From a filamentous cyanobacterium CCP2 (GTDB lineage: Bacteria > Cyanobacteriota > Cyanobacteriia > Elainellales > Elainellaceae): a stretch of 38,764 nt of DNA. This document shows, one piece after another, positions 1-38,764 of this stretch (within the stretch, counting starts at the first letter, position 1; each line of letters starts with the position of its first letter). The translations under genes were made by a program, and so were the position numbers. Location: assembly GCA_003003615.1 (NCBI GenBank), contig PVWD01000026.1, forward strand, positions 1 to 38,764, written 5' to 3'. The notes beneath the pieces are model-generated. The model saw only the letters and a list, made by a program, of their open reading frames with translations, was not told the DNA's origin and made no database searches.

Positions 1-840
1 GCACAATTTGCTTTGAATCGATCGGATACTCTACCAAAAGAGATATATCCTTGAAAACATCGCTTAAATTGTTAAGCATAATACAAAAATATGTTAAATA
101 GCCTTGACTATTGCTAAGCAGTTTAATAAGTTGAAGAGCAACACTTAACTTTAACCGATCGCTTTGCCAGAGTGCAGTGAGTTAAAGTGTGGCGTGCTAG
201 AGTGCAGCAGGTGTAAAAATCGCAAGTTTGATGACGATCAGTTGATAGCTGATTAACTCATCAATACTAGTGTTCAATCGAGTTCCCTAAAGTTGTGTTT
301 GTTCGTTGCCCTGAGTCCAATGTGTTTTTACAGGGATACTGAGAGGAAAATTTACATTGGATGATTTTTTAGACAATTTTGCAAAAACGTATCTAAAAGA
401 TTTGTGATGGTCAATACTCGCAGTTTGAAAAAAGCTGTGATAGGTTTGGCTTGCACATGAGTGATTTAGTCTTCTTCTTAAAAAGAAAAATTATTGGACA
501 CTTCATCAATAGAAGTCATTCAATATGCTAGGTTTCAGTTAAATGAAATCAAACTTGCGGTTAAATCAACGTTGTGTGGCGTGATTTGCCCCTGCTCAGG
601 AGTTTTACGTTTCATCGAATATTTGTCAGCCAGCTTAACTGACCATAAGCAAAGCCAAGGGTAAATCAGGTTTGTAGCGAGTAATCAAATTGTGGCGCGG
701 AAAAATCATTAGCGAAAAACTTGGCGCGAAGCTCACCTGTACAACGAGCATTACTCGCTAATTTGGTCAAAACTGTACCAATAAAATAGCCAGCTTGTCG
801 GTCGGTTGCATTTATCTCCGTTACCCCAAGAGGCAACAGA
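1..840. other. Intergenic region upstream of the hetC-like gene
   Basis: I see no convincing coding frame in this AT-rich stretch. A short motif of the form YAGAGTGCAG is repeated near 167-176 and 199-208. The exporter gene that follows has a good Shine-Dalgarno (AAGAGG at 828-833). The long leader suggests the promoter and regulatory sites of the exporter lie here, but I could not identify a specific operator: no clean GTA-N8-TAC NtcA site and no copy of the YGCCA-N3-TGGCA palindrome found further downstream. Confidence 0.5.
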
Positions 841-3800
841 ATGAGCATTAATGTCGGCATCCCCCAAGGCCCTCAGAATCATAATTCAGTGAGCGAACCG
901 CTTGTTCAAATTCCCCTTTCAAAGCTGTTTGCATCTGCTCAAATTGTGCAGGAGGAACACCTTGATCTGCCCCCGCTAGAAATGCAGAGCTTTCGCTTGG
1001 GAGATGAAATCTTACTGAGTCATTCAACCACTTCGCTCTGTAAAGAATTGTCAGACGATCGCGCAGAAAGTTCCGTTCACGATAAACATATTCCGTCTGA
1101 TTTCTATTTAATTTGCCAGGGAAGAGTCCGGTTACTGTGCCAAAACATTCAACCCCGTGAGGTGACAGCAGCCTTACTAGAAGATGGAGAGGCGTTTGGT
1201 GCAGATGCACTCCTCAATCAAACTTCATTACCCTATCGAGCTGTCGCTGCAAGTCCTGTGCAAGTTGCTCGCTTTTCAGTAGATGAATTCATCTCGCTGT
1301 TAGATAAATTACCCGCACTGCGAAATTATCTGGAATGGCAGGCGAACCTGCGAGAACGCCTAATTTTCTTTAAAACCCACACGGCTTTAAGAACGCTCTC
1401 TAGCCATCAACTTCAATACTTTGTTGCTGAGTTGGTTGAGGAAAAAATTCCCCCTGGAAAATTTACATCTGAATATTCATCTAACCCCGCAGAACACAAT
1501 CCCACAGAACCCGTCGGAGAACGGATTTGGCTGCGTCAAGGTGATCTTTGCTGTAATACTCAACCGATCGCCATTGGTGAGAGTTGGGGATATCCTGATG
1601 AACCACCAACGGATTGGGTTGCCCACAGTGAGTTGCGGCTTTATAAGCTGTCGGCCAAGCACTGGGAGATGGTACAAGCCATGCTGCCGTCGGATCACGC
1701 TGTCCAAACTTCTGCCCCTACTGGACAGGCAACACCCCCCAACGGGCAAAATCCCCCTGGACGGACTCGATCGCGAGGACAAGTTATTTATCAACCCCTC
1801 CCCACTCAACGGGCTTCAACCCCCCTTCACCTCGTCTCAGAGCCATCTTCTCCGGCATTCACCGCAACTGAAACTTCGATCGTTTTTCCCAAACCTGTTC
1901 GTCGCCATTTGCTAGATGCCTTCAGTCGCTATCCCTGGGTGGAGCAGCAAAGCTCATCCGACTGTGGGGCCGCCTGTTTAGCAATGATTACGCGCTACTG
2001 GGGTAAACAAATTCCTTTACACATTCTCAGGGAGCAAGCCAACGTGGGGCGATCGGGGGCATCGCTCAAAAGTTTGGCAAAAGCATCTGAACTGCTGGGG
2101 TATCAGGCCCGCCCGGTACGAGCCAGCCTAAACCGCATGGCAGAACAGCCGAATCCCTGGATCGCCCATTGGGATGGCAATCACTACGTTGTGGTGTACA
2201 AAGTGACCGATCGACGGGTAATGGTTGGTGATCCGGCATTGGGGCGGCAATCTCTTTCGAGAGAAGAATTTCAAACGCACTGGACGGGCTATGCGCTGCT
2301 GCTTGATCCAACCACGCGCTTGCAAAGCACGGAAGTTAAACAAACTTCTCTCACTCGATACATGGGGGCATTGTTGCCCTACCGTTCAGTAATTTGGCAG
2401 ATTTTGGTATTCTCCATTCTGATCCAAATCTTTGGGCTGGTTACACCCCTATTCACGCAGATTATTCTCGATCGCGTGGTGGTGCAAAGAAGCTTAAGTA
2501 CTCTCAATATTTTTGCGATCGGGCTGCTGTTATTTGGGGTATGGAGTATTGGGCTGACTGCCGTTCGTCAATATCTTTTAAGCTACTTCTCAAATCGGCT
2601 GGATTTGACGCTAATCAGTGCTTTTGTGAGCCATACCCTGACGTTGCCGTTGAAATTCTTTGAATCGCGTCGCGTTGGGGATATTATTACGCGGGTGCAG
2701 GAAAACCAAAAAATTCAGCGGTTTTTGATTCAGCAAGTGGTGCTGGCATGGTTAGGCTTTGTGACCGGGTTTGTGTACCTGGGGCTAATGCTGTATTACA
2801 ACTGGAGACTAACGCTGCTAGTTTTATTGCTCATTCCACCGATCGTGATTTTGACTTTAGGTGCTACGCCTTTTCTGCGACACATTTCAAGGCAAATTTT
2901 TAAGGAGGTTGCCGATCAAAACTCGGTGTTAGTGGAAATGCTAACGGGAGTGGCCACGATTAAATCCGTTGCAGCAGAACAAGAATTGCGCTGGCGATGG
3001 GAAGATCACCTGACGCGCCAGTTAAATATGCAGTTTAAGGGGCAGAAGTTTGCGATCGGACTTCAATCTGCCAGTGGTTTAGTCAACTCGATCGGCGGCA
3101 CGCTGCTGCTCTGGTATGGGGCAACGTTGGTAATTCAAGAGCAATTAACCATTGGGCAGTTTGTTGCATTCAATATGATGGTGGGCTACGTCATCAGTCC
3201 TGTCATCGCCCTCGCCAATTTGTGGGATGAACTTCAAGAAGTTTTGATTTCCGTGGAGCGCTTGAATGATGTTTTTGAGGCTAAGCCTGAAGAGACTGCC
3301 CAGGAACATCTGTTGAGTTTGCCACCGATCGTTGGCAGGGTGGAGTTTGAGGATGTCACTTTCCGCTATGACGAGGACAGCGACCAAAACACCTTACAAA
3401 ACATCTCCTTTAAGGTGGAACCTGGACAGACGATCGCAATTGTGGGCCGCAGTGGGTCAGGTAAAAGCACCTTAGTGAAGCTGATTCAGGGGTTATACCA
3501 TCCTACTCAGGGGCGAGTCTACGTGGATGGACACGATATACGCCATGTTTCACCCCAGTCCCTTCGATCGCAACTTGGGGTTGTGCCGCAAGAGTGTTTT
3601 CTATTTTCTGGCACCATTACCGAAAACATTACCCTGCATCGCCCAGACTACTCACTTGAGGAGGTTGTAGAAGTCGCGAAGCTGGCAGAAGCCCATACGT
3701 TCGTTCAATCCATGCCTTTAGGCTACAACACAAAAGTTGGGGAACACGGCTCTTCCCTATCTGGAGGACAGCGGCAGCGAATTGCGATCGCACGGGCATT

Positions 3801-4065
3801 ATTAGGCAGCCCCCGCATTTTAGTATTGGATGAAGCAACGAGTTCGTTAGACACGGAATCTGAACGACGTTTTCAGCACAACTTAGCCCAAATCAGCCGC
3901 GATCGAACCACGTTTATCATCGCACACCGGCTTTCCACCGTTCGGAATGCAGATTGCATTTTGGTTATTGATCGGGGCATTTTGGTGGAGCAAGGCAATC
4001 ACCAAGCATTGATGGCTCAACAAGGACTTTACTATCACTTGGCTCAACAGCAGCTTAGTCTCTAG
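841..4065 (+). CDS. hetC: HetC-like peptidase-containing ABC exporter (cNMP-binding + C39 peptidase + ABC)
   Basis: A 1074-residue inner-membrane exporter of the peptidase-containing ABC transporter class. Domains in order: a cyclic-nucleotide-binding-like fold (about 87-155); a linker; a C39 peptidase domain (about 365-495) with Cys375 in DCGAACLAM, His448 in HYVVVY and Asp464 in GDPALG, the 16-residue His-Asp spacing usual for the triad; a transmembrane domain (about 515-790); and a nucleotide-binding domain with Walker A GRSGSGKST (869-877), signature LSGGQ (from 973) and Walker B ending in Asp997-Glu998. C39 domains cut leaders after double glycine as the cargo is exported. The added N-terminal cNMP-like domain is the architecture of HetC, which influences heterocyst development in Anabaena; the nearby hetP-like gene supports that name. 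Start chosen by AAGAGG at 828-833. Orthology to HetC itself, as opposed to a bacteriocin-exporter paralogue, is inferred from architecture and neighbourhood. Confidence 0.85.
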   Translation: MSINVGIPQGPQNHNSVSEPLVQIPLSKLFASAQIVQEEHLDLPPLEMQSFRLGDEILLSHSTTSLCKELSDDRAESSVHDKHIPSDFYLICQGRVRLLCQNIQPREVTAALLEDGEAFGADALLNQTSLPYRAVAASPVQVARFSVDEFISLLDKLPALRNYLEWQANLRERLIFFKTHTALRTLSSHQLQYFVAELVEEKIPPGKFTSEYSSNPAEHNPTEPVGERIWLRQGDLCCNTQPIAIGESWGYPDEPPTDWVAHSELRLYKLSAKHWEMVQAMLPSDHAVQTSAPTGQATPPNGQNPPGRTRSRGQVIYQPLPTQRASTPLHLVSEPSSPAFTATETSIVFPKPVRRHLLDAFSRYPWVEQQSSSDCGAACLAMITRYWGKQIPLHILREQANVGRSGASLKSLAKASELLGYQARPVRASLNRMAEQPNPWIAHWDGNHYVVVYKVTDRRVMVGDPALGRQSLSREEFQTHWTGYALLLDPTTRLQSTEVKQTSLTRYMGALLPYRSVIWQILVFSILIQIFGLVTPLFTQIILDRVVVQRSLSTLNIFAIGLLLFGVWSIGLTAVRQYLLSYFSNRLDLTLISAFVSHTLTLPLKFFESRRVGDIITRVQENQKIQRFLIQQVVLAWLGFVTGFVYLGLMLYYNWRLTLLVLLLIPPIVILTLGATPFLRHISRQIFKEVADQNSVLVEMLTGVATIKSVAAEQELRWRWEDHLTRQLNMQFKGQKFAIGLQSASGLVNSIGGTLLLWYGATLVIQEQLTIGQFVAFNMMVGYVISPVIALANLWDELQEVLISVERLNDVFEAKPEETAQEHLLSLPPIVGRVEFEDVTFRYDEDSDQNTLQNISFKVEPGQTIAIVGRSGSGKSTLVKLIQGLYHPTQGRVYVDGHDIRHVSPQSLRSQLGVVPQECFLFSGTITENITLHRPDYSLEEVVEVAKLAEAHTFVQSMPLGYNTKVGEHGSSLSGGQRQRIAIARALLGSPRILVLDEATSSLDTESERRFQHNLAQISRDRTTFIIAHRLSTVRNADCILVIDRGILVEQGNHQALMAQQGLYYHLAQQQLSL

Positions 4066-5010
4066 AGTTTGAAGCAGTAGGCGATCGCTAAGAATAACAG
4101 GAGATTACAGTATTCTTTATCACCGATTTCCTACTGCTATTTTATACAGCTACTAATAAGTTCTATCTTTAGAGGTATGTAATAGAATCCTTTATTAGAA
4201 AAGCTTAAATATCCCTATAAAGTGAGCTAAATTTTCTAATTATGCTTGCTCAAAATTTAATAAAAATATTGCAATAAACATCATGCTTGTTTCATGACTA
4301 TCTATAGATAGATAGTCAGAAAGACGATTGTTTAAAGTTATATATTTCGCGATCGAGTCAAAAGCAATCGTAAACGGAAATGCTTGACCATCAAAGAGTC
4401 TGGCTTGTTTATCCTTGTTCATCGCTTGCTTGATAAAGTTTTGATGAAGATGATCATTTAATCCTCGTAAAGTGAGGTTCGTGCGATTTCATAGAAGATA
4501 GAAACAGCAGTTTTCTGAAGCGTAGGATCAAAGTTTTAGTGCAGTCTTAATAGGAACGAGAGAATTAAATAAAAATTGCCAATTTGGCAGCTTCAGAAAT
4601 AGGCAAAAACTAATATAAATATATTGACGGAGGTACGTTTAAAGTTCGTTTTTGACAAATTGCTTTTATCAAGAATAAGAAAAACCAATCATTGTCCAAT
4701 TCGATCGATTAGCTGATTCAATCCCTGTTTTTCCGTTTGTTTAAAGCATCGTTTTACCAAAGCATTGTCTCAAGCAGTAACGATTCAGGGATTGTTTGTT
4801 CGCATCTGTCCAAGCATCATCGTCAATGCTGATGTTGCATCTACCCAAACTTACAAAATCCATGTTCACAAACATACCAGTCAAGCCCCCTACTGATATG
4901 ACTTGCAATTGCCTGTTAGCGAGCTAGTCTTCCTCCATTTGTTTTCTAGCTATCTCAACGCAATTGCTGACTTCGTATCCATAAATGAATGTTTACTGGT
5001 GACAGTTTTT
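4066..5010. other. Long intergenic region between hetC-like and hlyD
   Basis: No gene is supported here. Just after the exporter stop there is an 8-bp inverted repeat, GCAGTAGG at 4074-4081 and CCTACTGC at 4130-4137, followed by TATTTTAT; this may be a weak transcription stop with a large loop. A GCGATCGC octamer sits at 4081-4088. The stretch also holds the first copy of the locus palindrome (4577-4589). The length and the palindrome suggest hlyD has its own promoter and is not simply read through from hetC. Confidence 0.5.
4577..4589. promoter_or_regulatory. Locus palindrome copy 1 (TGCCAATTTGGCA)
   Basis: A 13-bp dyad, TGCCA-N3-TGGCA, with 5-bp perfect arms. It is one of five copies placed upstream of genes in this secretion locus and none was noticed in the housekeeping part of the window. 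It lies about 420 bp before the chosen hlyD start. A dimeric DNA-binding regulator is the simplest reading; the regulator is not identified. Confidence 0.55.
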
Positions 5011-6483
5011 ATGCAATTAAGATTTGCCCCCACACAGCAATTTGATGTCCTCACATCGCCTAGTTACACCGAGCTTGATGTACCGCTTGAAGCCCTTTCA
5101 GAATCAGAATCAGCATCCGTTCAAGGTGGCAGTGTTGCACCAATCGATCGCCCATCTCGTCCATATTCCGATTCTCAACCTGCTGAGCGTATCAAATCGT
5201 CAGCCCAATCTTCGAGTTGGAGTCCAGCCCTTCAAAATGTACTGGATCAGCCCCCATCTACCTTACCGCTTCGAGTGATGCTGGCAGGTCTGGCATTTTG
5301 CGGTGCTTTAGGGGCTTGGGCTTGGTTTGGTCAAGTTCAAGAAGTGAGCCAGGCCCAGGGTAGGCTTGTGCCAGAAGGTGAAGTTTATAAGGTGCAGCCT
5401 GTCACTCAAGGCGAGGTAACTCGCTTAGCGGTTGAAGAAGGGCAGCATGTCGAAGCTGGACAGGTGATTGCAGTGCTTGATCATCGCCTTGCTGAGGCTG
5501 AGGTCAACCGTTTGCAGCAGAGTTTGGTTTCGTATCAGTTTCAAATGCTTCAAACTCAAGGTTTGGTCGATCGCATTCGTTTAGAACTGGATACCAGAAA
5601 AGCAATCACATCCGCCGATGTCCGGGCACAAGAGGCCGCAATTGCCCAAGCGCAAACGGTGATCAATACTCACCATCAAACCCTCTCGCAGCGACAAGGA
5701 GAATTGGTGGCTTATGAAGCTCGCCTAGCGCGGTTACAACCTTTGGTGGCAGAGGGTGTCATTGCTCAAGAACAACTGTTTGAAGTGGAGCAAGCCATTC
5801 GAGAACACCAGCGAATCAATGTTCAAAGCCGTGGTGAGCTACAACAGGCAGTGGAGGAAGCCGATCGCCTGCAAGCTGAACTCATGCGCCGACAGGCAGA
5901 AGGACAACGCAGCGAATTAGAAACACAGCAGCGATTACAGCAACTCGAAGTGGAATTGGCACAAATCCAAGCCAAGATTACGGAAACGGAAAACCTATTG
6001 CAAGCGGCACAAACCCAACTGTCACAGATGCACATCTATGCTCCTGTAAGCGGTACTGTTACGTCTTTGAATCTCCGCAATACAGGTGAGGTCGCTCAAC
6101 CGGGGCAGACGATCGCTGAAATTGCTCCTGATGGTGTGCCGTTGGTGCTTTCTGCAATGTTGCCCAACCGAGAAGCAGGTTTTGTCCGTGAAGGAATGCC
6201 TGTACAAGTGAAGTTTGATGCATTCCCCTATCAAGATTTTGGTGTCATTGCTGGACGTGTCGTGTCAATTTCTCCGGATGCCAAACTCGATGAGCAAATG
6301 GGAGCGGTTTATCAAGTTGAGATTGCTTTAGAACAGCATGCTGTAGGTGCTGATACGGGTGAATCAATTGAGTTTCGCGCCGGTCAAACGGCAAATGCTG
6401 AAATTGTCACTCGGCAAAGACGAATTCTTGATGTGGTTCTAGAACCGATGAAAAAGCTTCAACAATCTGGCATTAATCTCTAG
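5011..6483 (+). CDS. hlyD: HlyD-family membrane fusion (adaptor) protein with leader-like N-terminus
   Basis: A periplasmic adaptor that would link the ABC exporter to an outer-membrane TolC-type channel. From this ATG the protein has about 490 residues: a cytoplasmic N-terminal stretch, one membrane helix (around LRVMLAGLAFCGALGAWAW), a first lipoyl/barrel half (VSQAQGRLVPEG onward), a long Gln/Glu/Ala-rich coiled-coil hairpin, a second lipoyl half (YAPVSGTVTSLNL), and a C-terminal beta domain. The frame stays open upstream to a TTG at 4903, but this is the first ATG and the extra residues look unrelated to an HlyD N-terminus. No strong ribosome-binding site precedes either start. The odd part is residues 22-40: LDVPLEALSESESASVQGG closely resembles a double-glycine export leader and especially the graspetide precursor encoded at 11745 (LEELSEAESSQVDG). 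The domain call is firm; the meaning of the leader-like segment is open. Confidence 0.9.
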   Translation: MQLRFAPTQQFDVLTSPSYTELDVPLEALSESESASVQGGSVAPIDRPSRPYSDSQPAERIKSSAQSSSWSPALQNVLDQPPSTLPLRVMLAGLAFCGALGAWAWFGQVQEVSQAQGRLVPEGEVYKVQPVTQGEVTRLAVEEGQHVEAGQVIAVLDHRLAEAEVNRLQQSLVSYQFQMLQTQGLVDRIRLELDTRKAITSADVRAQEAAIAQAQTVINTHHQTLSQRQGELVAYEARLARLQPLVAEGVIAQEQLFEVEQAIREHQRINVQSRGELQQAVEEADRLQAELMRRQAEGQRSELETQQRLQQLEVELAQIQAKITETENLLQAAQTQLSQMHIYAPVSGTVTSLNLRNTGEVAQPGQTIAEIAPDGVPLVLSAMLPNREAGFVREGMPVQVKFDAFPYQDFGVIAGRVVSISPDAKLDEQMGAVYQVEIALEQHAVGADTGESIEFRAGQTANAEIVTRQRRILDVVLEPMKKLQQSGINL

Positions 6484-6553
6484 AGGTTGCTTTGCCCCGT
6501 TTGGCTGAAAGTCTATTTAATGAAAATTTGTTGTTAGATCAGAGGTGATTGCT

Positions 6554-6928
6554 GTGTATTCACGACAACCTTCCAAGTTGGACAAAGCAATGACGACTGA
6601 GCAGTTTAATCAAGTAGTTGACGCTATCTTGGCAGGGAAATATTCCTGGGCATGTGTCTTAATTCTGCGCTTTGCTGGATATAATCCGCTTCACTATATC
6701 CCCTATCGCACCTACAATCGACTGATGAAAGAGAATTGCCCGAACCATAGGCAACGAAACCGCGAAAATAATCATCTTGAAGCTTGTTCAGAAGCATCCA
6801 ATCGAGGAACTGCCAGCCACATCACAGACTTAAATCATTTAGAAGCAATCGAGGAAAAACCGTGTGAAGTGCGAGGAGGCGATCGAGTGATTCCAGTGTT
6901 TTCGTGGCTTGATTGGAGAAGCAACTGA
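6554..6928 (+). CDS. hetP: HetP-family protein with a leader-like C-terminal segment
   Basis: A small protein of the HetP family, regulators that drive or delay commitment to heterocyst formation in Anabaena and also occur in strains without heterocysts. The diagnostic block is near-consensus: [19 protein letters not shown], then [23 protein letters not shown] at 6554 is chosen because AGAGG (6541-6545) lies eight bases upstream; GTG 6545 and ATG 6590 are also possible. Beyond the family domain there is a polar linker and then [20 protein letters not shown] followed by a 15-residue tail rich in Trp and Phe. This block closely resembles the leaders of the small precursors encoded just downstream. 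In Anabaena hetC and hetP are adjacent; here hlyD lies between them. Family assignment is strong; any role in cell differentiation in this organism is unknown. Confidence 0.85.
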
Positions 6929-6995
6929 CTGTCGCAAATTTAGTAAAAATGCAGGCAATCAGCGTCCTCATGTCAATCTGTTGCCATATCAATGG

Positions 6996-7022
6996 GGGAG
7001 CCCAGAGAAATCTGGCTCCTCT
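6996..7022 (+). terminator. Candidate intrinsic terminator after hetP
   Basis: GGAGCCCAGA pairs with TCTGGCTCC around a GAAA tetraloop, with one bulged C, and is followed by TCTTTGTTC. The stem is strong but the U-tract is weak. It would separate the hetP transcript from the peptide genes. Confidence 0.6.
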
Positions 7023-7248
7023 TTGTTCAAGAGGGGCAGAAAAATTTGAATGTTCAACTATCTTTGTTGTCTAAACATAACATTAGAAGTACGTCTATTC
7101 ATAGATTGGCTCAACCAATTTATTCCTTACGATACACTGTAAAATTCACTGATAAATGTTAAACGATCGTTCTTCAAGACACAAAAAATAGCGATTCTTA
7201 TCGCAGATTAAAATAGATTTTTTGATTACAAGTGAGCAGTTATAAATC

Positions 7249-7261
7249 TGCCAATCTGGCA
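7249..7261. promoter_or_regulatory. Locus palindrome copy 2 (TGCCAATCTGGCA)
   Basis: TGCCA-N3-TGGCA dyad ending 56 bp before the start of the first small precursor. This is the closest of the five copies to a start codon and suits an operator or activator site in the promoter region. Confidence 0.6.
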
Positions 7262-7317
7262 TAGCTTTAATTCATAAATTGTTTAAGCTTTCTGCATTAC
7301 TCAAGGAGAAATTTATT

Positions 7318-7638
7318 ATGCTAATCTCTGACTTAGAGCAATTGGAAGTTTTCTCTGAAGGTGAGTCTATCACAGGTGGCTTAGCTCCGAAATCTCTTTT
7401 GTTGAGATTAACCGATCGGCGGATTGGTCTCGCTCTGAATAATCAGCCATTACTTAACGAGACGTTAATCAGTGGTAAGCCGCTCAGCTCTGCATTTACA
7501 GCAGGTGAAATTTCTGGATTGCTAACTGCTACTTATACAGAAGATAGCAACCAAACCTCTAAAAAGGTGACTTTAACTGGAGTATCCGATATAGCCCAGT
7601 TCAACTTCGCATTCACGTATAGCGATGGCTTAATGTAA
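7318..7638 (+). CDS. Small precursor 1 with double-glycine leader
   Basis: A 106-residue peptide beginning MLISDLEQLEVFSEGESITGG, a leader of the M-x-I-x-DLE-x-L type that ends in GG after residue 21 and should be a C39 substrate. The remaining part (about 85 residues, from LAPKSLLLRL) has no Cys and no recognisable enzyme domain; it contains a beta-prone C-terminal half rich in Thr and Ser. The start at 7318 is fixed by AAGGAG at 7302-7307; an upstream in-frame ATG at 7279 lacks such a site and would hide the leader. Cargo of the nearby HetC/HlyD exporter is inferred from leader and context. The mature function (bacteriocin, signal or surface component) cannot be told from sequence. Confidence 0.75.
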   Translation: MLISDLEQLEVFSEGESITGGLAPKSLLLRLTDRRIGLALNNQPLLNETLISGKPLSSAFTAGEISGLLTATYTEDSNQTSKKVTLTGVSDIAQFNFAFTYSDGLM

Positions 7639-7685
7639 AGATAGTTGAGTTTTCGCAGCCAGTCATCACAACCGATTGAAAATTT

Positions 7686-7698
7686 CGCCATTTTGGCA
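7686..7698. promoter_or_regulatory. Locus palindrome copy 3 (CGCCATTTTGGCA)
   Basis: Same dyad with one changed outer base (C for T). It lies 111 bp before small precursor 2, in the gap between precursors 1 and 2. Confidence 0.5.
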
Positions 7699-7809
7699 GC
7701 ACATTTTACCTTGATGCAAGTATCTTGAATTACAACGGAGTATGTGCAAATAGAAGGAAAAACAGAATCCTTTTACTCCGAATCAACTGAATCAAGCGGA
7801 GATTAATTA

Positions 7810-8058
7810 ATGAGAATCAATGATTTGGAACACTTGAGCCTAGCTGAGCAATCCTATCTCATTGAGGGAGCCGCATTTGCATATGCTTCTTCAAGTTCGA
7901 CTGCTACGAAAGGATTTGCCAGTTCTGAATATCAAGCCCTTGCATCTGGCAATTCTTTCACCTTTACATCAGTTGATGCTAAAGTTCGCGTCATTTCTGT
8001 CCCTAAGTTTTCATCTAGCTCGTCTTCAACCTCGACGTATGCATATGGACGAGATTAA
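7810..8058 (+). CDS. Small precursor 2 with glycine-alanine leader
   Basis: An 82-residue peptide whose leader, INDLEHLSLAEQSYLIEGA, ends in GA, an accepted variant of the double-glycine site. The core is rich in Ser, Thr and Ala (YASSSSTATKGF, later SSSSSSTSTYAYGRD) and has no Cys. GGAG at 7798-7801 supports the start. The first half of the core parallels precursor 3: YA...A.KGF.....ALA.G in both, so the two look like paralogues. Exported cargo by inference; function unknown. Confidence 0.72.
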   Translation: MRINDLEHLSLAEQSYLIEGAAFAYASSSSTATKGFASSEYQALASGNSFTFTSVDAKVRVISVPKFSSSSSSTSTYAYGRD

Positions 8059-8164
8059 TTCGTTAAGTGTTTGCTTAAATCAGGGATTCTGAAACGATAC
8101 TTGATGAGAGCTTGATAGAAATCTACAAGCTCATGCCCCTTAAGTCTTGAAAAGCTCGATGTCT

Positions 8165-8258
8165 TGAAAGCCTAGAGCAGAATACAAGGAAATTCATGAT
8201 TTTCTATTTATCTGGCAAGAATTCTCTTTAGAGAGTATCCAGAATCTCTAGGCTTTCA
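8165..8258. repeat. 13-bp inverted repeat upstream of small precursor 3
   Basis: TGAAAGCCTAGAG at 8165-8177 is the exact reverse complement of CTCTAGGCTTTCA at 8246-8258. Inside lies a smaller hairpin, CTCTTTAGAG. The two could form a long stem in the 5' leader of precursor 3, or mark the ends of a small inserted element. A lone TGGCA half site (8213-8217) sits within it; this is the one precursor gene without a full locus palindrome. Confidence 0.5.
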
Positions 8259-8319
8259 TGGGTTTGAACTTTTATAAGGCTGACAGCAATCATTGAAAAA
8301 TCACTAGTAGGGAATAGTA

Positions 8320-8625
8320 ATGTTAGTTGCTGACCTTGAATACTTACAAACTGTAAGCCAATTAGACTGCATCAAGGGTGGTGCGTCTACTTATGCTGAA
8401 GCAAATGCAAATGCTTCTAAGGGTTTTTCTGACGCGGATGCCCTTGCTCTTGCCGCAGGGGATTATGTTCGTATAAAAACAAATACTTCGGCTATGACCT
8501 CATCTCGCGAACATGTGGATTATGGTTATGCCAGTGCTATTTCTGTTGCATTTGCTCAGACAGGTAATAAGTATTCTGTTTCTGTCGATCGCGTGGTAGA
8601 CACTAACGTTTCGCGTGGCTATTGA
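8320..8625 (+). CDS. Small precursor 3 with double-glycine leader
   Basis: A 101-residue peptide starting MLVADLEYLQTVSQLDCIKGG, giving a GG cleavage site after residue 21. The only Cys lies in the leader, so the mature core (80 residues) cannot form disulfides. The core begins ASTYAEANANASKGF and shares its first half with precursor 2; the C-terminal half is beta-prone (ISVAFAQTGNKYSVSVDR). It has no strong Shine-Dalgarno (TAGGGA at 8310-8315 is weak). Its transcript probably ends at the hairpin 8779-8808. Likely exporter cargo; function unknown. Confidence 0.72.
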   Translation: MLVADLEYLQTVSQLDCIKGGASTYAEANANASKGFSDADALALAAGDYVRIKTNTSAMTSSREHVDYGYASAISVAFAQTGNKYSVSVDRVVDTNVSRGY

Positions 8626-8778
8626 ACTCACACTAATTGCGAAAATGAGTGTCTTTCAAGGTGTGAATAAAGGTAGAAGGCAATAATTCCCACTTAACTG
8701 AGGTATCCGCTGATCAAAGTAAGCCATATCAGAATCAACACTCTGATGAAAGCTAAGCAGTAATTACTCCATTGATAG

Positions 8779-8808
8779 GGCTGTAGTGGCAATACTACAG
8801 CCTTTCTT
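8779..8808 (+). terminator. Intrinsic terminator after small precursor 3
   Basis: Perfect 9-bp stem GGCTGTAGT/ACTACAGCC with a six-base loop, followed by TTTCTT. Confidence 0.8.
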
Positions 8809-8969
8809 ATTCAAAATGAGATGGTAAGTAAGCTTTGTCTAATTTAACTATTATAGGCAACATTTTCTTTAGCAAAAATGCAATATCCATTTCAAAGTTT
8901 GACTAAATCTTCTAACAGAAAAATCCCTGAAATTTGAAAAAATATTTATTCGATAAATACTGGTAAAAC

Positions 8970-8982
8970 TGCCAGAATGGCA
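8970..8982. promoter_or_regulatory. Locus palindrome copy 4 (TGCCAGAATGGCA)
   Basis: TGCCA-N3-TGGCA dyad ending 80 bp before precursor 4. It is identical to copy 5, including the flanking C before and ACA after. Confidence 0.6.
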
Positions 8983-9062
8983 ACACTAATTTTTTAGGTC
9001 GTTTATTCTTAAAAGTAACAGGTTAAAACCTGCTAATGAAACCAAGTTTTGGAGAAAGTGCA

Positions 9063-9347
9063 ATGTTTATCTCTGATCTATCCTACCTGAATGAAATCGA
9101 AGAAAACATTTCCGGTGGTAGCCGTGATTTCAGATTCAAGAAAGACATCAAGGTTGATGTGAAGGTTGATGTTAGACAAGATGTTAAAGCTAAAGGTGCT
9201 TTCAACGAGCTAACTTTTGACCTGTATGCATTTGGAACCAAGGGTTCCGGAACTGAGATTGTAGTTGAGCAAACTGCCATTTCAGAGCCTTATTACAACC
9301 TGTCTGCTCAGAATGGAACAGTTGTTAGCTATGCTTCTGCCTACTAA
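9063..9347 (+). CDS. Small precursor 4 with double-glycine leader
   Basis: A 94-residue peptide beginning MFISDLSYLNEIEENISGG; the leader is two residues shorter than in precursors 1 and 3 but keeps DL-x-x-L and GG. After GG the core is highly charged and alternating (KKDIKVDVKVDVRQDVKAKG), a pattern of amphipathic beta strands, then a polar beta-prone tail ending in YASAY. No Cys. GGAG at 9051-9054 supports ATG 9063 over the in-frame ATG 9036, which would place nine residues before the leader. Flanked by its own palindrome upstream and a clear terminator downstream, so it is a single-gene unit. Exported cargo is inferred. Confidence 0.75.
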   Translation: MFISDLSYLNEIEENISGGSRDFRFKKDIKVDVKVDVRQDVKAKGAFNELTFDLYAFGTKGSGTEIVVEQTAISEPYYNLSAQNGTVVSYASAY

Positions 9348-9401
9348 TAGTAGACTCTGCTTTTAGACGAGCTACTTGAGCAAGCTAAATATTTCATTTG
9401 C

Positions 9402-9440
9402 ATTAGCCACATGTTATTTAGACCTGTGGCTAATTTTTTT
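9402..9440 (+). terminator. Intrinsic terminator after small precursor 4
   Basis: Perfect 10-bp stem ATTAGCCACA/TGTGGCTAAT with a 13-base loop and a run of seven or more T. Confidence 0.88.
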
Positions 9441-9525
9441 GTAAGTAACAGTGAACCAAGGATAATTCAGCCAAGTTTACAGAAGAAATTGAAGAAGGAA
9501 TTAGAACCAAATTTATAACTAATTC

Positions 9526-9538
9526 TGCCAGAATGGCA
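9526..9538. promoter_or_regulatory. Locus palindrome copy 5 (TGCCAGAATGGCA)
   Basis: Same 13-mer as copy 4, 180 bp before the RTX-repeat gene. Confidence 0.58.
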
Positions 9539-9718
9539 ACATTGAAAACTTAATAATGTACTTAATAGTATTAGGTTTTCATAACAAACACGCATTGCGA
9601 TCGTTCATGTCAATTTTCTCTCGATTTTTAGATAGTTGAAATTGAAACGATAGTCTCAAACGATAATATCAAGAGTTTGCACTGCATGTAGGTTGTTCCC
9701 CTTTCCGGTCTACTAATT

Positions 9719-10627
9719 ATGGCAACTCACAACAAACAAGGTACCAGTAAAGTTTCTGGCTACTCTACTTCATTCGTTAATGAAGAAGGAGCAGGTGGTA
9801 GTAGCAGTGTTACAGTGAATTCACCCGTAGGTTCTGGTACAAGCAGCGACACTCAGTTTGTGCCGGGTGCTACTTCCAGCAGTAGTACTGTCAACGTTAC
9901 GACATCTCCAGCCGGAGTCACCACATCTACAAATGTTGAGGTTCCTGCCTCTCCAACTGACTCTCTCAACACACCGATTGAGACCCCTATCAGTGGTTCC
10001 CTTAATCCTCCTACCGCATCTCCTCAAGTCCCTGTCTCTCCTCAAGTCCCTGCACCTCCGAGTGACTCCCTCAATACCCCTGCTCCCATCTCTCCGTCGC
10101 TGGTGCAAGGTGAAGTATTAAGGGGCGATCGAGCCAACAACGGCATTCGTGGAACGAACGGCAATGACACCATTTTTGGCAGAGGTGGAGACGATCGCCT
10201 GTTTGGGAGACAGGGAGATGATCTGCTTTTGGGTGGTCGCGGTAACGATACGCTGCACGGAGGTCCGGGTGACGATATTTTAATCGGTGGGGCTGGCGAT
10301 GACGTATTGATTGGTGGAGCTGGAGCAGACACCATGATTGGTGGACGAGGTGCCGATACTTTTGTACTTACCAGTCAAGCGATCGAGTCTGCTCGTGCCA
10401 ACGTTATTGTCGATTTTAAGCTCGACCAAGGGGACACAATTCGTTTGAGTAAGCGGATCGCCATTAGCGATATTGACTTTGAGACGTTTGACTCAAATGG
10501 TAATGGCAGCGTTGACGCAACACTGATACGATTAAAAACAAATAATCAAATTTTGGGAATTGCTTTAGGAACAGTTGATTCAACCGGAAACACAACATTG
10601 TCTACTCAAGTATTTACATCGGTTTGA
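9719..10627 (+). CDS. RTX-type calcium-binding repeat protein
   Basis: A 302-residue protein. The first 130 residues are low-complexity, rich in Ser, Thr, Pro and Val, with near-repeats of SQVPVS/SLNTP and no membrane helix or classical signal peptide. Residues about 138-215 hold tandem GGxGxDxUx nonapeptides (for example GRGGDDRLF, GGRGNDTLH, GGAGDDVLI), the calcium-binding beta-roll of RTX proteins, and the C-terminal 85 residues resemble the flanking domain that follows such repeats (ADTFVLTS...IVDFKLDQGDTIRLS). RTX proteins leave by type I secretion using an uncleaved C-terminal signal, so it could use this HlyD adaptor or another exporter. No lytic or enzymatic domain is visible; a surface, adhesive or matrix role is the cautious reading. 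Confidence 0.85.
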   Translation: MATHNKQGTSKVSGYSTSFVNEEGAGGSSSVTVNSPVGSGTSSDTQFVPGATSSSSTVNVTTSPAGVTTSTNVEVPASPTDSLNTPIETPISGSLNPPTASPQVPVSPQVPAPPSDSLNTPAPISPSLVQGEVLRGDRANNGIRGTNGNDTIFGRGGDDRLFGRQGDDLLLGGRGNDTLHGGPGDDILIGGAGDDVLIGGAGADTMIGGRGADTFVLTSQAIESARANVIVDFKLDQGDTIRLSKRIAISDIDFETFDSNGNGSVDATLIRLKTNNQILGIALGTVDSTGNTTLSTQVFTSV

Positions 10628-10686
10628 TATTCACAAGATAAAGATTTTAAGATGCTGAATTTAAAAATTAGAGCTGGCTAGGACGA

Positions 10687-11439
10687 ATGACGTACTTAAA
10701 AACGATGGTTAACTTTGCGAATTCACCGATTTCATCGGAACGTATTGTTGATTTTTTGAAACAGGAAGTTCAAATAAAAGAAGTTTCTCAAAAGATTTTA
10801 TGGCAACAGATTGTTTCTGAAGCCGCACAGGAGCGTAGTATTGTTGTGTCCTCAGACGAGATTCAAGCCGAAGCCGATCGCCAACGTTACCAAATGCGAT
10901 TAGAAAGTGCGGCCGCTACATTTGCTTGGTTAGAAGATCAGTTGATTACCCCAGAAGACTGGGAAGCAGGAATTCGTCAGAAACTGTTGGCGCAAAAGTT
11001 ATCAGAATCACTGTTTGCAGATGAGGTAGAGCGGTACTTTGCCGAACATCGCCTGGACTTTGAGCAAGTTTCACTCTATAGAATTACTGTTCCATACGAG
11101 CAACTTTCTCAAGAATTATTTTATCAAATTGAGGAGAATGAGATTAGCTTTTATGAAGCAGCTCATTTATACGATATTGACGAACAAAGGCGGTTGCAGT
11201 GCGGCTATGAGGGACGATTTTATCGATGGAGTTTGAAAGCAGAACTGGCAGCAGCTATCTTTGGCAGCAGCTTAGGAACGCTCATTGGCCCACTAAAAAA
11301 TGAACATGGATATGACTTATTTTTAGTTGAAGAGTTTATCTCAGCAGAATTAACTCCGGTCGTCCGTCAAGAAATTATCGATCGCCTGTTCAAAGAGTGG
11401 TTAGTCCGCGAATTAAATTACTTAATTCATAATCAGTAA
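10687..11439 (+). CDS. SurA/PpiC-like protein with degenerate parvulin domain
   Basis: A 250-residue, mostly helical protein resembling the SurA/PpiC peptidyl-prolyl isomerase family often found beside cyanobacterial HlyD/C39 exporters. The N-terminal part matches the helical chaperone domain (SDEIQAEADRQRYQ, WLEDQLITPEDWEAGI, KLLAQKLSESLFADEVERYF); the C-terminal part has the parvulin order, ending in IGPLKNEHGYDLFLVEEF. The two histidines usual in active parvulins (in the SHIL-type strand and the YH-type strand) appear to be replaced: the corresponding segments read LYRITV and YDLFLV. There is no signal peptide or lipobox. It may therefore be a cytoplasmic holdase that keeps cargo unfolded for export, not an isomerase. 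It sits 59 bp after the RTX gene, so a shared transcript is possible. Confidence 0.7.
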   Translation: MTYLKTMVNFANSPISSERIVDFLKQEVQIKEVSQKILWQQIVSEAAQERSIVVSSDEIQAEADRQRYQMRLESAAATFAWLEDQLITPEDWEAGIRQKLLAQKLSESLFADEVERYFAEHRLDFEQVSLYRITVPYEQLSQELFYQIEENEISFYEAAHLYDIDEQRRLQCGYEGRFYRWSLKAELAAAIFGSSLGTLIGPLKNEHGYDLFLVEEFISAELTPVVRQEIIDRLFKEWLVRELNYLIHNQ

Positions 11440-11511
11440 CCTATTCAAAATCAGTAGCAAAACAGCATTCATCTCGGTTTATTCTTCAGTTTATTCTATG
11501 GAGTAAGCGCA

Positions 11512-11730
11512 ATGATGCGGAAGCAAGTAATCAGCAAAAAAATCCAATCTCCTGATGGTAAAACGATCGCCTATGCCAAAAGTATTGTCGTTACATCATC
11601 AGATTCATCCGAAGATGACACAACAAACAATATTCATCAAACTGTAACTGTCAACGTCTCCTCCAGCAGTTTCTCTAGCAGTAGCAGTTCCTCTAGCAGC
11701 AGTCGTTCTTCCTCTAGCAGTTCTACTTAA
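11512..11730 (+). CDS. Small poly-serine peptide upstream of the graspetide gene
   Basis: A 72-residue protein with a conserved-looking N-terminus (KKIQSPDGKTIAYAKSIVV), an acidic patch (SSDSSEDDTTNN) and a final run of about 20 residues that are almost all Ser. GGAG at 11500-11503 precedes the start, with the adjacent ATG at 11515 as an alternative. It ends only 14 bp before the graspetide precursor, so they are very probably co-transcribed. No leader, GG site or known domain is seen. It could be a small secreted or accessory peptide; poly-Ser coded largely by AGC/TCT/TCC triplets could also vary in length by replication slippage. Confidence 0.6.
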   Translation: MMRKQVISKKIQSPDGKTIAYAKSIVVTSSDSSEDDTTNNIHQTVTVNVSSSSFSSSSSSSSSSRSSSSSST

Positions 11731-11744
11731 ATAAGGAGAAACCC

Positions 11745-12089
11745 ATGCGGCACCCATTTGACTTAAATTTAGATGAAATAGAGGCGATTGATTTGGAGTT
11801 TTTAGAAGAGCTATCTGAAGCAGAATCCTCTCAAGTTGATGGGAGCTTTCGTTCCACAACAAAAGCATTAGGCGAAGAAGGCGGAGGGTTCCCAGTTCCC
11901 GCTCCAAAACCATATCCTTCACCACGCTCCCATCCCAGACCTCACCCGATTGCTCCGCCAGAAGTCACGACATTGGCTTTAGGTGAAGAGGGAGGAGAAT
12001 GGGCAACAACCCTAGCATTGGGTGAAGAAGGAGGGGACGTGGTTACTACAATGGCGATCGGGGAAGAAGGCAGATTTCAGATTCAGTAA
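11745..12089 (+). CDS. Graspetide (plesiocin-type) precursor with four TTxxxxEE cores
   Basis: A 114-residue ribosomal peptide precursor. Four repeats fit the TTxxxxEE core of plesiocin-type graspetides: TTKALGEE (38-45), TTLALGEE (75-82), TTLALGEE (88-95) and TTMAIGEE (101-108). In this class an ATP-grasp ligase joins Thr side chains to the Glu carboxylates by ester bonds. The last three repeats have a 13-residue period; the first is set apart by a Pro/His/Arg-rich linker (49-72). The leader (1-33) is acidic and ends LEELSEAESSQVDG, which resembles a C39-type leader ending in a single G before Ser, so processing by the HetC-like exporter is plausible. AAGGAG (11733-11738) gives a strong start. 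The ligase gene follows after six bases. Class assignment is firm; ring pattern and activity are inferred. Confidence 0.88.
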   Translation: MRHPFDLNLDEIEAIDLEFLEELSEAESSQVDGSFRSTTKALGEEGGGFPVPAPKPYPSPRSHPRPHPIAPPEVTTLALGEEGGEWATTLALGEEGGDVVTTMAIGEEGRFQIQ

Positions 12090-12095
12090 CGCATC

Positions 12096-13001
12096 ATGAT
12101 CATTCTGATTTTGGGTGATGCCTCCGATGCCCACGCCGCCCATTTAAAGCAAACTTTGGAACAAAAGCCTGTAAAAGTCTTTTATTGGAATACTCAGCTG
12201 TTTCCGACTCAGTTACGATTATCCTGGCAGCCCAATCACCAAACGGGCTGTCTTCTTTTACCAAATGGACAACGGCTAAACTTTCAAGACATTCACAGTG
12301 TATTCTGGCGCAATTTCTCCGGTGTCTTTGTTCCTTCTCCGTCTAATCTGGTTCAACATCAAATCGGTGTTCGAGATGCAAGCAGTGCGCTGCGATCGTT
12401 TATTCAGGCTTGCCCTGCCCATTGGGTCAATTCCTGGAAAGCATACCAGTTTCACCAGGAAAAGCCATTACAACTGGCAAAGGCGAAACAAATCGGTGTA
12501 ACAATTCCCGACACACTAATTAGCAACGATCCGGAACAGATCAAAGAATTTACCTACCTCCATGAAAAGGTAATTTTTAAACCTGTTACTGGAGGGGCGC
12601 ATACTCAACTTTTAACCGAAAAACACCTAGAGCCAGATCGCTTAAAAACCGTATTAAAACTTGCACCTGTCACCATTCAAGAATATATTCCAGGAACAAA
12701 TCTTCGCAGCTATGCGATTGGAAGTTCGGTTTACACCGCTGAAATTCGTAGTTCAGCCCTCGACTTCCGGGAAGACCAATCTGCACAACTGATTCCCTTT
12801 GAACTCCCAGACACCATCCAAAAGCAATGCCAATCGATCGCTCAGGCCTTCTTTTTAGAGTGGACGGCGATCGACTGGCGTTTAACTCCTGCGGGGGAAT
12901 ATGTTTTTCTAGAAGCAAACCCCAGCCCAATGTTTCTGCATTTTGAACATCAAACCGGATTGCCCATCACTCAATCTCTAATGCAGTTGCTCCTGTCCTA
13001 G
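12096..13001 (+). CDS. ATP-grasp ligase, graspetide macrocyclase
   Basis: A 301-residue ATP-grasp enzyme of the MvdC/MvdD/PsnB type that would make omega-ester (or amide) links in the preceding precursor. Visible features: N-terminal Rossmann-like strand (MIILILGDASDAHAAHL), the FWRNFSG segment, the ATP-binding strand KVIFKPVTGG, QEYIPGTNLRSYAIG, and the metal/ATP site DWRLTPAGEYVFLEANPSPMF. Length matches stand-alone graspetide ligases. It is encoded six bases after the precursor and has no obvious separate promoter. Only one ligase is present, consistent with a single ring chemistry (likely esters on TTxxxxEE). Its stop overlaps by four bases the stop of the convergent gene on the other strand. 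Confidence 0.9.
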   Translation: MIILILGDASDAHAAHLKQTLEQKPVKVFYWNTQLFPTQLRLSWQPNHQTGCLLLPNGQRLNFQDIHSVFWRNFSGVFVPSPSNLVQHQIGVRDASSALRSFIQACPAHWVNSWKAYQFHQEKPLQLAKAKQIGVTIPDTLISNDPEQIKEFTYLHEKVIFKPVTGGAHTQLLTEKHLEPDRLKTVLKLAPVTIQEYIPGTNLRSYAIGSSVYTAEIRSSALDFREDQSAQLIPFELPDTIQKQCQSIAQAFFLEWTAIDWRLTPAGEYVFLEANPSPMFLHFEHQTGLPITQSLMQLLLS

Positions 13002-13876
13002 CGCATCTCTAATGGATGGAACTCATTCTGCACCTCAACGGGTTGAGTTGCCAGTTGTTCTGACTTTTTCCGCTTCCGCCGCATCAAAGGCAGCAGAACA
13101 AAGTTAAACAATAGCCCAGGAAGTAAACTGGGTGTGGGAACGGCTTGCACAGCAGCTTCATTAATTTGAAACTGCTCCAACCGTAGGGTCACGGGAGCAT
13201 CAAAGGTGCGAGAGTACTGTCCTAAAAGGAGTGCCGATGCGCTCGACTGGTTTCCGTTTGTTTGCAGCGAGGTGAAAGGCAAGAAACTCACATTATCACT
13301 CGGCTGCAAAATAGTGAAAGCAGGTGCATCAGATGAGCCGGATTGCCCAAACAACTCAAGAGAGTTTCCAAAGCTAAAAGAATCGAGTAGCTCTTCAGTT
13401 CCATCTCCTACTGAAAACAGGTTGAAGCCAATGCGCGTAGAAGCAAATGCCGCCTCCAAAGCTGGATTGTCGATAGAGGCAGACAAAGTGAACTGCGAAA
13501 GGAAATTGAAGGAAAATACACGCTGAACGTTAAACGATCCGGTAACGGCTGCCTCACTCCTGGCAATTCCCAGGTAATTAAATCCGGTTCCGCTTGCAGA
13601 ACTTTCTGAAATGCTGACCCCAAAGATGGGCAATATAAAAGAATCCGCATCGGCGGTTGCCGTAGCTTCACCCAAACCCGTTGCGATCGTCAAGGTATCT
13701 GTGTCTGCGGCAGCACCCAGATCAAACGCAAAAGGGCTAAAGTTGCTAATAAATGTTGTTGTGCGAGAGGTTGTTAGCGTTGCTGCATAGCTGGGCAGCG
13801 TGGGAAGGACTGAGGCTGCTGTAAGAGGAACAACAACCAGGAGAAGCTTGGAAAATAGTTTTGATGCTGGTTTCAT
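12998..13876 (-). CDS. Secreted PTPA/PEP-CTERM-type surface protein
   Basis: A 292-residue protein with a signal peptide (MKPASKLFSKLLLVVVPLTAA, cut after about SYA) and a low-Cys, Ser/Ala/Phe-rich beta-type body of unknown fold. Near the C-terminus it has VPTPSLLPGLLFNFVLLPLM (246-265) followed by RRKRKK, the tripartite sorting signal of cyanobacterial PTPA-CTERM proteins (Pro motif, hydrophobic helix, basic stop). Unusually, 21 more residues (SEQLATQ...LEMR) follow the basic cluster, whereas such signals normally end the protein. Likely anchored at or released from the cell surface after exosortase-like processing. The gene converges on the ATP-grasp ligase with a CTAG stop overlap, so it is not part of the peptide operon. 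Confidence 0.75.
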   Translation of the reverse strand: MKPASKLFSKLLLVVVPLTAASVLPTLPSYAATLTTSRTTTFISNFSPFAFDLGAAADTDTLTIATGLGEATATADADSFILPIFGVSISESSASGTGFNYLGIARSEAAVTGSFNVQRVFSFNFLSQFTLSASIDNPALEAAFASTRIGFNLFSVGDGTEELLDSFSFGNSLELFGQSGSSDAPAFTILQPSDNVSFLPFTSLQTNGNQSSASALLLGQYSRTFDAPVTLRLEQFQINEAAVQAVPTPSLLPGLLFNFVLLPLMRRKRKKSEQLATQPVEVQNEFHPLEMR

Positions 13877-14232
13877 GCGTGCCTTTGAGTAAACTGCAAT
13901 GGAATTTCAGTTGTTTACGGCAAAAGAAATAAGACAGTAGAAGTTACTACAAGCCATAGGGGATAAGCTTGGAAACGCTAAATTTGCCCTAACTGTCCCA
14001 TCGATCGCCATAGGGCAATAAAAGCAGCACAAACGGCCTACCCGTTTGGGTAAGACAATCCCGTTTGGGTAGAGGCAATGATGCGATACGTAGTTTTTCG
14101 GGGTTGATGCGTCCTGTGTTTTTACGTAAGTTCGTCGCCCTACGATAATCTTAGGGCACCTTTAATAAGGGTTTTGTCAAGCTAACCGTGTTTTATTTGA
14201 AACCTGGATAAAGCTTGAATACGATCGTATTT
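13877..14232. other. Intergenic region upstream of the CTERM gene
   Basis: Promoter region of the minus-strand CTERM gene. The motif TACCCGTTTGGGTA (14039-14052), itself a dyad, is followed 8 bases later by a second near copy, CCCGTTTGGGTA (14060-14071). No gene seen. The hydrolase transcript from the right would have to end here; I see no clear terminator. Confidence 0.45.
14039..14071. repeat. Two adjacent copies of (TA)CCCGTTTGGGTA
   Basis: Direct repeat with 20-21 base spacing, each copy internally palindromic (TACCC/GGGTA). The spacing is two helical turns, as for cooperative operator sites, about 165 bp upstream of the CTERM gene start. Function is inferred only from form and place. 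Confidence 0.5.
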
Positions 14233-15138
14233 CTACTGAGCTTGTTGAGGTTTTTCCGATAACCCCAGTACCCAACCCTGAATTAGACTGTTTACCTGCT
14301 CAGGCACTTCATCATGGGGGCAATGTCCGGCTTGCAGGTAGTATTCTGTTAACTGTGGGCAGTGCTGCCGGAATTTTGCTCCACGTTCTCTTGCTCTAAT
14401 CCAGGGATCTCCTTCGCCCCAAAGCATCAGCAACGGACACTGCATTTGGCTAAGCAAAACATCGTTTCGTTCACCTTGGGGCGATTTAAACACCGCAGCA
14501 AACACGCTGGCTGCTCCCGGATCACAAGACGGACGGTAAATGTCTTCTACAAGCTGGTCGGTGACAGCCGTTTGATCCAGGTAAACCTTCTGAAGCGTTT
14601 TGCGAATCACCGACTTTTGCCTCACGTATTGAAACAAGAGAAAGCTGGGCAATGGCTGCAAAAGCATCGATCGCATCATTCCAGAGAGGGTTTTCTGAAT
14701 CGGGTTTGGTTCTGGAACCGATTCTGTTGGCGTGAACGGCCCGGCAGAGTTTAATAAAATTAACCCTGCGGCTGACTCAGGGCGTTGGGCCGCCACACAC
14801 AGAGATGCATACCCCCCCAAAGAATTTCCTGCCAACACTGCCGGTTGCCCAATTACCTCTGTAATAAACTCATGCAGTTGGTCACGCCACAAATTACCGC
14901 TATATTCAATGCTTGGCTTTGCCGATCGCCCAAACCCCAACAGGTCGATCGCCCATACTTCAAATTCCCCTTTCAAGCCCTCAATGTTTTTGCGCCAGTG
15001 GTCTGTTGAAGCTCCAAACCCATGCACCAGCAGCAAAGGAGGGCGATCGGCATGGGGAGTACCCGCCTTGACATAGTAAACAGAATGTCCGCGCCACTGC
15101 CAGTAAGTTCCGATCGAAGGAGAAACTGCGGTTTGCAT
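14233..15138 (-). CDS. Alpha/beta hydrolase, pheophytinase/chlorophyll dephytylase-like
   Basis: A 301-residue alpha/beta-fold hydrolase. It shows the oxyanion-loop HGFGAS, the nucleophile elbow GNSLGG (Ser), the acid in LWGEGDPWI and the catalytic His in AGHCPHDEVPEQVN. The elbow GNSLGGYASLCVAA and the AGHCPHDE ending resemble the plant pheophytinase and chlorophyll dephytylase group, which remove phytol from pheophytin or chlorophyll; several cyanobacterial relatives are annotated only as alpha/beta hydrolases, so the substrate is a guess. No signal peptide. Gene is alone on the minus strand, divergent from the rimP operon. Confidence 0.8.
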   Translation of the reverse strand: MQTAVSPSIGTYWQWRGHSVYYVKAGTPHADRPPLLLVHGFGASTDHWRKNIEGLKGEFEVWAIDLLGFGRSAKPSIEYSGNLWRDQLHEFITEVIGQPAVLAGNSLGGYASLCVAAQRPESAAGLILLNSAGPFTPTESVPEPNPIQKTLSGMMRSMLLQPLPSFLLFQYVRQKSVIRKTLQKVYLDQTAVTDQLVEDIYRPSCDPGAASVFAAVFKSPQGERNDVLLSQMQCPLLMLWGEGDPWIRARERGAKFRQHCPQLTEYYLQAGHCPHDEVPEQVNSLIQGWVLGLSEKPQQAQ

Positions 15139-15447
15139 AGGTCAAATGGTTATGTAAAGGCTTGTAAATTAATGTTACGATCCTAGCGCAATTGCCTAGC
15201 CTGCTGCCGAGCATCTACCAGAAATCTCCAGTTCGCAAACACGATCCTGAGATGAATGCGCTACACTTGGGCATATCCTCAGGCTAGTTGCAAGATTAGC
15301 CATGCGGGTTTTTATGTCACTGAAGAAGTGGGTCGTTGCCCACTTTTTTTAGTTTTAGTTGTTCTACATTCAGTCGTGCTTCGTTCATTTGTCCTGAATA
15401 AGTACCTGAATGGATAATCGTCGAAGCCAAAGCCTCAAATCAAAGCA
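15139..15447. other. Divergent promoter region and leader of the rimP operon
   Basis: Lies between the minus-strand hydrolase and rimP. It contains the strong terminator-like hairpin at 15326-15350. Promoters for both directions are expected but I cannot place the boxes with confidence. Confidence 0.5.
15326..15350 (+). terminator. Terminator-like hairpin in the rimP operon leader
   Basis: AAGTGGG/CCCACTT stem with a six-base TCGTTG loop, followed by seven T. It precedes rimP by about 100 bases with no gene upstream on this strand, so it may be an attenuator of the rimP-nusA-infB operon instead of an end-of-gene terminator. Candidate cis-regulatory leader of the type found before rimP in many bacteria. 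Confidence 0.75.
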
Positions 15448-15912
15448 ATGTCGCATCCTTTGATTCCTCAGATAATTGATATCGCAACACCTGTTGCAGC
15501 TGATCTTGGGTTAGATGTTGTGGGAGCAGTTTTTCACACCAATCAACATCCTCCAGTTCTGCGAATTGACATTCGTAACCTGGAACAAGATACCAGCCTA
15601 AACGACTGTGAACGAATGAGCCGAGCCTTAGAAGCTGCCCTGGATTCATCAGATCTGATCCTGGATGCGTATGTTTTGGAGGTTTCTAGCCCAGGAATTT
15701 CCCGTTCCCTAAGCACCGATCGAGAATTTATTTCCTTTAAAGGTTTCCCTGTAGAAGTAACCACAACAGAGCCGGTGAATGGCGTAACCGCTTGGACTGG
15801 ACAACTGATTCGACGAGATGATACCTCGGTTCACATTAACCAAAAAGGCCGATCGATCGCTATTCCTCGCCAATTCATTCATCGGGTTTTGCTAGTCGAT
15901 CGTTCTGAATGA
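15448..15912 (+). CDS. rimP: Ribosome maturation factor RimP
   Basis: A 154-residue cytoplasmic factor needed for maturation of the 30S subunit. The N-terminal domain has [14 protein letters not shown] and VLRIDIRN; the family hallmark [20 protein letters not shown] follows the [13 protein letters not shown] helix; the C-terminal Sm-like domain ends [10 protein letters not shown]. First gene of the rimP-nusA-ylxR-infB order that is conserved in many bacteria. Length is usual for the family. Confidence 0.95.
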
Positions 15913-16112
15913 GGAACGTCTAGAGCAAGGGCGGTGTTGAGTTGCACAAAATCTCTGAGGGAGAAAATTAGACTGTGAATGCTCCTGGCTTCCTAACAAA
16001 TGGGGCGATTCCAACAACCAGCAAACCCAATGCTCAGTCCCAATTATCAAAATTTCTCCCCTTTTCTAAACCATTCTCTAAACCATTAAAAACACTTCAA
16101 GAGGTTGCCCTT

Positions 16113-17462
16113 ATGTCAATGGTCACGCTACCTGGATTGCAAGAGATGATTGACAGCATCAGTCGTGAACGCAATTTGCCTAAACACGCAGTTCAGGCTG
16201 CCCTACGAGAAGCTTTGCTCAAAGGTTATGAACGCTATCGTCGGACTCACCGCCCCGATGCCACATCCTTTGATGAGGAATATTTCAATAATTTTGAAGT
16301 GGAGCTGGATGTCGAAGATGAAGGCTTTCGGGTGCTGGCAACGAAGACGATCGTAGAAGCTGTGTCAAACCCTGACCATCAAATTGCCCTGGAAGAAGTG
16401 CAAGAAGTGGCGGCAGAGGCGCAGTTGGGCGATACGGTTGTGCTAGATGTCACCCCTGATCAGGGAGACTTTGGGCGGATGGCAGCCATCCAGACGAAGC
16501 AAGTTCTGGCTCAAAAACTGCGAGATCAACAGCGAAAACTGGTACAAGAAGAATTTCAAGAATTAGAAGGAACCGTCTTACAGGCCAGGGTTTTACGCTT
16601 TGAGCGGCAGTCCGTCATTATGGCGGTCAGCAGTGGTTTTGGGCAACCCGAAGTCGAAGCAGAACTGCCCAAGCGTGACCAATTACCGAACGACAACTAC
16701 CGGGCGAATGCCACGTTTCGGGTGTTTCTGAAAAAGGTATTGGAAGGTTCCCACCGAGGGCCGCAGCTCTTAGTTTCGCGAACGGATGCCGGACTGGTGG
16801 TGGATTTGTTTGCCACTGAAGTTCCCGAAATTGAAGACGAAATTGTCCGAATTGTGGCAGTTGCCCGTGAAGCAAACCCGCCTTCGCGATCGGTTGGGCC
16901 TCGCACCAAGATTGCAGTAGACACCTTAGAGCGAGATGTTGACCCGGTTGGAGCCTGCATTGGGGCAAGGGGTTCTCGGATTCAAGTTGTGGTCAATGAG
17001 CTACGCGGCGAAAAGATTGATGTGATTCGCTGGTCGCCTGACCCTGCTACCTACATTGCCAATGCCCTCAGCCCTGCCAGAGTGGACGAAGTAAGGTTGG
17101 TCAATCCTGACGAAAGACAAGCCCATGTTCTAGTTCCAGATGATCAACTCAGTTTGGCGATCGGCAAAGAAGGGCAGAATGTTCGCCTTGCAGCTCGGCT
17201 GACCGGCTGGAAAATTGACATTAAAGATTCAGCAAAATACGACTATGAAGCTGAAACCCGCAAAATGGAAGCTCTGGCGGAAGAACGCCGCCTAGCCCGT
17301 GAAGCAGCACAGGCCGAAGAGGACGAGTTTCTTGATGAAATGGAAGAGCTTGATGAAGAGCTTGATGAAGAACTTGATGAAGAGCTTGATGAGTTAGAAG
17401 AGCGCGACTCAGACGGGTTTGGTATTGAACTCGGTGAAGCGTTGCAGCGTCCCAATCCCTAA
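16113..17462 (+). CDS. nusA: Transcription termination/antitermination factor NusA
   Basis: A 449-residue RNA polymerase-associated factor controlling pausing, termination and antitermination. Order: N-terminal RNAP-binding domain (GLQEMIDSISRERNLPKHAV), S1 domain, KH1 (VGACIGARGSRIQVVVNELRGE) and KH2 (LAIGKEGQNVRLAARLTGWKIDI). It lacks the acidic AR repeats of the E. coli protein, as usual in cyanobacteria, and ends in an acidic tail of ELDE repeats. ATG 16113 is chosen because AAGAGG (16099-16104) lies just upstream and homologues start close to this position. The frame is open back to a GTG at 15975, which would add 46 low-complexity residues. Confidence 0.95.
   Translation: MSMVTLPGLQEMIDSISRERNLPKHAVQAALREALLKGYERYRRTHRPDATSFDEEYFNNFEVELDVEDEGFRVLATKTIVEAVSNPDHQIALEEVQEVAAEAQLGDTVVLDVTPDQGDFGRMAAIQTKQVLAQKLRDQQRKLVQEEFQELEGTVLQARVLRFERQSVIMAVSSGFGQPEVEAELPKRDQLPNDNYRANATFRVFLKKVLEGSHRGPQLLVSRTDAGLVVDLFATEVPEIEDEIVRIVAVAREANPPSRSVGPRTKIAVDTLERDVDPVGACIGARGSRIQVVVNELRGEKIDVIRWSPDPATYIANALSPARVDEVRLVNPDERQAHVLVPDDQLSLAIGKEGQNVRLAARLTGWKIDIKDSAKYDYEAETRKMEALAEERRLAREAAQAEEDEFLDEMEELDEELDEELDEELDELEERDSDGFGIELGEALQRPNP
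17346..17393 (+). repeat. Four 12-bp tandem repeats in the 3' end of nusA
   Basis: Near-identical 12-mers (GAGCTTGATGAA, one with GAA for GAG) encode four ELDE units in the acidic tail. In-frame change in copy number would lengthen or shorten the tail without breaking the gene. Confidence 0.9.
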
Positions 17463-17621
17463 TGCCTGCCCAATTGACCAAAGGGCAAAGCCGAAATGCT
17501 GTTTGAGTTCTTAAGATTTGATTATCTGGTATTACAGTACAATTCAGTCTTCTGAACTGAACAGCATTTGGGACTTAACTAAATTTTTCTGCAACTTGCT
17601 CCTCTTTCGCGCTTTGTCTTC

Positions 17622-17879
17622 ATGCCGTCTAACTACCGTCGCTGTGTTTCTTGCCGTAAAATTGCTCCCAAAGATTCATTTTGGCGAGTTGTACGGGTCT
17701 ATCCATCAGGGACAGTACAATTAGATCAGGGAATGGGACGCTCTGCATATCTCTGCCCAAATGCAGATTGTTTACAGATGGCACAGAAGAAAAATAGGTT
17801 AGGGCGATCGCTAAAATGTCATGTTCCACCAAATATTTATGAAGCACTCTGGCAGCGTTTACCAGTGAGCGTAGACTAA
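17622..17879 (+). CDS. ylxR: YlxR/RnpM-family RNA-binding protein
   Basis: An 85-residue protein of the YlxR (DUF448) family, with the typical start RRCVSCRKIAPKDSFWRVVR, the GRSAYLCPNADCL segment and the basic AQKKNRLGRSLK helix. Members bind RNA and have been linked to RNase P modulation (RnpM) and to transcriptional effects. Its place between nusA and infB is the usual one. The paired Cys residues could bind metal, but this is not needed for the family call. Confidence 0.92.
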   Translation: MPSNYRRCVSCRKIAPKDSFWRVVRVYPSGTVQLDQGMGRSAYLCPNADCLQMAQKKNRLGRSLKCHVPPNIYEALWQRLPVSVD

Positions 17880-18314
17880 GATAACTACAGGCAGATCAGT
17901 AGCCAGGTCAGCAAAGATTAAATTGCACAGTTTGGGAGGTCTTGAAACGGCGAGATATAGGTTACAACACAGAACATGGGTCACAGCGACAACGGTTCAT
18001 TACCTTGGTTTCCTATCGTCTTGCTGAGGCACTGCTTTAACACTTGAGACAACTGTGCCAAATTGATCAGCAAGCTGTTTTGTTCTGGACATTGCAGCGA
18101 TACGTTAGCCTGAGTATATTAGCCTGAATACAGGAGGTGGTAGGCAGATCAAAAAAACGGATACTTTAGAGCAAGATCCAAATCTTTTAGCATAGATTGG
18201 ATTCGCTAGGCTTGATATTAGGTGCTTTGATTCGGGTCTAAAGTTCAAGTGTAGTTTTACTCAAAGTAGCAGGTCACTATGTAGAAACCAGTTGGGACGC
18301 AGAGGGGATAGTGG
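17880..18314. other. Intergenic region between ylxR and infB
   Basis: About 435 bases without a supported gene, unusually long inside this operon. TTAGCCTGA is repeated at about 18106-18114 and 18120-18128. There may be a separate infB promoter or a long leader here, but I see no clear hairpin or box. Confidence 0.4.
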
Positions 18315-21300
18315 ATGAACACAGGCAAAGTGAGAATTTACGAGTTATCGAAGGAATTAAATTTGGACAATCGAGACATCTTGGCAGTTTGCGACAAATT
18401 GAATATTTCAGTTAAGAGCCACAGCAGCACCATCACAGAGGATGAAGCAGCCCGTATTCGTTCTGCTGCTGAAAAGTATGCCCACAGCCCCTCTTCCTCT
18501 AGGCCCAGTGCTCCTACTCCAGCAAAACAAAGTAATTCGCAGGCCGCTGTTAAGCAACAAATTGTGGAAATTCGCAGACACCAACCTTTGGCAGAACCCC
18601 CCAAACGCCCTGCGGTAGAAGCAAAGTCTCCCACGTCTCCTTCTAAACCCGCACCTGCTCAAGCGAATCGTCCGCCCATGAAGCTCAATGCGCCAGGTCG
18701 CTTTGATGCTGACTCGGAAATTGACGATTTGGAAATTGTTGAACCAGAGATTGATAATTCCGAAATAGATAACTCCGAGATCGTTGCTTCGGAAGTAGAG
18801 GAAGCCGTAGAGAACACGCCTACGCCACCTGAAGTAGAGGATATGCCTGCTCTGGGCACACCTCCAACCTTGTCTGCTCCTCCTGAAGATGCAGCAGAAT
18901 TGGTTCCTCCGCCTCCTAGACCTGCTGCAAAAGCTTCCAGTGGTAAGGACAGTGTTAGAGCCGATGGTCAGCCTGCTACCAGTGCAGGAACCAGTACGGT
19001 CAGCCGCCCCGTCTTGAAGCGTTCTAGGCCCGATGCCGATCAGCAGATCGTTAGTCGGGATGGCGATCGCTCCCAGCCGAGAATTCGATCGCAGCAGAAC
19101 GGTGAAGTTCCTTCCAGAGGCGGGCAGGCAACAAAAGAGGCTCCCCGTCGCGGTGATTCTTCTGCACCTCCACCAGCCAGACCTAAACCGCTTCCTGAGT
19201 TACGGCGCAAACCTATGCGTCCCAGCTCTCCTCAAGGAGAAGATGCAGATGAGACGACGAAAACTGCTCCAGGAGTAGGCGATGTAGCAGGGGCGGATGC
19301 TCTCCTTGGTGATACAGAGCTGCGCCGTCCGACTCCGCCTCGTCCGCCCAAGAAGCATAAAGGCTGGGAAGAGGAAGAAGAAGATCAAGAAGCAAATAAG
19401 GCAGGTAAAGCCGGTGCTAAGGTGAAGCGTCGGGCACAGCCAGTGATTGATGAGGATGAAGATCTAGAAGCAATCCTGAGTGATGAGGATTTGCTGGAAG
19501 ACGAAGAGTCCGATGGTGAAGAGTCTTCTTCTCCGCCTGTAAATCTGTCGCTTTTACGCCCACCGAAGCAAAAGCGTTCTCAGCCAGGTAAGCCAACTGC
19601 TCCAGCAACAACGCAAAAGCCGAAGCGATCGAACGAAACCAAACCCTTCCGGCGGGAACGTCGTCAGGAAGAGGTGCGTGAGCGTCCAGAGGAAGTGGTT
19701 TTAACGGGCAGCATGTCAGTTCATGAGCTAGCAGACATCATCGCTGTTCCTGAAACGGACATTATTAAAACGCTGTTCTTTAAAGGCATCGCAGCTAACA
19801 TCAACCAGATTCTTGACATTCCGACCATGACAATGGTTGCTGAAGAGTTTGATGTTCTGGTGACGACAGCTGAAGCCGAAGCCGAAGCCAAGAAGACCAC
19901 CGAGATGCTGGATGCTACCGATCTGGATAGCCTTCAACGTCGGCCTCCAGTTGTCACCATCATGGGGCACGTCGATCACGGTAAAACGACCCTGCTGGAT
20001 GCAATCCGTAAGACAAAGGTGGCCCAGGGTGAGGCAGGCGGGATTACCCAGCATATTGGTGCCTACCATGTGGATATGGGTGCTGAGGGAGAAACGCAGC
20101 AAGTCGTTTTCCTGGATACACCGGGACACGAAGCCTTTACTGCCATGCGAGCGCGTGGAGCTAGGGTGACAGACATTGCCATTCTGGTTGTTGCTGCGGA
20201 TGATGGGGTGCAGCCTCAGACCATTGAGGCCATTAGTCACGCCAAGGCGGCTGAAGTGCCAATCATCGTTGCGATCAACAAAATTGACAAAGAAGATGCA
20301 TCGCCCGATCGGGTGAAGCAAGAGCTAACGGAATACGGGCTAGTTCCTGAAGAATGGGGCGGCGACACCATCATTGTTCCAGTCAGTGCCATTAAGGGTG
20401 AAAACCTGGATGGGCTGTTGGAGATGATTCTACTGGTGGCAGAAGTGGAAGACCTCTATGCCAACCCCGATCGCCTTGCGAAAGGAACCGTCATTGAAGC
20501 TCACCTCGACAAGGCAAAAGGCCCTGTTGCTACTCTTCTGATTCAAAACGGAACCCTGAGAGTAGGTGATGTTCTGGTGGCAGGCTCTGTCTTCGGCAAA
20601 GTCCGTGCAATGGTGGACGATCGGGTTGAACGAGTGGAGGCCGCAGGCCCCTCCTTTGCAGTGGAAGTGCTTGGACTCAGCGATGTTCCGGCGGCTGGAG
20701 ATGAGTTTGAAGTTTACAAGGAGGAGAAAGAGGCGCGATCGGTTGCTTCAAGCCGTACGGTTCAGCAACGGCAGTCTCGCTTGCAGCAGGCAATGGCCTC
20801 TCGTCGGGTTAGTCTCAACTCCCTCTCTGCCCAAGCTCAGGAAGGCGAACTGAAGGAACTAAACCTGATTCTGAAAGCTGATGTTCAAGGCTCGGTTGAG
20901 GCGATTCTGGGTTCCTTGCAGCAGCTACCGCAAAAGGAAGTTCAGGTACGGGTCTTGTTGGCTGCACCTGGAGAAATCACTGAAACGGATGTTGACTTGG
21001 CAGCGGCAAGTAATGCTGTCATCATTGGCTTCAACACAACCTTTGCGAGTGGTGCGCGCCACGCTGCGGACGAGTTGGGTGTAGATGTTCGAGATTACAA
21101 CATCATTTACAAGCTGCTCGAAGATGTTCAAGGGGCAATGGAAGGCTTGCTTGAACCTGAGTTGGTGGAAGAACCGCTTGGACAGGCTGAAGTTCGGGCA
21201 ATCTTCCAAATCGGGCGTGGAATCGTTGCTGGGTGTTATATCCAATCTGGCAAGATGATTCGTAACTGTAGGGTACGGGTCTTGCGGAATAAGCAAGTGA

Positions 21301-21467
21301 TTCATGAGGGCAACCTGGATTCGCTGAAGCGGATGAAGGAAGACGTGAAGGAAGTCAATGCGGGCTATGAATGTGGTATTGGCGTAGATTCCTTCAAGGA
21401 CTGGAATGAGGGCGACATTATTGAGTCGTTCCGTTTGGTCACGAAGCGTCGGACGCTCTCGATGTAA
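18315..21467 (+). CDS. infB: Translation initiation factor IF-2
   Basis: A 1050-residue GTPase that places initiator fMet-tRNA on the 30S subunit and promotes subunit joining. N-terminal IF2_N-like module ([20 protein letters not shown]), then about 420 low-complexity residues rich in Pro, Glu, Arg and Lys, a second IF2_N module ([20 protein letters not shown]), and the GTPase domain with G1 GHVDHGKTT (551-559), DTPGHEAF and NKID. Domains II-IV follow to the end. The long N-terminal region explains the length and is usual in cyanobacteria. GAGGGG before the ATG supports the start. Last gene of the rimP operon. Confidence 0.97.
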
Positions 21468-21673
21468 GGTCAAGCGTTCCTGTAAATAGGGCTTTTTGAC
21501 TTTACAAAAACTCGCGGATTTGGGGCAGGGTGGGCAATTAGGTTCATCCTGCCTTTCTAATTTATGAGGGGAATTTGTGAGGTATCTGTTCGCCAATGAC
21601 CATCAGGTTGTTATTGGAACCGCTATGGCAACGGATGGAAAGGTTAGGACAATCTCAGGTGACGGAAACCTAA

Positions 21674-21762
21674 CAGGACTTACGCAAAACCTTCAATTGT
21701 AGGGTGGGCACTGCCCACCTTACGCTAAATCTGGAGGTATGAAACAGAGTGCGTAAGTCCTG
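21674..21762. mobile_element. MITE-like element with 13-bp terminal inverted repeats
   Basis: Ends are CAGGACTTACGCA (21674-21686) and TGCGTAAGTCCTG (21750-21762), perfect inverted repeats. Inside lies a second dyad, GGTGGGCA-C-TGCCCACC (21703-21719). At 89 bp there is no room for a transposase, so it would move in trans. Similar AGGACTTACGCA-type ends recur in cyanobacterial genomes. I see no clean target duplication. Confidence 0.7.
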
Positions 21763-21834
21763 CCTAAAATAGGTTTGGCATTACGGAACTGTCTCAACGT
21801 GCTTGCGTAGGGCCATATACTGTTTTCCTGAGGA

Positions 21835-21907
21835 ATGCAAATTTAATAACCTGAAATTCTCGTGAGATGGTCATCTTGCCCGCCCAGTCAAAGAAGCAGA
21901 ACGGTAA
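21835..21907 (+). repeat. Dispersed repeat, copy A
   Basis: A 73-bp segment that recurs in reverse orientation at 28498-28568. Two blocks are almost exact: AAATTTAATAACCTGAAATT, and CTTGCCCGCCCAGTCAAAGA, with a more variable 10-base stretch between them. Confidence 0.85.
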
Positions 21908-22089
21908 TCAGGTTCTTTAATCCACGATCCTAAGTATTCACCGTCAGTTCAAGCTGGAAACCGTTCATGAATTTGGTTTTCCAAATCATTTCAAATCATG
22001 TACGGGTTACAAACAAAAAATACATGGCTTTTTCGATCGCCAAGTATTCTTTTGAGGGCGGTAAAAAACGATATTAGAAAAATTTAATA

Positions 22090-22130
22090 CTTCATCTTGA
22101 CTTAAATCAGGCTTAACCTGGTCTTCATCA
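22090..22130 (+). promoter_or_regulatory. Candidate Pho box, four 8-bp repeats with 3-bp spacers
   Basis: CTTCATCT-TGA-CTTAAATC-AGG-CTTAACCT-GGT-CTTCATCA: four octamers at an exact 11-bp period. The cyanobacterial SphR/PhoB site is tandem PyTTAAPyPy(A/T) with 3-bp gaps; the middle two units fit well and the outer two are degenerate. It ends 48 bp before the frameshifted response regulator. Confidence 0.75.
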
Positions 22131-22178
22131 AGAGTTCCTACTATCGAAAGGGCTAGAGTGTTTGTGTAAATACTTTCG

Positions 22179-22854
22179 ATGAGAATTCTCCTGGTAGAGG
22201 ACGACCCCGCCCAACTTGAACCCCTGAAAACTGCGTTATCAGACGCAAAGCATATTGTAGACGGGATTCAGGATGGTGCCGTTGCTCAATGGCTTATTTC
22301 CCGCAAAGACTACGACCTGTTAATTTTGGACTGCGTATTACCCAGAGTGAGCGGTTTAGAGCTTTGCCGTCAATACCGTTCGATGGGTAAAGCCTCTCCC
22401 CATTCTGATGTTGTCAGAGAAAGACACCTTGCACGATAAGGTCGTAGGGCTGGACGCTGGTGCTGATGACTATTTAGTAAAGCCAACTGATGTTGTAGAG
22501 CTTTTGGCGCGAGTGCGGGCCCTATCTCGTCGTCCACCGATCTGGCATGGAGACACCCTGAGCGTGGCTGATCTCAAGCTTCATTTAAACGAACTCACGG
22601 CTGAACGAGGTGAAGATGCCATTCAGCTAACGCGGCGCGAATTTCAGCTTTTAGAATATTTCCTGCGGCATCCTCGGCAGGTGCTAACCCATGACCAGAT
22701 TGAGCAAGCGTTGTGGGAGTGGGAAGTTGAACCCGAAAGTAATGCTGTAACTCGGTTAGTTCGTCGCTTACGGCAACGGCTTAAGTCCTTGGGAGTATCC
22801 GACTGGGTGGAAACCATCTATGGGATGGGATATCGTTTGATGCCAAGAATTTAA
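22179..22854 (+). pseudogene. rppA: RppA-like OmpR-family response regulator with +1 frameshift
   Basis: Two overlapping frames together make one full response regulator of about 225 residues. Frame 1 (22179 on) gives MRILLVEDD and the phosphoacceptor Asp51 in LLILDC, then LCRQYRSMGKASP; frame 2 gives ILMLSEKDTLHDKVVGLDAGADDYLVKP and an OmpR-type winged helix ending IYGMGYRL. One extra C in a CCCC run (22398-22401) breaks the frame; without it the text reads SPILMLSEKD, as in intact homologues. The overall sequence resembles cyanobacterial RppA, a two-component regulator linked to redox and metal responses. The rest of the gene is well preserved, so either the loss is recent or the extra base is a sequencing error. 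No kinase gene is adjacent. The Pho box upstream suggests phosphate control. Confidence 0.8.
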
Positions 22855-23305
22855 CCAAAGAATTTAGAGCGATCGGGGTCATTGATAAATCTCTGTTTGG
22901 GAGGTTTAGCGGTTTTGGCATTGCTTCACAACTAACGTTCTAGCAAAACTTGCCCCTACAAAGATTGCCATTCATTCGATCGAGACAATCGATCGAACCC
23001 ACGTTATGGAATGAAAAACAGTGATTGATAATACAAAGTCATCCTTCAATCGTCATAAATTTGTCCTTTTTGTGTCATATTTATCTGTTAGTTTGAACGG
23101 GGATATAACTGAAAATTGCTTTCGGCAAGTCCTTAAGTAGCTGAAGGGTGTTCAGTGTTTCCGGTTCAATGGCTTTAATAACGTGTAGTGCTGCCTTTGA
23201 AGATGAACCCAGGTGACAGTTCTATACGAGTAGTTGGTTCTGTCCGGGGGATATCATTCAATGCAGCTTGCGATAACAGTTCTGTTCAGCATTGGTTGAG
23301 GTGAC
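22855..23305. other. Intergenic region upstream of pstS
   Basis: No gene. It contains an inverted repeat TTCGATCG/CGATCGAA (22975-22997) and an 11-bp-periodic GTCAT/GTC array (23050-23080) that may be the phosphate-regulator site of pstS. The remaining 215 bases form a long leader before the start codon. Confidence 0.5.
23050..23080 (+). promoter_or_regulatory. Candidate PhoB-type site before pstS
   Basis: GTC recurs at 23052, 23063 and 23074, an exact 11-bp period, in CGTCATAAATTTGTCC and TGTGTCATATTT. This resembles the E. coli PhoB consensus CTGTCATAAAT repeated at 11 bp. It differs from the CTTAACCT form found at 22090-22130. Moderate support only. Confidence 0.5.
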
Positions 23306-24433
23306 ATGGTTTTCTCTAAGCATTTATCTCGTCGGGCAACTCTTTTCGCGTCTGCGTTTGCCCTTTCAATTGGCGTAGCTGCCTGCGGTGGTGGAACAGC
23401 TCCTACGGCTGATGCTCCGGCTGGTGATGATGCGCCTCCGGTTGCTGCTGGTGGTGGCGGTGGCGGTACGATCGCGATTACTGGAGCAGGTGCAACTTTC
23501 CCCGCTCCTCTTTACCAGCGTTGGTTTGCAGAATATAACCAATCCGTTGATCCAAACGTGCAGGTCAGTTACCAGTCTGTGGGTAGTGGTGCGGGTTTGG
23601 AACAGTACATCAACGGTACAGTAGACTTCGGAGCCAGTGATGCACCCATCCAGGGCGATCGTCTGGAATCCTTCCGTGCAGCATATAATGCAGAACCCAT
23701 TCAGGTTCCGATGGCCGGTGGAGCCGTTGTCTTGGCTTATAACTTGCCTGGTTTCACTGTGGAAGATGAAATTAATCTTTCTCGTGAAGCATACTGCGGT
23801 ATTGTTACGGGCGAAGTAACTCAGTGGAATGATCCGCTCATCACTGAGCAAAATGAGGGGGTTGAGTTCCCTGATCTACCCATTACCTTCGCTCACCGTT
23901 CAGACGGTAGTGGTACAACCTTCATCTTTGTGAACCACATTGCTGAAGTATGCCCAGGTTGGCAGGCTGGTGTTGGAACTTCAGTAGATTGGCCAACGGG
24001 TGTGGGTGGTCAAGGGAATGAAGGGGTTGCCGCTCAGATTCAGCAGAACGAAGGCACGATCGGCTACGTTGAGTATGCCTACGCCAAGCTAAACGAAATT
24101 CCTAGAGCCGCTTTGGAAAATGCTTCTGGCAACTTCATCTATCCTGACGCGGAAGCCGCCTCTCTTGCGTTTGATGGTGCCGAGATTCCTGAAGACTTCG
24201 GACTTTTGGTTCCTGACCCACAAAATCCAGATGCCTTCCCGATCGCGGGCTTGACCTGGATTATGATCTATCCTGAATATGAAAGTGCTGAAACTTGGGA
24301 AGCACTGCGCAATGTGTTGGAATGGGGTTTAACCGATGGTCAAGCGATTACCACTGAGCTAGACTACGTACCCATGCCCGACAGCATTGTTGAGAGAGTT
24401 CAAGAAACCCTCGCTCAAGTCGAAGTGAACTAG
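23306..24433 (+). CDS. pstS: Phosphate ABC transporter substrate-binding lipoprotein PstS
   Basis: A 375-residue periplasmic phosphate-binding lipoprotein. Lipobox GVAAC with Cys27, then a Gly/Ala/Pro-rich linker (about 28-52), then the binding domain with GAGATFPAPLYQRWF, the phosphate-contacting SVGSGAGLEQYINGTVDFGASDAP (split here as SVGSGAG and DFGASDAP) and RSDGSGTTFIF. First gene of pstS-pstC-pstA-pstB. A strong hairpin right after the stop would let pstS be made in excess over the permease genes, as is usual for binding proteins. Confidence 0.96.
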   Translation: MVFSKHLSRRATLFASAFALSIGVAACGGGTAPTADAPAGDDAPPVAAGGGGGGTIAITGAGATFPAPLYQRWFAEYNQSVDPNVQVSYQSVGSGAGLEQYINGTVDFGASDAPIQGDRLESFRAAYNAEPIQVPMAGGAVVLAYNLPGFTVEDEINLSREAYCGIVTGEVTQWNDPLITEQNEGVEFPDLPITFAHRSDGSGTTFIFVNHIAEVCPGWQAGVGTSVDWPTGVGGQGNEGVAAQIQQNEGTIGYVEYAYAKLNEIPRAALENASGNFIYPDAEAASLAFDGAEIPEDFGLLVPDPQNPDAFPIAGLTWIMIYPEYESAETWEALRNVLEWGLTDGQAITTELDYVPMPDSIVERVQETLAQVEVN

Positions 24434-24448
24434 TCCTTGTTTGCTCAG

Positions 24449-24490
24449 ATCCTATCCGAGAACGCAACCCGTTTTCGGGTAGGATTTGTG
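24449..24490 (+). terminator. Hairpin between pstS and pstC
   Basis: ATCCTATCCGAGAACG (24449-24464) pairs along 16 positions with CGTTTTCGGGTAGGAT (24470-24485), with two G-U pairs and a five-base loop, followed by TTGTGATTT. The U-tract is imperfect, so partial termination or 3'-end stabilisation of pstS mRNA is likely. Confidence 0.75.
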
Positions 24491-24546
24491 ATTTACGTTC
24501 AGCGAAAACGCACCACACACTAGCTAGGCGGGTTGGAGAGATAATT

Positions 24547-25512
24547 ATGGCTTCTTCCACTGGGGAATCAATGAGATTCGCCAAGCATTCAATTGAGCGC
24601 AGGACATCGACAGAAAGCATTTTTGACAAAGGGTTTTACTGGCTCACGCTGGCGATGGCAATGGCAGTTGCGGCACTGCTGCTCTGGATTGTTCTGCAAA
24701 TGACTTCATCTGCATGGCCGGCGATTCAGCAATTTGGGGTTTGGAATTTTATCTCCCGAACAACGTGGGATCCTGTCCAAAACATTTACGGCATCCTCCC
24801 GCAAATTTATGGGACGCTCGTTACATCTTTTATCGCGCTTCTTATTGCCATTCCTGTTGGCATTGGAACAGCAATTTTCCTCACAGAGGATTTTGTTTCT
24901 GAAAAAATTCGGACTCCGATCGCCTTTGCGATCGAGCTAATCGTGGCAGTTCCCAGCGTTGTGATTGGACTCTGGGGTATTTTCGTTTTGGTGCCCTTCC
25001 TCCGCCCTTTCTTTGCCTTCTTAAACAGCACCCTTGGCTGGATTCCTCTGTTTGCTGGTAGTGCCAGAGGGTTTAGCCTTTTGACGCTGGGAATTGTCCT
25101 GTCGCTCATGATCGTTCCCATCATCATTTCGATCACTCGCGGTACGCTGGCTGAAATTCCTCCAGAACTGCGTCAAGGCTCAATGGCCTTAGGAGCAACT
25201 CGCTGGGAAACACTGCTCAGAGTCATGATTCCGGCTGGTTTGTCCGGTATTGTTAGCTCGGTGATGTTGGCCCTTGGACGGGCGTTAGGCGAAACCATGG
25301 TGGCGGCAATGCTGGTGGGTAACTCAAACCGCTTGTCGGCATCCTTGCTTGATCCAGGTTCCACGATCGCTTCATTGATTGCCTCGCAGTTTGGGGAAGC
25401 TGGAAGAACGCAGGTTGCGGCTTTGCTCTACGCTGGGGTGATTTTGATGATCATGGCATTAATCGTCAACATTCTTGCTGAAGTCATCATCAGGAAGTTC
25501 CAGAACGTCTAA
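24547..25512 (+). CDS. pstC: Phosphate ABC transporter permease PstC
   Basis: A 321-residue integral membrane permease with about six helices (first around FYWLTLAMAMAVAALLLWIV). The inner-membrane EAA-type loop, EIPPELRQGSMALGATRWE, contacts the ATPase. GGAGAGATAATT before ATG gives a good start. PstC pairs with PstA to form the phosphate channel. Confidence 0.95.
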   Translation: MASSTGESMRFAKHSIERRTSTESIFDKGFYWLTLAMAMAVAALLLWIVLQMTSSAWPAIQQFGVWNFISRTTWDPVQNIYGILPQIYGTLVTSFIALLIAIPVGIGTAIFLTEDFVSEKIRTPIAFAIELIVAVPSVVIGLWGIFVLVPFLRPFFAFLNSTLGWIPLFAGSARGFSLLTLGIVLSLMIVPIIISITRGTLAEIPPELRQGSMALGATRWETLLRVMIPAGLSGIVSSVMLALGRALGETMVAAMLVGNSNRLSASLLDPGSTIASLIASQFGEAGRTQVAALLYAGVILMIMALIVNILAEVIIRKFQNV

Positions 25513-25646
25513 GCTGCCTGGGTGAATGGCTTCAATCAGCAACTTGGGCGGCTTTTACACTAAACAAACGCACTCAGTTCGCTGACTCTGACATGGCTCA
25601 ACGATAGGCTACCAATGGGATTTAGAGGAAAGAAGGGATTTAGACC

Positions 25647-26537
25647 ATGACGACAATTCAAGAGTCACTCGGAAGCAGTCCAGAGGTCAATTTAGAGCGC
25701 AAGAAATCGTCTTCAAAAAACCTGTTTGGCATTCTCATGACAGGTTTAACGGCGGTGTTTACGCTGTTCATTCTGGTTCCACTTTTTGCCCTCGTTTTTG
25801 ATGTTGCCCGCCAAGGGCTTCCTCGGCTGGGGCTTCAGTCTTTCACGCAACTACCGCCGCCTCCGGGTTTGACGGAAGGTTGTTTTGGTAATGCGATCGT
25901 TGGAACGCTGATTGTTTTGGCTGTTGCAGCCGCCTTTGCCGTCCCAATTGGTGTTTTGGCAGCCATTTACCTCAATGAATTTGGTAAAGGAAGCAAAATT
26001 GCCTACTGGGTAAGGTTTGGTGCCAACGTTTTAACGGGGGTTCCGGCCATTATTGCGGGTTTGTTTGCCTACACGGTTGTAGTACTTGCAATGGGGCGGT
26101 TCTCTGCCTTTTCGGGTGGTGTCGCTTTGGCGGTTGTGATGTTGCCCATTGTGATGCGAACCACTGAAGAAGGATTGCTGATTGTGCCGCAAGAGGTGCG
26201 CCAGGGTTCTTTGGCGGTGGGTGCGACGAAGTTTCAAACCATTTCCAGAATTGTGGTTCCGGCGGCTCTGCCAACGATTGCCACTGCGGTAACGCTGGGT
26301 TTGGCACGGGCAGCTGGAGAGGCGGCTCCACTTCTGTTTACGGCTCTGAATAATAACTTCTGGTCTACTGATCTGTTCAGACCGATCGCAACCTTGCCCG
26401 TATTAATTTACTTCTTCTCAATCATTCCCTACCGAGCGCAGCAAGAAATTGCTTGGGCAGCCGCTTTGGTTCTGTTGGGACTTGTGTTAATTGTTAGCGT
26501 TATTGCACGGGTTGTTACAGCTAAAAGACGGTTTTAA
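25647..26537 (+). CDS. pstA: Phosphate ABC transporter permease PstA
   Basis: A 296-residue permease with six predicted helices and the EAA-type loop IVPQEVRQGSLAVGATKFQ. It follows pstC by 134 bases with a GAGG-type ribosome site upstream (GAGGAAAGAAGG). The segment FGKGSKIAYWVRFGANVLTG precedes the conserved GVPAI. Forms the inner-membrane channel with PstC. Confidence 0.95.
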   Translation: MTTIQESLGSSPEVNLERKKSSSKNLFGILMTGLTAVFTLFILVPLFALVFDVARQGLPRLGLQSFTQLPPPPGLTEGCFGNAIVGTLIVLAVAAAFAVPIGVLAAIYLNEFGKGSKIAYWVRFGANVLTGVPAIIAGLFAYTVVVLAMGRFSAFSGGVALAVVMLPIVMRTTEEGLLIVPQEVRQGSLAVGATKFQTISRIVVPAALPTIATAVTLGLARAAGEAAPLLFTALNNNFWSTDLFRPIATLPVLIYFFSIIPYRAQQEIAWAAALVLLGLVLIVSVIARVVTAKRRF

Positions 26538-26627
26538 TCCTGCTGATTGATGAACGATCGATGTTTGCGATCGACGTTTGCAAGGAGCGGTTGATTTCAC
26601 CTGTTTAACGGCTCATGCTGCCTGATC

Positions 26628-27464
26628 ATGAGATTAGGGTTAGTTTGGGTTATGGTTTTCAGCATTTCTCTTTCCCTTCACACTCAAACCAGAGCAATTT
26701 TGCAAGCCGAAAACGTTTCGGTGCAATATGGTTCGGTTCCAGCGATCCAGGACATTAACCTGGATATTCCTAAGAACCGGGTGACTGCTTTCATTGGGCC
26801 TTCTGGCAGCGGTAAGAGTACGCTATTGCGCTGCTTTAACCGGATGAATGACACCATTCCGGGGGCGCGGTTGTTGGGCAGGCTCACATTTGAAGGAGTT
26901 GATCTCTATGGGAGAAATGTTGATCCGGTTCAGGTGCGTCGCCGGATCGGCATGGTCTTCCAAAGACCAAACCCGTTGCCAAAGTCAGTTTATGAAAATA
27001 TTGCCTTTGGGGCCAGAATTAATGGTTATCCAGGCGATATGGATGAATTGGTCGAACGAATTTTGCGCCGTGCTGCGCTTTGGGACGAAGTGAAAGACAA
27101 GTTGTGGCAGAGTGGCTTGTCGCTGTCGGGTGGCCAGCAACAGCGGCTCTGCATTGCACGAATATTGGCGATCGAACCGAAAGTGATTCTCCTTGATGAA
27201 CCCTGTTCTGCCCTTGATCCGGTTTCAACCCTTCGCATTGAAGATTTGCTCATTGAACTGAAGCAGCAATATACGATCGTCATTGTGACTCACAATATGC
27301 AACAGGCGATGCGAGTCTCAGATTGGACGGCATTTTTTAATGCGGAAGTGGACGCTCATGACCATCGTAAAAACCGTTTAGTAGAGTTTGCTCCCACTAA
27401 AGTTTTATTCAGCACACCCAAAGAACGAGCCACTCAAGATTATATTAGTGGTCGGTTTGGCTAG
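26628..27464 (+). CDS. pstB: Phosphate ABC transporter ATP-binding protein PstB
   Basis: A 278-residue ATPase that drives phosphate uptake through PstCA. Walker [10 protein letters not shown] (57-65; most PstB proteins have Cys in place of the second Ser), Q-loop in [19 protein letters not shown], signature [15 protein letters not shown], Walker [14 protein letters not shown] and the H-loop [11 protein letters not shown]. The C-terminal DYISGRFG is typical. Neither ATG 26628 nor the in-frame ATG 26652 has a good ribosome-binding site; the first 24-30 residues do not match the family and the start may be later. No phoU follows. Confidence 0.94.
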
Positions 27465-27566
27465 TTTGGCTAATTTCCACGGACTTCCCTTTCATTCTTT
27501 GCTCTGCACAGAGCGGTTTACCTAAACGTCTCTGTTCTAATCCCCTAATGCTTCTCCTAATCCTCA

Positions 27567-28310
27567 ATGTCAAAACCGGGTGCGGAAATTTCTGATGCTG
27601 TCTATCACCTGAGAAACATTCTCGTTCTGGAGAATGACGATCGTTTGCGAGAGTCGATCGTTCAGCTTTTGCAGGGTGAACAGTATCAGGTGATGAGTGC
27701 TGTTGATGGTAATACAGGCTTACAAATGGCGCTCCAAACCGCTCAACACCGTATGGATGGTGAATCGATTAATTTAATTATTCTTGATCAGACATTGCCG
27801 CATATTGATGGACTAACGATTTGCCAACGGTTACGCCAAATGGGTAGCAATGTTCCCATTTTGATGATCAGTTCCAAAACGAGCGAAACTGATCGCGTTG
27901 TTGGGCTAGAACTTGGAGCAGATGACTATTTACCAAAACCCTTCGGCATGAGGGAGCTTTTGGCCCGCTGCCGCGCCTTACTCCGTCGGTGGGATTCACA
28001 ACCCGATCGCAGAGGGCTACTCAGAATTGGGGACATTGTACTAGACCATCAATCAATGGCGGTGCATGTCCGCGGACAAGAAGTATCTTTATCTCCTAGA
28101 GAATTCCGTCTGCTCAAGTTCTTTATGCAGCATCCCCGACAAGTATTGTCCAGAGAGCTATTAGTTAAGCAAGTCTGGGGGCAGGACTTTCTCAAAGATC
28201 CAAAGACCTTAGATGTTCACATTCGTTGGCTACGCGAAAAGTTAGAAGTTGATCCCAGCCAACCGCAGTACTTAATCACCATGAGAGGTTTTGGCTACCG
28301 ATTTGGATAG
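27567..28310 (+). CDS. PhoB/SphR-like OmpR-family response regulator
   Basis: A 247-residue regulator encoded directly after pstB. Receiver domain: acidic pocket ENDD (22-25, with Asn at a usually acidic place), phosphoacceptor Asp74 in IILDQTLP, and DDYLPKPFG with the conserved Lys. The OmpR-type winged helix includes LSPREFRLLKFFMQHP, VDVHIRWLR-like TLDVHIRWLREKL and ends RGFGYRFG. In cyanobacteria SphR controls pst genes, so this position makes it the prime candidate to bind the Pho boxes in this window. The cognate kinase (SphS) is not in the window. Confidence 0.82.
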   Translation: MSKPGAEISDAVYHLRNILVLENDDRLRESIVQLLQGEQYQVMSAVDGNTGLQMALQTAQHRMDGESINLIILDQTLPHIDGLTICQRLRQMGSNVPILMISSKTSETDRVVGLELGADDYLPKPFGMRELLARCRALLRRWDSQPDRRGLLRIGDIVLDHQSMAVHVRGQEVSLSPREFRLLKFFMQHPRQVLSRELLVKQVWGQDFLKDPKTLDVHIRWLREKLEVDPSQPQYLITMRGFGYRFG

Positions 28311-28352
28311 CTTGCTCAGGATCAACTTGGATAGCCTGCTCAGGATCAACCC
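28305..28352 (+). repeat. 24-bp tandem duplication at the regulator stop codon
   Basis: GGATAGCTTGCTCAGGATCA at 28305 recurs at 28329 with one change in that block (C for T). The first copy contains the last Gly codon and the TAG stop, so the duplication extended the 3' end only. Confidence 0.85.
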
Positions 28353-28374
28353 AATTCAGAACATGCCATTCTCT

Positions 28375-28414
28375 ATCTGGCAAACCGTTCCTGTGATAGC
28401 AGAGCCTGCCAGAT
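28375..28414 (+). terminator. Weak hairpin after the SphR-like gene
   Basis: ATCTGGCA (28375-28382) pairs with TGCCAGAT (28407-28414); a 24-base loop and a short TTT follow. It may mark the end of the pst transcript, but support is modest. Confidence 0.35.
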
Positions 28415-28497
28415 TTCCACCTCTAGCGAATATGTAACAGTTTTACAATTCTTGCTTTTGCCTGCCCTTACTTCGGAGCGTAGCTAAAGCACCTTAT

Positions 28498-28568
28498 TTA
28501 CCGTTCAGCTTCTTTGACTGGGCGGGCAAGATACCCACCCCAAGAATTTCAGGTTATTAAATTTACAT
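28498..28568 (-). repeat. Dispersed repeat, copy B
   Basis: Reverse-complement copy of 21835-21907, ending four bases before the ndhJ stop codon. The blocks TCTTTGACTGGGCGGGCAAG and AATTTCAGGTTATTAAATTT are shared; the middle differs (ATACCCACCCC against ATGACCATCTCAC). Confidence 0.85.
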
Positions 28569-28571
28569 TTC

Positions 28572-29108
28572 CTAGTAGGCATCTTGCAGTTCGTAGAAAT
28601 CTGGAGAAATGTAGTCTTTGCGAAGCGGATATCCCACCCAGTCTTCTGGCATGAGGAGGCGTTTCAGGTTCGGATGCCCCTCATACACAATGCCATACAT
28701 GTCGTAACTTTCCCGCTCTTGCCAGTCAGCTCCTTTCCAGATCCAGTACACTGAGGGCACTCTGGCATCATCACGAGGCAAAAAGACCTTGACCCGAACC
28801 TCTTCCGGCTCAGTTACCCCGTCTTCCAGTTTCGCCAGATGGTACATACTGACCAGTTCACCACCCGCGCCGGTATCGTAGGCCGCCTGACACTGGAGGT
28901 AGTTAAACCCATAGGCATAAAGAGCCGTACAGAAAGGAAGCAGGACTTCGCGATCGACCTTCAACACCTCTACACCCAGGTGATCGGGTTCCATGATGTC
29001 ATGCTCAAACCCATTCTCACTGAGCCACTTAGAAACCTGACCCGCCTCAACAATCCGAGTTTCTGCCTCTGCTTCCGGCGTAGGAGACTTAGATTCCTCT
29101 TCAGCCAT
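28572..29108 (-). CDS. ndhJ: NDH-1 subunit J
   Basis: A 178-residue peripheral-arm subunit of the cyanobacterial NDH-1 complex, which takes part in respiration, cyclic electron flow and CO2 uptake. It has the 30-kDa subunit block [22 protein letters not shown] with the [15 protein letters not shown] ending. The start at 29108 (MAEEESK) is preferred; an upstream ATG at 29126 would add MRRRKV inside ndhK. The gene overlaps the end of ndhK by eight bases, showing translational coupling. Confidence 0.95.
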
Positions 29109-29838
29109 CACTTTCCTCCTTCTCAATCTGCTGCTCTAGCACAGGGGGAACCGGCATTCCCATTGCTTCCATCAATTCTCTGGGAGGAGCCTGTCTTGCT
29201 TCTGCCTGGAGGTATTTCCCATTCAGGATCTCTGGTACAGCGTTCAAACTGTGGTTAACACTGTAATACCGATGGGTTTGAACGAAATTACCCCGCTCCA
29301 CCAATGCCTCATTAGAAATCTTTTTGCGGAGCTTAATGATCGCATCAATAATGGCTTCTGGGCGAGGAGGGCAGCCGGGGATGTAAACATCCACCGGAAT
29401 CAGCTTGTCCACCCCTCTGACGGCGGTTGTCGAATCCATGCTGAACATGCCGCCAGTGATGGTGCAGGCTCCCATCGCAATCACATACTTGGGATCAGGC
29501 ATTTGCTCATACAAACGCACCAAAGCGGGTGCCATCTTCATGGTGATGGTTCCAGCCGTGATGATCAGGTCTGCTTGTCTGGGGCTAGACCGGGGCAACA
29601 AGCCGAAGCGATCGAAGTCAAACCGAGAGCCAATCAGCGCAGCAAACTCAATGAAGCAACACGCCGTTCCATAGAGCATTGGCCAAAGGCTCGACAACCG
29701 CGCCCAGTTGTGCAAGTCATCAACGGTTGTCAGAATCACATTCTCCGAAAGAGCCTGCGTTACTTCCGTGCGTCCAACCGGATTCAGCAGCTTTTCAACG
29801 GAGGGATTTGAACTAGAAGTTTGGGGAGTCATGACCAT
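29101..29838 (-). CDS. ndhK: NDH-1 subunit K (4Fe-4S N2 cluster subunit)
   Basis: A 245-residue subunit carrying the N2 iron-sulfur cluster of NDH-1. The cluster ligands are the paired Cys in [11 protein letters not shown], the Cys in MGACTITGG and the Cys in PGCPPRPEA. Middle gene of ndhC-ndhK-ndhJ; it overlaps ndhC by ten bases and ndhJ by eight. A second ATG six bases in (29832) is also possible. Confidence 0.97.
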
Positions 29839-30191
29839 TCTAAGGCTCCTTTACGCCATGCATAAACGAGAGCAACAACTAAAATTCCAATAAAAATCAG
29901 GGCTTCAATAAATGCCAGAAGCCCAAGCTGGTTAAACGCTACCGCCCAGGGGTAGAGAAAAACCGTCTCAACGTCAAAAATGACGAAGATCAAGGCGAAC
30001 ATGTAATAGCGGATGTTGAACTGAATCCAAGCTCCGCCGATCGGTTCCATTCCCGATTCATAGGTTGTACGCCGTTCAACACCTGTACGACGGGGGGCAA
30101 GTAGGGTGGAGAGGACGATCGCCGCAGCACAGACAAGGGCGCAAACGATCACAAACCCTAGAAAATACTCGTAGCCGTTGAGGACAAACAC
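29829..30191 (-). CDS. ndhC: NDH-1 subunit C
   Basis: A 120-residue membrane subunit (NuoA family) of NDH-1 with three helices. Hallmarks are [44 protein letters not shown] and the final [10 protein letters not shown]. First gene of the operon; the promoter should lie just upstream, in 30192-30260 on this strand. Confidence 0.97.
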
Positions 30192-30373
30192 AGTTAAACT
30201 TAGTGCCTTAGTATGGACTCTTTGATAATGTTACCTATTTTTTACACTATATCGGAATTTTTTGAAGTGCGAAGGGAAGATGAGGAGAGCGGAAGAGCGC
30301 AGAGCAGAGCGGGACGGGGTGATTCACACCACCCTTATGGATACGTTATGGGTGTGATTAGTGATGGGTGTAA

Positions 30374-31081
30374 TTAACTTTGTGAGCTAGATTGCTGTTG
30401 CTCAATCCAGGCTTGCCACAGGTCAGGACGACGATCGCGGGTGCGCTGTACTTGCTGCTCTTTGCGCCACTGGGCGATCCGCTGATGGTTCCCTGATAGC
30501 AACACATCGGGCACTTTTAAGCCCCGGAAATCGGCTGGACGAGTGTACTGAGGGTAGTCTAGTAACCCAGCTTCAAAACTTTCAGCTTTCAAAGATTCTT
30601 CTTTGCCCACCGTTCCAGGCAGCAGCCGAATCACTCCATTCAACAACGTCAGAGCCGGAATTTCACCGCAGGTTAAAACAAAATCTCCTAAGGACACCTC
30701 GCGCGTCACAAGGTGCAGTACTCGTTCATCAATGCCTTCGTAATGGCCGCAAATCAGCACTGTCTGCTTATATTCCGCTGCGATTTCTTGGAACATTTTT
30801 TGATTCATGGTTTGCCCCTGAGGGGTCAGCAAAATGACCTCGCGTTTCGGTAAATGAGGCAAAGATTCGACTGCCGCAAAAATGGGTTCAGGTTTAATTA
30901 ACATCCCCACGCCGCCGCCATAAGGTTCATCATCGACTTTGTGGTGTTTGTCGGTTGTAAAGTCACGCGGGTTGGTCAAATGAACGGTCGCAATTTGCTT
31001 GGCCAAGGCCTTTCCTAACAAGCCAGAATTTAAGGGAGAGGTAAAGAAATCTGGGAATAGCGTCACAATATCGAAGCGCAT
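30374..31081 (-). CDS. trmD: tRNA (guanine-N1-)-methyltransferase TrmD
   Basis: A 235-residue SPOUT methyltransferase that makes m1G37 in tRNA, guarding the reading frame. The knot region shows LICGHYEGIDERV, the SLGDFVLTCGEIPAL loop and the C-terminal LLSGNHQRIAQWRKEQ. The DDEPYGGGVGM block binds the substrate tRNA and AdoMet. MRFDIVTLFP is the usual start, so 31081 is chosen over an upstream ATG at 31096. A weak dyad TCACACC/GGTGTGA lies just after the stop. Confidence 0.96.
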   Translation of the reverse strand: MRFDIVTLFPDFFTSPLNSGLLGKALAKQIATVHLTNPRDFTTDKHHKVDDEPYGGGVGMLIKPEPIFAAVESLPHLPKREVILLTPQGQTMNQKMFQEIAAEYKQTVLICGHYEGIDERVLHLVTREVSLGDFVLTCGEIPALTLLNGVIRLLPGTVGKEESLKAESFEAGLLDYPQYTRPADFRGLKVPDVLLSGNHQRIAQWRKEQQVQRTRDRRPDLWQAWIEQQQSSSQS

Positions 31082-31364
31082 AGTCGAGCATTGCAATTTG
31101 GGTTGCTGAAGTGAGTTTGGTTGCTGAAGTGAAAACGAGACGAATTCTACTCCTCTCAGCCTACTTTAGTTTCAGCAAAACTTTGAGCAAAACCCTGTTT
31201 GTGAAGTATTCTCGTGATAGACAGCGACGGCTGAATGGGAGTAGCTCCTCTAGGTTTTATGCAAACTTTAGTTAGGAGTTTTTTGCGTTTGAGCAAGAAC
31301 TAAAGCTGTCGTGGGAATCCTTGATACGTAGAACTCCCAGGCAGGGAAGCTGGAATATTGTCCT

Positions 31365-32732
31365 ATGGTGTCTTCAGACGATTCAAGCGAGTTAAACCTT
31401 TCCAGTGATGTTTACCAGCGTGTTCTCGCTCAATTTCAAGGTGATTGGGCAAAGCGGCTCAATGTGGAGCAAATGTTTACGCTGATCAACGGAGTACTGC
31501 CGCTTGAAGCGTGTCTTTACTACCAGGTGTTGCCCCTGTTTTTGGAAGGGAACCGTCTGCACCTGGGCATGGTGACACCCAATGACACATCGGCCCTGGA
31601 ATATGTCCGCCGAATTGTTTCCTACTTGAACTATTCCCTTGTTCCTCGTGCCATTACCTATGATGCGCTTCAAGTTGCCCTGACGGGGTACTTAAACTGC
31701 ACCGGAGCGGCATCTAAAACCAAGAATTCGCCAGAGTTATTTAGCTACGGGCACCATCGCCATTCGTCCCACAGCCGTCGCGATCGGGTGGATCAAAGTA
31801 ACCGCCCAACGTTGATTCTGGATGACCCAGATGAGTTTCTCAACGAATTTGAAAGTACGCGAATGCCGGAGTCAGCTTTACCCCCTCCAGAATTGCCCGC
31901 TTCGCCCGCGTTACCGCCTCCCAGTGCAGATTATCCCATTGAACAAATCACCGTTCTCCAAGAGGACGGGCTGCCAGACGATATCCTGCATTCCAATAAA
32001 CAAGTGCAGGATGACATGGGACGATCGCCTCATCTGAATTCAACTCCCGCCCATCCATCCCCTGATTTGGTCGCACCTTCACAGCAAGCAAACGCATCTC
32101 AATCCCTCCCTCAACTGATTGATGCAGTACCAGCCCTGGAAATTCAAGCAAATCATTTGTCGAGTTCTGTGGAAGTGTTGGCATCACTGCCGGCCAAAGA
32201 CCTTTTGCAAGAACTGTTGGCAAGAGTGCTATTGGGTGGTATTGGGCGGTTGTATTTTGAGTGCCATGCTCAGTATGGGCGCGTGCTGTGGAGCCAGGAT
32301 GGAGTCTTGCAGTCAGTGTTGGATAGTTTGCCGTTACCCGTTTTTGCCCAGCTATTGGCCGAGCTGAAGCGGGTTGCTCAGTTGGCTCCCATTCCAGTCA
32401 CCCAACCGAAACACGCTGAGATTGAGCGGTTGTACGATCGCAACCGAGTGTTATTGCGCTTTCGGTTTATGCCAAACCAATACGGTGAAGAAGCGACGCT
32501 TCAGGTTTTGCGTGGAGCTGCCCTGCGGTTTTACCAACGGCAACAGCTAACCAAACTCAAACGAGATGCTCTTGGCATTGCCAAACAACTTCAAACCAAA
32601 CTGAATGAAATTCGCGATCGGGCTTATGCTGAGCCTGGTTTGTCTGCTGCCCGATTTGAATCCCTCCCTGCCCTGAATCAACTACTGCAAACCATTGAGG
32701 AACAGTTGAACGATCTAGAAGAGAAAGGTTAG
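31365..32732 (+). CDS. PilB/GspE-like protein with N-domains but no ATPase domain
   Basis: A 455-residue cytoplasmic protein. Residues about 30-115 resemble the N1 (MshE-N-like) domain of type IV pilus and type II secretion ATPases (LPLEACLYYQVLPLFLEGNRLHLGMVTPND). A Pro/Ser-rich linker follows (about 120-260). The next 120 residues parallel the N2 domain: GRLYFECHAQYGRVLWSQDGVLQ, a helix LPVFAQLLAELKRVA, and FRFMPNQYGEEATLQVLRG. The protein then ends in a coiled-coil-like tail (about 390-455), with no Walker A, Asp box or Walker B. So it is a non-enzymatic relative, perhaps a partner or regulator of pilus assembly. The parallel is by eye; the exact role is unknown. Confidence 0.65.
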   Translation: MVSSDDSSELNLSSDVYQRVLAQFQGDWAKRLNVEQMFTLINGVLPLEACLYYQVLPLFLEGNRLHLGMVTPNDTSALEYVRRIVSYLNYSLVPRAITYDALQVALTGYLNCTGAASKTKNSPELFSYGHHRHSSHSRRDRVDQSNRPTLILDDPDEFLNEFESTRMPESALPPPELPASPALPPPSADYPIEQITVLQEDGLPDDILHSNKQVQDDMGRSPHLNSTPAHPSPDLVAPSQQANASQSLPQLIDAVPALEIQANHLSSSVEVLASLPAKDLLQELLARVLLGGIGRLYFECHAQYGRVLWSQDGVLQSVLDSLPLPVFAQLLAELKRVAQLAPIPVTQPKHAEIERLYDRNRVLLRFRFMPNQYGEEATLQVLRGAALRFYQRQQLTKLKRDALGIAKQLQTKLNEIRDRAYAEPGLSAARFESLPALNQLLQTIEEQLNDLEEKG

Positions 32733-32765
32733 ATAAAAGCTAAAAATTCAAAGCGAAGGTCATTT

Positions 32766-33521
32766 TTACCCATTTTTCCGATCGCCCTTTACACCGCTTC
32801 TTTCCACCGTTTCCAGGCGAATCGTATCTCTTAAACCCAGCCAGTTATGACGCTTTACGCCCCAAGGAAAGACAACAAGCATAACTAAAAAAACAATCGC
32901 CAGTCCGATCGCAACGGGAAAACCGATCGTGGAAACTGACCCCATGTAGGTGAGGCTAAGCGTATTGGGAATGATGCCCAGGAGGTTGGCAATGGCAAAA
33001 ATGGGCAGCGACATCCCAGAAATACCTGCTCCATAGCTCACCAAGTCATAGGGCAGAAAGGGAAACAGGTGGGACACAAACACAATCCAACCTAAATAGA
33101 TTTCTCCTCGGTGCTTAGAGAAATAAACTGATTTTCCAGTCAATGCCTGAACCGCCGATCGTCCCAAGGTTCGTCCAATAAAATAGGCTGCCAAACTGCC
33201 GAGAAATAGCCCAATCACACCATAGGTTCCGGCGGGAAACCCTCCCCAAACGGCTCCGGCAGCTACAGTGACAGGCGTACTGGGAACAGGTCCAACCACG
33301 ATCGCCACGACCAAAAAAGCAATGTATGCCAAAATGCCAAACGATCCTAGATTCTGAATTGACTGGACAATTGCTTGAGGAGATGACCAGTCCAGTCCAG
33401 ATTGGGTGACAAACCACCAGCCCGCACCCCCACACAGCAACAAAACCAGTAGGGCGATCGTATTTGGCACCGTCAGTAATGCGTACAGTTTCGCTAATCG
33501 CTTTTTTTGCTTGTTTCTCAT
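32766..33521 (-). CDS. TVP38/TMEM64 (DedA-like) family membrane protein
   Basis: A 251-residue inner-membrane protein with about five to six helices. The family motif is seen in GPVPSTPVTVAAGAVWGGFPAG and FPFLPYDLVSYGAGI. Relatives belong to the VTT/DedA superfamily, some with lipid-scramblase activity; the substrate here is unknown. A single N-terminal helix follows the basic start MRNKQKKRLAKLY. Confidence 0.88.
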   Translation of the reverse strand: MRNKQKKRLAKLYALLTVPNTIALLVLLLCGGAGWWFVTQSGLDWSSPQAIVQSIQNLGSFGILAYIAFLVVAIVVGPVPSTPVTVAAGAVWGGFPAGTYGVIGLFLGSLAAYFIGRTLGRSAVQALTGKSVYFSKHRGEIYLGWIVFVSHLFPFLPYDLVSYGAGISGMSLPIFAIANLLGIIPNTLSLTYMGSVSTIGFPVAIGLAIVFLVMLVVFPWGVKRHNWLGLRDTIRLETVERSGVKGDRKNG

Positions 33522-33762
33522 AAAAACCCAGTCAGAACATTAGGCAAAGGGTTCGGCTCTGTTCGGTTCAATGGATATTCCATTTATCCTCTGCACGCAT
33601 CAAAATCAAAAGCCGCCTGTCGAGTATAGTCTTTCCGGCTTGAAACCTTTCTCGCTGGAAACGGTGTTCTCTTCAGAATGAAAAAAATCTTAACTTTTGG
33701 TAGATTGCAAGCAGGACAAGATTCATTAACCTCTCGAAAGAAACAATTTGGTGATTACTCTC

Positions 33763-34662
33763 ATGCGTAAATGGTTTGGACTCGCGCTCATCAGCTGCTT
33801 CATCGTATTCCTTGGGGCGTTAGCTCAACCCAAACAAAATCAATTGACTGCGGCTGAGCCGGGGGTTGATATTGTTCAGCCGGACTATGGCGAAAAACTC
33901 ATGCACTCGCACCTTGGCGATCGTCCCGTTGCATCTCCCATGGTGGCTCAGGCTCCTGCGGCTCCGGTGGTTTCTGAGCGTGTCACCTATGCCTCGGTGG
34001 AGGGCACACCTGTAGAGGGCTATTTGGCTCGTCCTGCGGATGCTACAGAGCCTCTACCTGGACTAATTGTGATCCACGAGTGGTGGGGACTGAACGACAA
34101 TATTGAAATGATGACCGATCGTTTGGCAGGTGAAGGATACGTTGCCCTAGCGGTTGATCTGTTTGAAGGGCAAGTGGCTGACCAACCTGAACAAGCCCGC
34201 GAACAGGTGCAAGCGGCTTCCCAAACGCCAGAACGTCTGGAAGAAAACCTGCGCCAGGCTTACCAATATCTGCAAACTGAGCAAGGAACCACTGGAGTTG
34301 CCAGTATTGGCTGGTGCTTTGGCGGAACCTGGTCATTGAATACGGCTTTACTGCTGCCAAATGAACTTGATGCAACGGTCATCTATTACGGTGGACAAAT
34401 CACCACAGACCCGGACACTCTCAGTTCCTTGGAAATGCCGATTCTAGGAATTTTTGGTGAATTGGATGATAATCCGTCCCCTGAAACTGTACGCGAATTT
34501 GAGGCAGCATTAAGCACGCTAGACAAATCGGCTGACATCTACATTTATGAAAATGCGGATCACGCTTTTGCTAACCCTTCTGGAACGCGATATAACGCTG
34601 AAGCGGCGGAAGATGCTTGGGAACGTACGATCGCCTTTTTGAATCAGCATCTAAAAGAGTAA
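33763..34662 (+). CDS. Secreted dienelactone hydrolase-family enzyme
   Basis: A 299-residue alpha/beta hydrolase with an N-terminal signal peptide or anchor (MRKWFGLALISCFIVFLGALA) and a 60-residue linker. The catalytic Cys is in GWCFGG, the Asp probably in FGELDDNPSP and the His in ENADHAFANPSG. The family hydrolyses cyclic dienelactones, but many cyanobacterial members act on other esters, so the substrate is open. ATG 33763 is chosen over GTG 33751 and TTG 33748, which add only a few residues before the signal peptide. Likely periplasmic. Confidence 0.88.
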   Translation: MRKWFGLALISCFIVFLGALAQPKQNQLTAAEPGVDIVQPDYGEKLMHSHLGDRPVASPMVAQAPAAPVVSERVTYASVEGTPVEGYLARPADATEPLPGLIVIHEWWGLNDNIEMMTDRLAGEGYVALAVDLFEGQVADQPEQAREQVQAASQTPERLEENLRQAYQYLQTEQGTTGVASIGWCFGGTWSLNTALLLPNELDATVIYYGGQITTDPDTLSSLEMPILGIFGELDDNPSPETVREFEAALSTLDKSADIYIYENADHAFANPSGTRYNAEAAEDAWERTIAFLNQHLKE

Positions 34663-34715
34663 GGCTTAAGGGGAGTTTAGTTAAATCCGACTCCCCCTGC
34701 ACCTCACTCGATCGT

Positions 34716-34973
34716 TCACTTCTCCAGCCGGATGGCATACCACTGTAAAAAGCCGTCCGGCCCCACATCTAACTCACACGCCGTTTCCATCAGGTGCTTT
34801 GCCTGCTCCTCAAGGTGGATAAACCGCTGTAGCTCTTGGGGTAAATCATCCTGCCGCTCTGCTAAAACGACTTTTAATTTTTCCAGGAGTTCATCTGCCA
34901 TGAGAATCTGCTCTGGCTGGTTGGGTTCCAGCAGCACGTAGGCATCCTCTTGATACATGATGGAGTCTGGCAT
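34716..34973 (-). CDS. crr7: Chlororespiratory reduction 7 (CRR7)-like protein
   Basis: An 85-residue soluble protein of the CRR7 family, factors needed for assembly or stability of the chloroplast NDH complex and kept in most cyanobacteria. Recognisable parts are MPDSIMYQEDAYVLLEPNQPEQ, split by LLEKLKVVLAERQDDLP, and the ending VGPDGFLQWYAIRLEK. It lies 24 bp downstream of pdhA and may share its transcript. The bases just before the ATG are a C-rich heptad repeat in place of a Shine-Dalgarno, so translation may depend on coupling to pdhA. Confidence 0.75.
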   Translation of the reverse strand: MPDSIMYQEDAYVLLEPNQPEQILMADELLEKLKVVLAERQDDLPQELQRFIHLEEQAKHLMETACELDVGPDGFLQWYAIRLEK

Positions 34974-34992
34974 GGGGGTTGGGGGTTGGGGG
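34974..34992 (+). repeat. Three GGGGG tracts between pdhA and crr7
   Basis: Plus strand reads GGGGGTT-GGGGGTT-GGGGG, a 7-bp repeat (short tandem heptamer of a kind common in filamentous cyanobacteria). It fills almost the whole gap between the two minus-strand genes. Confidence 0.9.
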
Positions 34993-34997
34993 CACGT

Positions 34998-36026
34998 TTA
35001 ATCTTCGGCAAAGACGTAGCGGTACAGTTCACTGGGGTCAGGTTCTGGGCTATCCTGAGCAAACTTGACTGCATCTTCAACGACTTCTTGAATTCGCCGA
35101 TCGATCGCTTTCAGTTCATCAGCACTAACTAAATTCTTATCTGTCAGGTAGGCTGCCAAGCGTTTAATTGGATCGCGGGCTAACCATTCTTCTTTTTCAG
35201 CCTTCGATCGCAGCTCATCCGGATCAGCCAAGGAATGTCCTCGGAAGCGATAGGTGAGGCATTCAATCAGCGTTGGGCCTTCACCAGCACGGGCACGGGC
35301 AACGGCTTCCTGGGCAACCGTCCGCACCGCCAACACGTCCATTCCATCGACCTCTCTTCCCGGCATTCCAAACACGCTGGCCTTTTTGAAAATTTCAGGT
35401 TGGGAAGTGGCTCGTTCGTGGGCCATCCCGATCGCCCACTTATTATTTTCCACCACAAAAATAATGGGCAAATTCCACAAAGCCGCCATATTTAGGCATT
35501 CAAAGAATTGCCCGTTGTTGGTTGTCCCATCGCCAAAGAAGGCTGCCGTTACTTGATCTGCCGACTCATCTCCCATCGTTTCCCGGCGGTATTTCGTTTG
35601 GAAGGCCGCCCCCAGTGCCACCGGAATTCCTTCCCCAATGAAGGCATATCCTCCCAGCAGCCGATGCTCCGACGAAAACAGGTGCATGGAACCCCCACGC
35701 CCTTTACTGCATCCGGTTGCCTTACCAAAAAGCTCCGCCATCACATTGCGGGCTGGAACCCCCACACTCAACGCGTGAACATGATCCCGGTAGGTACTGC
35801 ACACATAATCCTCTCCGGGGCGCATTGCCCGAATTACGCCTGTCGAAACGGCTTCTTGCCCGTTGTACAAATGGACAAATCCAAACATTTTGCCCCGATA
35901 ATACATTTCGGCGCACTTGTCTTCAAATGCCCGACCGAGAACCATATCTTCGTATAACATTAGTCCCTCGTCCCGGCTGACTGGGTTCACGGAGGGCAAT
36001 GTTGGAATTGTCCGTTCCTGACTCAT
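34998..36026 (-). CDS. pdhA: Pyruvate dehydrogenase E1 component, alpha subunit
   Basis: A 342-residue thiamine diphosphate enzyme subunit that, with PdhB, decarboxylates pyruvate to feed acetyl-CoA formation. The ThDP/Mg motif is [20 protein letters not shown] ending in VVENN; the phosphorylation-loop region reads [26 protein letters not shown] and [13 protein letters not shown] are also typical. Length is standard. The beta subunit is not adjacent, as usual in cyanobacteria. Divergent from the ftn2/zipN gene. Confidence 0.96.
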
Positions 36027-36642
36027 GAATTTGTACTATCCTTGCTGCAAGAGTACACTAAACGTTAACGGCGAAAGGGTATCTTGATCCGCTACCCAAC
36101 GGTGACAGGGCTGCACAAGGGCATTGACACCCAGAGGGCTTGAACAAGCCTAATACAGTATTATCGCAGTCCCAGATATTAGCAGAATCTTAGGTAGGGA
36201 TTCTACTGTAGTGGGACATTAAACTAAGGATATCTACCCGATCGATCTAGCTTCAAGTCCTGAGGGGCTGCTTCATGTAACTGTGTTACTGTTACATAAT
36301 TTCTTTAAACTTATCGGGAAGCTGCTGGGGGTGCAGAATCGGAAATCACAAGGTGAACCAGCCACACAAGGAGTGTAAAGGTTGCTCTCATTTATTGCAC
36401 GGGATTGAAAGTCCAAAGTATAAACATAGGGGTAAATTGAGTTGAATGCTCGCGCTGCAAAAGTGAATTTCTGCATTGCGAAACCTTATGTAAGGGTAAG
36501 ATTTGTTTGTCGATGTTTGAGAGTGACTTGCGGCGGGTTCCTTAGAGGAGATCCTCTGCTAGGATGGGAGACTCAACGCAGGGCAGTTTACCTGACCTAA
36601 TCGTTCTAATATTTCAACTGATTGTTGCGGGGGAAGGGAATT
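36027..36642. other. Divergent intergenic region between pdhA and ftn2/zipN
   Basis: No gene. A nested dyad lies at 36275-36297 (ATGTAAC...GTTACAT, with an inner GTAAC-TGT-GTTAC), and AGAGGAGATCCTCT at 36544-36557 is a short inverted repeat about 90 bases before the zipN start. Both could be protein-binding sites for divergent promoters. Confidence 0.45.
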
Positions 36643-38745
36643 GTGCGAATTCCGCTGGATTACTACCGAATTCTAGGTTTACCAATTCAAGCAACGGCGG
36701 AGCAGTTGCAGCAGGCTCACCGTGATCGCACCCTGCAACTTCCCAGACGTGAATTTTCGGAGACGGCGATCGAGGCTCGTCGTCAATTAATTGATGAGGC
36801 GCATACGGTTCTGTCTGATCCTGCTCGTCGGCAAGAATACGATGCCAGCTTTTTGGCAACGTCCTACGACTTGTTGGAAGTTGGCAAATCTCAAGATTTG
36901 TCCGAAGAGCAGGGCTATGCAGATGAACCGTCGGGCTACGCCAATTCTGCCCTGAATAGTCCTGATTCCTATTCTCCCAACATTGACATTCAGGATGACC
37001 AGTTCATTGGGGCCTTGCTAATTCTGCAAGAACTGGGAGAATACGAGCTTGTGCTGAAGCTGGGCCGCCCTTACCTGGATGGCGGCAACCTCGCCTTGAA
37101 GCAAGGCCGATTTGGCGATCCAGATATTGTTGCTGCGGATGTGGTTTTAACGGTTGCTTTGTCTTGTTTGGAGCTGGGGCGTGAGCAGTGGCAGCAGGGA
37201 CAGTACGAAAAGGCTGCCGAGTCGCTTAAATTGGGACAGGATTTGCTCTTGCGAGAAGGGCTGTTTCCTAATCTGCGGGGTGAAATGCAGTCAGACCTTT
37301 ACAAACTTCGCCCTTACCGCATCCTGGAACTGGTGGCACTGCCAGAAGAGCAAACCCCTTCTCGTTATCAAGGGCTAGAGCTGCTGGGAGATATGCTGCA
37401 AGACCGAGGCGGCATTGATGGCAATGGAGATGACCAATCTGGGTTGTCGATCGACGATTTTTTACGGTTTATTCAACAATTACGCTCCTACCTGACGGCG
37501 GCAGAACAGCAAGAATTGTTTGAAGTGGAATCGCGTCGTCCTTCAGCCGTAGCCATTTACTTAGCCGTTTATGCCTTGCTGGCACGGGGGTTTGCTGAGC
37601 GTCAGCCGGCCCTGGTGCGTCGGGCAAAGGGAATGCTCCTGCGCTTAGGAACGCGGCAAGATGTGCATTTGGAGCAAGCGGTCTGTTCCCTTTTATTGGG
37701 GCAAACGGAGGAAGCCAGTCGGGCGTTAGACCTTAGCCAAGAGTTTGAGTCCCTTGCTTTTATTCGTGAGCATTCCCAGGGATCGCCTGATCTATTGCCT
37801 GGGTTGTGCCTTTACAGTGAACGCTGGCTACAAGATGAGGTTTTTCCTCACTTCCGGGATCTAGCTTACAAGCAAGCATCGCTAAAAGAATATTTTGCCG
37901 ATGAGGATGTGCAGGCCTATCTGGAAGAATTGCCCAATGAACCTGAACCTGTCAGCAGTGGTTGGTCGGCTCGCCGTGCTGGAACCACCACCACCTATCG
38001 CCCAGAGAGCCGGATTCGGACGGAACCGCGCCTACAAACGATTCAACCCAGGGCAACCGAACCACGAGTGGCGGGGGCAACAAACCGAGCTAACTCCACC
38101 GCGACGATCGATTCTGGTTATCCCACGATCATGAATGGTTCAGGGATATTTAATGACGATTATCCACCTGTGGATGAAAGCCCCGTGCCTGCTGTTCGTA
38201 ACGCTTCAGGTGCCGATCGCCCTCGCAATAACCATGCCCGGAGTACGCCAACCCGTCGCGGTGCTGGACGATCGCTCAGAGTCGATCGGCTCTTGTTTTT
38301 AGCGGCTCTGGGGGCAGGAATGATTCTGCTGCTTTATTTCTTCAGTCGCCTGTTGAGCCGACCTCAGCCAGCCCCGGTTGCCGGAAGGGAGGGGCTTCAG
38401 GTTGAGCGACTAGAGCCTGTTTTGGCAGAGGTGATTCCACCGCAAACGTCGGTTCCTGCGGTAAGTGAGCCATTGGATGAGTCAAATGCAGCAACGGTGA
38501 TTGAAAATTGGTTGTCTGCGAAGGCTGCTGCAATGGGACAAAACCATGAAGTCGATCGCCTCTCAGCGGCCCTGGCTGATCCAGCCTTATCTCGCTGGCA
38601 GGAGCAGGCTCAGCAGGCCCAAACGACGAATTCCTATTGGCAATATGAACACTCAGACGTAGAGGTGGTTTCGGTTGAGGTCTTTTCCGACGATCTAAGC
38701 TCCGGTGGTGGAGGTGAAGATCCTGATGGCGGTACTGATCTGGAT
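36643..38745 (+). CDS. ftn2: Cell division protein Ftn2/ZipN (ARC6 homologue), 3' truncated
   Basis: The first about 700 residues of the FtsZ-anchoring division protein Ftn2/ZipN, related to plant ARC6. GTG 36643 follows GGGGGAAGGG. The N-terminal J-like domain reads IPLDYYRILGLPIQATAEQLQQAHRD (in two pieces) with LSDPARRQEYDA; a helical, TPR-like middle follows; a basic stretch precedes one membrane helix (LLFLAALGAGMILLLYF); and the periplasmic IMS domain begins near AATVIENWLSAKAAAMG with SYWQYEHSDVEVVS. The gene runs into the adapter sequence at 38746, so the rest of the IMS domain is missing. The last native residues (SSGGGGEDPDGGTDLD) are an acidic Gly-rich insertion not usual at this point of the domain. 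Confidence 0.9.
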
Positions 38746-38764
38746 CTGTCTCTTATACACATCT
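38746..38764. other. Tn5/Nextera mosaic-end adapter at the contig end
   Basis: The final 19 bases, CTGTCTCTTATACACATCT, are the reverse complement of the Tn5 mosaic end used in tagmentation libraries. They are library-derived and not genomic, so any protein read through them (ending SLIHI) is an artefact. Confidence 0.97.

Follow-up and report, generated by a model that had tools for sequence, protein, structure and literature searches.

The requirement for HetC in heterocyst formation is long established. In PCC 7120, hetC and hetP are functionally linked by genetics (PMC4133259; PMC10986499), and a 2024 study showed that both the C39 and the ATPase residues of HetC are essential for heterocysts in this strain (PMC10986499), an ATPase requirement that fits export better than pure proteolysis. 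The same study reported finding no gene with a double glycine in the vicinity of hetC, asked about export of a HetP-derived peptide, and named identification of the substrate as the crucial next step for HetC (2024, PMC10986499). Previously, a moderate, three- to fourfold over-expression of hetP was found to fully complement loss of the HetC peptidase domain, and the C-terminal fusion HetP-GFP localised equally with and without the HetC peptidase (2014, PMC4133259). In another study, the motif KIxDLxYLEx10GG was described in HetP proteins beside bacteriocin clusters, HetP was listed as a possible bacteriocin precursor, and cleavage by M16 was suggested (Wang, Fewer, Sivonen et al., 2011, PMC3140520). 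The double-glycine motif of HetP itself has thus been in print since 2011, and the novelty lies in its connection with HetC; a literature search that covered few subscription journals and no preprints found no paper tying the HetP double glycine to the HetC peptidase. For comparison at the level of leader residues, the hydrophobic positions described for LahT are Val-4, Leu-7 and Leu-12.

The window analysed here, i.e., the whole stretch of 38,764 nucleotides, carries a gene for a HetP-like protein of 127 residues (6545..6928; forward strand, as are HetC, HlyD and the four precursor ORFs below), with HetC and HlyD encoded upstream and four small leader-bearing ORFs downstream. The protein scored 122.6 bits against the NCBIfam model NF037966, HetP_family (cut-off 45; E 3.6e-36), and thus belongs to the HetP family; Pfam PF18736, a first family guess, proved wrong. 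Its start codon is uncertain (GTG at 6545 or ATG at 6590), and the stop codon lies at 6926-6928. The HetP domain recognised by NF037966 (residues 8-64; 6566..6736) is all-helical in the predicted structure, with a core pLDDT above 90. A variable linker separates it from a double-glycine leader-like block, which an earlier note on this DNA had placed at 6821..6880 and which was recovered exactly there as residues 93-112, with a cut predicted after G112. The tail of 15 residues that the note had described behind the block is likewise present (6881..6925), is followed directly by the stop codon, and is predicted to be released. The structure prediction is confident for the domain only, the block having a pLDDT of 50-62 and a short helix at residues 91-96, and so it gives no information on binding. 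A fold search with the HetP model returned no match below E 0.001, and no solved structure related to HetP by sequence was found. The genome, which holds just this one HetP gene, also has HetR and nifH and was placed outside the Nostocales set.

A cognate transporter with an intact C39 triad is encoded in the neighbourhood of HetP. This HetC-like peptidase ABC transporter (841..4065) matches the Pfam families cNMP_binding (1e-10), Peptidase_C39 (1e-41), ABC_membrane (4e-44) and ABC_tran (3e-38), has its C39 Cys, His and Asp and all four ATPase motifs intact, as in HetC and peptidase-containing ABC transporters (PCATs), and is the sole long C39 transporter of the genome. Its C39 peptidase domain (residues 363-491; 1927..2313; Pfam PF03412), in which the catalytic residues could be aligned, is the proposed enzyme. 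The HlyD-type membrane fusion protein (4903..6483; TIGR01843, E 1.9e-68; true start probably near 5011) bears a leader-like double-glycine segment of its own, ELDVPLEALSESESASVQGG, with an [ILV]xG[GA] motif in its cytoplasmic N-terminus (5071..5130). Downstream of HetP, the four precursor ORFs begin with the leaders MLISDLEQLEVFSEGESITGG (7279..7638; probable start 7318), MRINDLEHLSLAEQSYLIEGA (7810..8058), MLVADLEYLQTVSQLDCIKGG (8320..8625) and MFISDLSYLNEIEENISGG (9036..9347; probable start 9063). The same cluster includes an RTX-repeat protein (9719-10627) and a PpiC-like peptide-maturation protein (10687-11439; TIGR04500, under the cut-off). Further downstream, a precursor with TTLALGEEGG repeats and a leader ending in DGS (11745-13001) adjoins an MvdD-like ATP-grasp ligase, and the two form a probable graspetide pair.

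The resemblance between the HetP block and the precursor leaders was evaluated with a leader HMM built from precursor leaders of related loci, from which HetP and all window sequences were excluded; these leaders read M(I/V)ISDLNYLEVVxxETxIVGG. Against this model, the tail of the window HetP scored 17.9 bits, with the best of 20,000 shuffles at 9.4. As expected of a C39 substrate, it thus matches the leader profile and has GG at the end, where GA or GS would also qualify, and 0 of 20,000 shuffles scored as high. In total, 134 of 150 HetP tails scored above the 99.9% shuffle level. The leaders that the earlier note had quoted from nearby precursors do exist (in the ORFs at 7279-7638 and 8320-8625), and the likeness that it saw between them and HetP is borne out by this precursor-leader profile. 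A loose regular expression for leaders performed at chance level (309 real and 316 shuffled hits) and was replaced by profile scoring; the claim therefore rests on the profile and on conservation. In an alignment of 41 diverse HetPs, which were picked by similarity to the query so that the unbiased survey below carries more weight, the two glycines are invariant, as otherwise only residues of the HetP domain are, and the linker and tail vary freely. The spacing of the motif is identical in 82 of 85 motif-bearing proteins. Unlike the N-terminal leaders of small C39 precursors, the HetP block sits behind a folded domain. As read from the profile and the alignment, it is a putative C39 leader, short yet complete, placed behind a regulatory domain, and it and the adjoining precursor leaders are, by the same measure, members of one family.

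When 386 cyanobacterial genomes were searched with the HetP domain, 64 proved to contain HetP, and most of these HetP genes were taken with their flanks. In this phylum-wide survey, GG stood at the block position in 30 of 37 HetPs beside HetC versus 7 of 67 elsewhere (Fisher p 4e-13, uncorrected for kinship). Among the GG-bearing HetPs away from HetC, L120 and L131 lie on contigs without a visible HetC, and GG is kept in five genomes that have lost HetC (L137, L142, L149, L188, L191). The block is absent from all of the approximately 30 Nostocales HetP paralogues away from HetC, and in L170 a second HetP, which adjoins a second HetC of its own, has it. The conservation across the HetP family for which the earlier note proposed an alignment of C-termini thus holds for HetPs beside HetC and fails for paralogues elsewhere. 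Exceptions occur as well: the block is missing from HetPs beside an apparently intact HetC at L125, L129 and L168 and from one of the two HetPs in L133, and L190 has GR instead of GG beside an intact C39. In L190, the Walker A motif of HetC is deleted and the signature is lost; it is still counted as an exception because other ATPase-eroded HetCs keep the HetP GG. Many Nostocales (e.g., L023, L040, L063) encode another C39 transporter, distinct from HetC and frequently accompanied by a separate HlyD, 1.5-5 kb downstream of hetP; HetPs with this transporter nearby are not thereby protected from loss of GG.

As read off the tree, about ten events of loss or breakage of HetC have occurred within Nostocales. 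The presence of HetC was determined by a search with its cNMP-C39 half, in which E values below 1e-100 marked HetC and those near 1e-55 other C39 transporters; in the loss lineages, HetC is missing genome-wide, with other C39 exporters remaining. A two-trait model in which loss of GG depends on an intact HetC peptidase was compared with independence, and one Nodularia-type genome (L198), whose HetC has the catalytic Cys of C39 changed to Ser, was recoded as peptidase-dead ahead of the final tests. The tree was built from a single marker, rpoB, with a single choice of root; it spans 78 genomes, most of them from heterocyst formers, and contains one large clade without HetC. On this tree, the dependent model beat independence (LRT 34, p 4e-9; first coding p 1e-9), and the rate of GG loss was about 70 times higher without the HetC peptidase than with it (16.2 versus 0.22). 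Loss remained correlated when GS and GA were counted as intact (p 2e-4), and the tail, scored as at least 15 residues, was also lost together with the HetC peptidase (p 3e-6). GG was retained in 11 of 50 tips without an intact HetC peptidase.

The loss is confined to particular columns. Without an intact HetC, conservation fell from 0.93 to 0.41 at I-4, from 1.00 to 0.51 at G-2, from 0.96 to 0.29 at G-1 and from 0.85 to 0.16 at W+5 of the tail, V-11 and L-17 collapsed too, and the HetP domain was unmoved (0.82 to 0.80). In the Nodularia-type genome L148, HetC is of full length with Cys to Ser and His to Asp changes in C39, and the HetP GG has become GS; a sister genome has the Cys to Ser change and a retained GG with the tail cut down. 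In HetC-less Nostocales (e.g., L195, L204, L213), the first half of the block, KIKDxAYxEVGGK, is still conserved after loss of GG and tail, hinting at a second role.

The transporter parts of the system have a different history from the peptidase. Outside Nostocales, all 38 full-length HetCs have intact C39 and ATPase motifs. Among 41 full-length HetCs of Nostocales, a set that includes close relatives and repeats of one genome, 39 have the C39 triad, 16 have all four ATPase motifs and 18 have LSGG; the ATPase motifs are eroded in 25 (e.g., L060, L029, L047, L058 and L041). In L044, L047, L049, L058 and L074, the lipoyl-hairpin part is missing from the HlyD encoded between the two genes hetC and hetP; this HlyD retains the membrane segment, the barrel part and an N-terminal IYGG or ICGG. 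HetP keeps GG and tail in genomes with such a degenerate HetC ATPase or HlyD, which suggests, at the level of sequence, that selection in these Nostocales preserves cutting and not export; the system in many heterocyst formers looks reduced from an exporter to a protease. This reading is at odds with the essential ATPase of PCC 7120, and thus lineages may differ. The cytoplasmic N-terminus of HlyD has an [ILV]xG[GA] motif in 30 of 41 distinct hetP-linked sequences (3.2 expected from shuffles), typically as ASIYGG and in the window as SASVQGG, versus 1 of 42 other HlyDs. HetC may also cut, or dock, its own HlyD adaptor through this N-terminal double glycine.

On this evidence, HetP is probably a substrate of HetC that is cut after the double glycine, and it is the best candidate for the HetC target. 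The suggestion of the earlier note that the C39 domain could bind HetP or release its tail agrees with every sequence test run and is, to that extent, partly supported. In the proposed reaction, the C39 domain of HetC would grip the HetP block and cut behind the second glycine, so that HetP would end in GG and a short tail would be set free. Where the HetC ATPase is intact and HlyD is full, as in the window, this tail might then be exported. In the many heterocyst formers in which both exporter parts have degenerated and the C39 triad, the HetP GG and the tail persist, the reaction would most simply be processing of HetP itself. Removal of the tail might change the activity of HetP, we infer; if uncut HetP is less active, extra HetP would bypass HetC, and lineages without HetC would drop the tail. 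Points against HetP as a substrate are the exceptions named above, the localisation of HetP-GFP, which is the same with and without the HetC peptidase, and the sequence of the window HetP, which, with V at -4, P at -7, I at -11 and A at -12, lacks the hydrophobic -7 residue usual for C39 leaders. A more specific proposal, which we hold only tentatively, is that in heterocyst formers the exporter has become a signal-gated membrane protease: HetC, acting through its cNMP domain, would cut HetP, and perhaps HlyD, at GG, with the ATPase and the periplasmic adaptor decaying, and the tail would restrain or mislocate HetP until it is cut. Such restraint, if true, would explain both the bypass of HetC by extra HetP and the loss of GG and tail in HetC-less lineages.

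The rival that survives best, doubtful as it is, overlaps with this explanation on cleavage and differs on the product: the HetP domain would serve as a long leader, as in NHLP/Nif11 precursors, and the tail would be a secreted bacteriocin or signal peptide. A tail acting as a signal would be expected outside the cell and would fit cleavage equally well. Wang et al. (2011, PMC3140520) suggested a precursor role, and HetC, a full HlyD and precursors occur together in non-heterocystous loci. The tails are short, variable and aromatic, F, W and Y making up 16% of their residues versus 1.3% in the linker; those of non-heterocystous HetPs have a median of 18 residues after GG and are rich in F, W and Y (e.g., FRYFWW, AKNWWYF and VGIFGNFWRV). 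The essential HetC ATPase of PCC 7120 likewise favours export. However, the GG and tail kept beside Nostocales HetCs without ATPase motifs and HlyDs without the lipoyl-hairpin argue against this rival, and the HetP domain, which is among the most conserved parts of the protein and is common to paralogues without GG or tail, is poorly explained as a leader.

Docking without cleavage, in which the block tethers HetP to C39 and HetC holds HetP at the membrane, is unlikely. HetC-GFP and HetP-GFP are both seen near the heterocyst poles (PMC4133259), and in HetC-less lineages the helical half of the block persists longer than GG; however, the glycines required for cutting are the positions most strictly tied to HetC, the tail beyond them is tied too, and localisation of HetP-GFP is unchanged when the HetC peptidase domain is deleted. 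It is more improbable still that the block is a relic, without present function, of an ancient fusion to a precursor gene, and that its loss with HetC is general locus decay. The block does equal a whole precursor leader (L016: MIISDLNYLEVVNQETGIVRGG) and a few HetC-less genomes keep GG, but the GG is invariant across a wide cyanobacterial diversity, and GG, -4 and tail columns are lost specifically, with the HetP domain untouched. Cleavage at GG by another peptidase such as M16 (Wang et al., 2011), genes for which are present in some group II clusters (PMC3140520), has the slightest chance of all, given that GG loss tracks HetC and its C39 triad, that the block matches C39 leaders, and that M16 was matched by none of the proteins examined in the 841-15138 part of the window.

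Evolution treats the HetP double glycine and HetC as a pair, and it is the neighbouring hetP that bears a double-glycine site. A question still open for the best-known case of bacterial differentiation thus becomes a simple cleavage assay, and the locus would offer an example of a secretion protease reused for processing a developmental regulator. Compared with known systems, the window resembles Anabaena/Nostoc PCC 7120 in that hetC adjoins hetP, HetP has its domain, and HetC combines C39 with a cNMP domain; it differs in its full HlyD, its several precursors and a genome outside the Nostocales set. The HetP precursors of Wang et al. (2011, PMC3140520) share the identical motif, the protein family and the clusters, but were discussed in terms of M16 and bacteriocins, whereas the block is tied here to loss of C39/HetC. 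With ComA, LahT and CvaB, the locus has in common the C39 triad and, for the leaders, GG at -1/-2, a hydrophobic -4 and an upstream contact segment; unlike those leaders, that of HetP follows a regulatory domain and is close to the C-terminus, and the hydrophobic -7 residue is missing. NHLP/Nif11 precursors show the same succession of a folded domain and a short GG leader end; in contrast, the HetP domain is a developmental regulator, common to paralogues that have neither GG nor a core peptide.
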